A DNA stretch of 64,000 nucleotides. Source: Asterias amurensis (Eukaryota; Echinodermata; Asteroidea; Forcipulatida; Asteriidae). Position 1 is the first letter of the stretch; every line of letters begins with the position of its first letter. The notes beneath the pieces are model-generated. The model made no database searches. It was not told the DNA's origin and saw nothing but the letters and a program-made list of their open reading frames with translations. The stretch lies in the NCBI RefSeq assembly GCF_032118995.1, contig NC_092668.1, positions 5,187,501 through 5,251,500 of the forward strand, in the 5' to 3' direction. The translations under genes and the position numbers were made by a program. Positions 1 to 64,000 of the stretch are shown piece after piece.

Positions 1-841
1 TCAAACACGTCTGCCATCGACATGATGAAATCATCTTAACACACACTATTGCAATGGTTTAAACATTACAAACCCTTCTTGATCATGTCGAGCACAATAC
101 GTGTGGGGTTTTCATTTCTTATTGGGTTTTAACAAAACCATAGCCCAACCAATTGATGGAAAACAATAGGCCTACCTAGGCGAAGAGGTGCGCACTAGCT
201 GCTTATGTAAAACGTTTACGTTCTTTATCGCACATTCATAAATACCTCAGACAGTTTCGATATTCCTATTGGTGGAGAGCGCGTCACGTGGGTGTGTTTA
301 AACCGTTGATGATAATGACTAGTGTTTATAACCGATTGTGAGCGGAGACTCCGCTCAAGTCTTGATGATGCATGATGTTTCTTGTTACGGGCGATGCAGG
401 CGCTGTCGGTGAGTTGGCCGGAAAACACACGCGTACGGACGTAGCCTTGACTCAAGGCTGTGGGCGTAGTGTGCCCCGGCCCGTCGCGGCACGATTCGGC
501 AGTCTGCACGCTGTGCATACACGAACAACGTATACAGTACATTGTATGTACAGTACATTGTACAGCGAGAACAGTATAGCGAAGTCGTGAGTACGGTCGT
601 GTCTTTCTACTTTCAAAATCGTACACGTGGCTCAAACAACATAAAGTACTTAGAAAGTACTGATGTACCGTACAGTATTCCGTACAGATGGTAATGTACA
701 TGTACAGTATGTATGTGTGTACATACGCTGTACACGTATTATATGCACTGTGTTTTATGTATGGGGAGGGGCGCGCTGGCGGAATTCGGTGATGGGGACT
801 GGGATTTTGCAGGTGGCGGCTGGCTGTAGCGCCTTGATCAA
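1..841. other. Intergenic, CpG-rich in part, no gene recognised
   Basis: No family resemblance is seen in the open frames here. The stretch about 380-500 is GC- and CpG-rich. From about 520 to 745 the DNA is unusually dense in GTAC-centred palindromes (TGTACA, GTACAG, GTACGT). The 158-codon minus-strand frame across 225-701 has a Cys/His/Thr-rich, low-quality composition and no domain, so it is not called a gene. Confidence 0.5.
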
Positions 842-855
842 GGCTAGTACCTAGT

Positions 856-1548
856 TAGCCCTGGCGGCCTTACACTTTCGTATTGTACTACAGTGACGTC
901 CTGGACATCAGGGTACATTTCTGGGGCGGAAAATTTTCACAGCTTCATAACTCAAATCTTACCTGCAAGAAAGCACCAATTTCAACAAATTCACATTCCA
1001 TGGCAGCATATGTTTTTCTGCGGTGGGTTTCGATCGTCATATATTCTTCACAAATCCGTTATTTTCATGAAACAATGCAGCTCCCAACGTTAAGGAATTC
1101 CGTTTTTGTTCGTACTCTCACAGTCTGCCGTGTGTACGGAAGACGCACGACGCGCACATTTTGAATTGTGTTGCGTGTTAACGCTGTGCAGTCAAGATAC
1201 GGTGACCAAGAATTCATGCGTCTAAGCTTGCATCATGCGTCTTGCACGCGAATGTATACGCGTACGCACGACAACAGACAACACTGTGAGAAAACGATCG
1301 AAACGGGAATTTTTTTACGTTGGAAGCTGCATTATTTCACGAAAATGACGGATTTGTGAGGAATATATGAGGACCAAAACCCACCGCAGAAAAATATATG
1401 CCGCCATGGAATGTGAATATGTTGAAATTAGTGGCTTGTTGCAGGTAAGATTTAAGTTATGAAGCTGTGAAATTTTTCCGCCCCAGAAACGGGCCTCAAT
1501 AGTTAGGACTCTGTTCCTGTGTACAGAGAAAGAGTCCTATACAGGGCT
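856..1548. mobile_element. Fold-back (long inverted repeat) element with ~10-bp target duplication
   Basis: The arms are about 200 bp each (roughly 900-1100 and 1300-1500) and are reverse complements. For example, the left arm block CTGGGGCGGAAAATTTTCAC recurs inverted near 1470-1490. The tips are AGCCCTG on the left and CAGGGCT on the right. The 10-mer AGTACCTAGT flanks both ends (846-855 and 1549-1558), which reads as a target-site duplication. A duplication of 9-11 bp suits Mutator-like elements; that assignment is inference. No transposase is present. Confidence 0.75.
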
Positions 1549-1600
1549 AGTACCTAGTGCATGTAACATGTACATGTATACTCAACATACCATATGGAGG

Positions 1601-2507
1601 CAGTCCACCCGCAGAACACTCGATTTAATAAGTCTCCTTTGTCATTTATCTGCGCGAGTAGGCGTGATTTTTCATGCGTGACCTCGGTTTGAATACTAAT
1701 TAGTACAAAGGGCTTCTTTTTCGGCCTTTTCTGGAAAGTCTCAACCAAAATAATGAACCAGTAAATTGAGACAAAGAGCATATCTGTCGTTATGTATTAA
1801 AACAATCGGTGCAACTCAATTTTTAAATAGAGAAATTTGTACGTGAAAAATGGCTTCAAAAACGAAAAAAAAACAAGTCACCAAAAAATATTCCCGGATG
1901 AACGTCGGCAACAGTCCCCAATTAGTATGTATGGATAGATTATTTCATATTCTACCTGGAAATGTTCAAACCGAGACCGGATCGTTCCTAGTCCAGTCAG
2001 GATACAGCGATTTCCACCGTTAATCCAAATCTCACATTACGAAAAAGTCAACTATTAGACAGAATGGATTTCTTGCACGGGTGATTGGCTGACGATGACA
2101 TCATCGACTGATAGGGCAGCATGCTGTTGGCATGGTACCTTGACCACCAAGCCTAAGTTAGTGAATAACAAAAGCGCCCGTCTATACCATGGGCTGAATG
2201 AGGAATCAGCTCATTCAGCCCATGGTAGACGGGCGCTTGTAATTTTACGTACAAATTTTACGAACAAATTTCTCTTTTTCCAATTTGAGTTGCACCGATT
2301 GTTTTTATACATAACGACAGATATGCTCTTCGTTTCAATTTACTGGTACATTATTTTGATTGAGACTTTTCAGCAAAGGCTGAAAATGACCTTATTCCAG
2401 AAGCCCTTTTGACTAATTAGTATTCAAACTGAGGTCCCGCATGAAAAAAACGCCGCATATCCCTGTAGATAAATAACAATGGGGATTAGTGTACTGCAGG
2501 TAGACTG
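1601..2507. mobile_element. Second fold-back element with ~240-bp arms
   Basis: The left arm (about 1601-1860) and right arm (about 2240-2507) are imperfect reverse complements. Shared blocks include the tract around GAATACTAATTAGT and the tract around TTGCACCGATTGTTTTTATA. The tips are of the CAGTC..ACC.GCAG type. The loop holds a nearly perfect 30-bp-arm palindrome at 2171-2238. No coding sequence was recognised. Confidence 0.7.
2171..2238. repeat. Near-perfect palindrome (cruciform-capable)
   Basis: The arm reading AAAGCGCCCGTCTA then CCATGGGCTGAATGA is followed after a few bases by its reverse complement, ending in AGACGGGCGCTT. It sits in the loop of the larger fold-back 1601-2507 and may be a nested hairpin element. 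Confidence 0.7.
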
Positions 2508-2629
2508 AAGGTGGAAACGTACAGAGCTCAAGCACTCTTCTTACTTTATTACACCTTTTAACCAAAAAGGTATTTATGAATGGGAATCAAAGTGTGTTGA
2601 ATCGGTTTTCAACTAGTGGTTTAAACCCG

Positions 2630-2703
2630 CCAAAGCCTGGTTCTTGATAATTTACCTCGACTTCGTCTCGGTAATATTATTATCATTATGAAGAACCAGG
2701 CCT
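2630..2703. repeat. Short hairpin repeat
   Basis: GCCTGGTTCTTGATAAT is followed by the inner hairpin TTACCTCGACTTCGTCTCGG and the inverted copy ending in GAAGAACCAGGC. The flanks 2508-2630 and 2704-2900 hold nothing recognisable. Confidence 0.55.
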
Positions 2704-2903
2704 CGTTGGGTGAAAACCACACATTGATTCCCTTATTACTGTTGCCGGCAATATTCCACTTCCGATTCATCAAACTCAAAGTGGTTCAAGTGTAACGCAG
2801 TGAGCATTTTTATTCACAAAACTTGAGGTATGACTTCACTTGCACTCGGGTCAATGTTTTCATAGGACCATCTACGACTGTAAGAATTGACTATGTGGGA
2901 CAT

Positions 2904-3895
2904 TAGGAAAACGTTGCCTTGGATCGGACGAGTTGGTCTATACAAAGCGTTTGTAACCGTTTGGTTATAAAATGCATATGGTTAGAAAGATGTTTTAAAA
3001 GTAGAATACAATGATCCATACAAATATGCCTCGAAATTGCACGGTTTTTCTTTTACCTCGTCGACAAGAATTGTCGACCATTAAATTTTATGGGAGTCAA
3101 ATTTTGACTCCCATAAATGGCAGACCGTGTTAGTTCGCAAATTAAAACGAAAACCACGCAATTTCGAGGCAAATGTGTGTAGGTCATTGTACTCTACTTT
3201 TACAACATCTTTCTAACCATATGGGCATATCCACGGTCAGTCGCATTACACTTTTCAGTGTCATTTCTCGATCTTGGTGCTAGAAGTTTTATGTGAGATA
3301 TTCTTTCCACTAAGTTTATAGACTGATTTGTACTTGACACCCAAGGCTTTGAATTGATAATATTAGAAGTGTTGTGGGCTTTGTGCTCTGGATGTTATAA
3401 CGTTGTAAAAAGCGGTCAGTCGCATTACACAAAAAGGACATGGTAAAAAAAAAAAAACTTGTCACAATTCTATCAAAAAGCTTGCGAAAGTGTTACTATA
3501 TGTAACACACAACTCTTATATATGAGTATCCAACAGGATACTTATAAATGGTCAGCAACTTGAACTTTTAGGTATAAATGGCAAAACCATGGTCAGTCGC
3601 ATTACGGTCAGTCACATTACAGTTTTCCAGTCCATTTAGCCACGCCTGCATGGAGGCCAAGCTGAGGTCTTATTTGGCAAAATTGGGTTCATTTCTTGTC
3701 AACAACTAAAAATAAATTGGTTTCATATGTTAGCTATAACTTCTAAGTGGTAAGAAAGTTGTGAGAAAAACTTGTTTTTTTTGTGTCATGTCCATGTTTG
3801 CCTGGAATTGCCCATATGCATTTTATAACAAACGATTACAAACGCTTTTCAAAGACCAACTCGACCGATCCAAGGCAACGTGTTACTTTAATATG
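2904..3895. mobile_element. Family B hairpin MITE, split by a later insertion
   Basis: The left part (2904-3223) starts AACGTTGCCTTGGATCGGAC and carries the diagnostic hairpin centre, in which GGGAGTCAAATTTTGACTCCC is almost self-complementary. The right end (3813-3895) closes with GACCAACTCGACCGATCCAA followed by GGCAACGTGTT. A 589-bp insertion at 3224-3812 separates the two. Confidence 0.85.
3224..3812. mobile_element. Insertion in the B element, with repeated GGTCAGTCGCATTAC motifs
   Basis: The hexamer CATATG, present once in intact B copies, lies on both sides (3218-3223 and 3813-3818), consistent with a 6-bp target duplication. The tips share only GGCA/TGCC. Inside, the 15-mer GGTCAGTCGCATTAC occurs at 3235, 3414 and 3591, with a one-mismatch copy at 3606. 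Repeated subterminal motifs are typical of transposase-binding sites. No transposase is encoded, so it would be non-autonomous. Confidence 0.65.
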
Positions 3896-3957
3896 CACCT
3901 GATTTGGTTTACATAAACCAGGATTATTCTGAACAAGTCATATATACTGCGCCAATA

Positions 3958-5063
3958 AAGTATCTAAACACTTACAAATGGTCAGATATATCGGAACCTG
4001 AAAAAGTATGCCAAACAATAACTATTCATTTCGATTCACCGTTAGTTTCTGCACATTCTGATGTTGTTAGGTAGATTTATGGGCACTTACGTGGCTTAAG
4101 GTTGAATTTCAAAAGTTGCAAAAGCCCCTATTCAAGCTAAATCGTTGTATTGTGACGAGTAAGATCAGCCTTTATTTTACCCGCTGATTATAAACGTTAT
4201 TTTTTTGTCGCGTGTTGGGTAAATCGGTTGCGATGAACATCAGCAATAATTGTCAGTAACCAAGCAAAGGGGTCAAAGATTGGAGGCATACAACAAAATG
4301 GGTTAAGAGCCAGAATCCCTGATTATGGTAAGACAGTGAAAGGTGTTTCAAGATAACATGAAAGTTGGCTCAACTGACCAAACAGGAAAGAGGACGGATC
4401 GTTGGTTTGATAGAAGCCGGTATGTCGATGCGAGCTGCACCTCATCAAGTTGGAACGTTATCAGCGACGGTCAGTAAATGGTGGAATGGCAACCAAGCTC
4501 AGGGAAATGTGGACGACCTGCCAAGGAGTGGCCATCCGAGGGTGACTTCTGCAGCAGAAGAAAGTGAACAAGTCCATCAAGCCTGACACCACTCTCAAGG
4601 GATTGCGACGCATCCTGATCAGGAAATGCCAGGGGATTGACCAGGGACAGATCGTAGGTCTCATTGGGAGTATGAGAAAACGACTCCTTGCCGTGCAGGA
4701 CAGTGATGGAGGACACACCAAGAATGGGGGACAGAATATCAGCAGTTTTAGAGTTAAAGATACGGCAATAAATTTTATGGTCAAGTAAACGAAACGAGTT
4801 TGTGTCTTTTGTCTTAATTGTGTCTGTGTGTGATGCTTGTGTGAGTTCCCTTCTGGATTTGGGGTGAATAGGGGCTTTTGCAACTTTTGAAATTCGGCCT
4901 TAAGCCACTTAAGTGCCCATAAATCCACTTAACAACATCGTAGCGTAACACAAGAGGTGTCAAAATGTTCAGAAATTAACGGTGAATAGAAATGAATAAT
5001 TATTTGTTTGCATACTATTTCAGGTTCCGATAAATCTGACCATTTATAAGTGTTTAGATACTT
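3958..5063. mobile_element. Tc1/mariner-like non-autonomous element with ~190-bp terminal inverted repeats
   Basis: The inverted repeats run about 3958-4140 and 4866-5063, beginning AAGTATCTAAACACTTA and ending with the complement. A TA dinucleotide flanks both ends (3956-3957, 5064-5065), the target duplication expected of Tc1/mariner elements. The centre holds a remnant of the transposase N-terminal helix-turn-helix but not the DDE/D catalytic domain. The copy is therefore an internally deleted derivative. Confidence 0.8.
4365..4586 (+). pseudogene. Tc1-like transposase N-terminal HTH fragment
   Basis: A 73-codon frame reads LTKQERGRIVGLIEAGMSMR and continues through a TVSKWWNGNQAQG segment to LPRSGHPRVTS. 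This matches the layout of Tc1-family transposase N-termini: a first homeodomain-like helix-turn-helix, then a short linker with the R-S-G-x-P-R signature. The second HTH survives only in a shifted frame just downstream (about 4570-4640, TTLKGLRRILIRK). No catalytic D-D-E segment exists before the right inverted repeat. The fragment cannot encode an active transposase. Confidence 0.75.
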
Positions 5064-5409
5064 TATGTAGCTATGTGGGTTTTCCCAGTCGTCATACACT
5101 AAACACATCAACAAAAGTAAGTCCCCCCTCAACAATACGTCATAACATCGTAAGGTGAAACATTTTATATATAGCTACACGCCAGATAGATAGTCAATGT
5201 TTATTCAACGAGATTATTCAGGTTAATATTTGGGATCAACAGGTCAGACAGAGAACTTCAAGTTCCACAAACACACCATTACGAAACGGCATTGGAATAG
5301 GGAAACTTACATTCAGCGCACACTATCGCAATGGTTGCAACAGACCACCGTATAATGCAGTGCTACACAATATTGGTGTGGGTTTTTCCAGGTTTTTTTT
5401 CCAGTGAGA

Positions 5410-6163
5410 AATCTATGGTGGCCCCGAAGGGACATCGCATAACGCAAACGTGTGCGCACACGTATGCAATGTCGTGAAACAAATCGCGAATATATGCGCA
5501 CACGTATACAATATCGTGAAAAAATTCGCGAATATGTGCGCACACGTAGGCAATGTCGTGAAACAATTCGCGAATATGTGCGCACACGTATGCAATGTCG
5601 TGAAACAAATCGCGAATATGTGCGCACACGTATGCAATGTCGTGAAACAAATCGCGAATATGTGCGCACACGTATGCAATTTCGTGAACCAAATCGTGAA
5701 TATGTGCGCACACGAGTGCGATTTGTTTTGCAATGTCGTGAATTTTATTGCATACCATGTTGCATACCATTAGGATGATGTCATAGTTGTGGATAATTTG
5801 TTACCGATCTAGGGAGTACTGTGGCGCTACAGCAGGCTCCCTCTGTAAAGCATGTGTATACCCAGGAACTTGGCACCAGGTCAAGGACGACCACACGCCT
5901 CGCTTGCCTCACAACAAAGACTACTGCTGCAATGTTGGAAAGAAACCCCCCAGATCATTAGACATTTTATTCAAAGGTATGCAACATGGTATGCAATAAA
6001 ATTCACGACATCGCAAATAATATTCGCAGACGTGTGCGCACATATTCGCGAATTGTTTCACGACATTGCATACGTGTGCGCACATATTCGCGAATTGTTT
6101 CACGACATTGCATACGTATGCGCACACGTTTGCGATATGCGATGTCCCTTCAGGGCCACCATA
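5410..6163. mobile_element. Fold-back element whose arms are 42-bp tandem arrays
   Basis: The left tip ATGGTGGCCCCGAAGGGACA (from 5415) recurs inverted at the right end as TGTCCC..AGGGCCACCAT (6142-6163). The left arm carries a 42-bp unit about six and a half times and the right arm carries it inverted about twice. Both arms end internally in the inverted TTTATTGCATACCATGTTGC sequence (about 5748 and 5978). A ~200-bp single-copy centre (5775-5975) lies between them. The structure resembles Drosophila FB elements; relationship to them is not claimed. Confidence 0.7.
5450..5715 (+). repeat. 42-bp minisatellite, ~6.5 units
   Basis: The unit consists of GTGCGCACACGTATGCAATG followed by TCGTGAAACAAATCGCGAATAT. 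Because 42 is divisible by 3 and the unit lacks stops, several frames stay open with a 14-residue period. These are not genes. Confidence 0.9.
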
Positions 6164-6187
6164 CGTGCACGATGCAACGGCAGCGAT

Positions 6188-6315
6188 TTCTATGGTGGCC
6201 CCGAAGGGACATCGCATAACGCAAACGTGTGCGCACACGTATGCAATGTCGTGAAACAAATCGCGAATATATGCGCACACGTATACAATATCGTGAAACA
6301 ATTCGCGAATATGTC
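6188..6315 (+). repeat. Truncated second copy of the 42-bp fold-back left end
   Basis: The tip TATGGTGGCCCCGAAGGGAC and about two and a half 42-bp units repeat the left end of the element at 5410, then stop abruptly at about 6315 in unrelated sequence. Confidence 0.7.
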
Positions 6316-6319
6316 GTTG

Positions 6320-7200
6320 TCGACTTGGCGAAGAGGTGCACTGCTTTTAACGTTTCGAGCGTTGGTTAACGTACATCCATTACTGTTCCCGTCAATCTTA
6401 CATCTTGAAGAGGCCCAGCTTTTAGTCACCGCTTGAAGTAGGTCTTTACTTGTCCTAGGATGTTAGGTTGTCTTATACACATTAGCAAAATATAAATTTA
6501 GTAACAGGTTGGTTGTGTGTGTACACGAACGTCAATCTGTTCAAATTTTGTACATGTACTTTAAATACGTCACGCTCTTGTATGAAACCTTATATTTTTT
6601 TGTATGCAAGCTATATAGGGAGATGTGGGAGTGTTTGGCCATATTTTTTTTTACACTTTTCACCAATCTGCTGAGATGAAATGTAGGATCCCTAACTAAA
6701 TGTGTTGAGTAAAGCTTTATAGAGTATTGACTTACTTTGTACAACATAATAATATTGTTCAACTGCTATTGTTTATTCATGGGAGATGCTTGAAAAACAA
6801 ATAAAGTGGCTCAACTCTCCCCGACTATGGGTAAGTTGAGCCACCAATGTGGGTAAGGAACCACAAGAATAACCGATGGGAAATCTGAAATTAGTTTGTC
6901 CATGGTAACAGTGAAATGTACTCATCATTGTAATAATATTTTGATCCATACTGGCGTTTTAAAACAATTCCCAACAATTTTCAGAATTATTTAAAAAAAA
7001 AAAAAAAATTATTATGGCTGTTTCTTATACTAGACTCAGAGTGCCATTTTGACATGTTACTTGATTTTGATCGATAACAATCGAATTGAATCCAATTTAA
7101 TTTACCATAAAAAAATATATTAAGGCTAGAAATAATAATTATCACTATATTTCATCGCTAAACAATATGTAAGTAAAAAAGGGTCTCATCTGGAGTTCCA
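6320..7200. other. Intergenic AT-rich, nothing recognised
   Basis: AT-rich sequence with homopolymer A/T runs. No open frame with family resemblance and no inverted repeat was noticed. Confidence 0.4.
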
Positions 7201-7213
7201 AAATTTACTTGTT

Positions 7214-7605
7214 AGTGAAAATATAAATACATGTATTGAAAATAAAATTACATGTGTTAGAAATATAAATACACGTATTGAGAACACATGTTTTGAAAAT
7301 AATATGATCAAATGTATTGAAAATATAAAAACACGTATTTAAAAAATAAATACATGTATTGAACATATAAATACTTGCATTGAAAATACTAATTAACTGC
7401 TCTTAAGAATATAATTGGCTGCTTTGAAAATATAAATAACTGCATTGAAAGAATAAATAACTGCTTTGAAAATATAAATAACTGCATTGAAAGAATAAAT
7501 AACTGCATTGGAAATATAAATAACTGCATTGAAAATATAAATAAATGTATGTGTTGAAAATATAAATACATGTATTGAAAATATAAATACATGTATTGGA
7601 AATAT
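7214..7605 (+). repeat. 21-bp AT-rich minisatellite (~18 units)
   Basis: The unit is close to TTGAAAATATAAATACATGTA, with a sub-block (about 7400-7540) in which ACATGTA is replaced by ACTGCA. Minus-strand open frames here are an artefact of the 21-bp period. Confidence 0.85.
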
Positions 7606-8100
7606 ATGGAGGAGTGTTTCCTTCTTCCATGGTGCAACTTGCAAACAGTTTACTTCTTGAGTTCTGTCTCCTTTTTTATCGTTCTTATATTATTAGAAGA
7701 GCAACTTATTTTTTGGTGGTACTTATCTCTATTTTATAGGGAGCATATGGCTCTCGCCATGCTCAAAAAATTTATCTGGGAGGGATAAGTTTGTAGGGAT
7801 AATGTGGGTCATTATGTTGTATGTTAATTCTATTTGGATCGAATTATTGTAAATTGCCCTGTGTGATAATGCTTTCGCTCTGCGTGTAGCCTAGCAAACC
7901 CCGTGTATTGGGGCTGACCTTTTTGTGAACTTTCGTTCACTCTGCATAATGTAAAGTGTTGTTGAAATTGTTTCTATGCTGTGCTATTTTATTGGATAAA
8001 ATAAACCAGTACATACGAACAAATTTCATATTCGACACGTTTTAGCACTGTATTGTATTATTAATGATTAGTATTATGGCGAATGCTCGTCCTTTATTAA
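7606..8100 (+). other. Possible retroelement or transcript 3' end
   Basis: The stretch ends with TGGATAAAATAAACC near 7995, a polyadenylation-signal context similar to the one at about 12795. No reverse transcriptase or other domain can be read, so this is only a suggestion. Confidence 0.2.
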
Positions 8101-8111
8101 TTAGAGGACCG

Positions 8112-8241
8112 GTGGTCGATTTCACAAAGAGTTGGGACTAGTCCTAACTTAGGACTATGGCTATAGTCCTCAGTTAGGACGAGTAACTCATCCTTACTCA
8201 AGATAAGACTAGTCTTAACTCTTTGTGAAATCCACCCCAGG
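8112..8241. mobile_element. Family D hairpin MITE (complete copy)
   Basis: The termini GATTTCACAAAGAGTT and AACTCTTTGTGAAATC are perfect inverted repeats. The interior is made of alternating TAGGACTAGTCCTAA-type palindromes. Length is about 130 bp. Confidence 0.8.
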
Positions 8242-8424
8242 TCTCATTCCCGTGCCTATACCAGTCAAATGAAACTCGATTTGTCAATGAAAGCTATTAT
8301 ACTATAAGTAAACAACTAATATACATGTACCATTGAACACAAAACGTGTAGCTATGTGGGTTTTCCCAGTTGTGAGAAACTATACTCCCAATACGCATGT
8401 CACACGGGGGTAGCTTAGTCATTG

Positions 8425-8788
8425 AAAACCGTTGGTAATTGTCAAAGACCAGTCTTCTCTCACTTGGTGTATCTCATTCTCAACGTATGCATACAATAAC
8501 AAACCTGTGAATATTCGAACTCAATTTGTCATCAAAATTGCAAGAGAATAATGGAAGAAAAAACACTGATTTGTCGCATAAGTTGTGTGTTTCATATGCT
8601 TTAGTCAGACACCTCAGCAGAGGTCTCGAATTCAATTCAAATAAATTATTTTAGTGAGAAGTTATCTTTCTCAAAAACTATACGTTACTTCAGAGGGAGC
8701 AGTTTCCATGTGTTATGATATCAATAGCTCTCCATTACTCGTTATACCAAGTAAGTTGTTATGCTGACAGATGATAATTACAATACGA
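8425..8788 (-). mobile_element. Family A MITE copy
   Basis: Recognised by TGGTAATTGTCAAAGACCAG, then TCACTTGGTGTATCTC, CTTCAGAGGGAGC and TCTCCATTACTCGTTA in the order typical of the family. The outer tips have decayed. Confidence 0.75.
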
Positions 8789-9035
8789 ATAGTTTTGTTC
8801 AGTGCCTTTGAGAACAACCACTAGCCCTTCCAGAAGTACCACGGCGACGGGGTGCAGTGCTTTGTAAATGTTCACGTTATTGTTTATCATACAGAATACA
8901 TCACTGTTGCCTGCAATCTTGTATTTCCGATTCATCAAAGAGGTTCAAGTGTACGCAGTGAGCAGAGTCACATCTACAGCTGGAGGTATGACTTTACCGT
9001 CTTAATGCACATGACAGGTTGGATAACAATATAAA

Positions 9036-9112
9036 ATTGTTGCACGCTGTGACGGGCACTATGGCCCCGAGGGTGTACAACCCATGGACCCCAGTCACAG
9101 CGTGCAACAATT
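9036..9112. repeat. Short hairpin
   Basis: TTGTTGCACGCTGTGAC and its exact reverse complement bracket a ~40-bp loop. Likely a miniature element remnant. Confidence 0.55.
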
Positions 9113-9202
9113 GGTTTGTTATACCTTTGTATAATTGTTATTCTTCTTCTCGAAGTTCTGTTGTCATCTTCAAACATTATTTCGACGGACTATTCATTAT
9201 TT

Positions 9203-9516
9203 GAAGGCAGTGGACACTATTGGTAATTACTCAAAATAATTATCATCATAAAACCTTAATTGGTGACGAGTAATGGAGAGAGGTTGATGGTATAAAACAT
9301 TGTGAAAAACGGCTCCCTCTGAAGTGACATAGTTTCCGAGAAAGAAGTAATTTTCGTGTGACAAGGGTGTGTTTTTTCTTTTATTATTATCTCGCAACTT
9401 CGACGACCGATTGAGCTCAAATTTGCACAGGTTTGTTATGTTATGCATATGGTGAGATTCACCAAGTGAGAAGACTAGTCTTTGACAATTACCAATAGTG
9501 TCCACTGTCTTTAATA
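9203..9516 (+). mobile_element. Family A MITE copy
   Basis: It begins GGCAGTGGACACTATTGGTA and ends TACCAATAGTGTCCACTGTC, near-perfect terminal inverted repeats. The interior palindrome of the family (GAGACCTC..GAGGTCTC) is deleted in this copy. Confidence 0.85.
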
Positions 9517-10040
9517 AGCGGTATAGTGGTACGAGTGCGGATGACTTGTGCGCACAGTAGTATACGATGTGACAGTGTGTATAGTGTATACGGGTGGGTC
9601 ATGCGGTGTGATTACACGCACCACGCACAGTGTACAGTCGCGAGTCCAGTGTTCACAAAATCTAGGGCATATAGGCCTTTATTTTAGAGTACCATACGGA
9701 ACAAGCCTGAACGTCTGACGTCACACGTCGAGACTTGTGAACAACCCATAAACCAACCTGACCGGATTGCAAAATGCACCTTTGACGTCGCGTCATTTCA
9801 CATGGAGGTTCATAATCAACTCACACGTACATTAGTGAATAAAACACACTGCATGCAGACGATTGGAAATGCAAGCTTACACAATACATCACATCTGACC
9901 AATCATGAAATATTATTTCATATACAGTTTACATCATGTTATACAATAACATTACTGAGCCTTTAAGACCATTGCATGTCTTAGTATCGATCCATTGTTC
10001 ATTCAATTACCAAAATAACATGACATTGCTTTACTTTATC
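9517..10040. other. Upstream region of the TRIM gene
   Basis: No promoter element could be placed. The sequence TTTACTTTATCAG just before GTACAGG (10043) resembles a 3' splice site, so the transcript may have an unseen 5' noncoding exon that splices in about 25 bp before the ATG. Confidence 0.35.
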
Positions 10041-10066
10041 AGGTACAGGAGCCCATTCTCATCAAG

Positions 10067-12003
10067 ATGGCCGAAGCTGCATTACCCACTGATGAGACCA
10101 CTTGCAAGATTAGACATGTACACATCGAGTGCCCAATCTGCCTGAGTCGGTTCACTGATCCGAAAATCCTGGACTGTCTGCACAGCTTCTGCTTCAAATG
10201 CCTACAGGAACTTATAGACAAACAAGATCCGAAGGCGGATATTATTATTTGTCCAATGTGCAAAAAGAAAACGTCAATCCCAGATGAGGGATTATCCAAT
10301 CTTCTTAGCTGCTTTTTCTTGAGCTCGCTTATTGACGACGTCATCAATCTGGAAAGTCAGAAGGAGGACATTAACTCTCCTGTCTCGACATGCGAAGGAT
10401 GCGACGAAGGACTTGAAGCCGTCTCACAGTGTGTTGATTGTGACGCGGCTTTTGCAAGACATGTCTTGAACACCACGCGAAGTTAAAAACGAACAGGCAT
10501 CATCAAGTCGTTGATAATGTCGGCTCGTCAATTAAACGAGCCAAAGACAAGGACAAAACTGGGTCACAAAAGTGCCGGAAACACATTGACCAGGAACTGT
10601 GTTTCTATTGCGACACGTGTGGTCTACTTGTGTGTCCTAAATGTGCGGTGCTCGATCACCGAGCGTCAAACCACAATCTATCTGAAATCATTGATTCCAT
10701 TCGATCTTATCGTCGAGCTGTTGATGAAGCCTTGAAGAAGTTTGATGAGTGTCGCGAGCAATTACAAAAAGTGGATGACTCTATCAAACACTCAAAGCAA
10801 ACTTTACAGCTCGTGGTCGACCAGGCTCTTCAAGATATTGTGGCTAAGGAGGAAGAAGAAATCACTAAGATAAGAAATGCATCTCGCTTCCTTCAAGAAA
10901 GAGTCACTCAAATCGGTCAAGAAAGAGGCGAGGGATTTGAGAGCATTCAGAGCAACAATCACGATAAGATGAGCCGTGCAGAGCAGATCGTAGCTTCAGT
11001 CAATGATTTGATGCAACATGCTAATAACTTTGAGCTGCTGGACCTGAAGCCAAAAGTTATGCACAACTTAGACTTCCACAAAGAGCTCCGGTTTCAAACA
11101 GTGCAGCATAGTAAGTTATTCGTCGGGTTCAAAGGTCATGATGTCGTCACTGATGCAGATATTGGTGAAATACTAGAGGAGGAGAAGTGGGAGGTGCGGA
11201 CAGAGTTTGGTAAAGAAGGGGAAGGTGATGGGGAGTTCAAATTTGCAGAGGGCGTTGCTTGCTTTAGCAATGGTGACATTGCCGTAACCGATACACACAG
11301 ACAGCTTTTATCCACTTTTACATCAAAGGGTAAATCTACAGGTGTTCGAATTGGAACACAGGACGGTATTAAACTAAACACTACTTTTGATGTTACCGTG
11401 ACCTCTGATGACCTGCTTCTGGTTACTGACGGACAGGATGTAAAGGTTTATGATAGAGAACTGAGATACATTCGTCAGTTCCGACCCTCACAGAATGAAG
11501 TCGAGGGACAGTCAGAGAGTCTACTTCGTGGTATTGATGTTGACAAGAAAGATCGAATTGCAGTGGCTGACTATAAGAGAAAGGTAATATCTCTTCATAA
11601 TATGGATGGATCCATTATTTCCACAGTGCATCATGACGATATTAGTAGCGACTGCCATCTATCTGCAAGCAGCATGAAGCATTTGATATTTACAAACTAC
11701 GACAAGATGAAACTGATTTGTCTGGATTTCATAGGAAATGAGGTGTTTAATATCAGCACCTCCATTGACTGCAAAAATTCAAAACCTTACGGCGTGTGCT
11801 GCGACGATGCTGGAGACATCTATGTGTCTGTTCATTGCAGCAATCTTAGAGGAACACTTGAGATACATCACTACGATGCATCAGGTGTGCACATCGGCTG
11901 TGTAGCTCGTGGCTTGTACAATCCTGCAGGCATGACGTTTACTCCTACTGGTGACCTCATCGTGGCTGATAGGCACTCGGTCAAGGTCCTGCGTCGTTCG
12001 TAA
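10067..12003 (+). CDS. TRIM-type RING E3 ubiquitin ligase with NHL propeller; one-base frameshift
   Basis: Predicted ubiquitin ligase of the tripartite-motif family, TRIM56/TRIM71/TRIM2-like in layout. The ATG sits in a good context (AAGATGG). Residues 22-65 form a C3HC4 RING (C-x2-C, C-x-H-x2-C-x2-C, C-P-M-C). B-box 1 begins at Cys109. B-box 2 follows (CRKH, CFYCDTC, CPKC, LDHRASNH), then a coiled coil to about residue 310. From roughly residue 375 to the stop comes a six-bladed-type NHL propeller with repeated G-D-I-A-V-T-D / D-R-I-A-V-A-D strands. The frame breaks at TTTT (10450-10453): one T too few shifts translation, giving a stop at 10484-10486 (139 aa). The remainder reads on in the other frame without a stop to 12003. 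With one extra base the product would be 645 aa. Single-exon TRIMs of this type are a large family in echinoderms (general knowledge). The break could be a real null allele, a young pseudogene or an assembly error. Confidence 0.85.
10448..10456 (+). other. Frameshift site in TRIM B-box 1
   Basis: The frame GCG-GCT-TTT-GCA-AGA abandons the B-box consensus. Read one base back it gives F-C-K-T-C-L-E-H-H-A-K, restoring the expected C-x2-C and H-x-H zinc ligands and continuing open for another 517 codons. The site is not an X-XXY-YYZ slippery heptamer. Confidence 0.8.
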
Positions 12004-12799
12004 TGTGTCGGTGACGTCATGGTCGAAACTGATACAACATGGTAGATAACAAGGACATAACAACTAACCAAGTTAAACAATTATAAATAAGCGATAGACT
12101 CGCACAGAAAGTAAATCAAGATGGCAACGCGGGAGAACAATGCTTTTAAAAGAGTCGCGTGTCATGAAGGAAAATCGAGCTTTGACACTCAAATAAATCC
12201 TACAACGACAAAAGTAACTTTAAAGAAGGTTCTCATCCATCTTGTTGACCAAATAATAGCGTTAACCATTAATTTTTGTTTTCTTCTTTTGTTTTAAGTG
12301 TCAAGAAAGAAAATCCTGAAATCTACAGAATTTTGTTTCCAGTCGGAAGTTTTATTTCCACTGTTCCAGGGCTTTATTAACACTCAATAAGTATTAACTT
12401 AACACAAGAAAAAAGGCCTAAGCCAAAGGACGCTCTCTCTGACGAGCGGCGTGCAGGGGTTGCCAGGACCGACGGGGAGTCGTGATGGGAAGAGGTAGTG
12501 GACGATAAGTGAGCGAAAAATTCGATATGTGCATGCGCGAAACGAAACAACTCTCAGTCCTTCAGAGTTTGAGACGGTCTCGGGGATAAATAACGTCCAG
12601 TCAGTGGACGACCGAGTGGTTTTATTTGTAGTTGAACACGTTGTTATGGTTTTTTTTTTTTTTTTTTCGTTTCTTTAAATTTTTGTGTATTTATGTATTG
12701 ATTTTGCCTGTTTATTGTTAATTCCATTTTTCTTAATCCTGTAAAAACTTTGTAAATTTGAATGTTGTCAACCTTTTGGTTGTTTTTTATTCAGATTAA

Positions 12800-12805
12800 A
12801 ATAAA
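12800..12805 (+). terminator. Candidate polyadenylation signal AATAAA
   Basis: AATAAA lies about 800 bp after the TRIM stop in AT-rich sequence. It could serve the TRIM transcript or be the 3' end of a retroelement. Confidence 0.35.
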
Positions 12806-12829
12806 CCATTAATAATAATATACACAGCA

Positions 12830-12895
12830 TTGAACCGTGACCATGGGGCTAGAAATCGAAACAGCTTACAAAGTAGGACGGGAGCGTTAGTGCCC
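12830..12895 (+). repeat. Dispersed repeat, copy 1
   Basis: The block CCGTGACCATGGGGCTAGAAATCGAA through AGCTTACAAAGTAGGACGGG closely matches 13226-13280. Confidence 0.6.
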
Positions 12896-13225
12896 GGACC
12901 GCCGGCGTGGCGCGTTCGGTTACTTTCCGTTACCTCCCTCCCTCCCTCCTCCCGTCCCGATTCGAAAGCTCCCAGAAAACGGGTTAATATGTTTTAATTG
13001 GAATTTTCCTTCCCGGTTTATATTTAATCTTATGTTTAGATCTCTAGTTGGTACTATCAGTCCTTGGTCTTTTTGTTGTCCCTTTTTGTTTGTCTTCTGT
13101 TCATGTTTTTTTTTTTACTGCCCTTTCGGCATTTTTTTTTTCAATTTTGTTGGTTGTTTTTTCTGTGATTTATTGTATTTGTATGTATTTTGGTTGCTTA
13201 TGGAATAAAACAATATGACTATGTG

Positions 13226-13282
13226 GCCGTGACACAGCTAAAAATCGAAAACAGCTTACAAAGTAGGACGGGGGCGTTTCTT
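13226..13282 (+). repeat. Dispersed repeat, copy 2
   Basis: CCGTGACACAGCTAAAAATC through AGCTTACAAAGTAGGACGGG repeats 12830-12895. In both places it follows a T-rich tract and an AATAAA context, suggesting paired retroelement 3' ends or a local duplication. Confidence 0.6.
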
Positions 13283-13667
13283 TCGGACCAAATTAATACA
13301 GGGCAACAATATTGTTCAAACGTATATAAACTTCATCAGAACATTATAATTGTTTTACTTTTCGCTTTATATTAAGTCACTAATTTACCAAGGCTGGTGG
13401 GCGGGTGTGTGCTTGTGTGTGGGTATGTCTACGCATTCAAACCTAGGACTTGGAGAAGGTTATAACAAAAGGGATCCGGGAAAAGGTCACACCGAGGAAG
13501 TCCTCCATTCAAATTCGTGTATAAAACGAATGGGGACGTACAAACAATGGGAAAACAAAGAGAAGTCCTCTCGTGGTGTTGTCGTGCATAATTATTGAGT
13601 CACCCCCCAAGTGACCCACTCCACAAGCAGGGCACTGGGGGCTGACTCATCAGGTGAGCCCCTGGAA

Positions 13668-13740
13668 TGACGTCAAAGCTATTCGAACACACCGGGGCAG
13701 ACCGGGGTCGACCCAAGGAAAGCTACACGAACGCATCCAC
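13668..13740 (+). repeat. Half copy of the GGGTCGACCC hairpin element
   Basis: CCGGGGTCGACCCAAGGAAAGC then ACACGAACGCA matches the right arm of the complete hairpin at 15112-15270. Confidence 0.6.
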
Positions 13741-14039
13741 AACCCACTCTCGTAATTTGTTGCCACAATAAACTTCAAGGTTTCTTTTTTGCTAGTGCTT
13801 CAGTTCACACTCATCAGACCCGTCGTTTAGCCAAAGGGAATCTTTTTGTGAAACAAAGTAGAACTTAGTTTGTTAAAATGAGTGTGTTTCATTAAGGGGT
13901 CCTTTACTGGAATAGCCTTAATGCAGCTCTTAAACAGTTAGTGTTTTTTCTTTTCGTAGAAAGAAGATTTTGATTGATCTATACACTACTCATTAATCAT
14001 ATCTCTTTTAATTTAATACACAACATGTTTTAGTAAATA

Positions 14040-14328
14040 TTTTATCCGTTGCCCAGTCTCACTCATGCATAATGTCCATGTCCCTTTTGTTTGTTAGTGT
14101 TCATTTTTGTGTAAATTGTCCCTGTCTTTAGGGAAGAGGGAAAAAAAGCTTTTGCTTCCTCATTTCCCTACATGTTAATGTCAAACTATTTTCTATTTAT
14201 TGTTCATTAACTGGATTAAGTTTTCCTTAGTTCAAGTTATTATATGTTTTTCTGAACAATGTTATAACAATGTATTGATTGATGTTGACATGAAATAATA
14301 AATATTATCTGAAATGAAATGAAGGCTA
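14040..14328 (+). mobile_element. Probable LINE (CR1/L2-type) 3' end
   Basis: A non-coding AT-rich tract carries a G/A-T/C stem around 14130-14170. It terminates in AATAATAAATATTATCTG and a short TGAAATGAAATGAA repeat. A short-period 3' tail instead of poly(A) is characteristic of CR1/L2 retrotransposons. No reverse transcriptase remains. Confidence 0.4.
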
Positions 14329-14619
14329 GTGTGGATGTGTTGGGGGGGTGGCTGGGGTAATTACCAGTGATGTAGTCGATACCAGCATGCCCGAGACCAC
14401 TGTGATAAACAAAGCGATGTTGTATGGCACCTGTCTAAAAACTATTCAAGTTGCAGTGAGGTTGTTTGCCAGCCGTTTCACGGGTATGGCAAATGTGGGA
14501 AATGTGGGGTGCAATGAAGGCGCCAGAAACGGGGACATAAATGGGTATCGGTGAAGCAGCGGGAATCATACAACAAACGTTTATTTTTATTTTTTTATAT
14601 ATATAAAACCTTGCAAGTT

Positions 14620-14790
14620 TCCTTTGACGGAACAAGACTTTTTGCACGGTGACATTCGCCGCGGTGCACCCCGCTATTTACAGAGAGCACGAAGCGGTAG
14701 AAGTTGATGGGCGGTAGTATGTGTGTCCATCCGAGAATCGGCATAGCGCCACCTCGCGGCGCGTGTCTTTTTTTCCGTGGGGTTTGTGGT
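14620..14790. other. CpG-rich patch
   Basis: Local CpG density is well above the neighbourhood (CGCCGCGG, CTCGCGGCGCG). It contains the best CTCF-like site of the window. A 75-codon minus frame crosses it without family resemblance. It could be a promoter or an insulator; neither is shown. Confidence 0.3.
14744..14759 (-). promoter_or_regulatory. CTCF-like site
   Basis: The minus strand reads CCGCGAGGTGGCGCTA, a near-consensus CTCF core (CCGCGNGGNGGCAG / CCACNAGGGGGCGC family). Binding is inferred from motif only. Confidence 0.4.
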
Positions 14791-15111
14791 TTTGTCGACC
14801 CCTTCCAGAGTTCATTGAACAAAACTAGTCAACAACAAACCTGCGGAACTTTGTCCGCTTGTACAGTTTTCACCGACATTTCTCAATCGCCTCCCTTCAG
14901 TTGAATGAGTCAAGGTGGAAACATCAATAGGAACCCGTGGCGTTGGATGATCTTACTCTCACAAGATCTGGTGTTTGTTTCATTGGTCTTGGCTGGTACA
15001 AGTCTATGAGTGTATTGATACCCGGAGGATTTTGATATTAGTATTTCTACAGCGGGTCTTCTAAGCAGCATTCCTTACAACATTAGTTTGTTAGCAGGTT
15101 AGTGTTTACCT

Positions 15112-15270
15112 ATGGGTTCGTTCGTTTAGCTTCCCTGTGTCGACCCCAGTGTGTGGCGGTTTTTTTTTTCCCCAGGAAGAACGTGTGCAGACAATTACCC
15201 ACGTTCGTCCTGGAAAAGAAACACGCCACACCGGGGTCGACCCAGGGAAGCTAAACGAACGCACCCTATA
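15112..15270. mobile_element. Hairpin MITE with GGGTCGACCC arms
   Basis: GGTTCGTTCGTTTAGCTTCC through GTCGACCCCAGTGTGTGGCG is followed after about 60 bp by its reverse complement CGCCACACCGGGGTCGACCC ending CTAAACGAACGCACC. Confidence 0.8.
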
Positions 15271-15449
15271 TGAACGAGGGAACGTTTTCATTTTTCAAAA
15301 CATTCTCACTCAATATAGTTTCAGTATGAATACTATGAGATCTACACACTCATGCTTAAAGGCAGTGGACACTATTGGTAATTGTCAAAATAATTACCAT
15401 CATAAAACTTTTCTTGATTACGAGTAATGGGGATAGGTTGGTAGTGTAC

Positions 15450-15620
15450 AAATATTGACTGCTTCGAGTGATATGGTTAAAACTATGACTCCCGAGGTGA
15501 TCCCGAGAGCGTTCTATTTTCCCGAGGCGAAGCCGAGGGAAAATAGAACGCTACGGGGATCACCGAGGGAGTCGTAGTTTGTAATCATTGCACGAGTAAA
15601 AGCAGTCAATATTTGTTTTA
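15450..15620. mobile_element. Nested hairpin element
   Basis: The outer arms ATATTGACTGCTT..AAGCAGTCAATAT-type enclose a strong inner stem: CTCCCGAGGTGATCCCGAG and TTCTATTTTCCC pair with GGGAAAATAGAA and GGGGATCACCGAGGGAG. It lies inside the family A copy. Confidence 0.75.
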
Positions 15621-15945
15621 TAACACCCCAAACATTTCTAAATACTGTACTATTATTATTAAGTTACAGACCTGAATGCTACAATCCACGGACGACGCGA
15701 ATACAGATTGCAACCACTTTTACTGTGCTGCATGTACTGTAGTGTCGTGGAATCCGAAATGGTTACAGACTATTAATTTATCATCCTCGTACACGCAACG
15801 GACGTCTGGGTACTGCACGCCGTGTGCTAGTCTTCGGACTAGCGCATGGCAAACCGACGCACTATCACACGGCCGTCGTATAGCAAAACTAAGACATGTC
15901 ATGTGACGCGCTCTAAACCAATGAGCAGGCAGAATACTTGCAAGG
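15621..15945. other. Unassigned insert inside the family A copy
   Basis: About 320 bp lying between the nested hairpin and the resumed family A sequence. It contains GACTAGCGCATGGC-type moderate-GC sequence with no recognisable gene. Confidence 0.3.
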
Positions 15946-16254
15946 AGTGTTATAATATAAAACATTGTGAGAAACAGCCCCCTCTGAAGTGACATAGTTT
16001 TCGAGTAAGAAGTAATTTTCCACGAATTTGATTTCGAGACCTCAAGTTTAGAATTTGAGGTCTCGAAATCAAGCATCAGAAAGCACACAACTTTGTGTGA
16101 CAAGGGTTTTTTTCTTTCATTATTATCTCGCAACTTCGACGACCGATTGAGCTCAAATTTTCACAGGTTTGTTATTTTATGCACATGTTGAGATACACCA
16201 ACTGTGAATACTAGTCTTTGACAATTACCAATAGTGTCCATTGTCTTTAAAGCT

Positions 16255-16435
16255 ATTATACACTTTCGGTAAACGGTATTGTCCAAGTCCCACACTTCGT
16301 GTATCACAACTTAAATATGAAATAACAAACCTGTCAAAATTTAGGCGCAATCGGTCATCGGAATCGGGAGAAAATAACGGGAAAACCCACTCTTGTTTCC
16401 GCACGTTTCGCCGTGTCATGACGTGTTTAAAATAA
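16255..16435 (-). repeat. Degenerate relative of family A
   Basis: The string ACTTCGTGTATCACAAC, ATGAAATAACAAACCTGTCA and AATCGGTCATCGGAATC mirrors the family A right arm in reverse orientation, with many substitutions. Confidence 0.5.
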
Positions 16436-16449
16436 ATCCGTAATTCTCG

Positions 16450-16975
16450 CTGTCAAGAATTGATATTGTTTTAATGTTTTCACAAAAAGTGAAAGGTTAC
16501 CTTCTGTAAACCCTATAAGTTAATTGTAAATCTGTGAACTTGTTTTCTTCTTTTCTGTACCGGAAGTGTATAATGGCTTTAAAGAAAGGTTACAGAATTG
16601 GTAGTAAACAAAAATCGTGAAAATCACAGCTATACATACAACTTACACGGTCTAATGATGATGATAGTTGAAAACATCCCTTGAAATATTTTTGTCTGAA
16701 GTGTCTTAATCGATGAGAAATAAATAATCTAACTTCGCGTTTGGAGTTTTTCGCTCAGTGTGCGTTTTATGCATTTACATTTGGCATCGATGCAATGCAA
16801 ACAAAGTTTGTAATCGGTTTTCCACTTTTCTCTCGTGACCCAGATGGCCGATCGATCTTAAACTTCTACAGATTTGGCAGTTTAAGTATATGGTGTATTA
16901 CATAAAGTGCTTACACTGTCAGCAACGATTTTGTTACCGAAAAAAAAAATTATGCAATGTTCCTTTAAAGGGTAT
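16450..16975. other. Probable unclassified repeat
   Basis: Loosely related motifs (GAAAGGTTAC..GTTACC, TTAATTGTAAATCTGTG) near both ends and a terminal GTTCCTTTAAAGGG suggest another decayed miniature element. No gene was seen. Confidence 0.3.
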
Positions 16976-17395
16976 GTTCCTTTAAAGGGTATGTCCTTTT
17001 TTCCTAACAAAAAACACAATGTCCACAGATTTACATTAAACTTACAGAGTTCGAAGATTATGATAGTAGAAAGCTTCCCTTGAAATTTTACCCACTGAGG
17101 TGCTGCAGTTTTTGAGAAATGAGTAAAAGTAATAATTTTCGTCTAAGTTTTAGCATGTAAAAACGTAGTAACCAGTTATGCTATGGTTTTGGTATAATAT
17201 CATAACTGGTTAAGGGGATTTTACATGCTAAAATAATCTTGGTCTCAACTTGTTTTACTCATTTCTAAAAAAATACAAAACCTTAGATAGTAATATTTGA
17301 AGGGAAGCTTTCTACTATCATTATCTTCAAACCCTGTAAGTTTAATGTAAATCTGTGGACATTTTGAAAAAGTACCCACATCCTTTAAGGACAAA
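16976..17395. mobile_element. Hairpin MITE (~420 bp)
   Basis: The arms (about 16990-17185 and 17195-17390) are reverse complements. Paired blocks include ATTTACATTAAACTTACAG / CTGTAAGTTTAATGTAAAT, ATGATAGTAGAAAGCTTCCC / GGGAAGCTTTCTACTATCAT and TTAGCATGTAAAA / TTTTACATGCTAA. Confidence 0.85.
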
Positions 17396-17419
17396 TTAAG
17401 TTTAGTATCTAAAGATATT

Positions 17420-17495
17420 AGACCTACCCTTACTAATAGGACGAGTTACTCTTCCTAACTCGAGGTAGGATCAATCCTACCGTTTCGTGAAATCG
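17420..17495. repeat. Family D MITE, right-half remnant
   Basis: GGACGAGTTACTCTTCCTAA, CTCGAGGTAGGA and TTCGTGAAATCGGC correspond to the right half of the family D hairpin. Confidence 0.5.
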
Positions 17496-17498
17496 GCT

Positions 17499-17687
17499 GC
17501 TGGTGTCTTACAAACAGGTGATCAAAATATTAATTTGTGTGAGCAAACGATCGAAACTAAAGCACTATTATTTTTGCGACCTTTGAAAACTTAGCGTTTT
17601 AGAAATGTATCAAAGGTGTGCTATAGTTTCGATCGTTTGCTCACACAAATTAATATTGTTTCACAGCTAAAACAAACTGACACCAGA
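17499..17687. mobile_element. Hairpin MITE with CTGGTGTC tips
   Basis: ATTAATTTGTGTGAGCAAAC then GATCGAAACTAAAGCAC pairs with GTGCTATAGTTTCGATCG then TTTGCTCACACAAATTAAT. The outer tips CTGGTGTC..GACACCAG also pair. Confidence 0.8.
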
Positions 17688-18463
17688 TTTGTTAACAATA
17701 ATATAACAAAATCACCTGATTACTTGCCTAAAATGTAAACATACGTCCCGGTGCGGGTTTGGATGGAGATTCTGTCCCCCCCCCCCCCAGGTAAATCTTT
17801 CCCCCGGACATCTTTACCTGGGTTGTCTAGGGTGCAGCTTCCCGGAGACAGTGACTCCTATGTTGTCTACTGTTATGTTATTCTTTCCGCCGTACTAATA
17901 AGAGGATTTGGTCCCCAAACGGAGAATGTTTCCCCAAGGCGTCAGCCCTCCACCGACGACGGAACTTCAGTGGGAACATTTCGCTTGGTTTTACTTACAA
18001 TATTTTCACCCGTAAAACAGCCATTTTGTGAGCAGTAAAACATGTTATTTGAAGACGGGGGATAAAATATGAAAATAAAATGAAAGTTCACAATGATTAA
18101 GGTAGTTATAACTATATAATATATAATATTAAGTAGCTTAGAGTAGGACAGTAATTTCGTGAAGTTATAGCTGCTGGCCCGATGAAAGGGTCATTTGGGC
18201 GTGTCCGGCGGGCACAACCGCCCACCACGAGTGGAGTTGGGGGCCTTCGATAGAGGGCATTTAGGTGTGTCTGTTGGGAAAACCTACCACTGAAATTGTC
18301 TTGCATTTGGCCAGTTGTGATACCTAACCTTGGACTCTACTGAACATTTACCAAAAGGTTTCATCATGTTTACTCTCTAGCAAGTTCCTTGCTCTATGCC
18401 CTTAACACCATTATCATGTACATGCGTGGGGCGGTTTGTGGCATGAGAGCAATTTGTGGATGA

Positions 18464-18479
18464 TAGCGCCCTCTCGTGG
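18464..18479 (-). promoter_or_regulatory. CTCF-like site
   Basis: The minus strand reads CCACGAGAGGGCGCTA, one mismatch from the common CCASYAGRKGGCRS core. Confidence 0.35.
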
Positions 18480-18614
18480 TTAGCATTGTAAAGGTTTCCC
18501 ACCAAAGACTAGGGTTTTGCAGTATTGTTTAATAGTTTTATTTGGCATGGGGGTGTGGAAATCTTCAAGGGGGGGGGGGTCAAGTAAAACCATGTAGCGT
18601 TGATCAAAGACGTG

Positions 18615-18745
18615 TATATCCTTAAACCCCAGGACAATATTGGTAATTTACTCAATAATTGTTAGCATAAAAACTTATGGAGAGCTGCTGACAGTGAAAG
18701 AAAAAACATTTTGAGAAACGGCTCCCTCTGAAGTAACGCAGTCTG
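18615..18745 (+). mobile_element. Family A MITE, 5'-half fragment
   Basis: GGACAATATTGGTAATTTAC, GAGAAACGGCTCCCTCTG and AAGTAACGCAGT match the left arm, then the copy stops. Confidence 0.6.
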
Positions 18746-19288
18746 GCCCCCCTTAAAAAAGGAAAACAACGTAATGAATAAAAATGCCCCAAATGATTTA
18801 TAAAAAAATACCAGGTTACATACTACATTAAAAAGTACAAAAATAGTTTTAGTCTCTCATCCTCTTGAAAACTAGATTTTTTTCAGATCATTAAGTTTCT
18901 GATTTGTTAATTATTTGTTTGGGGCAGGTCAGCTAGCTGGTTGAAATAATAACAAATTACAACCCCCCCCCCCCCCCCCCCGCCCCAAGAAACCATCCCG
19001 AAAATGTTTGTGCGGTTTTTTTTTTCTCAAACCGGCTTGCGCCAGTTTTCATGAGGTATCCTTCAATTCTCAAGATCAATATGACAGACTTTAATACCCA
19101 AGTTCATCAAAAATACCTAAAAAGTGGAGCACATAACCCCAGGTTCGAATAGATTGTTATAGTTACAGCCTATGACGTTCTTATTCAAGACATTTTCCAA
19201 GGCATACCCAATAATAAAATGGTCACTAGCTTGAATTGGCACATTAATACTATTGGTCGATTTAGAGTAGTGCACCCATGGCGTGTAA

Positions 19289-19304
19289 TAGCGCCCTCTT
19301 GTGG
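19289..19304 (-). promoter_or_regulatory. CTCF-like site
   Basis: The minus strand reads CCACAAGAGGGCGCTA, almost identical to the site at 18464. Confidence 0.35.
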
Positions 19305-19680
19305 TTGAACCTCAGCCATTCCTAAGATAAGCCATTATTCTGTGAGATAATGGTCACATTGCTTTAACACCATGGTTGCGGTTTTGTCTGCATACACCGA
19401 AACCAAACAGTGCGCTCCTAGAGGCCACCATACCTCAACAAGACTAAATATTGCGTGCCTGAATAATTAATATATTTAATCAAAATAATCCAATAATTAA
19501 TTAATTAATATATTTATTTAATTAGATGGTAATTATATAAACACGATCTCGACCCTCAAACTTGAAATCAGTTCGGGGGTGGGGCACATTCTCTCAGTCG
19601 ATGGTATGTCCTATTTAAGCCCGGGCGTGGGGCCGCAGCTGCTTGAGCTTGTGACGCAAAAAGCCATTTTTTGAATTCGG

Positions 19681-19834
19681 GTCATCTCGTACCCAAGTCA
19701 ACTCGTACCCAAGTCAACTCGTACCCAAGTCAACTCGTACCCAAGTCAACTCGTACCCAAGTCAACTCGTACCTAAGTCAACTCGTACCCGAGTCAACTC
19801 GTACTCAAGTAAGTCAACTCGCACCCAAATAAAT
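19681..19834 (+). repeat. 16-bp tandem array, left arm
   Basis: The unit TCGTACCCAAGTCAAC repeats about nine times with little divergence. The inverted counterpart is at 20489-20662. Confidence 0.9.
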
Positions 19835-20488
19835 GTTTACAATTTTTGTTTTACTCGTACTGATAAATATTGTAGTTTAATTTATTTATTTATATTGTTA
19901 ATCATTTAGCTATTCATTGTTGCAATGATTTTTGTTTTCTTGGGTTTTTTTTTCATGTTGCAGTTTTTTTTTACTTAGGCCTTACGGTGGGGAAAATTAA
20001 TCAGATAACTTTTTTTCTAATATAGGCTTGTTAGAATGAATTTTTTTTTATTCGGAAAAAGATAATCAGAACTTACGCAAAGAGTTTTGGTTGGAAAAAG
20101 TGGAACAGTATATTTGTTCAAATTTACTTGTTTGAATCGGAAAACGATAATCAGAACATAACGCAAATGAATGAATTGATGAATTTTTACCACGAAATTT
20201 TCTTTTGGGAACACTTTAACAGGAAAAACACCCAGGTAAACATGAAGGTTTTGCGTTTTATACATAGTATATTTTTTCATTGAAAATAATTGGTCTCATA
20301 TGAACATGGAGGTAGAAATATTTATACATCCATGATACGAAGAACTAGGTTGTGCATCTGATCTGCTCAACGCCTTTCACGGCGACCCGTCTACTATATG
20401 ATGGTAGAACATCATTTTCATTTCCTATCGCTTACAAAATCACGCCGCACCGAAATTCTCCGTTTCGGCATACAACGTACGTTGTACG
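19835..20488. other. Spacer between inverted 16-bp arrays
   Basis: AT-rich, about 650 bp, no gene. It contains an ~85-bp-offset imperfect duplication around GATAATCAGAAC (near 20060 and 20148). Confidence 0.4.
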
Positions 20489-20662
20489 GTACGAGTTGAC
20501 TTGGGTACGAGTTGACCTGGGTACGAGTTGACCTGGGTACGAGTTGACCTAGGTACGAGTTGACTTTGGTACGAGTTGACTTGGGTACAATATTTTGGGT
20601 ACGAGTTGACTTGGGTACGAGTTAACTTGGGTACGAGTTTACTTGGGTACGAGTTGATCTGT
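20489..20662 (-). repeat. 16-bp tandem array, inverted right arm
   Basis: The unit GTACGAGTTGACTTGG, about eleven copies, is the reverse complement of the array at 19681-19834. The minus-strand open frame with a Ser-Tyr-Pro/Leu-Val-Pro period is an artefact of the array. Confidence 0.9.
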
Positions 20663-21220
20663 TTCGCATTTTGGGAGTTAGATTTGAATAACACTGTCTG
20701 TGGTGCAGCTTGATCACACTGTGTTGCTTACATTTGAACTCCTCAGACTATAGAGACAGTTGCTCTTTCAAATGATTTGGGGCAATTCATTGTTACGTAA
20801 GAGAACACCCATACACCGTTCTGGATGAATGTGTATGACACAATGGTCAGGCTTCGCCTGTCTTCGGTTGCCATACAAAAGCTTGCCCGAACTATGTGCC
20901 AAAGCAACTGCTTCTAGTCGGAGGAGTTCAAATTTAAGTGGTAGTGACCAAGCAAATCATTGTAACTGACAACATTCAAATCGAACTCGCAAAATGGCTC
21001 ATTAAGGGTCTATCCCAACAGGGAGGAAGGAAGGAATTTTGCCACTACGTCTTGCCTAGGACTGTATCGTTGATGATAAACTACGGGACCTCCTATCCTA
21101 GTGCAGGAGTTTGTTTTATCTTTCCCCCTGTTTGCTTTGCAACCGGCCAATCTAAGCGACTTCCCCCTCCATCAAAGTATACTAAAATCCACTTTAATGA
21201 AGACATCAAGTACCATAAGT
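20663..21220. other. Intergenic, nothing recognised
   Basis: No coding or repeat feature could be supported between the inverted array and the next family A copy. Confidence 0.35.
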
Positions 21221-21690
21221 TGTTTAAAGGCACTGGACACGTTTGGTTATAATTGTCAAAGACCATTCTCACTTGGTGTCTCCCCGAACATGCAGAAAAT
21301 GACAGACCTGGAAAAAATTTGGGCTAAATTGGTTTTCGAATTTGCAAGAGATTATTGAAAGAAAAACAATGTTGCATATTTTGAGTGCTTTCAGATGCAT
21401 AATAAAAGGCGTCAGCTGAAGTATTTTTTATTTTTGTATTATTAAGTTACTTCAGAGGGAGCCATTTCTCACAATGTTGCTTTTGTAATTACACATCTCT
21501 ATTAACTTTTACCTCTCTTTTGTTTTCATCTCAAAGCGCATAGAGACTTCTCTGTGATTGTGATATTATATGCGCTGTACAAAATTGGTTCATTATTCTA
21601 TCAAAAGCTCTCCATTGCTCGTTCCCAAATAAGTTGCTATGCTAACAATTATTTTGAGTGGTTAGAAATGGTGTTTATGGGTGCCTTTAA
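21221..21690 (-). mobile_element. Family A MITE copy with nested LINE-like tail
   Basis: GGCACTGGACACGTTTGG, AATTGTCAAAGACCATTCTC and the closing TATGGGTGCCTTTAA mark the ends. About 21480-21595 is foreign (see that entry). Confidence 0.75.
21485..21595 (+). repeat. LINE-type 3'-end fragment, copy 1
   Basis: CATCTCTATTAACTTTTAC, TTTGTTTTCATCTCAAAG and TGTGATTGTGATAT..GCGCT(G)TACAAAA recur at 30840-30955. A GCGCTxTACAAA-type end followed by TTATTATT is common at L2/CR1-like 3' ends. Confidence 0.5.
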
Positions 21691-22034
21691 CTTTTATAAT
21701 TACGTATCCAAATGGATGAAGAGTTTATGGGAAAGTACCAAACCAGGTTCTGTATTACTTCCGAGAACACGAGGGTGCGTGTGTTCACACTTCCCCTTGT
21801 GTGTCACACGACACTGGTTACTGGGCACGCGCCTGCGGTAGGCAACACGCTGGGTTCATTACAAAGAGATACAGGAGGCGAATTTTTCTTTCCAAGAACA
21901 AAGTTGAGAGTTCTTATCTATAAAGTTGTGAAAACTCATATGTTGAGTATAAGTATGACCGAATAGTAATACTAAACTCCTATTAATTTTGTGTGGTTGT
22001 TTTAACAGTTTGTGTGATTGGTGTTTCTATATCC

Positions 22035-22500
22035 GGACCAGGGGTGGATTTCACAAAGAGTTAGGACTAGTCTTATCTCGAGTTAGGACCAGTTACTCGT
22101 CCTAACTTAGGACTATCCATGCAGTTTGTATATCTCCTAGGACTAGTCCTAAGTTAGGACTAGTCCTAACTTAGGACTATCCATGCAATTTGTACATCTC
22201 CTAGGACTAGTCCTACTACTACTAATAATAATAATAAAAGTAATAATAATAACCGTATTTATAACGCGCCTTTTCCAAAAGGATACAAAGCGCCAGGTAT
22301 TATTACTGCATGGAGTGGGGCGAATTTTGAGATATAAGACCTAATCCTTAAGCACCATGTAATGGTTTACAAGGTGCTATGGCGCAATATGCTGCCAATC
22401 CAGCCAGGAACATCGGGGCGAACCCCTTCTCTTTTCGATAAGTGCACTGGGTTCTTTTACATGCGTTTACACAACACTTTGTGAAATCGACCCCTGGTGA
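22035..22500. mobile_element. Family D MITE split by a nested repeat
   Basis: The left tip GGATTTCACAAAGAGTTAGG starts at about 22045 and the matching right tip CACTTTGTGAAATCGACCCC lies at about 22474. The intervening 22210-22470 is foreign, so the element was opened by a later insertion. The internal TAGGACTAGTCCTAAGTTAGG block is duplicated. Confidence 0.75.
22210..22470. repeat. Nested repeat (ATA)n plus GCGCC/AAGCGCC module
   Basis: It starts with (TAA/TAATAA)n, then AACCGTATTTATAACGCGCC and TTCCAAAAGGATACAAAGCG. This resembles the retroelement tail family often seen in marine deuterostomes; the class is uncertain. Confidence 0.45.
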
Positions 22501-22819
22501 GCTCAGAATGACCGAAAAGCTGGACATCGATCTGGAAACTTCTATGTTTTTTTGCGTTAAGCGATTTGTGTTTGTATACGGAAATGATGATCTAAGTATG
22601 ACCAAATAACAGGATATGTTCTCTTGTGTGGAAAGCACTCTGGGACTTTTATATCTTTGTTTTCACAAACAAAGCGTGGGAGATCCGTATTCACCTGGAA
22701 GCCATTTCTGAATATTATTGTATTAGTTGCACAACAACAATAACATGATTACACAAACAAAACAGTCATTATTATCAGCCAGAAGACGAACTAGTAAAGA
22801 ACCCATCAGTCACTTTCTT

Positions 22820-23200
22820 CAAAGGCAGTGGACACTATTTGTAATTACTAAAAAATAAATAACAGCATAAAACCTTACTCGGTAACGAGAAATGAGGAGC
22901 TGTTGATAGTATACAACATTGTGAGAAACGACTCCGTCTGAAATAACGTAGTTTTCGAGAAAGAAGTAATTTCCCACGAAATTGATTTTCAGACCTCAGA
23001 ATTAGATTTTGAATTTACGAAATCAAGCATGTGAAAGCACACAACTTAGTGTGGCAAGGTGTTTTTTTCTTCATTATTATCTCGCAACTTCTACTTCCAA
23101 TTGAGCTCAAATTTCCACAGGTTTGTTATGATGCATGTTAAGATACACCAAGTGAGAATACTGGTCTTTGACAGTTACCAATAGTGTCCAGGGTCTTTAA
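22820..23200 (+). mobile_element. Family A MITE copy (near complete)
   Basis: It runs from AAAGGCAGTGGACACTATTT to TACCAATAGTGTCCAGGGTC. It lies just beyond the inferred IRF polyadenylation signal. Confidence 0.85.
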
Positions 23201-23279
23201 TTACAACGGATTTTCAGCGTATCATTTAAAAATTAAAAATAACAGACTAATATTTAGACTTATTCCTTCAAATGTAAAT

Positions 23280-23285
23280 TTTATT
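23280..23285 (-). terminator. Candidate IRF polyadenylation signal
   Basis: AATAAA on the minus strand, about 1.9 kb after the IRF stop, at the far edge of a repeat-free AT-rich stretch and just before a MITE begins. Other AATAAA-like sites inside the UTR cannot be excluded. Confidence 0.4.
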
Positions 23286-25176
23286 TATACTCAGTCATTG
23301 CTGTACAAAATGTTATATCTCTAAAAACTGTTGTACCCAACATTAAAAATGTCATTGAACAAACGCTGATGAAACACTCCAACTCTCAAAACACGAGACG
23401 GTAGCACAAATTCATAGCAAAAGACACAATAAAAGGCACTCTTATTTCATTTAAAATCGAAGCCTATCGTAAACAATTATATTATATTTCCATAAAGTGT
23501 AATTTTTTTAATCAATCTTAAAAAATAGCATAAGTCAAGCTTCCTTTAGAGAAAAAAAAAACAGCAATTGGAAATCACCAATATTAAATACAAACAAAAT
23601 CAACGACACAAACACAGAATCATTCACCTGCGTTATAGGTATCGACTTAAACCGACCTTCCAAAAAATGGACAGTTCATAAATTTATTTCAATACAGTAC
23701 TTTAAATTCATTTTATCGAGAACTTAAAAGGCGAAATTGTCTCAACCAAACTCGGGGTGTAATCATATTTTGCTGGTTGCAGATTTATCTTGCATGACCC
23801 GCAGGGTCTTACTAATAAAGCAATGCAAACTTACATTGATGGTTTTTTTTTATAAGCAAACAGCTTTTCAAACAAAAATATTTCAAAAAGTAAGTTTGAG
23901 TTTAAAATGGTATTTTGTTTAAACAACAACATTTCCACCCAAAACATACAGTGGTAATTACATAAGAAAACATCTGTTTTTGAAACATAACATTATTTAA
24001 TCAACTGCAAAAAAAGTTTCTATTTTTTAAGCTCTATTAAAAATTCAAGCTGAAAAATTCAAATTGGAAATGTTTTAAGCCTGTTAAGGACTTTTTCTCT
24101 TATATACAAATAAATTTTATTTACACTTTTCATTCGTCAATCCAGTTTTGGGCCTGTACCCTACAACGCTCTACATGTTATTTATTGTGGAGTATTCTCT
24201 TATTCACATTAATTCAAGTGATGATACATTAGTTTCAGGGAAAGTACTATTTAGTACAATCATCAAAATCTGTAAAATGTTATCCAAATAATATTGACAT
24301 ATTTCACTATTTCAAAGTGCCACAGTACAAATTCTTGATCATAACAGTTTCAGAAGAATCTTCATTTATTTATTTTTTTATTTTTTTACATTTCAATAAA
24401 ATAAACCTGATTCTTTACTATCTAATTATGTGCAAGATTTCCAAAATACATAATAGTACACCAACAACGAACTTATTTCCTCAATTTTGTCATCACTTTC
24501 ATTTTCAATGCCCTTTGCGTTATGATAATTTACACAAGTACTGCAATTTACAGAAATAAAGTGACTGTTTTTATAGTAAACATGCAACACGGTAGAGAAT
24601 TGTGTTATAGGTTTTTGTGATCACAGGGTGCAGCATTATGACGTTGCCATGGATACACCTCTAATTCAAAACAAAACAATTGCCTTCATATCTCTCTCAC
24701 TGCCAACATGTATGTACACGAAACTTTATTACGATACAAAAATGTAGCAATGTTTTAATGCCGGTCGTTTTATACGTTTATACACAAAAACAAGTACAGC
24801 GATATAAAAAAGAAATAAGTTCAAACAAACTTGTAGGACCCTATTATTTTTTATTTTAATAACAATATTTAGTCCAAGTTCATGCAGTTTTACGGGAATT
24901 TTGGTCAATCGTTCGTGAATATCTGACGTCGTTGGTGGCGCTATTTATCGTCTTAAAGGAGCGGGTGATGTCGGCACGAAGCTGCGGTTGTGATAACTTT
25001 GGTCCTCTAGGAAAACAAGCGTCTTCAAGTGTTCAAAAGTTTGTCGTCTGCAAGTCAACTATACGAACCACCTTGCAAGTTGGGAGTTTAACGGAAGCCT
25101 CTTGCTAGTCGGAAGGTCTGCAATGACAGCTTTCAACCCCACCGTTGGGTGGTGGTAGGGGGTATCAAGACGCTTC
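23286..25176 (-). other. IRF 3' untranslated region (inferred)
   Basis: About 1.9 kb of AT-rich sequence free of the MITEs and SINEs that crowd the flanks. This fits transcribed UTR under constraint. No open frame of note. Confidence 0.45.
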
Positions 25177-25226
25177 TCACATCACGTAGAAACAGGCCCC
25201 AGTGCTCGTCTTTGTAATTCTATTAT
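25177..25226 (-). CDS. IRF coding exon 9 (terminal)
   Basis: The acceptor TATAAACAG lies before AT-AAT-AGA. Sixteen residues (ending C-F-Y-V-M) then TGA at 25179-25177. This short exon is the least certain, being chosen by acceptor quality and matching phase. Confidence 0.55.
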
Positions 25227-28200
25227 CTGTTTATACATAAATATAAATAATAATGATAAACATCAAATTAAAAACATTATAAACAACAAGAGAACAGACT
25301 ATCATTATAATGTATGTTTTGATTTTTGGGGTAAAACAAAGAAAACTTGAATAAACTGGGACTCGAACCAACGTCACTCGGATTAAAGTCCTGGGGCTCT
25401 ACCAACTTCTTGATTTTTGCATGAGTTTAATTACGATTTTTGTGTCATTACCTGCCATTTCGCTGCCGACTGCAGATTTCATGTACTGGCACGACGCCCT
25501 GGTTTCTGGTTTGATGAAGGCGTGGCTAGAGCTAGCGTAATACTCAGGAGGGGGAGGTCTCATTGGCAAGTCTGTATCAACAAAAAAGTAAACAAATTAT
25601 AATTAGTGACTAGTTCATAACAAGAAAGTAAACAAATTATAATTATTGACCAGTTCAAGAACAAGAAAGTAAACAAATTATAATTATTGACCAGTTCATA
25701 ACAAGAAAGTAAACAAATTATAATTATTGACCAGTTCATAACAAGAAAGTAAACAAATTATAATTATTGACCAGTTCATAACAAGAAAGTAAACAAATTA
25801 TAATTATTAACCAGTTCAAGAAGGTAGGCTAAAATACACTGGACACTATTGGTAATTACTAAAAAAATAGTTGTAAGCATGCTTGGTAACGAGCAGTGGA
25901 GAGAGCAGTTGAAATTATAAAAGATTGTGTGAAACGGCGCCATCTGAAGTATTGTGGGGTTTTTAAAGTTTTTTAGGCAAAAGTTTCACAGATTTGATGG
26001 CATATACACCAAGTGAGAATACTGGTCTTAGATAGTTACCGAAGGTGTCCAGTACCTTTAAGTATCCCCATTGTAAGAGTTTAATGTTTGTTTGTTTGTA
26101 AAGTCATGACCTTTTGTGACCTCAGTCACAAAGACTCATCCGGCCATCATCAGGATGTCATTTACCGACATGGAGTTTACCTGGTGTACACCAGGTTTGG
26201 AAATTCCTTCCCAGATTTATACAGTGCATGCATGGAATGTCAATTTTTTTTTAGAGGGTAAAGGCCATTGTTTCACAAAGTGCACTTTCATTGGGCAAGA
26301 TTTAAGTATAATGCAAAAACCGGGGTGTTGAAATTGACACCGTGAGTGTTGTCATTACATTATGCCGAAGATAGAGTCCAAACTAATATAATTGTTGTGG
26401 AAATATCAGCAATTTGATTGTGTTTGAAGAAGTGCGTGTTGAATTTAACACTATTTTGGTGTAGATTTGATTATTATTATTTTTTTTTTTTTTTTGGGGG
26501 GGGGGGGGGGGGTATTGTTATGTGTATACACCTATGGTGAAAATGTTAACACCCCCAGTTTCTGCATTGTGGGTAACTTTGTGAAGGGGCACCAAGGGCA
26601 AGATCAGGGGCAACAGAGGCAATGGCATCCTTGTAATTCCAGGCATTCAGTGTATTATCAGAGTTTTGCTACCGGGTTTAACTATCAATGGTCTAGTTCA
26701 TGGGTTGACTCTTATACAGGGTCAGTTTGACCCTCTTAGCGTCGTAGACAAAGGGGAATCTCGTGATCTGAAACCCTGGACGCACTTTCTCGTTTAGTGG
26801 AAATAATTGTTGACAACAAACTGATAACTTTCAGGGAGATTTGTTTTCAAGGAGTTATCAAACACTTCCTGTAATTCTCCATCTTAAACCACGGGCACGC
26901 CTATAGCAGTGGGGGTTAAACCTCTACCAACTCTCGGGGTACCAATTCTTAAAACTAATGGAATGCGAAAAAGGGTAGGGGTACGATAAAAGTGACAATC
27001 TTAACATCTTTCCCCAGTGAATCACTCATCCAATGTTGTCAAAACAGGCACCCTGTGTGTGAGAGACCTCAATAGTAAACCCTCGAGATTTAATTGGTGA
27101 TGTCTCTGTTATTATTGTTGACCAAAACGAAAGAGGACTAAAAACCAGCAAGAATAAAAAAATCTTATCAAATTGAGGAGTCGGAATCTACACAAATTGA
27201 ATATCTCAAAGGGGTTTCAAATTTCTTGTAAATGAACCACCATGGGTCAATATAATTGAATTGAAGTTTGGAATTAACCAGGAATTGTATACTTCAGTGG
27301 GGCTTCATCTTCACCACGCGCAAAGGGCACTCACCACTTGTTTGTGTCATCATTGGAGGATCGCTCATGAAACGTTTGTGGTCTAATGTTGATGTGGTCC
27401 AATAGGAGCTACTGTTGTTATTACCATCAAATGGAGACGTGCACGTTGGGCTATGCTCTGGACTGTTCTTCCTCATATCGTCAACGATCTATAAAAAGGG
27501 GGTGTAAGAAAACGACAGTTAGATTTGGCTGACCATTAGCCAATCACGCCTGTCTAAAACTGACCAGCTCATGAATACGTAAATCAACGCGGAAAATATC
27601 GACCAATGAGACTTCAAGTCGAGGGAAAGTTAGTGGGGGTAACGATACGTAGGGCTAAATCTCGGTGACTTTACGCGAAGGCGTTACTTTTATCGCCAAG
27701 ACACCAACCGCGAATTCAATCATGAAAAGACCTCCATCAAAGCATTTTCAAATTAACACTAATTTAGAATTTTACATGGAAAAGTGAAAGCTATGAAATT
27801 AATGTGTCGGAAAACCTCCCCAACATGATCTTGAAATCGCTCCTTATAAGACCAATGGAATGATCTCCACTTCCATATCTGGCGATGCCTCAGCAAGTGT
27901 AAAAATCAATCCCTGAACCCTTGAAAAGGGTTCTTTTGTCTGAAGGAGACGTTCATAAAACCTCTCTATATTTGGGCAATAATTTTAGACGTCTAATTCC
28001 CCAGGGATGGGCAACATTTTGCTGAATCGTCTGATTTTCAGGCGTCTACTCGGTAAACAACAATAATGTTGCACTTTTGGTCAAGAGAGGGCGCTTCGAA
28101 CTTGAATGGCGTTGGCTTATTAATAAAGGTGTAATTATTCAGTTTTTAGAAGCCCAGTGTTGTAAATTTAACAATTATTATAGAGATGTATCAATCATTA

Positions 28201-31200
28201 AATAGTAAGTAATGAAAACCAAAGTAAGAACATCTTATTTTAATAGGTTCGTATTCGCATACGTTAACAATAATGTACCTTATTTTGTTTATAAAGTTTA
28301 ACTAAGCTCGTCAATAAAGGTCTCACTCGAATTAAAAAGTATTTAATTTAAAAGCACTCATAATTATTTGGATAATTGGATGTTGTTTTAGTCATTGTTC
28401 AAAACCTACCTCTACAATTTCCTCATCGGAGGGTACGTTACTGCAATTACTATCTAGAATCAAAAAGAAAAGAAAAACACAAAACTCGTTTAGCATCACG
28501 AGGTTAACATCATTAAAATTATTCTTAAACCCGAGGAGGGGAAATAAACCTGAATGGTAGTTCAGTATTGAAACGGAAACGACGGTTTCGAAAGTAGAAC
28601 AAGGGGAATGCGCCACGCAACGACTTAAGACAGGGCGAATCAATGCGTTCAATCATTATAACAATATTGATCACCATTTGTTCTAACAATAATCACCATG
28701 AAAGCACTTTTTAGGAGGTCAAGCAGTTTTGCCGCACCCTTGTTTTCTGGTAGCACACAAAGTTGACTCCTGCCCTACTTCTCACGGTAAATTTTGTTTT
28801 TATGGAAATCTCCCGGTTCTTCTTTCTGTCAGTGACCCCCCCGAAACAAAACAATGCCCCGGTAGATAATACAAACTATAGACCAATAAAAACAAGGATG
28901 ATCTACACACCCCGCTGTTAGGTGAACTCTAACAGAGCTATAGCCACAAATAGAACAAAGGTATATAATGATGAGGAGGAGGAAATGGGATTGAACGACT
29001 ACTAACCAACCACAAGGAAATCACATCAAAGAATTAACAAGCATTGATTAGTTCTAATGGTTAAATCAACACATGGACGACACGGGATAAGAGAGAGAGT
29101 TTTTGCACCTAAAGGGTTTAGAAGGGTCTCCTTGCACTTTCGTCCACATGTAAATTATGAATCCTACAGTTTCAGAATCACTTACGTAGTGATTGTTTCT
29201 TTTAAACTAAAAACTGGCTCAAACTAAAATAAATATCTGTACAAAAGATGATCGCTTTCATTTTCGCATCAAAACTGTGGAAATTTCCGTATAAATTTGC
29301 TTGAAATTGCTCATCTTTAAAATCCGGTCAGAAAGAAAAAGTAATCTCTTACCTGTATCGTGGTGATCTTGATAACCATTTGATTCAGTGACGTCATCTT
29401 GTGATCTTCCATCGGCTATGTAATCCATCAGCCCCCTCCGTACGTAGAGGGGTGAATAAGCAGTACCTCTGTTGCATGGATATGGAGGTGGAGGGCTTAT
29501 AACTGATGCGGTTGGTGAGAGCGGGGATGGAAGGCTGGAAAGATTGCTAACTCTTGAAGAGGTTGGGGAAGAGTACGGAGGAAGCTCGTGTCGCATTGGG
29601 GAACTCTGATTGCTGAATGTAACACTCGAATGCCAAACATCTGTAGAAATCAGAGAAAAACAATACACCGATTATGTTTTAACACCTCTATAAAGTGAAA
29701 GACATCGAGTAGTGTAAATAATATGATTTCGACTGGGTTGACAGGATGGCTGACTTTGCAAGTCTCGATACAACTCAGAGTCAGGTTACAAAGCGAGTGG
29801 GTTAAACCTCAAACCCAAACAAAATAAAAAACAAAATATTAAAGAAGTTATTTTCGTTTTATTGATTTTTTTTCTTCAACCACTGTCGTGTTAATTACAG
29901 CATGTTCACATGATTATTGTTTGTCCACCTTCTACACCTCGATTAATTCCTGTATCGTATCGTGGGAAAATGTTCAACCAGGAATTAAAAAAACAACTAT
30001 ATATCACTTTCATTTTCAGCGGCTTGTGTGGATGGGTTTTTACAGTGACGTATAACGTTGGCAGATGCACTTGTATAGTCACAAAGAGCTGATGACTTCC
30101 TTGATTTGTTTCTCTCCAAACAACATGATCCTGTTTTCTGTTTGTGTTTCTTTGCCGAAGTTTTTTTCCACGATTGGGCCCTGAAATCAACTCACCAAGG
30201 TTTTGGCAATGCACGCGATAGAAATATCCAATGAAGTTTCCTGCACGAAGGAAATTCTTGCGTGTAATAGTAACTTTAATTGCAACTAAGTATGTACCTT
30301 TAAAAACCAATACAATCCGGATAACAATTCTAGAAAGTGGTTTGACTTTCAACCAGGTTTGGGGTATGATTTGTTGCAACATATTTTAACCAATCAGGGA
30401 CCACATTATGAACACTTGGGTACTGGGCTTACCTGTATTCATCTGTGATTGGCTGACTTCGTTATGCTCTTTCCAAAGGTCAGGTGAGAATTGTTGAGAA
30501 GTCGGATGGTGCGTGGACGTAATACTGTCTCGAGTCTTTACAAAAGAGAATAAAACGAAATCAACTTTAGTTAGAAGAAGTTGGAAGAATTAATTAATCT
30601 AAGTTGGCTCCTGTTTCTGCAGTTATTATGATTGAAATTCCATATGGATTTCTACGCTATTGGTAGAGACGATTATGCAATAATGGAATGCTGTATTAAA
30701 ACAGAGATTATTTTCTGCAAAATAAAATCCGGCTCATCCTGGCAAACTATCTCTCAATTAAAAGTTTTATTGTCTGGCCAGCAGGACCACAAGTTAGGTT
30801 GTCATGTCACCAGCAATCCAACTCTTTCACTATTTTCAATTTTGCTTTTGTATTTACTTCACATCTCTATTAACTTTTACTTCTCTTTTGTTTTCATCTC
30901 AAAGCTCTGTGATTGTGATATGCGCTCTACAAAAATTGTTCATTATTATTGTTATTCACTGGTCTATAATTGATATCCCAAATGAACTTAATGCTTTTCA
31001 ATTCAACCGGACGGGTATTTTTTTTCCAGGAGTGATGAGGCCACTCACCATTAATGAGTGTGTTTTACCTACTTTGGGGTCTGTTTTCCACCAGGGCAGA
31101 TGAGCCCCTTAGCATGGGCCCATTAATATAGTAAGTGGCCTCGTCTGTCCTAGGAAAAAAATACGCCAACCAGACCTCATTGGAGTGAGGTTTGACTGGT

Positions 31201-34200
31201 CACCTGTCCTTTTAACTTTTTGTCATTTGGCGAGCGGGAGGGAGGGGGGGTTCGAGTATGATTCGAACCAATTACCGTTTTAAGAGATGTATTTTAAACA
31301 ACCAAATGCACAAAAGTAAAGCCGATTCTGAGGAAGTGCAAGCAAAACGAAGTTTGACACTCACCTGGAGAATTCTTGATTGCACTTTAAATAAACTGGT
31401 CTTTGGCGATCTCCTGGTAGTCCGACTGATCTTCTTGTGTATCGTACTGCCATCACCCACTGCAAAACAAGATAAAGAATTGCTTTAACCAAAAGTCATT
31501 TCAAGAAACATTTAATTTATACGTATAGCATACGTTAAACATGCATTCCTGTTTAGCAAGCGCCTTAATATTTTCTAGATTGTGGTATTTTTATAATCGT
31601 ACCATACTTTGTATTATCCTGTGGTTGCAAAAAAAAAATGGAAAACAAAAGAAGAAAAAAAAATGAATTCAGCTCACCAGGTTTGCTTTTTCTCGCCTTC
31701 TTCGGAATCAACTTGTAGATCTTGTAAGCATCGTTCCCTTTACTCTTCCCCTGATCCTTGACCTCAAGAATGTCCGGAAGTGAATTGATTGCACACCGGA
31801 AGTTCGCTTTCCAGATCTTGGGATTCGCCTTCGGGCAATTGGATACCGGGTCGTATTTTTCTGTAATAGCAAAAAAATGCAAAAATATTCATTTGGTTTT
31901 ACACTTACACCGATGTGTGTTAGCACTGTATACTCGGCACTTTCTCGAGTTTCATAAAAAAAAAAATCACAGACATACTACTCGGGCGGGATTCGAACTT
32001 TGCATACTTTTCCAATCACAGACGACTAAGAGGCAAGTCTAACACCTCCTTCTCGGAATCCTTTTTAGAACGCTTGAGTTTAAACACTACCATTGACCTA
32101 CTTTCTTCAATCAGATTTTTAACGCCCATAAAATGTGTATTAATATAAAGCCACAGTAGAACACTACATGCAACCTTATCATGCTTTGCTGACCCTAACC
32201 ACATTTCCAAGGGGCTATAGCATAGTTGTGGTTTTTGCCTCAGCTGAAAGAGTTACCGCACTTTTTTAACTTGAAAGTTGAAGCGATCACATCGTTTGCC
32301 GTATGGGAACTTGATGATTAATACATGAAAAATTGATATTCAGGGATTTGTTTGATGGTGGTGGAGCGATTTCACAGCTGGGGGCAGGGCCAGCAGGATT
32401 AGGGATTAGGTTAGTAGTTAATATTGTATGTATGGGAAGTCCGTCCTTGACAATGAACCTGAAGTGAGTGTGGACAAGTATAAGGATGAATGATGCAGCA
32501 ACCTTTGGAAGTGTGTATTTGGAGGAGGGGCGGTTGGCAATCGTACAAAGTCAATACACTTTATTGTATGCCTAGAGAATTCTAATTAAAACAGAGACAT
32601 GTGGAACTTTTCCAGAGTGTGTATTCCAAACAAACCATAATAATAGAATAACAAAATAATCTACACTGACTCAATAGCGGGAAAGCAATCACAACACAAA
32701 TCAATCAACTGAATCTTAAAAAGAATTAGTAAGAATATTTTAACGATGACGACAGAAAAGCAAAAAGAAAAGAAAGGAAGACAGCGAGAGCCTATAGAAT
32801 TTTGGTTTTATTGAAACTTTGTTTCAATCTCAATGGTTTAAAGTCCGGGGTATTCTTTTTTTTCTACAGAGGGTATATTCCGACCTTGAGATGGTACTGT
32901 CAATCGGTTTGGTATGTGCATGTGTGTTTGATTGCGCAATTGTATGAACAGTCAAGCAACACCACTGTAATGCCCCAAGGGCTCTGTGCTTTCATACGGC
33001 AACAACGGGGTGTACGGGTGTATAACCTTCTGAAGAGATCACGTGCGTGGATCAAGCATGACATTTGTGTTAAGTATTTTTTTATTAGGCTTCCCCTCAG
33101 TGGTTAACTTTATTCTGTTCAGAGATTTTTTAATGTCAAATTGGATGTGCTTTAACCATGGAGGAAGGAAAGTAAAACGAAATTTTGAGAGAAAGTTTTA
33201 TTAATTAGAGTTTTAGTTTGACGTATTTTGCTTTTTCTTTCAGTTTCAGGGTGCTGGTATAATGGTGGGGATGATTTAACAAAGGTATGGACAAAACAAA
33301 CTTCCAGTGGGAAGAATTTGAAATCAAACTTTAGTTTAAGTTAATTTAATCTCCATTGTTCACTGGCTGTGAAAGTTTGGTTAATTATCTGTGCGTGTTC
33401 TGAAGTTATAATTGTGTGTTGGTTCATATAATTTGCATTTTTTAACTTGTTTACAAATGGACCTAAAAATGTTCACAAATTGTATCATGTTGAAACTGTG
33501 AATGACCACATACACAACAAAAACAACTGAGAAATGATTTGGGTTGAATTTACAAAATGGGCAACCGTTAGGCCCCAAGTCAGCACTACCAAATGTGAAT
33601 TGCAAAAGTACGAAACAATAGTACTACAAAATCGTGAAGTTTGTTGAACTCTCTTCTCAGCCGCTGAATCTGATGCTGTTTTTTCATCCCCATGGCTAAC
33701 TTAAAAGGTACTCTTGTTGTACTATTGCTGCCAGGTGTTGCATGTGACGCAATACAGACTCTAAAAATAAAACATCCCAAAAGAACTGACGGATTCTCCA
33801 TCATATTTTCGGAGCCTTTTTTTCCTCTCCCTTTTTGAATGACCCCCTGCGACCCGAGAGAGAGTCACGAGTTGTTCACGTAATTTGACTGGGCCTTTAC
33901 AGAATCAGCGGCGCGCGCCGTAAATCGACACCGTTCCACCCACGCATTCTTTAGTCTTCACTTCGCTGCGGAGGGGCTTTCTGTTCCGCGTTCTGTACCA
34001 CCACTGTGATGTGTTGTTTGACAATAAACGGCATTCAAGTTGTTGTACTTGTTTGAAAGAATATGACGACCTTCAAATATTTTGGGGATGCCGTTCCGAT
34101 TATGCAATAGAGTGGTTGAATACGCTGCCTGGAGAATGGGAACATGGGAACATGGGAACATGGGAACATGGAAGCAGTTTTCTTTTATTAAGTATTGCCT

Positions 34201-37200
34201 AATGGTGTGGAAAGTAAACCTGAAAATATAAATTGCGGTTTAGCTAAAACCCAGTAAAGTGTTTACAATAGTGAAGCTGTCAGCAAAAAAGATTCATAAA
34301 TCATAGAACGCTTTATACACATTTTTAATGTAATCCAATTTCAACTTCGTGTTGCTAATTTCTCAAATTCAAGTTAATGTCGATCGAAAATTAAAGAAAA
34401 TAATTATCACTAATAATGAGTTATACAACGTCGACTGATGATCTACACATTGTTAAAGTTTTCTTTCAGTTATAGTTAATCTTGCTTTCTTGATTGGCAA
34501 GAGTCGTTGATGACATTTTCAGAGCCAGCCTACTCGTCTTTTTCAAGTTATTTTTTTTTTAGAACATGTGGGAAATTGGGAGTCTGTCCTGGTAAAAACA
34601 AAAGTGGTATCATTTTGCACAATGGATCAGACAAGCCGGGGCATAGACTCGTTGAGAGTCTGAGAGAATACATACATGGTTAAAGTTACACTGACAGTTC
34701 ATCAACATTCAATCATGAAAAATGGTAATCAATTAAAGTGTAAAGAAAGACATGGATTAGAACACCACGTGGGAATTTTAACATCCATGACAACTTGCTA
34801 ACCTTTCGGCCAAACTAGGGCAACCGTACATAGCAATTCTGCTATCTGACGGCAGCTGTAGAGAAACAGTTTTTCAAAAGTAAACCGTCGCACGTGCGTG
34901 TACTTCTCTGCCAAACACGAACGGTTGCCGTTTACTCCAGTGTCATTTGATGTTGTGTATATTATGAGTTACTGTGTTGGCCCATTCTACCTCCATGGTA
35001 GGCCCATACTATTCGGAGTGAACTCAAAAGCACTAGACACTAGAATGGTAAATACTCATTATAGTTTTTAGCGTACAACTTTAACTTGGTAACGAGCAAC
35101 GGAGAGCTGTTGATATTGTGTGGAAACGGCTTCCTCTGAAGTAACGTAAATGTGTAGAACTAGTTAATTTCTCACTATTAAAACACTTCAGTCCTGCAGC
35201 CTTTTATTTGGGTGTATAAAAGCACACACATTTTGTGCAACAAGGGTGTTTTTCCTTTCATTATTTTCTTGCAATTTCGATGACCAATTAAGTTAAAATA
35301 TTCACAAAATATTTGTTATTTTATGCATATTGGGACACCAACTGGTCTTTGACAATAATTAATTACCAAAAACGTGTCCAGAGCCTTTAACGCACCACGA
35401 TTGAAATATTTATTTCATATTATCTGTCATTAGTTCGAACGTAATAACGAAAATGTATAAACCTCTGAACTGAAAATAATCAAACAAAATAAAAAAGAAC
35501 TCAGAAATATTTAACAAAGGAACTCGAGTGTGGAAATAAATATTTCCACGACTGGGAACTATTTATTCAGCTGTCTCTGGGACGCAAAAATGTTTCTCTT
35601 TTACTTTCCTTTTCCTTCAAAGTATTAAAATGGCATATTTCGACCCAAAACGAAATCAAATTCGACGCAAATTAACATTCCGTTTTCATTTCAGGGTTTT
35701 TAAATTTACCTCGCATTATAGTTTACAAAAGCGTGGGTGTAAAAGAGGGAATCCCGTGCAATGCATTCAAGCAAATCACTTCTGGTGTTACAAATTGTAA
35801 TGTCCACCCACGCACAATTAGTCCCTGGGAAAGTACAAAGCATATTTTATGGCAGACTCATGCTTTGTTTAAACCGAGGGAAACCCCGTTCATTTTTTCT
35901 TTTTTTCAAACTGAATTTAATGACCGTGGAATTTCTTGTCGGTTCCTTTTCGGCCGCGTGATTCACAAAGTACCTCTTTTTTATTTCATTAGTTGTTTAG
36001 AAAAAAAAAGATTCCCGCGAATCGAGTGCGTCCCTTCAGCTTTTGGCAAATATGATGGGTTTTTTTTTCTTCGTTGAAAAACAATAATCGTGTTTTAAGT
36101 TCAAGCAATGTTTCGATGGTGCAGTGCAAGTGCAGCGCATAATTAACTTAAGTCAGAGTTGTGTCAGTCTTTTTTGTTCGATCTTCAGATAGGCCTATAG
36201 TGTTTTATTGTACATCTCTGTATGTTTGATTTGAGCCAGTGAAAGTCTACTTAGTTAAACGCATTCTATACATTACATGTTTATGACATTCACTTTGACG
36301 AGAGACGAACCTCCCAAAATCTATACCTGAAGGTCAGTGGTTTACCTCAGTGTTCCAGCTTTCCTTGCAATTACCAACATTTCGCAATACTGACTCCTTT
36401 TTACTCCAAAACATGATGAGATCATCTTCTTCTCCCCGTGACAAGAAAAAAAACAAGTTCAAGTATTCCTCGTCCCACGTTTGAAAGATAACAAATAAAT
36501 CCACAAACTTGAACATGTTACGGAAAAACATCTCCTGTGAGCAGGCCCTACCTTTTTTGCAATGACAACCGGGGGAATTTGGGTGAAGGCCCGGACTCCT
36601 TTACCAAAGTCACAAACAAAGTTGTTTGTTCGCTTCAGGCTGGTCTCGTGACTTTGACTCAGCTTGTTTGAGCAGCTACGTAGGTCATAAAACTTGCCAC
36701 TAGTCGCGGGCCGTGATCTATCGTATGTACAACGCCCACGCACCAAACCTGTGCCCCTTGCGGTGTTGAGGGTCGACCGTTGCTAGTCTATGAATATTGC
36801 CGTTTTGTGAATGAACAGTGTTGAGTGTTTCACTGGTTCACCTGTAGGTACATATCGAATGTACGTTTTCTTATTGGGTGCCAGTACACAATGCAAGTGA
36901 AGCGCCGCGATCGTACTTATTTTGTTCTGAAATAACATTCATGTGAATTATGCTACGTATTGCCACGTAACCCCACCCCCCCCCCCCCCCGCTCACTTTA
37001 ATGGAGGAAGTTGGGGTGGTGGGGGTGATAATTATGTTCAAATTATTTCCCAACTAAAACAAATGTAACCCTTTTATTTCAGTATCAAAAACCGTAGAGG
37101 AGAACCTCCAAGGAAAAATAAACCAGAAATCGCTTTCCCCGGAAGTAATTATACACAATTAGTCAAGAATTCAAGCAATGCTTCTGACAATATTCCATTT

Positions 37201-40200
37201 CTGAACCCCAGGCTCAAAAACCAATGAAGAATTAAGAAACAACTTGTAAAGTGATCCTGCTGTTATATATTACGCCCACTCGATGTATACTCGAACAACT
37301 CTGTAACATTAACCACTGGTGGGAACAAATCACTTTACGCTATAAGTATTTGAACATCCATCTGAACTAATTACATTACTGGCCGTGACAGTCTTTACCA
37401 AGTACTGGTGGGGGGATGGTGGGGGGGGGGGGGGGTTATCATCCAACCCACCCACACCAGAGGGTGTCAACCTCGCTGCAGCACGGAGTGTTGTCGTGGA
37501 GTTTGAATTCTTATTGTCCCTTGGGTTTGATTTTTTTTACTCTACGGTACTGAAGTGCCTTAATTTCGTTCATGATTCATTTTTTTCCGTAGTATTATTC
37601 TTACGAATGGTTTTGGAATTGAATAATTGTATAGGCATATCTGGTAGATAGGTCTTTGAATTCCTGGATAGGTCTTGACCAATACTTACAACCCGGATAA
37701 GGCCCCCGCCCCCCCCCCCCCCCCCCCTAATTACTGTCTCGGGTATTGATAATATGGATAAAAGTGACATCTTAAATGAACCTTCAAATCAGATTGGGGA
37801 CCCCCATTAAGTCCACAATTTGCTTTTATGGGATCCTCGCGCCAAATATTGTGCAAGTTGTTTGGTATATTCTGGAAAGTGATGTTGTTTGCGACACTGG
37901 TGCTATTCCATGGTTGTGGGCTTAATTACATTCGCCTTATTGTTGTTGAACTTCTCAACAGATGTATTCTTCGTTTAGTGGAAAATGATGTATAGACCAT
38001 CCAAAGAGTGGCATCTTATCAAGCGACAGAATATTCACTTAGATCTTAGATTGCTAAACGTCGTTTACATGAATGACAGTTTTTTCTGAAGAGAACTGTA
38101 ATAACGGCAGACTGAAAATCAAAATTGATTTCCATCAAAAAGTGACAAGAAGATGTATTTTTCATTATTGTGAAGCATGTTTTCGATCTCTGTAAGTGAC
38201 AACTTGTCAGTGACAGACCTTTTGCAAAGATAACAGTTATTTAACCATGTGTTTGGAAGAGATTCCAGTTTTTATTTTCTTATATTGCGGAAGTGAGACT
38301 AAAAAGTATAAAAGTATAATCGCATTGTAAGTCAATCATCATAAAATGTAAAAGCATTTCCCCTCTTCAAACAGTCAATTCAGATCAAGTTATAAATGTT
38401 AATGAATATTTACTCCTGTACAATTGCTTCCAAAAACAAAATTATTTTACCAGTTTTTGGAGGAATGAAAATAGAAAGTGATCGTCAGTGTTTTTATGAC
38501 GTGGGAGTTTGGAAGGAAATGTTTCAACACCCTGCTCCGTTTCTTAAACCAAAACAATTGTGTAATATTGCTCTAAGTTTCCTCGTTTTGATGAAAGTCT
38601 GTTCCTTGTTTCGACGCATGCTTCTTTCCTTGAGCGAAAAAACTCCCACTTTAAGTTACCGTTATCACTCTGCCCTTAAAAACAAATTATTTTGTGTGGG
38701 AAACTTCCCCTTCATCCCCAAATAAGTACTGTTAAAATCTGTGTGTTCACATTGGAAGCTGTTTTACAAAACCTGATCAGCCTGCACCGGTAGGTATAGA
38801 AAACTGTCTAAGAGAATCGGAAAGACTTTATTTATTTTTTAATTAATGATAAAGAAGAATTGCAAACATCAAAATTTAGACCTTGAAATTGACTTGGTTT
38901 ATTTTTTGTTTTTTTTCACACAGTGACTATACCTTTATTATTGATCATCTCGTAATATCATGCCCTGGCTCACAACATTTTGAGAGGATCGACAAGTGTT
39001 ATTTCTAATATTTAAAAGTTGAAATAAAAACAATTGATGAGTTAAAGCGGGTTTATTCATCCCCACAGTCGCTTTCTTATTGATCATTTATTCATGTCAT
39101 GCCCCAACTCACAACATTCGAAGAGGATCAATAAGTCTTACTCAAAAAAAAAAGAAATAAATAAAAAAAGATGCACAAATCCGTTTTGTGACTTAAAATT
39201 AGAGAATTTAGGATAAAATGACTGAGTTTTTTAAAGGCCTTTCCAACAGTGACTACATTATTGATTTTCTCTCCACATCATGCCCTAACTCACACCTAAT
39301 CTGTCTTCATATTATGTTTTAATTACCCACCCCAAATAAACATGATTTTATTTTAGAGGTGTGTGAAAAAAAGAAGCCTTATGCTAACTTGATCAGTTCT
39401 ATTTACTCATTGATTTTCCCATCAAGCTTCAATGAAAAAGTGACATATCGATTTCCACAGTTTGTTCTCGCTCATCAAAAAAGCGCCCACTTCACAATCC
39501 AGTGTTTAGAAATCGATTGATATTCAATGCATATTTAGGGAACAATTTTTTATTTGCCTTTTTATCTAATGCTGAACAGGCTGTATTTATGACAATATTG
39601 ACTGTTTTAAATATGTGACTAATTCAAACGGTGGTGGTTTAGCTTCTCACGCACCCAAAATCGCAAAAGAAATATTTCGCCATTTCACGCAACAATTTAT
39701 ATGAGAACACTTTTCTTTTCGAATCGACAAAATATTGAGCTGCACAACGCCAGCGTTTTTTCCATGTTTGAACGGATTAAATTTGAAATTAATTCATATG
39801 CATTTTAAAAACACTTATTAAATCAATCAATTCATTGTGGATTGGTCCTAATCTACCCTTTCTGATGAGAGTGATTCGTGGACGCAAGGACAGAAGTACT
39901 GTATTTTTTGAAAAATGTGATAAGTTTCTGAAAATCAAAGAAATTTAAAACATGGAAATGGGAGAGTCTGTAGCTGAAATAATTGGTGATTTATTGAAGG
40001 AAAAAAAAAAAACACGTTGTAGTTCAAGCCTCGAGAGATGACTATAAAAAGAGTGGCCGATCCACCACCACACAAGTTCTTAGGGTTAGTATGGAATTAG
40101 TTTTATTTATGTTCTTAAACGATTTAATTAAAACCATGAAACGTCATGAGAAAACACAGTGTTTTCAGGTATTAAGAAAGTATCCTCAAGTATGATCGAA

Positions 40201-40652
40201 AAGCTTTCTTCTAATAATTCTTCTAAATTGTAGTTGATGCGAGAGCTGAAAACACAATGTTCTAGTGGAGATAGATCACCTTTTTTAGGACAAAAGGGAA
40301 CAGTGGTTTAAGAGAAAAATATTCATTCAATTTGAAAATCAAAAACTTTTTGAAGAGATGACTTACTTGTATGGATGGCCCAAGCACGAAATAGCGATGC
40401 ATCTTTGTCACAAGTCCAGCCGTGTCTTGCGGCATGTTTCCAGGGTATCTTAACCAACTGTTCCTTTTCATCCAACCACTCCAAGCCGGGTATGGTTTTC
40501 TCAACGATGTTACGGATGAGCCATGGTCGCAGACGCATCCTTTCGACCGGGCGAACCGACGAGATGGACGGGTTCAGGACCCTCGTCCCACCGCTGGTGC
40601 TGGTGGGGTAAATGGTGAAACTGGGCGGTGGAGTGGACATCAGTGCCGGCAT
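25177..40652 (-). CDS. Interferon regulatory factor, IRF1/2-like DNA-binding domain (nine coding exons)
   Basis: Transcription factor of the IRF family, expected to bind GAAA-core ISRE elements in the nucleus. Coding exons (minus): 40367-40652, 31678-31860, 31365-31459, 30433-30535, 29353-29640, 28410-28453, 27335-27488, 25452-25571, 25177-25226. All junctions are GT-AG and all phases agree, giving 440 residues. The DNA-binding domain (about 39-157) has the five-Trp repeat (W44, W59, W71, W79, W91). It also has the recognition-helix residues R117, C118, N121 and S122 in [11 protein letters not shown], matching the IRF1 [19 protein letters not shown] also matches the IRF1/2 start. A 38-residue extension precedes the domain. 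The intron after AIHT lies where vertebrate IRFs have one, but codon 96 is Lys where vertebrates have Gly. Basic KKARKSKP and RRSPK tracts may be nuclear localisation signals. The remaining tail is Ser/Pro/Thr-rich, with no IAD that I can recognise. Subfamily placement is inferred from the DNA-binding domain only. Confidence 0.9.
25340..25415 (-). mobile_element. tRNA-Lys-like SINE fragment in the last IRF intron
   Basis: On the minus strand AGTTGGTAGAGCCCCAGGAC, TTTAATCC and GTTGGTTCGAGTCCCAGTT follow the tRNA-Lys order (A box, anticodon-loop-like TTTAATC, B box). The stem pairing is decayed, so this is a SINE head rather than a working tRNA gene. Confidence 0.6.
25452..25571 (-). CDS. IRF coding exon 8
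   Basis: Acceptor TTGATACAG, donor GGCAG/GTAATG. Phase 1 in, phase 1 out. Encodes a Pro-rich start ([11 protein letters not shown]), then [13 protein letters not shown]. Confidence 0.75.
25582..25822 (-). repeat. 40-bp minisatellite beside an IRF splice acceptor
   Basis: About six near-identical units built on AAGAAAGTAAACAAATTATA then ATTATTGACCAGTTCATAAC (+ strand). The array abuts the polypyrimidine tract of IRF exon 8, ending about 10 bp from the acceptor. Confidence 0.9.
25832..26060 (+). mobile_element. Family A MITE, internally deleted
   Basis: ACACTGGACACTATTGGTAA opens and GGTGTCCAGTACCTTTA closes the copy. About 230 bp, in IRF intron 7-8. Confidence 0.75.
26061..27334 (-). other. 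IRF intron (between exons 7 and 8)
   Basis: Contains a T/G homopolymer tract at about 26479-26513. No additional exon was recognised. Confidence 0.5.
27335..27488 (-). CDS. IRF coding exon 7
   Basis: Acceptor TTTTTATAG, donor CAAGTG/GTGAGTG. Ser/Asn/Thr-rich, with [10 protein letters not shown] and [11 protein letters not shown] segments. Confidence 0.8.
27489..29352 (-). other. IRF introns around exon 6
   Basis: Apart from the 44-bp exon 6 the stretch is intronic. A CTCF-like GAGAGGGCGCT sits at 28085-28095. No other gene was seen. Confidence 0.5.
28410..28453 (-). CDS. IRF coding exon 6 (44 bp)
   Basis: Acceptor TTGATTCTAG, donor GTAGAG/GTAGGT. Encodes [14 protein letters not shown], an acidic stretch. 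Joins in phase on both sides. Confidence 0.75.
29353..29640 (-). CDS. IRF coding exon 5
   Basis: Acceptor GATTTCTACAG, donor GATACAG/GTAAGAG. Ser/Pro-rich ([19 protein letters not shown]), followed by [10 protein letters not shown] likely transactivation segment (inference). Confidence 0.85.
30433..30535 (-). CDS. IRF coding exon 4
   Basis: Acceptor TTTTGTAAAG, donor AATACAG/GTAAGC. Encodes [20 protein letters not shown] and downstream polar residues. Confidence 0.8.
30840..30955 (+). repeat. LINE-type 3'-end fragment, copy 2
   Basis: Shares CATCTCTATTAACTTTTAC, TTTGTTTTCATCTCAAAG and TGTGATTGTGATATGCGCTC with 21485-21595. Confidence 0.5.
31365..31459 (-). CDS. IRF coding exon 3
   Basis: Acceptor TTGTTTTGCAG, donor CTCCAG/GTGAGTG. 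Encodes a basic stretch ([13 protein letters not shown]) directly after the DNA-binding domain. Confidence 0.85.
31678..31860 (-). CDS. IRF coding exon 2 (second half of the DNA-binding domain)
   Basis: Acceptor GCTATTACAG, donor AACCTG/GTGAGC. Encodes [18 protein letters not shown] and [19 protein letters not shown], the recognition helix and final strands of the IRF fold. Confidence 0.92.
31897..32050 (-). mobile_element. tRNA-derived SINE, 37 bp upstream of the IRF DNA-binding-domain exon
   Basis: The minus strand has an RNA polymerase III B box (GTTCGAATCCCGCCCGAGTA). A body follows (CTGTGATTTTTT, CTCGAGAAAGTGCCGAGTAT, ACAGTGCTAACACACATCGG) that matches the SINE at 62455-62640. Its 3' end lies within 40 bp of the exon 2 splice acceptor. 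Confidence 0.7.
32051..40366 (-). other. Large IRF intron (between exons 1 and 2)
   Basis: About 8.3 kb without convincing exons. Contents: a family A MITE (35024-35390), an 8-bp GGGAACAT microsatellite (34137-34170), G/C homopolymer tracts (36975, 37418, 37707) and a CpG-rich patch at 33840-33960. The minus frames at 36334-36746 and the plus frame at 38396-38725 have no domain. Confidence 0.5.
35024..35390 (+). mobile_element. Family A MITE copy
   Basis: AAAAGCACTAGACACTAGAA opens and AACGTGTCCAGAGCCTTTAA closes. The interior keeps GGAAACGGCTTCCTCTGAAG and AACAAGGGTGTTTTTCCTTT. Confidence 0.75.
40367..40652 (-). CDS. IRF coding exon 1 (start codon and first half of the DNA-binding domain)
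   Basis: The exon extends 5' to an acceptor at about 40678 (CTATCACCAG). The first in-frame ATG is at 40652. Encodes the N-terminal extension, then [23 protein letters not shown] and [14 protein letters not shown]. Donor ACAA/GTAAGTC. Confidence 0.92.
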
Positions 40653-40677
40653 GCTTTGGTTATGTCTCCTCGGAGTT

Positions 40678-43600
40678 CTGGTGATAGATCAGACATTTAA
40701 TTTGTTGTTTAAAACAAATTAAGACCGCTCAAAATGTCACAAAATTTAACATTTTAAAAGCCAAAACATTTATACCACTAAACAGTTTGCTTTTGAGAAC
40801 AGCTGTACACATTTTAGGGTAACATTACTGCTCTTTGCCATGTCTTTTGTTGCCGTGCATAACTTCATAATTAGTCACCCCTAAAACGTCAGAGCGGAGA
40901 GTAAATGGCAACTTGTGATCACTTTTCATCAAAATTGTGAGGTAAAGCGTTTTCTTTTGACTTTCCACCGCACTTCCATTATACACCCTTGTCTTAGTCA
41001 CAAAGTGGTCCTAATACATGCGAAGATATCATATTCAATGTCAAATTCTCGCTGTCTTAGTGTGTCGCTGAGTTGCGAAATCTTTCATGGACACCGCACC
41101 CTCGGCGACCTATATACATATAGAACCGTGGAGTCATCCGCCGCCATTTTGCTTTTACGGGAGGCGTATATACGACCATCAAACACGTTGCTCGAAACAG
41201 TTTGGCACAGTTATTCACGTTACTGGTGCAATGTAAAAGTCGGGCTATACAGAAAGATTGAAGTTTCAAAACTATATACACATCAGTATTGGGCAAGAGA
41301 TAAAAACGGGCAGTTTGAAAACGGGGATGGGAGATGAAAATACCACATCGAGGAAGGCAGTTGTTAACAACAGTCGTCCGTTCAAGAAGGCTTGGGTGTG
41401 ACCGTCCAAAATAGCTGGACCATCTTCAAGTTCAAAACTTCACTGAACTATTAGTTCACATCGGTGCGATAAAAGAATATTTGCTAACATCCAGTTTATT
41501 TAACACTAGGAGGCATAGCTGGTATATGAACCACAGCTTAAGTGTTCATAACGACAAGCAACTCTACCAGTTACCTCTTTCGAATTTGAAATTCTTTAAA
41601 AGTGCACCTGTCTTTTCTTTACGGCCGCAAAGTCGAAACCACAAAAGTCAAGTCTAAAATCAAGGCCATTAAAACACAACAAAAATATTTACTATATATA
41701 AATACAATATTTCAAAAGAGAAAGAAATACATACAATGCTGGCGTATGTTGACGCCACACGGTGAGAAATCCCGTCTTGGAAACCTCCCAAAAAAGCAGA
41801 GAGAACACCCCGGTTCAAACTTGGATGAACCGATGAAGTGAAAGAAACTATTGAACACCGCTTTCAAGTCTAACATGAATACCCTAAACGTTTGGAACCT
41901 CCCACTTCATGTGACGTAGCTCGGAGCTGCATTGTGATTAGTGAAACGTCACTTTCGCGTCAGCCAATGGGATGACTTGTAGGCTGTACCTCAACTTTAT
42001 GAATGGAGACCGATCACAATCAGCGCTGTTTTCCAAATCACTGATTTTCGACCATCAATATTTTAACATAAAAGGATTGACCAGTAAGAACTGATTCAAG
42101 TTTCACTTGGAGATTCATATCTCTGTCAAGTCATACACTCCCCTCTCCATGTGTCCAACGTACACCCACACACAGAAGCAACTGCAGTGCTGCCTGACAA
42201 CAGGGGTCACGTGACTCATATGACCTTGCCTTTATTGATGGCACATTCACAAGTCATGTGAGTTATAATAACTACACGTGGACGTAACACCATGTGTTCA
42301 ATGTCTTGTTGTTTTCTATTCCGACCGGACTGTAGCCCCCCCCCCCCCCCCCACATCAATATTACAGGGTCTTACATCAGAAACTAATGTTGTACATTGC
42401 AGTCAGAGACACGATTGGTGACAACAGCTAACAGTCAACAACTTTCACACGTTACTCTATCAACGTGATTCCATCCACTACGCTATTAGACAATTGTCTT
42501 ATCTTGTTTTTGAGAGAAAAATGTTCTACTAATTTTCTTTTGAAGTCGATCTTAGAACAACTGATAAGAACGATTTAGACCTTCAAAGTTTAGTAAATGA
42601 GAAGGGCATTTGTGTAATAAGTGATTATTCCCCAAACCAAACGGAGTGATATCACTGTCAAAAACCTTAAAAACACTCATGGTCAAACACTACAATTTAC
42701 TTGCTCTAATAGATGTTAAATTTACTTCGGGGATGAAGAATATTAACTTTGGAATACTTGCTCTTGTATGGTGTGCACAGTGCTAACACCAGCGGCTACA
42801 ACACATCGGTGAAAGGGTAACACCATGTTTAATTTACTCACTGAACAATTGGGTAACGCTGTATGCATATACACATAAACGATATCAGTTTGACTAAGAA
42901 CCCTAACCGGCTATTGGCAAACCATAGAGCAAGAAACAGAAACTGAGATAATCTGGCCATGGTTTGAACTGTTCCCAGACCACTGAGACAAACTCGCGAC
43001 CCTCAAGCTTTCGACGAAATTTATTTTTAACCACAACGACACAAAAAATCATCTAAGACAAAGGATGTCCAGAGAAACACAAGACCTGGGCTTTCCTGGT
43101 ATTCTATCTAAACTGGCAGGAAATAGATTTGTGCGCAGAAGATAATACGAATGTTTTCCATGGATTGGTTCGCTAGACCCTGGTGCTATGGCGCGAACCT
43201 TAGTCTTATCCCAAGTACAGGTATTCAAAACGCGGAAGTTAAATCTTAAAGTAACAGATAAACCTAATAATGAGCAAATTCAAGACAAGATATACGTTTG
43301 TGGTTTGTCAGACCAAAGGATGATTGTTTGGGCAAAGGAGTTTCCAAAATAAAGCTAAGATTGTTTTGAAGTTATTCCTTGTTTTTTTTGTCTCTTGTCC
43401 AAACATCTGATGCAACTTTGTTTATTTTGAGCATCATTGACAGTGCAAATAACGGTAAGAATAGTGATGACCCAGGCCTTCACTACTTCCATGTAAGTTT
43501 CCACGTGCTGCGCAAAACAGGTGAAAAGGGGAAGACATACTTTTAAGTGTTTTAAATTGGCAAACCGATTACAGTAAGTTAATTCAATAGCCGATCATAG

Positions 43601-44040
43601 CTCTTTAAAAAATAAACACGAATCAGGTTGCGCAATAATGACACCAAAACCACCCACGCAAACGTTGGCACGTGACGGGCAGGGGGGTCCGTAAATACCC
43701 CAAAAGACCCGAACTAGTTTTTTTGACAAGTAGACAAAACCTCAAAGTAACATGTCCTTACACAGGAGTATGCACACAAATAATACATAATAAATATTGC
43801 GGTTGGGCAGTGAATTCCCCACTTGCTAATAAGCTTAACAGAAGATAATTAGTTTCCAATATTGAGGAAAATTGATAAATCACGTCTTGGAACTGCCCGG
43901 TACAAATATCCTTACATCTTATCTCCACTAAAATAAAATGTCTCAGTCCATGAACACAATTAAAGTCAACACAATTATAAAAACATATTTGCGGTTTGAC
44001 CGATTTTATGATGAAAAAAAAACGAAACATCGAGTCTTAC
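40678..44040 (-). other. IRF intron 1 (5' UTR intron)
   Basis: Bounded by donor CTTGAG/GTAAGAC (44041/44040) and acceptor CTATCACCAG (40678). Contains a C-tract at about 42336-42352. Open frames at 40915-41337 and 43758-44030 show no family resemblance. Confidence 0.5.
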
Positions 44041-44147
44041 CTCAAGTTGGTAAAAAGAGAAGTAAGTGTAGATAATGTTCCAAGGAAATGAGCCGAGAGC
44101 CAGGAGCACTTAGACACACCGCTCACTATGAGTCACATAGACACAGT
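44041..44147 (-). other. IRF 5' noncoding exon (inferred)
   Basis: Runs from a predicted initiator A at 44147 (TCACTG) to the strong donor CTTGAG/GTAAGAC. The only ATG inside is followed at once by TGA. Confidence 0.5.
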
Positions 44148-44350
44148 GAGTGTACAGAAGGAATCCCGCTTTTATACGGCTATCCCCGTCCCAGCTTTGT
44201 AGCCACTTCAGAAACTAAGCCCGCCCATTATAGAGTTCCCCTGTGCTATAAATACAATCCCATTGATAAGATCGGTCGACGTAACGTGAACTTCACCCTA
44301 ATCCGTTGCATATTCATAGCCGATGCGGAGTTCCCACCGGCGCTGATTGG
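44148..44350 (-). promoter_or_regulatory. IRF core promoter (TATA box, CCAAT box, kappaB-like sites)
   Basis: TATAAAAG lies at 44176-44169 on the minus strand, with an initiator-like TCACTG 29 bp downstream. A CCAAT box lies at 44350-44346. GGGAACTCC (44335-44327) fits a 9-bp Rel/NF-kappaB pattern, and a second GGGGAACTCT lies near 44240. The TATA/Inr spacing is direct evidence; factor binding is inference. Confidence 0.5.
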
Positions 44351-45310
44351 TCGGCTGGAGAGTGTATACCATATAAGGTAAAACGGGCGGTAGCTCTTGT
44401 GCGGCGCTTCCGGAGGTCCGGAAGAGATTTTTATGAATGAATCGCTATTGAATGGACACGTGCTCGTGACGACACAATTGAATTAGATAATGGTGCTTAT
44501 AAAAAAAGCAATGCACAATGCAAGCGGTGCGCTAGGGGTATTCACGAAGTGTTGAATGTAGTAAAACTGTTGAAGGACATTAAAGGCTACATATAGCAGT
44601 GAAATCCGAGTGTGAAACGACTGGGGAATGATTTGACTTCGGTGAGGATTAAAATGTGGTTAATACCATAATGACCGTTATATATAAATGAATGAAAATA
44701 GAAGAAGAAGAAGAAGAAGTGCATTTTATTTTATATACACGAATTTCTAAGACAAATTATTTTTCTTTACTTTGATTTGAGTTTATCTACATAGGTTTTT
44801 GCATTATACATTTTTTTAACTTGGGGACAAAACAAAACTGAAGACGTGCTGATTTATTATTTGAAAAGAATTAGTGATAATTTTTCTTTTAAACAAAAAT
44901 GTATTAATTTATTGTGGGTAAAATCAAAATTATGATTATTTATCGCTGGTTATGTTTTTTATTTTTATTTATTATTTTTTTTTTATAATTCGGTGTTATA
45001 ATGTTGTGAGGCGTTTTTACACGGATTTGCATAATGTATCCTATACATACTGCAAATCGAGCTGTTTTGTTATAATTTACAATTAATAATAACGGTTAAT
45101 AAGGTTAATGTATTCATTGGCCTAGTAAAGTTATGCAATGCTTAGCCACTGATTGAATGATTGTATTAAGTTGTCCGTAGATGGGTTGTCAATTTTGTAT
45201 TGTGAGAAACGATTATCGTCCTTCTGTTTTATGTACTTAAGGCTTTATCGACTTCCGTTGTGTAATCTAACCAAAGCAAATAATGATATTATTGTGTGTG
45301 TATTGAACGA
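44351..45310. other. Intergenic, AT-rich, no gene
   Basis: Holds a (GAA)n microsatellite at about 44702-44718 and long AT-rich stretches. Confidence 0.4.
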
Positions 45311-45311
45311 G

Positions 45312-45960
45312 CTTGAACACTATTGGTAACTACCCACATGTACATGTAATATTTGTTAGCATAAAAACACAGGTAACGAGCAATGGAGAGCTATTGATAG
45401 TATATATTAAAGGAACACGTTGCCTTGGATCGGACGAGTTGGTCTATAAAAAAGCGTTTGAAACCGTTTGTTATGAAATGTCTATGGTTGGAAAGATGTT
45501 TTAAAAGTAGAATATAATGATCCACACAAGTATCACTCAAAATTGCACGATTTTCATTTTACGTCGCGAATCAACACGGTCGGCCATTTATGGGAGTCAA
45601 CTTTTTGACTCCCAAAAAATGGCCGACCGTGTTAGTCGACGAGGTTAAACGTAAACCACGCAATTTTGAGGCATATTTGTGTAGATCATTGTATTCTACT
45701 TTTACAACAGTTTTCTAACCATATAAGTTTTATAACAAACGGTTACAAACGCTTTTCAAAGACCAACTCGACCGATCCAAGGCAACGTGTTCCTTTACAT
45801 TGCGATAAACGGCTCCCTCTGAAAGAGGTTATTTCTCACTCTCAAAGACTTTGGGCCTGAGGCCCTTTATAGGGCATTTGAAAGCATACAAACTGTAGTA
45901 CAGAGATCTCTTGCAACTTCGATTAACTATTGCGTCCAAATGTTCACGACTAGATTTGTA
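45312..45960 (+). mobile_element. Family A MITE split by a family B MITE
   Basis: The left arm (CACTATTGGTAACTACC through GAGCTATTGATAGTATAT) ends where B begins at 45410. The right part resumes at about 45797 with GCGATAAACGGCTCCCTCTG. B is therefore younger than this A copy. Confidence 0.75.
45410..45797. mobile_element. Family B hairpin MITE (complete)
   Basis: It opens AAAGGAACACGTTGCCTTGG and closes with the exact reverse complement. The centre is GGGAGTCAACTTTTTGACTC flanked by CGGTCGGCCATTTAT / AAAAAATGGCCGACCG arms. Confidence 0.92.
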
Positions 45961-46865
45961 ATTTTATTCATAATGTTGGAAAATGGGATAGTTTATTCGA
46001 CAATAATCCAACATTCTGATAAATATTTATCTCGATCTTCATTTTGTTCAACTGTTTGCTTGCCCTTGACAGTTTCACCGTTTTGTGATTTTATTTTGAT
46101 TTGATTGAACTTTGTCACGCGTCTACGTCACAGGTGTACTAATTATAATCTGGAAAAAAAAGATAAGACACTTTTGTATTATTATTTGTTTTTTCATGTA
46201 TTTTTGTTTAAACTAAAGTATTGTGTCCTGACTGTATGGCGTTCAGTCAGCATTTTTTCTGATTTTACAATCTCGCCCAATAATGTAATGGCATTGGACA
46301 TGATTGTTGTTTAAAGGATAAAAACGTCATTGTTTAATTTATAAGTCCCGAAGCTTACTGGAAATGAAGTTCATAAAACATTTTGTCTATGAAATAGTTC
46401 CTCTGAAGATAAAGTGATATTCGGAAATGTCACTCATCCATTATAAATTAACATCTGATTTTGGTTTTTGCAACCTATAGGGATACAAAGCTGAACATTT
46501 TGCATATTAATTTTTTTTATTCATGTATTAATTGGTTGATTACGCAAAATTTAGTGATGAACACTGTTCATTTCGTTGGCTCTAACGAATCCTGTATAAC
46601 ACCTCAAATATTATCACTTAGCGATTTGTAATTCAAAATGTCTCATCAAGTCATCTAAAAAAACTTTCGTATAAAAATGCTTTTCTGGACGGGACAAGGT
46701 AAACAAAAATATCATTTTTTTTTTTTTTTTTTTTTTTCAGGAAGTATTAAAAAACTAAAAATTGCAAAATGAAAGGATCTTTAAAAAACTTGTTAAAGCT
46801 TGAAGAATAATGTTATGAGTGAACAAATCCGGGCTGCACCTTCTTTTTATAACTATCTAGGTACT
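45961..46865. other. Intergenic AT-rich, no gene
   Basis: Includes a 23-bp T run at about 46716. Nothing else was recognised. Confidence 0.4.
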
Positions 46866-47100
46866 CTATTAATGTAAAATAGTGAAAAAGCACTCTTTGA
46901 AGAGCCATATAGAGGACAACTTTTTTTCAAGTGGTCTTCCGCTCTTTTAGATTGTAGTTTGCATCTTTTTGAGTGATTTTTTACTCTGTCCTGGAGTGAA
47001 ACCCCTCTAAAAGAGTGAAATAACCACCACTCTTTTTGAAGAACCGTATGGAGGACAGCTCGAAATGTAAAGAGTGGTGTTTTTCACTCTTTTACATGTA
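46866..47100 (+). repeat. Family G repeat, copy 1
   Basis: TCACTCTTTTACAT, CTCTGTCCTGGAGTGAAACC and GAGGACAGCTCGAAATGTAA form an imperfect hairpin. The same sequence recurs inverted at 54465-54697. Confidence 0.7.
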
Positions 47101-47436
47101 TGTTTGCTATACAAATTATGTTAAAACTGTCCCCTACCATCCCCTGCACCACAGAAATTGGATTGAACAGGGGAATTTTGTCTTTGCACTCCCAAAATGA
47201 AAATCACATTACTGAGGGACTTCCCGTCCCAACATGTGCAAAGTGAATTACCGGAACCAACCTCAAAACAAACAAACAACAAATCCCGTGACTTTGTTGT
47301 GTATAATAACATCAATCTCGACTTTGGATCCCATCGACAATAATCAGGTAGATAAGTGTTTATCAAGATTATGACCCCCCCCCCCCCCACACAGTTATAT
47401 CTCTGTCTGATTGATGGGCTAGAAAAAAACTCAACA

Positions 47437-47776
47437 TTAAAGGCAGTGATAATATTACTGATTACTCTTGATAATTACTCTAACTGTTGGTAGTATAAAT
47501 CATTGTGAGAAACGGCTCCCTCTGAGGTAATTTAGTTTTCGAGGAAAAAGTTATTTTCAACAAATTTGATTTCGAGACCTCAGAACTCAGTTTTGAGGTC
47601 CCGAAATCAAACATCTGAAAGTACAACATTTTTGTATTCCATTAATATCTCGCAACTTCGATGACTAATAGGTTCAAATTTTCACAGGTTTGATATTTTG
47701 TGCATATTATGTTGAGATACACCAAGTAAGATGACTTGTCTGTGACAAAATAACAAAGTTGTCCATTGTCTTTAGG
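47437..47776 (+). mobile_element. Family A MITE copy
   Basis: It has GAGAAACGGCTCCCTCTGAG, TTTGATTTCGAGACCTC / GAGGTCCCGAAATCAA and a TGTCCATTGTCTTTA end. Confidence 0.8.
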
Positions 47777-48164
47777 TATGGCTTTTTTGTGTTTTGTTGT
47801 GTAATGCAAAACAATGAAAACAAGACACAAGGTTTAATAATGGTCGGTGTTTCATTTCAATTCAATGTATTATAAACCTCACATTAAAAACACATGAAAA
47901 TAATTGTTTTCCAGTGTGCATCTATCGATAACAAAATACAAAATTTGCGACCATCCCAGGTCTTAGCAGAGACTTAAGAGTAAACAAAAATTAAAGTTTT
48001 CCTGAAACTTTGAAGGAACGCTTTGAACTATTTTGAAAACATTAATGTTCTGGTGGCAGGAAGATACTCTAAAGTTTAACTCAATACACTGAGGCCCGTT
48101 ACGAAACCGCGGCTTCGGCTCAGGCTCAGGCTAGCTTGGCCCGCGGTTGTTTTAGCAATTACGT

Positions 48165-48480
48165 GCTTTCGTGAAAATTTGAGCTCAATATCGGTGGTTG
48201 AAGTTGCGAAATAATAATGAAAGAAAAAACAGCCTTGTCACACGAAGTTGTGTGCTTTCTGATACTTAATTTCGAGACCTCTAATTCTAAATATGAGGTC
48301 TCAAAATCAAATTCGTGGAAAATTACTTCTTTCTCGAAAACTAGGTTACTTCATCAGGGGGAGCCGTTTCTCAATTAATGTTTTATACTATCAACCTCTC
48401 CCCCATTACTCGTTACCAAGTAAAGTTTTATGCTAATAATTATGTTGAGTAGTAACCGATAGTGTCCACTGCCTTTAATA
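48165..48480 (-). mobile_element. Family A MITE copy, one end truncated
   Basis: AATTTGAGCTCAATATCGGT, then GAGACCTC..GAGGTCTC, GGGGGAGCCGTTTCTC and the closing ATAGTGTCCACTGCCTTTAA. It abuts a CCGCGGCTTCGG..CCCGCGGTT inverted stub at 48107-48146. Confidence 0.8.
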
Positions 48481-49376
48481 GGATAGCTCTTCAATAAATT
48501 TCTTTTTGATTTGGTGTATAAAATTAAATTCACATCAGAAAAAGTTAAGATACATCAAGACAACACTTGGTGAGATGTCATATGGGCCATGTATGGGGGA
48601 GGCAACATTTTTAAGTTGGTGAAACCTATACGTTTATACACAAAATTAAAATCAGTAATGTTATTTTGTGTTCGAGGCGGGGCACGGTCTCCCCCTCCCA
48701 CCTGTGTCTTCATTGCGTACATGGAACATAAGGAATTCCTCAAAGGATTTTAAGGGGGTATGTGTCTCTTCAAGAGGAAAAACGTGCAGATTCAGTATGA
48801 TGGATATCATTTTGGGGAAGGGTCTTTTGGGGATACCCTCTGCCTAAAATCAGACATGGTATAAGTCACGTATAGCAATCACTAAAATGGTCACGTGTGT
48901 GTGTGTTTGTGTGTGTGTTATCAATTTTGTACTTTACTCTTTGTGATGACGAAAGTTATGATAAACAAAACTGAAATGTCAAAAAGTTAAATCAAAACAA
49001 TGAGTTACAATTGTTAACTTTGAAATTATCTTTAAAAAGATTCCGCTGACGTCATCAAACTTCAATATTATATTAGGGTGGAACTTTGGGCCCTCTTCAA
49101 AAGTCTTAATTTGATTCCATTGTACGGGACGGTCTGATTGCTTAACATGACTCTTGAAGTAGGGGAAGCTGCGGTGGTGATTGTAAACATCACTTGACAT
49201 CACTATTTGTGTAGGCTCTGTAAAGAACTCGACGTTTCGATCAATAAGCACATTGTCTTCAGGAGTGACTATGACGGTATCAGAGCATGCAATCGAAGTT
49301 GTTTGACTCTACACAACTAACGATTGACATGATGATACTCAAAAGCCGGAGGAGATTCTCTTCATCAAGTTGTTAT
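48481..49376. other. Intergenic, no gene
   Basis: Holds a (GT)n microsatellite at about 48895-48920. No supported feature otherwise. Confidence 0.4.
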
Positions 49377-49500
49377 TTTCTGGTGATGTCAGCTGCAGAG
49401 TGTGGGTTCGAATCCCGGTCATGATATTCGTTCCCTTGAGCAGGGAACAAAACCAAAATTGCTCCGTAAAAAGTTGAAAAGGTATAGCTCATTCTGCCAA
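49377..49500 (+). mobile_element. tRNA-derived SINE fragment
   Basis: The B box GTGGGTTCGAATCCCGGTC is followed by CCCTTGAGCAGGGAACAAAA and CCAAAATTGCTCCGTAAAAA, a body typical of deuterostome tRNA SINEs. Confidence 0.6.
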
Positions 49501-49507
49501 ACAGGCT

Positions 49508-49898
49508 TAAAGGAACACGTTGCCTTGGATCGGACGAGTTGGTCTATTAAAAGCGTTTAAAACCGTTTGTTATGAAATGTATATGGTTAGAAAGATGTTT
49601 TAAAAGTAGAATATAATGATCCACACAAGTATCACTCGAAATTGCACGGTTTTCCTTTTACGTCGCGAACTATCACAGTCGGCCATTTATAGGAGTCAAA
49701 ATTTTGACTCCCATAAATGGCCGACCGTGTTAGTCGATAGAGTAAAAAGAAAACCACGCAATTTCGAGGCATATTTATGTAGATCATTGTATTCTACTTT
49801 TACAATATCTTTCTAACCATATACATTTTACAACAAACGGTTACAGAACGATTTTCAAAGACCAACTCGACCGATCCAAGGCAACGTGTTCCTTTAAA
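49508..49898. mobile_element. Family B hairpin MITE (complete)
   Basis: AAAGGAACACGTTGCCTTGG opens and its reverse complement closes. The central stem is GGCCATTTATAGGAGTCAAA / TTTTGACTCCCATAAATGGCC. Confidence 0.92.
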
Positions 49899-50127
49899 GA
49901 GTGGATCGATGATACCAATGTTTTCGACTGTAAAGGGGGTATATGTGGCAGTGTGTCCCTTGTAAAACAGTTGCTTTAGTTTGACAGCCCAAATCATTTA
50001 GATGTAACCCTCTCCCCGAAGTGGCCGTCTGGCTTTGTAGTTGGGCGATAACTAAAAACAAACAACAAATGAATTAGCTCTTTACTACGGAAGCGTTTTG
50101 CCGCCACATGAATAGAACAAATTCTCC

Positions 50128-50372
50128 CTTATCGTGTACGTACACAATAAGTCCAAACTTACTATGTACGTACACGATTAGTCCACACTTATTACGTACA
50201 TACACGATAAGTCAAACTTATCATGGACGTACAAAAATAAGTCAAAACTTATTATGTACGTACACCATAAGTCACTTATTATGTACGTACACAATAAGTC
50301 CAAACTTTCCATGTACGGACACGATAAGTCCAAACTTATCATGTACGTACACGATACGTCCAAAATTTGCGC
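50128..50372 (+). repeat. GTAC-palindrome tandem array (~30-bp units)
   Basis: About eight degenerate units of the type AACTTATCATGTACGTACAC plus GATAAGTCCA, each nearly palindromic around TACGTA. Open frames on both strands (Thr-Ile-Ser period) follow from the repeat. Confidence 0.85.
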
Positions 50373-52330
50373 ATTATTTGCTCAGAGCTTCCGATTAATG
50401 TTCGAATTATTAATAATTAAATATAGACCTTTCAGATTGGCAATTATCAACTTAAACATTTCGATTAACCCTGCACTCAGTCTTTTAAAATGTAGCATGC
50501 CCACCATGGGTTAGAGTATCGGAGTGGGCTTGCTATCATAATACCTAATATTCTGTTTAATGTCACGGGCTCATCAATTACATCTGTTTAATTGAACAAA
50601 CTATCATTATCAGATTGTGAAACGAAAATGTTCACATAATATTGTGCAGTTACAGCTTTTTGCCATTATTTACCGGGAAAAAAAATCAATCTCCTGCGAT
50701 GGGAACTTCAAAACGGATCTGGGGCTGTAACTTTGTGGTAGCGCAACTGCTCGTCATGTCTGTTCTAAACGCACACCTGGTACTTACACCAGTAAGAAAG
50801 AACGAAAGACAACTCTGGCTAATTGATTTGTTCGATATTTAAAGAGTATTAAAACCGGCAGTCTAAAATGCATGTATACACATGACCGAGGATTTCGCCT
50901 TTTTATTGAGCAAACATTCAACAGGTGAAAGACACATGTGATTCGTGAAGGTACAGGAATGAAATAAAGTCCGCATTAACTATTCAACATTAACAATAAA
51001 TCAGGAAATAAAAAAAAGGTTGGTTCTTCGCACATGTTATTATTCTATGAAGCTAGATCAAGTCGTTTCATCAGAGCAATACTATCTCCAATGGGTGGGA
51101 ATTTGCACCAGGGATAAACAAAATAGTATTCATCATCGATGTGTGTTCACACTAATGCTCAGTACGTTCCCGAGCTATGTGAAAACGAGAACTGCCTCTC
51201 TAGTTCTGGGCACTATCGGTGGGCTGGTTGGTTATACACTGCTATAGGTTTGACAAGATCGTGGCTTCGAATCCAACCCAAGTAAATGCATGCGATTTTG
51301 TTCACAGAGCTCGGGAATTTGTAAAACAAAATTCGAAATTATTATTATTATCCCTTTTCGTCGGGCATTCTTTTAGATCATTCCTCAAACTGTCTCAACT
51401 CTCGGGGGCATACAACCCAAGCAGCTTAAATGAGCGCCAAGTGTTAAACACATTACTGTTTCAGGCCTCTCAGCAGGTTCCTACTTATACACCTGGGTTA
51501 AGAGAAGCAGTTATGGTTAAAGAGCAATGTTAGCCATGGTATAAGGCTGGCGGTGTCGGGTGGGGCTGTCCAGAACGAATACAATTTCGCCCAGCACTCT
51601 AAGCAAAATAACACTGTGCTGCCGGCCCAGCATAGATATTTCCCCACAGATTACACTTCAGCAATCATGGCCCCCATAAATATTTAAACTTTTAATGATG
51701 AATTTCTTGAACAAACTCGCCCTTCCTTGGTGAAACTAAAATTGGATTTAGAGCAACTACTGAAAATATTGGTGTAGCTAGAGTCATGATCCAAATGATG
51801 ATTGAAACATAGTCTGAACCCAACGCAGTATAGACCACCCAGCCACGACTCACATACAAAACGCAGACACAAAATAATTGGTAATTTTAAGAGCTAATTC
51901 CCCCTCCCCTTCCTCCAACAAAGTTAAAAGTTTGTTTGCGATAACTATGTTAGCTATGTTAATTCTACATACCGAAGTATAGATAGACTATGAAAGAACA
52001 ACCTTTTATATACAACCATTATAATGGTGGTAGCTTGTGACAATTACATTCAGATTGCACGAGAGATAATCCCATCCTAGCCAATGGGCAAACATTCCAT
52101 TGCTTGACCTTACTTGTACAATACACACAGAGATTAAATCATCTTCTATCTGTCCTATTTACTTAGTCAGTATTATGTCGCAATAAAATGGCCACCCTCC
52201 ATTTTTATCATTTAATCCAGCTTCCGGTCTATCATAAATACCCCTCCCCCTCCCTCACCCCCCCCCCCCCCACCCAGAAAAAAAGAGAAACAAAAAAATA
52301 GGGGGGACGCCATCTTCAGCAGTCCAAACG
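50373..52330. other. Intergenic, no gene supported
   Basis: A weak tRNA-SINE-like B box (GGCTTCGAATCC) lies at 51262-51273. The plus frame at 51219-51533 (104 codons) has no recognisable domain. Confidence 0.4.
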
Positions 52331-52334
52331 TTTT

Positions 52335-52475
52335 TAAAGGAAAGGTACACGTTTGGTAATATTGTCAAAGACCAGTCTTCTCACTTGGTGTATCCCAACA
52401 TAAGCATAAAATAACAAATGTTTAGTTTCGAAACTTTAGGAAACTTTCAAAATTGAAAAGGTATTAAAAGGGTTT
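52335..52475 (-). mobile_element. Family A MITE fragment
   Basis: TACACGTTTGGTAATATTG, TCAAAGACCAGTCTTCTCAC and TTGGTGTATCCCAACAT. Truncated where family D begins. Confidence 0.65.
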
Positions 52476-52494
52476 TGGGGTCTTAATGGAATCA

Positions 52495-52648
52495 GGGGTG
52501 GGTTTCACAAAGAGTTAGGACTAGTCTTATCTCGAGTTAGGACGAGTTACTAGTCCTAACTTAGGACTAGCTGTACGTTTTTCATATCTCTTAGGACTAG
52601 TCCTAAGTTAGGACTAGTCCTAACTCTTTGTGAAATTGACCCCAGGCC
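52495..52648. mobile_element. Family D hairpin MITE (complete)
   Basis: GGTTTCACAAAGAGTTAGGA and TCCTAACTCTTTGTGAAAT are the inverted tips. The interior is GACTAGTCCTAAGTTAGGAC palindromes. Confidence 0.85.
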
Positions 52649-52649
52649 T

Positions 52650-53305
52650 ATTATTGTGTTCTTACCCAAAACTGAAAGCATCCTTTAGGTGTACTTCCGA
52701 TTCAAGGAATTCAGTCGGATATTTTATTAAAAAAGGTCCAGCCATGCTACGCTTCCTTTGCTGTAAAGTACAAACTGCGGATGTTAGATCCAATCCCTGC
52801 TAAATATTATTACCTCCGTAGGCCTACCCCCCAAAAGGCTCTGGTTTGATTTCAAAGGGTTTTTCCCTTTTGTCTAAAACATGAAAGTTCCAAGAATTGA
52901 CTCCACTTTATAATATTGACCATTTCGAGACCTGAAACTAGAGTTTCTTGTTTCATAGTTACGAGAGCAAAAGGGATTGTTTTGTTATCTTTGAGTTGTT
53001 ACTGTGTTTTTCGAGAAGATTTCAAGAAATCAAAATGATAGTTTGTAAAGAGTGAACAGGATTCTTGTGATATATAACACAATCGTCACACAAAACCGAG
53101 TACTAGAGGGCGCTGTATATAAAATTAATAACTCCATCATACAATATTTGTTTAATAATTATTGTTGGTTATGTATTGTTGCCACTCTTCCTGTGTTGCA
53201 GAATTTAGACAAATCTCAAAGGATCTCTCGATCAATGAATCCGGGTTTTTGTAAAAAATCAAATCCTGGATATAAGGAGGATATATAGGACCTACGTCAA
53301 GCAGC
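52650..53305. other. Intergenic, no gene
   Basis: A CTCF-like site (CTAGAGGGCGCTGTA) lies at 53103-53117. Nothing else recognised. Confidence 0.4.
53103..53117 (+). promoter_or_regulatory. CTCF-like site
   Basis: CTAGAGGGCGCTGTA carries the AG-A-G-GGCGC-T core of the CTCF motif. Motif evidence only. Confidence 0.35.
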
Positions 53306-53309
53306 GTGC

Positions 53310-53650
53310 AACGTTATTGAACATAAACGCATAAGCGCATAAGAGAGTTGTTGATATTATAGAACAATAATATTAGAAACGTGACGACACCTATTTGAAG
53401 TGGTAGTTTTCTAGATAAACATTTTCCCCAATAAGGTGAATCCCACAGAAAAGCTTCAGGGATATACGAAGCGTTTCTCACCTGAGAAGCACACATTTCT
53501 AAGCTGCAAGGTTTTTTTCGCAACTACAACGACCAGTGGGCCCAATTCGTTTGTGCGTTATTTCATGCATATAATGATGGAATACACCAAGTGAGGAAAC
53601 TGTTTGTTTTTTTGTTTGTTTTGTTTACAATAATTACCAGAAGTAAACCC
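53310..53650 (+). mobile_element. Family A MITE, degenerate
   Basis: GAGAGTTGTTGATATTATAG, TTTTTTTCGCAACTACAACG and ACACCAAGTGAGGAAACTG keep the family order with many changes. Confidence 0.5.
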
Positions 53651-54460
53651 TATGCTTAAACAAAATATATATCCCATTGTTGTTACTTTTTTTATTAACA
53701 ATTACAGGCGAGTCAATTAAACATTACGATTAGTCATGCTTATTATTTTTCAGTAATGGAAACTTAAATTGTGTTTTTTTTCGTGGTGCGGACATTATTA
53801 TTCGTTCAAAACTTGCACATTTTAAGGTTTTGTATAAAAATTAGGCTAGCTACTTAATATATTAAAAGTGAATAAACCACAACCATAATGTTTATGTGCA
53901 AATGAAATATCTGACGTATAGATCTGTACTATAATCATTTGAAAATTCCCGACCGTCATGTAATACTACAGGAAAAGTGACCATTGTCTCGCCTGCTCTA
54001 CTCATTTCCCTGCCACCAGTAAACGCAATAATGATCAAGTACAATGCGACTGTGTCATGGTTGAAAAACTATCCTTTGTGACAGTGCCTTTCCTAGAATT
54101 ACAGCCCGGGGTCTTTCAGGAAAGTCCGTGAAGCATCAAGGTTTACTTCCTATCAAATTAAGATTGTAAAAAAAAAAAGGCGGGAAGGGATTTCCCAAAC
54201 TATTGATGAGTTATCCGAATTGTGTTCAAAAAGAGGGAGTTACGCCCCCCCCCGTCCCTTCCAATTTGAACGTTCACTGCTACCAAAAGAAGTCCTTTTC
54301 ATGTTGTGATGTGGATGAAAATTGTTTTGAGGGTGATTTTTGCCTAGAAGAGTACTCCACAACTTTGAAGCAATTCCAGGAGAATTCACAATAAATAATT
54401 ATGTTGATGGCTTGTATTAAAACAATGGAAATGAATCATGCAACCTGTATGACAACACAT
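53651..54460. other. Intergenic, no gene
   Basis: The plus frame at 54203-54394 is Cys-rich but short and without family resemblance. Nothing else. Confidence 0.35.
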
Positions 54461-54464
54461 GTTT

Positions 54465-54697
54465 ATAAAAGAGCCATAGAGCCTACTCTATGTAAAAGAG
54501 GGATAACACCACTCTTTACATTTCGAGCTGTCCTTCATATGGCTCTTTAAAAAGAGTGGTGGTATATTCACTTTTTTTTGAGGGGTTTCACTCCAGGACA
54601 GAGTGAAAAATCACTCATAAAGATGCAAACTTCAATCTAAAAGAGTTGTCCTACATATGATGGCTCTTTAAGTGCTGTTTCACTCTTTTTACATTAC
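54465..54697 (-). repeat. Family G repeat, copy 2 (inverted)
   Basis: TTTACATTTCGAGCTGTCC, GGTTTCACTCCAGGACAGAG and GATGCAAACTTCAATCTAAA are the reverse complement of 46866-47100. Confidence 0.7.
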
Positions 54698-55080
54698 TGG
54701 ACACTATTGGTTTATGTCTAGGACCAGTCTTCTCACTTGGTGTATCTCAACATAATTATGCATAAAAAAGCAGACCTGTGAAAATTTGAACTCGATTGGT
54801 GGTCGAAGTTGTGAGATAACTATGAAAGAAAAAAACATCCTTGTCACACTAAGTTGTGTGCTTTCAGATGCTTGATTTCGAGACCTCATTAATTCTAAAC
54901 TTGAGGTCTCGAAATCAAGTGGAAAATTACTTCTTTCTCGAAAACCACGTTATTTCAGAGGGAGCCGTTTCTCACAATGTTTTATACGATCAACCTCTCC
55001 GCATTTACTCGTTACCATTTTTTGAGGTTTTATGCTGATAATTAGTTTGAGTAATTAGCAATTAATGTCCACTGCCTTGA
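54697..55080 (-). mobile_element. Family A MITE copy (near complete)
   Basis: CTGGACACTATTGGTTTATG opens and ATTAATGTCCACTGCCTTGA closes. The inner palindrome GATTTCGAGACCTC..GAGGTCTCGAAATC is present. Confidence 0.85.
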
Positions 55081-55259
55081 AGAGAGTATGGACAAGCTTC
55101 CTGTATACAATATGATTCGCACACTGCTCAAAATGACGAAAACATAAACTAGATTTACGTCAACTTGTGATTGGTGAAAAGGGTCACAATTAACTCAAAA
55201 CCCGCAAAGCTGTTACTTTTATAACTCTTGAGTTTGTGTGGAAACCATGGCACATTATA

Positions 55260-55652
55260 TGAATGCCTTGGATCGGACGAGTTGGTCTATAAAAAGCGTC
55301 TGATGTAACCATTTTTCATAAAATGCACTGGGGTGATTTTTCATAAAACATATTGGAAAGATGTTTTAAAAGTAGAATACAATGATCCACACAAATTTGC
55401 CTCGAAATTGCACGGATTTCATTTTTTCTAACACGGTCGGCGATTAATTATGGGAGTCTTGACTCCCATTATGGACAACCGTGTAATTAGTTGACGAGAT
55501 AAAAGGAAACCGCGCAATTTCGAGGCATGTTTGTGTGTATCATTGTATTCTACTTTTACAACATCTTTCTACCCTTTATGCATTTTATAACAAACGGTTA
55601 CACGAACTTTTCAAAGACCAACTCGACCGATCAAAGGCAATGTGTTCCTTTT
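55260..55652. mobile_element. Family B hairpin MITE, left tip missing
   Basis: It starts at GCCTTGGATCGGACGAGTTG without the AAAGGAACACGTT tip. The right end is complete to TGTTCCTTT. The arms are more diverged than in other copies. Confidence 0.8.
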
Positions 55653-56185
55653 TATGTAAACCGTCCACTGTAGTATCAGGAGCGTTCAAAGTAACTCTTT
55701 TTGCTAACAAAGCTTTGTTGTACATGGTATGGTTGGTATGGTTCTATTCGAAATACTGTAATCTGATGAATGACATTACATGGAAGACCGATTTAAAGCC
55801 GTTTATAAAAACATCGTCTCAAATTATTCAGCAAAAAAAAAAATCTAAACCTATACTCACAAATTAGTTTGATTACCTTTTCATGAACCACCCAACAGAA
55901 TCACAGCAAACAAATGCCATCGTCCTTTCACGAACGCTGTTTCCTTTAATTTAAGGCTAATACCATGATATCTCATTTGCAGTTTACACTTCCCCTTTAA
56001 CCTAGTGCCATATCCTCGGTGGTTCCCCTTTTGATTCCCTAACTGAGAATTGTTGGTACTCTCGTGTCATTATTATCAATTCCTTTGTCGTTTTGCAAGA
56101 TTCCTCGAAACGCATGTCTTTGAAAAACCCTGGGGTAGTTGTGTCGAAGGGGAGTGAACAAATAGTAACTGTCTGCGTCAACGGA
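55653..56185. other. Intergenic, no gene
   Basis: No repeat or coding sequence recognised. Confidence 0.35.
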
Positions 56186-56189
56186 AACA

Positions 56190-56780
56190 GGGCAACTCGT
56201 GCACTTGCAAACTTGAATACTTGCGAATTCGTACATCACCTTCTTCATAATGAAACTCATACGCTTGCAAACCCGCACAGTATACACTTTGGAGCTTGAA
56301 CACTTGTTGACTCGAACGCAAACTCATATGCAAACTCGTTTGCAAAAACGTGCGCTTGCAAAAACGTGCGCTTGCAAAAACGTGCGCTTGCAAAAACGTG
56401 CACTTGCAAAAACGTGCACTTGCAAAAACGCGCACTTGCAAACTCGTGCACTTGCAAACTCGTGCACTTGCAAAAGTGCACGTTTTTGCAAACTCGTGCA
56501 CTTGCAAACTCGTGCACTGGAAACTCGTGCACTGGAAACTCGTGCACTGGCAAACTCGTGCACTGGCAAACTCGTGCACTTGCAGGGAAAACTCGTGCAC
56601 TGGAGAGAAAAAAAAAAAAAAAAAGTGTGTAGGGGGTGGCAGATTAGTGTCGTCGGATGGTCAACTCGCGTCTGCAAATCCGACACTTGCAAATTTGTTG
56701 CTATCGAACACATACAAACTCGTGCACTTAAACTCGTACACTTGCAAACACCATGCCACTTGCAAACTCGTAAACTTACG
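56190..56780 (+). repeat. 16-bp tandem array
   Basis: The unit is AACTCGTGCACTTGCA, with a variant block AAAACGTGCGCTTGCA (56335-56430) and a GTGCACTGGAAACTC variant (56515-56600). More than 25 units, interrupted by an A17 run at about 56608. Long open frames on both strands reflect the repeat, not genes. Confidence 0.9.
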
Positions 56781-58714
56781 GACCCGCGGTAGGGTAGACT
56801 TGACTCAAGTCCCAATCCCGTGCCATCCCCAGAAAACTACTGTTTTGTGATGCTCTGAATTCCAAAACCTGTTCCGCATGCGGGACAGGACCACATTTTG
56901 ACGGCGAGCGCGCACTGTACTGTATGCTACGGGGTTGTTTCATAGTAAGTTGAGGTAATAGCTTAGGGACCTCTCACACGAGAATGGGACTTGAATCAAG
57001 TCTAGCGGTAGGGTGACGTACATGCTCTCTTCGACAGAGTTTTAATGGGTCGGGTCTGACCTGTTTTCGGATCCTGTGTGGCAGGAAATTCCCCCTACTA
57101 TTATGGGAAACTGTGTTTAAAGTTCTTATGATATAGCGCCCTCTTCTGAATCATCTTCCTCTAGGCCACGTTATAATAATTCCCGAATCTCCGGCAGACA
57201 GAATTGCCTGGGACACGGGTTCTTGGATTATAGTTTAAAGTACGATCAGTTGGCAGAGAAAAAAAAAAATGAAATATTATCCTTCAAAATTGAACGATCC
57301 ACAAAAGTCGCTTGTTGCAATCTCTACTTATTACGGATTTTGTAAGAAATTCTACATGTGAAAAGTAAATTTTGTGCGTGTTCAGGGCCGGACAATACAC
57401 TCAATGCAAAGAAGCGCTTTGTTCCGATTTGATAACAAAAATTTGTGTAAATCAAAGAGTAGGTTATGGCTATTATAGTCTTTGCCATTCGCAATGTACC
57501 CACAGCTGGGGGAGGGATCTCATGGTTGCAAGTTGTAACGCCCAAACACAATGAGCTTTGTTCATGTAAATTGAGGGCGCTGTTGGGGTTAAACGGTCGC
57601 TTTGGGTTCACCTAAGTAAAACAGTCCCGCCAATGTTTAAGAAACTGCTACACAAGTTTAAATACAGAAGTCGGTAGGCCTACTACAAACAATCAAGTTT
57701 CTGGATTTGCAGCAAAGCATTATTGCATCTTTGACCTTGACCCTTCCTCCATGGCTTGACAAACGACAACAAGCTGACCAGTTCTCTATTCAATTAGGTT
57801 ATGAACTTATTTCCTTTAAATAAATTCTCAAGACATTCATTTTGTGGTTTTAAAACAAAACATGTGCATTACCTCAAACAAAGACAATATTAATTAACAT
57901 AAGCGCTAGCCCACTTACAAACTACACACCAAAACATACGTTTTAACCCAAACAATCAAAACAATAATGGGCAGATTTGCAGCTTAGACAGGGTAAGGCA
58001 TAACATCCTTGGCAATTTAAAAAAAAAATATATATTCACTAGTTTCAATAAAGTAGATTTCTAAAGTACCTGTCCGAAAAATTTGTAAATACATACATTC
58101 AACTAAGCTGAAAAAAAACAGTGTTCATGTTTTGTGTGATTAACCATTATTATACATGAACTAACATGCCTGTTATTTAAAATTAATTTTTGCCTTAACC
58201 TGTTGTGTGAGTCAAGAGAAAAAAAGTGAAAAACAGTGGACAATCTATCGAAATGTAAACAAGTTGGGTCTAGCTGGGTTGTAAAAACCAAAATAAGGTA
58301 TTAAAATTTAAAAAAATAATAATCGTATACATGTAATTTTCTTGTCAGAAGGAAAGGTTCCACATGGGAAGTATGAACTGCATTTAGTAGTCTTTCGGAC
58401 TAAAATTCAATTGTGTTGTTTCATTCTCACTATAACCCCGTATAATTACTTTAAACACAGCAAGTATACAAACCATTGGTGCCATAATTGAACCAAACCT
58501 GAAGTATTAAATGCAACACAATTCATAACAAATCTAAGACACAAGGGCCTTGTCCCTCGAGACAACTTGGAGGCAAACCACAATTCAGCACAAATCCAAG
58601 TGCAAGACCACTATGGCAGCACATGAGTAATTTCAATTTCCCCAAAATGTGGAGATTCAAATGGGACTGCCTTTTCTTCTTGGAGATTGCCTGGAACAAA
58701 CTGGTTTCCTGTAA
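56781..58714. other. Intergenic between the array and the NCOA4 3' end
   Basis: Contains CTCF-like AGCGCCCTC (57135) and GAGGGCGCT (57573). No gene was recognised. Confidence 0.4.
57134..57149 (-). promoter_or_regulatory. CTCF-like site
   Basis: The minus strand reads TCAGAAGAGGGCGCTA, matching the core at most positions. Confidence 0.3.
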
Positions 58715-58720
58715 TTTATT
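58715..58720 (-). terminator. Candidate NCOA4 polyadenylation signal
   Basis: AATAAA on the minus strand, about 1.2 kb after the NCOA4 stop. Chosen as the first clean hexamer seen; alternatives are possible. Confidence 0.3.
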
Positions 58721-59916
58721 GCCAGTAAACTGGTTGCCTGTTAGGTGTGACATGGCCCTAAACTTTGTAGTAATGACCACCTAATTGGATGCACTTTGCC
58801 CGGGCTGGTTGTCTAAAACTCATTGTTATGTAATTCACCTTTAAGCCAGATTAAAGTAATTTTATATATTAACACAATTTAAAAACAGTTTAAAGATAGA
58901 ATTTACAGGGCTTTCATCTCACTAGGGAGGAGTGATTATCACATTTTTAATTATCAATTCATTTCGAAATGCTAAACAAAACCTTACCCAATAAATCATC
59001 AACTATTACCGTAATAATGTTTACAATTACAATCATATACCTATGGTTGGATTCAGCTATTGAAGTAGTGGTGATGAGGTACTCATGTCAATTGAATAGT
59101 CTTAACTTTTCAAACACAAAAATTAACTACATGAAATAAGGAAAGAACAGAAACGTAAACATAACTTTTTAGATATAGTTTTTCGAAAAAGTAAATTAAC
59201 GGGTAAAGAAATAAAGATATTAAAACCATAAACACTAAAGTAATGTATTGTAGCTACTGATCTCCTTCTGATATTCCTCTATTTTCTTTTCACACCCATT
59301 GTATTGCAGGAGTTTTTTCAACTCTTGAGGTATTGTGATGTCAAAATCGCATTCACAGGTAGTATGAACCAGGCTTTATAAAGGCAAATATTATCTACTG
59401 CTGCCAGTTACTTATACTCGAGGCCGAGTGGATCTCAAAATGTGCAAAGTAAAGGGAGTGTTTAGTTTTGGTTGGAGTGGGTTTACTTGGGGGAAGGTCC
59501 AGTTAAGCTCAGAGCGTCCTAATGTTCCTGACTTGGGATAGAGGTCATTAAGTGCCTTGTCTCTCAAGTTAGGCGTGTTACAGTTGGGACTGAAAAAAAC
59601 ACTCAAGTTAGGAGTGTTACAGTTGGGACTGAAATAACACTCTAGTTAGGAGTGTTATTACAATTGGGACTGCCCCAACTATAGCTGGGATTGCCCGATA
59701 GTGATAATTGCATCAAAAGCTAATGGAAATGACCACACGAAGGCTTTTAAATTATCTTTTGGTTCCCCTTCAAGTTTTTCTTACAGCAGGGCTCACTTTA
59801 CCTAATTGAAAAGGTTTTTTTTTCATTGATGATTGACGGACAATCAGTTTCTCAACTCATTAGTTCACCGACCACAATTAGTAGCCAGGTAAAAAGATCA
59901 AACTCCAACTTTGACC
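58721..59916 (-). other. NCOA4 3' untranslated region (inferred)
   Basis: AT-rich, no gene. It includes a ~45-bp direct repeat around TTAGGAGTGTTACAGTTGGGA (59570-59670), present about three times. Confidence 0.35.
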
Positions 59917-61149
59917 TCAAGACACCAGCCATCTCTTCACATCCAACTTTTCATTAAAGCATGAGAACAGGTCACTGGTGTTCACACTAGGGTCATTACA
60001 CTCCATGGTGGAGTTAGACAACCAGGGGTTAGCCTGTTTCTCATTCTTAGCCGTCGAAATTGAGAACTGGTGAACCATTTGGGAAAGTTCTTCAACACAG
60101 TTCTTGTTATCTTCTATCCCAGACTTCAACCAGAGCTTTTCAGACGATTTAGCGTCTGTCTTTTCTGTCAGTAGCCAATCTGAGTACTTTTCAGTGGATA
60201 CCTGGGACCCTTCCTTCTCACACACTAACCAATCAGAAAGCCCCTCCGAGCGTTCTTTCAAATAGACCGACAATGGCGAGTCGTAATTGGTCAGTAAGAA
60301 TGAGGCCGACTTCTGATTGGACTGTGTGATCCAATCAGAGGGCTCGTCTGATCGTGATTCAAGGTACGCGTTCGATGTTTGTGTGGGGCTTCTGTCAGAA
60401 ATTGTCTCACTACAAGCGAGCCATTTTGACGATGCAGGGGTTGAGATTGCATAGGTTTTCGCTTCAAGGCACCTTGGGGACTCACTTTTCTTATGAACCA
60501 ACCAATCAGATACATTCTCAGATCTCTGTTCGAAAAAGCTTTCCAGAGGAGACACCAGCGTGGTTGTTGGATGCTGTTGCTCTTGCAATAACCAATCAGA
60601 TGGCTCGTTAGAAAGATGCCCAAAATAGTTTTCAATGCTATTGGCTACCGAGAACCCACTTTCATCTTTTGATTCCTTGACAAGCCAATCGGAGGTATCG
60701 GATAGAAAGCCATGGATGGGGGATGGCATTTCATTGGTTGTTGGAATGGTCTTTAAATTACAAGCAAGCCAATCAGATGTCTGATCTAAACACCTGTTGC
60801 TACTACTATTCTTAATCAACCAAGAGTCGATTTCTGGTGATTTTTCAGAAGGGCTTTGATCTTCTTTTGATTTCTCACATGTCCCCCTGTTTGAAACTAA
60901 CCATGGAGAATTTTCTCCACCATCACTCTGACAACAATTCGTATCAAACAAACACTCAGAAAAATCTCTGCAAGGTTCATTTGCACGACAAACCTTCTCA
61001 ACGTTAGGGAGAGGTGTGTTATCCACAACATCTTCTTCTGATCTTGCAAGCCACTTGCTAGAGTTGAAGGAACTTGTCTTAGGGGCTGGCTTCGGCGGAG
61101 CGTTGTCTTTGATGCACAGGAGCTCCGCCAGGTTTTCTATTTCGTAAAA
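59917..61149 (-). CDS. NCOA4: NCOA4 terminal coding exon
   Basis: Acceptor CATTGTTCAG before TTT-TAC-GAA. 410 codons plus TGA at 59919-59917. Holds the Cys cluster, 14 W-L motifs, four of them in the composite pattern [LR]-S-x3-S-D-W-[LI], and the conserved C-terminus. Confidence 0.9.
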   Translation of the reverse strand, partial: FYEIENLAELLCIKDNAPPKPAPKTSSFNSSKWLARSEEDVVDNTPLPNVEKVCRANEPCRDFSECLFDTNCCQSDGGENSPWLVSNRGTCEKSKEDQSPSEKSPEIDSWLIKNSSSNRCLDQTSDWLACNLKTIPTTNEMPSPIHGFLSDTSDWLVKESKDESGFSVANSIENYFGHLSNEPSDWLLQEQQHPTTTLVSPLESFFEQRSENVSDWLVHKKSESPRCLEAKTYAISTPASSKWLACSETISDRSPTQTSNAYLESRSDEPSDWITQSNQKSASFLLTNYDSPLSVYLKERSEGLSDWLVCEKEGSQVSTEKYSDWLLTEKTDAKSSEKLWLKSGIEDNKNCVEELSQMVHQFSISTAKNEKQANPWLSNSTMECNDPSVNTSDLFSCFNEKLDVKRWLVS

Positions 61150-63877
61150 CTGAACAATGCAGAAAGAAAAAAAAATTGATACAAAAAATATGACTAAAAA
61201 TCAAATTATAAATTATAAATTTTAATATAAATTCTGGTCTGGTCAAAATAATAAGCTACACGCCATGCAGTTTTGTGGATTCTCCCACTAAGCATGGGCG
61301 ACTGATGAAATTCACTACTCAACTAGTCATGCCTCAAGTAATTGGGACTTCGAAAATAGTCACAACTAAGATGCATTGCCGCATATGGTTTGCCCCAGGC
61401 GTTTTAGTTAAACTTGAGCTGGCAGGATTTAAGGATTGTGTCACTGACGTCTGATTGTGTTTCCTAAATGAAGTTTTCGTGAATAGTTGTGAGCAACACA
61501 ATTGGTTCACCAAGCAGAAAGTCGCGACTAATTTGGTATTAGTCGTGGTGGCGCGATTAACTGAGAAGTTGAATATCGGTAGTAACATAATCTAAGGAAT
61601 GAATAGTCACGACTTTGACACTAGCCCAGGCTTAATCATCCCCCCCAAAAAAAAAAAAAAAAAAAAATTGTAATTAACAAACCTGTGGGCCTTGCTTGGC
61701 AGCAGTGCAGGCACAGGTTGGTTTAGGGCAGGAGAGTCTGTCATCCTCCTCAGCTTCATTTATGTCTTCATCTTCATCTACTTCTTCATCTACTCCCTCA
61801 TCTTCCATCCTCTGCTCACTACGGACTAGCCAAGACTGGATGTCGTCGGGCACCTCACTGTTTAATTATAAAAACGTTCCAATTATATTGGATTTTCTAA
61901 ATGAGCGATGGTTAGTTTTTTAATCTTATCAAGATGTTGTTGTGCTCTTTTTAATGTTTTTCTTTTTGTGTGTGCTCTTTTTAATTGGATGCGTTGCCTT
62001 GGATCGAGCGGGTTGGTCTTAGGCAGGCTTTTGAGACCAGTTTGTAATGGAATGCATTGCGGTTTGCGGTTGGATGGATGGTTTGGGAGTGGATGATGGT
62101 GGTACGTAACTTGTATTGAATGGGCTTAGAGTAAGGTCGCCAATGTAGTGACTGCAGCAAAGGGGTGGAATCATGTCTACGAAGTACTTGGTAGATTAGG
62201 GGAGCTGCCCAGTTCTGTAGGCTCTGGAGTCTTTTAAGGTGACTTGCTGGGACGGACGTAAGAAGCCCATTACAATTTACAATGGTCTAACCTAGACAAA
62301 ATAAGACATCTAAGCGCATGATGGCAGGTGGTTTGATCAATTAACTAACCGAATATTCAGTCCTTCATATACAAACATTTTTTGTTCTCTCTTTATCCCC
62401 TATGTGGAACAATCAATCGTTGTGGTACCTGCTCCCATCACATAGAATTTTAACTGCCCCTAGCTCGGTCATCTATATGTACTGTATGGTAAGACTTCCG
62501 CTCTAGCATTACAAAGGTCATGAGTTCGAACCCACCTGACTGATGTGCCTGTGTATTTTTTTTCTTCACAGAATCTTCACAGCACTCAGGAAAGTACAGA
62601 GTACACATAAATATCAGTGTAAGGGTAAAATTATAAACTTATAAATAGCAAACATTAAAGGAACACGTTGCCTTGGATCGGACAAGTTGGTCTATAAAAA
62701 GTGTTTGAAACCGTTTGTTATGAAATGCATATATGGTTAGAATTATGTTTTAAAAGTAGAATATAATGATCCACACAAGTATCACTCAAAATTGCACGGT
62801 TTTCCTTTTACGTCGCGAACTAACACGGTCGGCCATAATGGCCGAACGTGTTAGTCGACGAGGTAAAAAGAAAACCACGCTATTTCGAGGCATATTTGTG
62901 TAGATCATTATATTCTACTTTTACAACATCTTTCTACCCATATGCACTTTATAACAAACGGTTACAGAACGCTTTTCAAAGACCAACTCGACCGATCCAA
63001 GGCAACGTGTTCCTTTAAAGTTAATTGATTCTATTTACAGGTGTGTAAACAATAAACCTACACTGCTGCAGGTCCCACTCTGTGCAATTAATTTAGTTAC
63101 CTACGTAAAGCCACTGAACCCTGTACAATGGTAACACCTTCTAAGCAATTAATCTCTGATCAAATAACCAACTTAAAAAATAAAAATATGATAACCACGT
63201 ACCTGAAGTAAGCAATCTCCTGGAGATCTTCACTTCGATCATTCCCACAATCAGCGAGCCAATCCGTCCAGGGTGATTTCATCAATTCTTCCATATGCTC
63301 AAAGGTTGGCGCAGAGTTTGTAATGGGCCAAGATGCGGTTTCGTTCACCTCTTGTCGAACGCCATCAAGGATCTCTATATCGGCTTCTGATTGGTCGTCA
63401 TCGACAATTTCAAAGTCATCTTTGGTGAAAAAAAGGGCAGCGATGTTTTACAGCAATTTAATTTTAAAATTGTTCAGTGATTTTAAAAACAAGAAATGCA
63501 TAAAAAGACAAGGCAAGTCCTTTTGACTGGCACCCCTAAACAAATATGTTGACTTATAATAGGGAGACAGCCGACATACGTAGGGCTAGGTATCTCAGTT
63601 GGTAGTCAGTACGTTAATATGGAGGTCGTTGGTTCAAGTTCCATTTCTGTAAATTTTTCTTTATTCAAACCTGATTTTACCAACAAAGTTTAAATTGTGG
63701 ATACTGGAGAATCGTAATATTATTCTTTATCCCTGATGCAAATTATATTAAAAGATTTAGACAACTTGGAGACTTTTGATTAAGCTTTATAGTACCTTCA
63801 CTCTGATTGGATGAGAATGGTGTGGTCTTCCTTATGAGCCAATCAGAAGGGTTGTAAGACAGCTCCAAGGCTGGATT
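59917..63877 (-). CDS. NCOA4: NCOA4 (ferritinophagy cargo receptor), 3' part of the gene
   Basis: NCOA4 links ferritin heavy chain to autophagosomes so that stored iron is released in lysosomes, and is itself degraded when iron is high (vertebrate knowledge). Four exons are visible (minus): 63796-63877, 63203-63419, 61683-61857, 59917-61149. All junctions are GT-AG and in phase, giving 568 codons plus TGA. Recognition rests on three blocks. First, EIENLAELLC resembles human EIENLGNLKC. Second, VEKVCRANEPC..FSEC.FDTNC resembles human VEEVCRANEPC..FAEC.CDENC. Third, the C-terminus DLFSCFNEKLDVKRWL resembles human DLFACMQLKVDKEKWL. About 17 W-L type motifs (S-D-W-L, S-K-W-L, P-W-L) are spread through it, as in vertebrate NCOA4 but expanded. 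An acidic stretch (about 61730-61790) precedes CPKPTCACT. The N-terminal coiled-coil (ARA70) exons lie beyond the window edge. Confidence 0.9.
61150..61682 (-). other. NCOA4 intron
   Basis: Contains an A-run (61647-61667). The minus frame at 61334-61588 is intronic and without family resemblance. Confidence 0.6.
61683..61857 (-). CDS. NCOA4: NCOA4 internal exon (acidic, CxC)
   Basis: Acceptor ATTAAACAG, donor CCACAG/GTTTGTT. Encodes PDDIQSWLVRSEQ, a Glu/Asp-rich run and CPKPTCACTAAKQGPQ. Phase 2 in, phase 0 out. Confidence 0.85.
61985..62085. repeat. Family B MITE, degenerate left-arm fragment
   Basis: GCGTTGCCTTGGATCGAGCG then GGTTGGTCTTAGGCAGGCTTTTGA follows the B left arm with many substitutions. 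In an NCOA4 intron. Confidence 0.55.
62455..62640 (+). mobile_element. tRNA-derived SINE in an NCOA4 intron
   Basis: A degenerate A box region (TAGCTCGGTCATC), the B box GAGTTCGAACCCACC, then CTGTGTATTTTTTTTC, ACTCAGGAAAGTACAGAGTA and ATATCAGTGTAAGGGTAAAA. Same family as 31897-32050. Confidence 0.7.
62656..63019. mobile_element. Family B hairpin MITE (short-loop copy)
   Basis: AAAGGAACACGTTGCCTTGG opens and its complement closes. The centre has collapsed to CGGTCGGCCATAATGGCCGA, lacking the GGGAGTC stem of other copies. In an NCOA4 intron. Confidence 0.9.
63203..63419 (-). CDS. NCOA4: NCOA4 internal exon
   Basis: Acceptor TTCACCAAAG, donor CTTCAG/GTACGTG. Encodes DFEIVDDDQSEADIEILDG and SPWTDWLADCGNDRSEDL. 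Phase 1 in, phase 2 out. Confidence 0.85.
63575..63680 (+). mobile_element. tRNA-derived SINE fragment in an NCOA4 intron
   Basis: A-box-like GTATCTCAGTTGGTAGTCAG, then GTCGTTGGTTCAAGTTCC (B box), followed by TTCTGTAAATTTTTCTTTAT. Too diverged in its stems to be a working tRNA gene. Confidence 0.55.
63796..63877 (-). CDS. NCOA4: NCOA4 internal exon (most upstream visible)
   Basis: Acceptor TTTCCTCATCAG, donor AGTGAAG/GTACTAT. Encodes NPALELSYNPSDWLIRKTTP and ends in phase 1. The preceding exon is outside the window. Confidence 0.8.
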
Positions 63878-64000
63878 CTGATGAGGAAAAACAAATAATA
63901 CAATAACTTCATAAACACAGATCATCACTAAACAAATACAACAAATCAATTGCCCCCAAATTCCTCCTGTAATTTCCACTGTTTTTCCCAGAGTCTAAAT

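What the first reader, a model, noticed from the sequence alone, without database searches (positions are those of the whole stretch)
59917..63877. NCOA4 with an expanded S-D-W-L motif array
The visible 568 residues contain about 17 W-L motifs. Four in the last exon share a longer unit: a hydrophobic/aromatic start, then [LR]-S-[END]-x2-S-D-W-[LI]. In human NCOA4 ferritin binding depends on an Ile and a Trp eight residues apart in a comparable V-I-K-N-S-P-L-S-E-W segment (recalled: I489, W497). If several repeats here bind ferritin heavy chain, the receptor would be multivalent by design, which matters for ferritin condensation.
Basis: partly seen in the sequence, partly recalled or inferred. 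Interest (0 to 1): 0.75.

Follow-up and report, generated by a model that had tools for sequence, protein, structure and literature searches.

The report
Sea star ferritin receptor with repeats
A sea star's version of NCOA4, the protein that hands the iron store ferritin over for recycling, carries an old, conserved run of repeated tryptophan docking units, so it may grip ferritin at several points at once, though no binding has been shown.

Summary
Four minus-strand exons (59917-63877) give 568 residues with 17 W-L/W-I motifs, and four units share [LR]-S-[END]-x2-S-D-W-[LI] far beyond chance. It is a single-copy NCOA4, 737 aa with exons beyond the window.

W-L motifs as such are barely expanded: 18 against a median of 13 in 55 mostly mammalian vertebrate-type rows, at similar density. 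A longer 'class III' unit is: 3-5 in five asteroid-type rows, 1 in a brittle star, 0 in seven other invertebrate-type and the 55 vertebrate-type rows.

It is present upstream of the cysteines (W81); equivalent units of Patiria, Acanthaster and a nemertean match the vertebrate ferritin site well. By alignment, unit B lies opposite the mouse ferritin site, though placement is unstable. Several human-like units may be ancestral.

Sea star ferritins keep much of the cleft, with K for R23 in two of three. Ferritin binding is untested. By-product: an acidic LIR shared in place by 10 of 13 invertebrate-type rows, absent from 55 vertebrate-type rows.

The parts
63796..63877 (-). NCOA4 exon (first one inside the window; three more 5' exons lie beyond the window end)
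   Evidence: AG acceptor at 63878, GT donor at 63795, phase 0 to 1; upstream exons at G000:C21:5255996-5255880, 5255430-5255195 and 5254838-5254676, the last ending 9 bases earlier if the A. rubens-like donor is used
63203..63419 (-). NCOA4 exon holding the acidic LIR, the class I unit (W81) and the start of the class II unit (W109)
   Evidence: Splice sites and phase
61683..61857 (-). NCOA4 exon: end of the class II unit (W109) and an acidic stretch
   Evidence: Splice sites and phase
59917..61149 (-). Last NCOA4 exon: cysteine cluster and W-L array, stop codon at 59917-59919
   Evidence: Open frame of 410 aa; single place found in the genome
63403..63414 (-). Canonical LIR core F-E-I-V (visible residues 30-33) in the setting EDDFEIVDDD
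   Evidence: coordinates; same alignment place in sea stars, brittle star, nemertean and bivalves
63253..63309 (-). Class I unit, visible W81: M at -11, L at -8, S-5, P-4, W0, L+1, the layout of the human ferritin site
   Evidence: AF2 helix pair in the A. rubens ortholog
61824..63219 (-). Class II unit, visible residues 95-111 (W109), split by an intron: YF..V.....W
   Evidence: helix-half fit not significant here (p=0.094 over any shift)
60925..61002 (-). Cysteine cluster VEKVCRANEPCRDFSECLFDTNCCQS; cysteines equivalent to human 404, 410, 416 and 422 all present
   Evidence: PDB 9l93 match, E=2e-5; human ligands from PMC10831263 passages
60679..60729 (-). Unit A (W313), four residues shorter than the aligned unit in P0002, Patiria and Acanthaster
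   Evidence: alignment
60586..60642 (-). Unit B (W344), SIENYFGHLSNEPSDWLL, class II/III intermediate; opposite the mouse ferritin site in two of three alignments
60496..60552 (-). Unit C (W374), SPLESFFEQRSENVSDWLV, class III
   Evidence: AF2 helix pair at low confidence
60415..60465 (-). Unit W401, TYAISTPASSKWLA: I at -8. Aligned units of P0002 and Acanthaster have F-11 and I-8; that of Patiria does not
60325..60381 (-). Unit D (W431), SNAYLESRSDEPSDWIT, class III without the -14 hydrophobic
60223..60279 (-). Unit E (W465), SPLSVYLKERSEGLSDWLV, class III
   Evidence: AF2 helix at low confidence

Best explanation
This is the sea star orthologue of NCOA4, the ferritinophagy receptor. It has an N-terminal ARA70 coiled coil, then a long, mostly disordered tail. 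Along the tail come an acidic LIR that would bind ATG8-family proteins, one human-type ferritin-docking unit (W81), an iron-sulfur/HERC2 cysteine cluster, and an array of related helix-turn-W-L units. Each unit would fold into a short helix plus a half-turn ending in W-L when it meets a partner. Most likely (inferred, not shown) W81, by geometry, and unit B, by position, are the main ferritin contacts, and units C-E are weaker contacts with the same cleft on ferritin. One NCOA4 chain could then hold several of the 24 subunits, or several cages, and the coiled coil multiplies this. Shown here: gene structure, homology, repeat significance, conservation of the units, and a partly conserved ferritin cleft in the same genome. 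Inferred: the partner, the affinity and the effect on condensation. Having several human-like units may be ancestral, with the vertebrate-type single site derived and asteroids multiplying another subtype.
For: NCOA4 identity: 91% identical to A. rubens 'NCOA4-like', cysteine cluster match to human NCOA4 9l93, ARA70 in the A. rubens protein, its N-terminal part matched by upstream exons. Array significance. Units B-E keep 47/68, 34/68, 34/68 and 23/68 identical residues in P0002, Patiria, Acanthaster and Amphiura, against 124/251, 76/251, 77/251 and 37/251 in the rest of the downstream tail. Vertebrate-site profile: Patiria W254 0 of 90,800 null windows, Lineus W335 4e-5 and W528 1e-4, Acanthaster W250 1e-4, P0069 W192 1e-4, P0065 W562 4e-4. 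The helix half of a broader profile fits W81 in register (p=0.003) and W344 one residue closer (p=0.012 over any shift). Mouse ferritin site W461 lies opposite unit B in two of three alignments. Three ferritins in the same genome keep A19, N22, L27 and V111, with K or R at 23. AF2 puts helix pairs at W250 and W533 of A. rubens and a similar split pair at the known mouse site W461.
Against: No ferritin contact was tested. Units C-E lack a hydrophobic at -8 or -7, the equivalent of I489. Strict vertebrate-profile p-values in this protein are weak: 0.003, 0.014, 0.044, 0.058, 0.086 and 0.12 for the six best of 21 windows. Other misses: the best window of P0005 has p=0.072, of Mytilus P0067 0.016, of Amphiura 0.004. 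Ferritin contacts R80 and F82 are T or L and V here, R23 is K in two of three, and single ferritins change Y30 (S) or K87 (V); R23K is not among the human mutants in the table I read. AF2 confidence in the array is nearly all below 50, no helix is drawn at units B or D, and the mouse control is no more confident and draws helices at other W-L places too. S-5 and L-3, which matter in the human alanine scan, are not kept in units B-D; E keeps L-3. Between A. rubens and this protein, cores and rest differ little (64/68 against 223/251), and part of the core excess is W-L itself.
Confidence: 0.45

Rival explanations
1. The array units dock a different partner than ferritin, for example an adaptor such as TAX1BP1, HERC2 or NCOA4 itself; only the class I unit W81 (and perhaps unit B) binds ferritin.
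For: Units C-E lack the I489 equivalent, while the vertebrate-site profile is strongest in the upstream unit of Patiria, Acanthaster and Lineus. Vertebrate-type NCOA4 has 10-14 W-L motifs against one known ferritin site, so W-L alone does not mean ferritin.
Against: Units share the -11 aromatic to W0 spacing with the human ferritin site, and some share the two-part layout in low-confidence models. No alternative partner was identified by any search.
Confidence: 0.25
2. The array is a set of hydrophobic stickers in a disordered tail that drive NCOA4 condensation without a defined docking register.
For: The tail is predicted mostly disordered. NCOA4 and ferritin form condensates through NCOA4 self-interaction plus ferritin binding (PMC9452830 passages).
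Against: Recurring residues at -11, -10, -6, -1 and W0 in five asteroid-type sequences, and a flank similarity that shuffling destroys, are more than stickers need.
Confidence: 0.2
3. The array units are ATG8-binding LIRs, giving avid capture by the autophagosome.
For: The human ferritin site F486-I489 also acts as a LIR for GATE16, and avidity of two motifs matters (PMC12872393, parts 1-2 of 8 and passages). Unit B holds F-G-H-L.
Against: None of the 17 W-L motifs after the ARA70 region has L, I or V at W+3, and units C, D and E hold no [WFY]xx[LIV]. A far better LIR lies elsewhere (F30).
Confidence: 0.05
4. The repeats are drift in a fast-evolving tail without function.
For: W-L motifs are common across the family; the tail aligns poorly and unstably outside asteroids.
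Against: Unit cores are more conserved than the rest of the tail in Patiria, Acanthaster and P0002, although the units share only 47-61% of DNA bases with each other and so are old.
Confidence: 0.05

Closest known systems
Human/mouse NCOA4 ferritin-binding segment 484-499 (PDB 8QU9; PMC11076521; PMC4592949)
   Same: Aromatic or hydrophobic at -11, W at 0, L at +1; W81 also has hydrophobic -8, S-5 and P-4. Unit B lies opposite the mouse site in two of three alignments.
   Different: The known site is downstream of the cysteine cluster. Here the unit closest in geometry is upstream of it, and array units C-E lack the -8 hydrophobic; C and E carry a further hydrophobic at -14.
NCOA4 of other invertebrates (Amphiura filiformis P0063, Lineus longissimus P0064, P0065 named by gene only)
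   Same: Class I unit upstream of the cysteines, YF..[VI][SA].....W class II units, acidic LIR, ARA70 domain.
   Different: Class III units number 1 in Amphiura and 0 in the other two, against 3-5 in five asteroid-type sequences.
Multivalent ferritin-NCOA4 condensates (PMC9452830)
   Same: Multivalency is the proposed driver of ferritin condensation.
   Different: In the human model valency comes from NCOA4 homodimerisation plus binding to the ferritin particle; here further valency could come from several sites on one chain (inferred).
Two-LIR avidity of NCOA4 for GATE16 (PMC12872393)
   Same: Several weak linear motifs on one chain acting together.
   Different: The human LIR-like motifs are 413-417 and 485-489; the invertebrate-type LIR is a canonical acidic one at another place.

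Membership tests
NCOA4 | N-terminal ARA70 coiled-coil domain (PF12489) | tested here: met
   Met in the 91%-identical A. rubens protein (E=8e-7). The window gene's own N-terminal exons match that protein at 91-96% within the aligned pieces. The PF12489 genome search did not complete.
NCOA4 | Iron-sulfur/HERC2 cysteine cluster | tested here: met
   Four of four human ligand cysteines aligned (A. rubens; ligands from PMC10831263). The non-ligand C418 is F here.
NCOA4 | Ferritin-binding segment with I489/W497 geometry | tested here: inconclusive
   W81 has the geometry (L-8, P-4) but a strict-profile p of only 0.044; the aligned units of Patiria, Acanthaster and Lineus score 1e-4 or better.
NCOA4 | Binds ferritin heavy chain and delivers it to lysosomes | not testable with these tools
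   No complex modelling or experiment available.
Human-type ferritin-binding unit (claim for array units B-E) | Hydrophobic residue eight before W | tested here: not met
   Position -8 is H, Q, S and E in W344, W374, W431 and W465. Unit B has L at -7.
Human-type ferritin-binding unit (claim for array units B-E) | Aromatic 11 before W and L or I after W | tested here: met
   Y, F, Y and Y at -11; L, L, I and L at +1.
ATG8-binding LIR (claim for W-L motifs) | [WFY]xx[LIV] core | tested here: not met
   0 of 17 W-L motifs after the ARA70 region have L, I or V at W+3.
ATG8-binding LIR (claim for F30) | [WFY]xx[LIV] core with acidic neighbours | tested here: met
   EDDFEIVDDD; strict pattern in 10 of 13 invertebrate-type rows at the same alignment place. 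Binding not tested.

The most novel reading that the evidence does not exclude
The bilaterian ancestor's NCOA4 was polyvalent for ferritin, with human-like docking units on both sides of the iron-sulfur cluster plus a canonical LIR. Vertebrates pared it down to one site and lost the canonical LIR. Asteroids went the other way and amplified a class III unit, so that one receptor chain can bridge ferritin cages by itself.
Probability: 0.3. Interest if true: 0.7.

Novelty: new variant of a known kind. Interest (0 to 1): 0.52.

Why it matters
The human NCOA4-ferritin contact is known at one 16-residue site, and how many sites a receptor needs for condensation is open. A natural orthologue with several graded versions of the unit, a single-copy gene and a ferritin close to solved structures (8IQV series) makes valency directly testable. 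The acidic LIR shared by invertebrate-type NCOA4 would also give the receptor a plain route to ATG8 proteins, where the human protein uses two weak LIR-like motifs.

Tried and rejected
Tried: (1) Pfam scan of the last exon and of exon 63203-63420: only sub-threshold hits, RicinB_lectin_2 and XS, taken as chance. (2) The idea that R23K in sea star ferritin pairs with the array as compensation: not supported, since K is at this position in 99 of the 120 ferritin hits listed, among them a hemichordate, a brachiopod, a cnidarian and sharks. Those 120 are the best of 2,075 hits to a K23 query, so the share is biased towards K. (3) Recent tandem duplication: rejected for this species, since the four units share 24-31 of 51 bases and the exon has only short direct repeats; Patiria does carry two adjacent copies of unit A. 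(4) Array units as LIRs: rejected. (5) 'Expanded number of W-L motifs': rejected as such. (6) A 'longUnit' pattern was written one position off and gives zeros everywhere; I disregard that column. (7) The class patterns were written after looking at the sequences; the shuffles control for composition, not for that choice. The class I pattern alone is not significant in this protein (p=0.107), Patiria (0.266), Amphiura (0.078) or mouse (0.074). (9) Papers: ten searches of the held open-access library. No title listed concerns NCOA4 repeats or LIRs in invertebrates, but most listings show only a part of the hits, and subscription papers and preprints are not covered. Passages of PMC5538626 and PMC11216947 held nothing on an NCOA4 LIR.

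Rows dropped or biased: 'vertebrate-type' rows are P0007-P0062, mostly mammals with a few birds and two named fish; six are unnamed and taken as vertebrate by similarity. One of the 56 (407 aa) was left out of the 55. P0006 (338 aa, unnamed, fish-like) was left out of those counts; checked, it has no class II, class III or strict LIR match. In the profile, 2 of 27 distinct vertebrate site strings (two fish) were left out because they lack the -11/-8 residues; 53 of 56 rows gave a site. In one search, 14 sites (ten taken by position, four strings copied) made the broad profile, with the scored site left out.
Full report
What was checked. Four exons (63877-63796, 63419-63203, 61857-61683, 61149-59917) join with GT..AG introns in matching phases to 568 visible residues containing 19 W and 17 W[LI]. 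The genome that holds the window (unnamed, 491.5 Mb, 23 contigs) supplies three further 5' exons. The full protein is 737 residues if the donor that gives the A. rubens-like junction is used; a second in-frame donor would give 740. Full numbering is visible numbering plus 169. The last exon was found at one place in the genome. The species is a sea star close to Asterias rubens by protein identity (91%); its name was not established.

Identity. The best hits are 'NCOA4-like' of A. rubens, an unnamed P0002, and those of Patiria miniata and Acanthaster planci, then at a distance vertebrate NCOA4. The cysteine cluster matches human NCOA4 in PDB 9l93 at E=2e-5, and all four iron-sulfur ligands of the human protein (404, 410, 416, 422; PMC10831263 passages) are present. 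ARA70 is recognised in the A. rubens protein.

Is the array real? Seventeen W[LI] against a shuffle mean of 2.2, and eight SDW[LI] against a shuffle mean of 0.025. At DNA level they share only 24-31 of 51 bases, so the array is old. In A. rubens, P0002, Patiria and Acanthaster each of the four has an aligned counterpart, unit B of the last two lacking residues -14 to -12. Identity in the cores exceeds the rest of the downstream tail: 47/68 against 124/251 in P0002, 34/68 against 76/251 in Patiria, 34/68 against 77/251 in Acanthaster, 23/68 against 37/251 in Amphiura; in A. rubens the contrast is small, 64/68 against 223/251. Part of the excess is the W-L itself. Patiria carries two adjacent copies of unit A, while in this protein and A. 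rubens unit A is four residues shorter than in P0002, Patiria and Acanthaster.

What is and is not expanded. W[LI] counts are 18 in this protein, 17-20 in the three named sea stars, 13 in the brittle star Amphiura, 13 in the nemertean Lineus, 14 in Mytilus, 8 in P0069, and a median of 13 (range 10-14) in 55 vertebrate-type rows, mostly mammals; density is 2.4 here against a median of 2.0 per 100 residues. Hence W-L repetition is a family habit. The class III pattern, [YFI][FYLVI]-x2-[RQ]-S-x5-W, is found 3 times here (units C, D, E), 3 in A. rubens, 4 in P0002, 5 in Patiria, 4 in Acanthaster, 1 in Amphiura and 0 in the other seven invertebrate-type rows and the 55 vertebrate-type rows.

Comparison with the human ferritin site. 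In the cryo-EM structure F486, I489 and W497 fill three pockets, S492 caps the first helix and P493 bridges over R23 (PMC11076521, sections 6, 7 part 1 and 9). Alanine scanning names W497 first, then to a lesser extent I489, S492, L494 and L498 (PMC4592949 passages). Relative to W these residues lie at -11, -8, -5, -4 and -3, with L498 at +1. The array units keep an aromatic at -11 and W-[LI], but -8 is H, Q, S or E. The human layout is found upstream of the cysteines: Patiria FVHEILNSPLSDWLF, Acanthaster FINELLNSPLSDWLL, Amphiura HFNQVILSPFAEWLL, Lineus YFQMVKSAPLTAWLL, and here HMEELMKSPWTDWLA (W81). Under a profile of 25 vertebrate sites, null frequencies are 0 of 90,800 (Patiria), 1e-4 (Acanthaster), 4e-5 (Lineus), 0.004 (Amphiura) and 0.044 (here). 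Lineus (W528, 1e-4) and P0065 (W562, 4e-4) also have such a unit downstream of the cysteines. Misses: in this protein no window passes correction for 21 windows (best W374, 0.003); the best windows of P0005 and Mytilus P0067 reach only 0.072 and 0.016; P0067 and P0068 match neither the class I nor the class II pattern.

Class II. The helix half of a 14-site profile, slid one residue towards W, is the best fit with p of 0.03 or less over any shift in 11 of 73 windows scored from seven proteins: here W482 and W513 (visible 313 and 344), Patiria W526, Acanthaster W507 and W537, Amphiura W245, W279 and W424, Lineus W373, P0065 W367 and W496. Visually similar units that miss are W278 here (0.094), Patiria W282 (0.128), Acanthaster W278 (0.403), P0065 W526 (0.059) and P0005 W319 (0.117). 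Of the other array units, W543 and W600 (visible 374 and 431) fit best in register at 0.078 and 0.174 over any shift, and W634 (465) at 0.255.

Position. In the two 20-row alignments the mouse ferritin site W461 stands opposite A. rubens W503, which is unit B; unit C stands opposite mouse W502, W250 opposite W262 (whose helix is gone), and units A, D and E opposite no residue of mouse. In the 7-row alignment W461 stands opposite unit A. Alignment of such tails is unstable, but unit B is a fair candidate for the counterpart of the vertebrate site.

The partner. The same genome has three ferritin loci, spliced. The first keeps A19, N22, L27, Y30, K87 and V111, has K for R23 and E for D90, and T and V for R80 and F82. 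The second is like it but has S for Y30. The third keeps R23, Y30 and D90 but has L, V and V for R80, F82 and K87 (human numbering by recall). K23 occurs in 99 of 120 listed relatives, N22 and V111 in 120 of 120; these are the best 120 of 2,075 hits to a K23 query. Solved structures of a near-identical ferritin exist (8IQV and others); from recall these are Asterias forbesi ferritin. R23A abolishes binding in human ferritin; R23L gave no ITC signal, 86% immunoprecipitation and 33.7% colocalised puncta. K was not in that table, so compatibility of K23 is open.

Structure prediction. AF2 on the A. rubens protein with a 20-sequence alignment is confident only in the coiled coil. In the tail it draws helix pairs at W250 (236-243 and 247-250, ten-residue means 62 and 72) and W533 (518-526 and 530-533, means 41, 46 and 37), and helices at W278 and W624, but none at W503 (unit B) or W590 (unit D); in the array only a few residues reach pLDDT 50. 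The control on mouse NCOA4 draws a split pair at the known site W461 (451-454, then 458-460) at pLDDT about 40, and helices at several other W-L places too. This is weak support for a shared two-part layout and no evidence of binding.

A by-product of interest. The only canonical acidic LIR of the tail is EDDFEIVDDD (F30 visible, F199 full). The strict pattern [DE][DE][FWY]xx[LIV] occurs in this protein, A. rubens, Patiria, Acanthaster, Amphiura, Lineus, P0065, Potamilus and two mytilid-type rows, 10 of 13 invertebrate-type rows, at the same alignment place; it is missing in the partial P0002, in P0005 and in P0069. It is found in 0 of 55 vertebrate-type rows. One such motif per protein arises in 8-26% of shuffles of eight proteins, so the weight lies in the shared place. 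Human NCOA4 instead uses two LIR-like motifs, 413-417 and 485-489, the latter within the ferritin site (PMC12872393, parts 1-2 of 8 and passages).

Conclusion. The reading 'several copies of the I489/W497 motif' is wrong in detail: units C-E are a related but different unit, unit B is shifted by one residue, and the unit with the human geometry sits elsewhere in the protein. A receptor with several ferritin-docking units remains the best explanation (0.45), untested. The broader and more novel reading is that polyvalency is ancestral and the single vertebrate-type site derived; the mammal-heavy sample and the few invertebrate phyla at hand limit it.

Noticed in passing
window 63403-63414 (minus strand): Canonical acidic LIR EDDFEIVDDD at a place shared by 10 of 13 invertebrate-type NCOA4 rows and absent from 55 vertebrate-type rows.
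   Followed up: partly
window 62651-63022: Imperfect palindrome in an NCOA4 intron, arms of 55, 27 and 106 nt at 83-89%, looking like a MITE-type element; a related half copy lies at 61980-62057 (71%).
   Followed up: no
window 56340-56584: Minisatellite with a 16-base unit TTGCAAAAACGTGCAC, about 15 copies.
   Followed up: no
window 60229-63847: The 9-mer CCAATCAGA occurs nine times in the window (0.7 expected, largest shuffle 5), all inside NCOA4 exons; six encode S-D-W but three lie on the other strand. Unexplained.
   Followed up: partly
L001, L002 (G000:C22) and L003 (G000:C12): Three ferritin genes: two neighbours with K at the R23 position (one also with S for Y30) and one with R23 and a cysteine-rich C-terminal tail.
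   Followed up: partly
P0007 (Brienomyrus) and a second row with a similar string: Two vertebrate-type site strings, KHGASPMMSSLSNWVS (P0007) and KTSMATSMSSLSNWMS, lack the -11 and -8 hydrophobics of the ferritin site, so these fish may bind ferritin differently.
   Followed up: no
P0066 (Potamilus streckersoni): NCOA4-type protein listed with ARA70 but without the CxANExC cysteine motif; may be a gene-model error or a real loss of iron sensing.
   Followed up: no
P0003 (Patiria miniata) residues 450-500: Two adjacent, closely similar copies of unit A (SPFDNFLNQQSKNTADWL and SPIDNFLKQQSQKIRDWL), suggesting the array still grows by duplication.
   Followed up: partly
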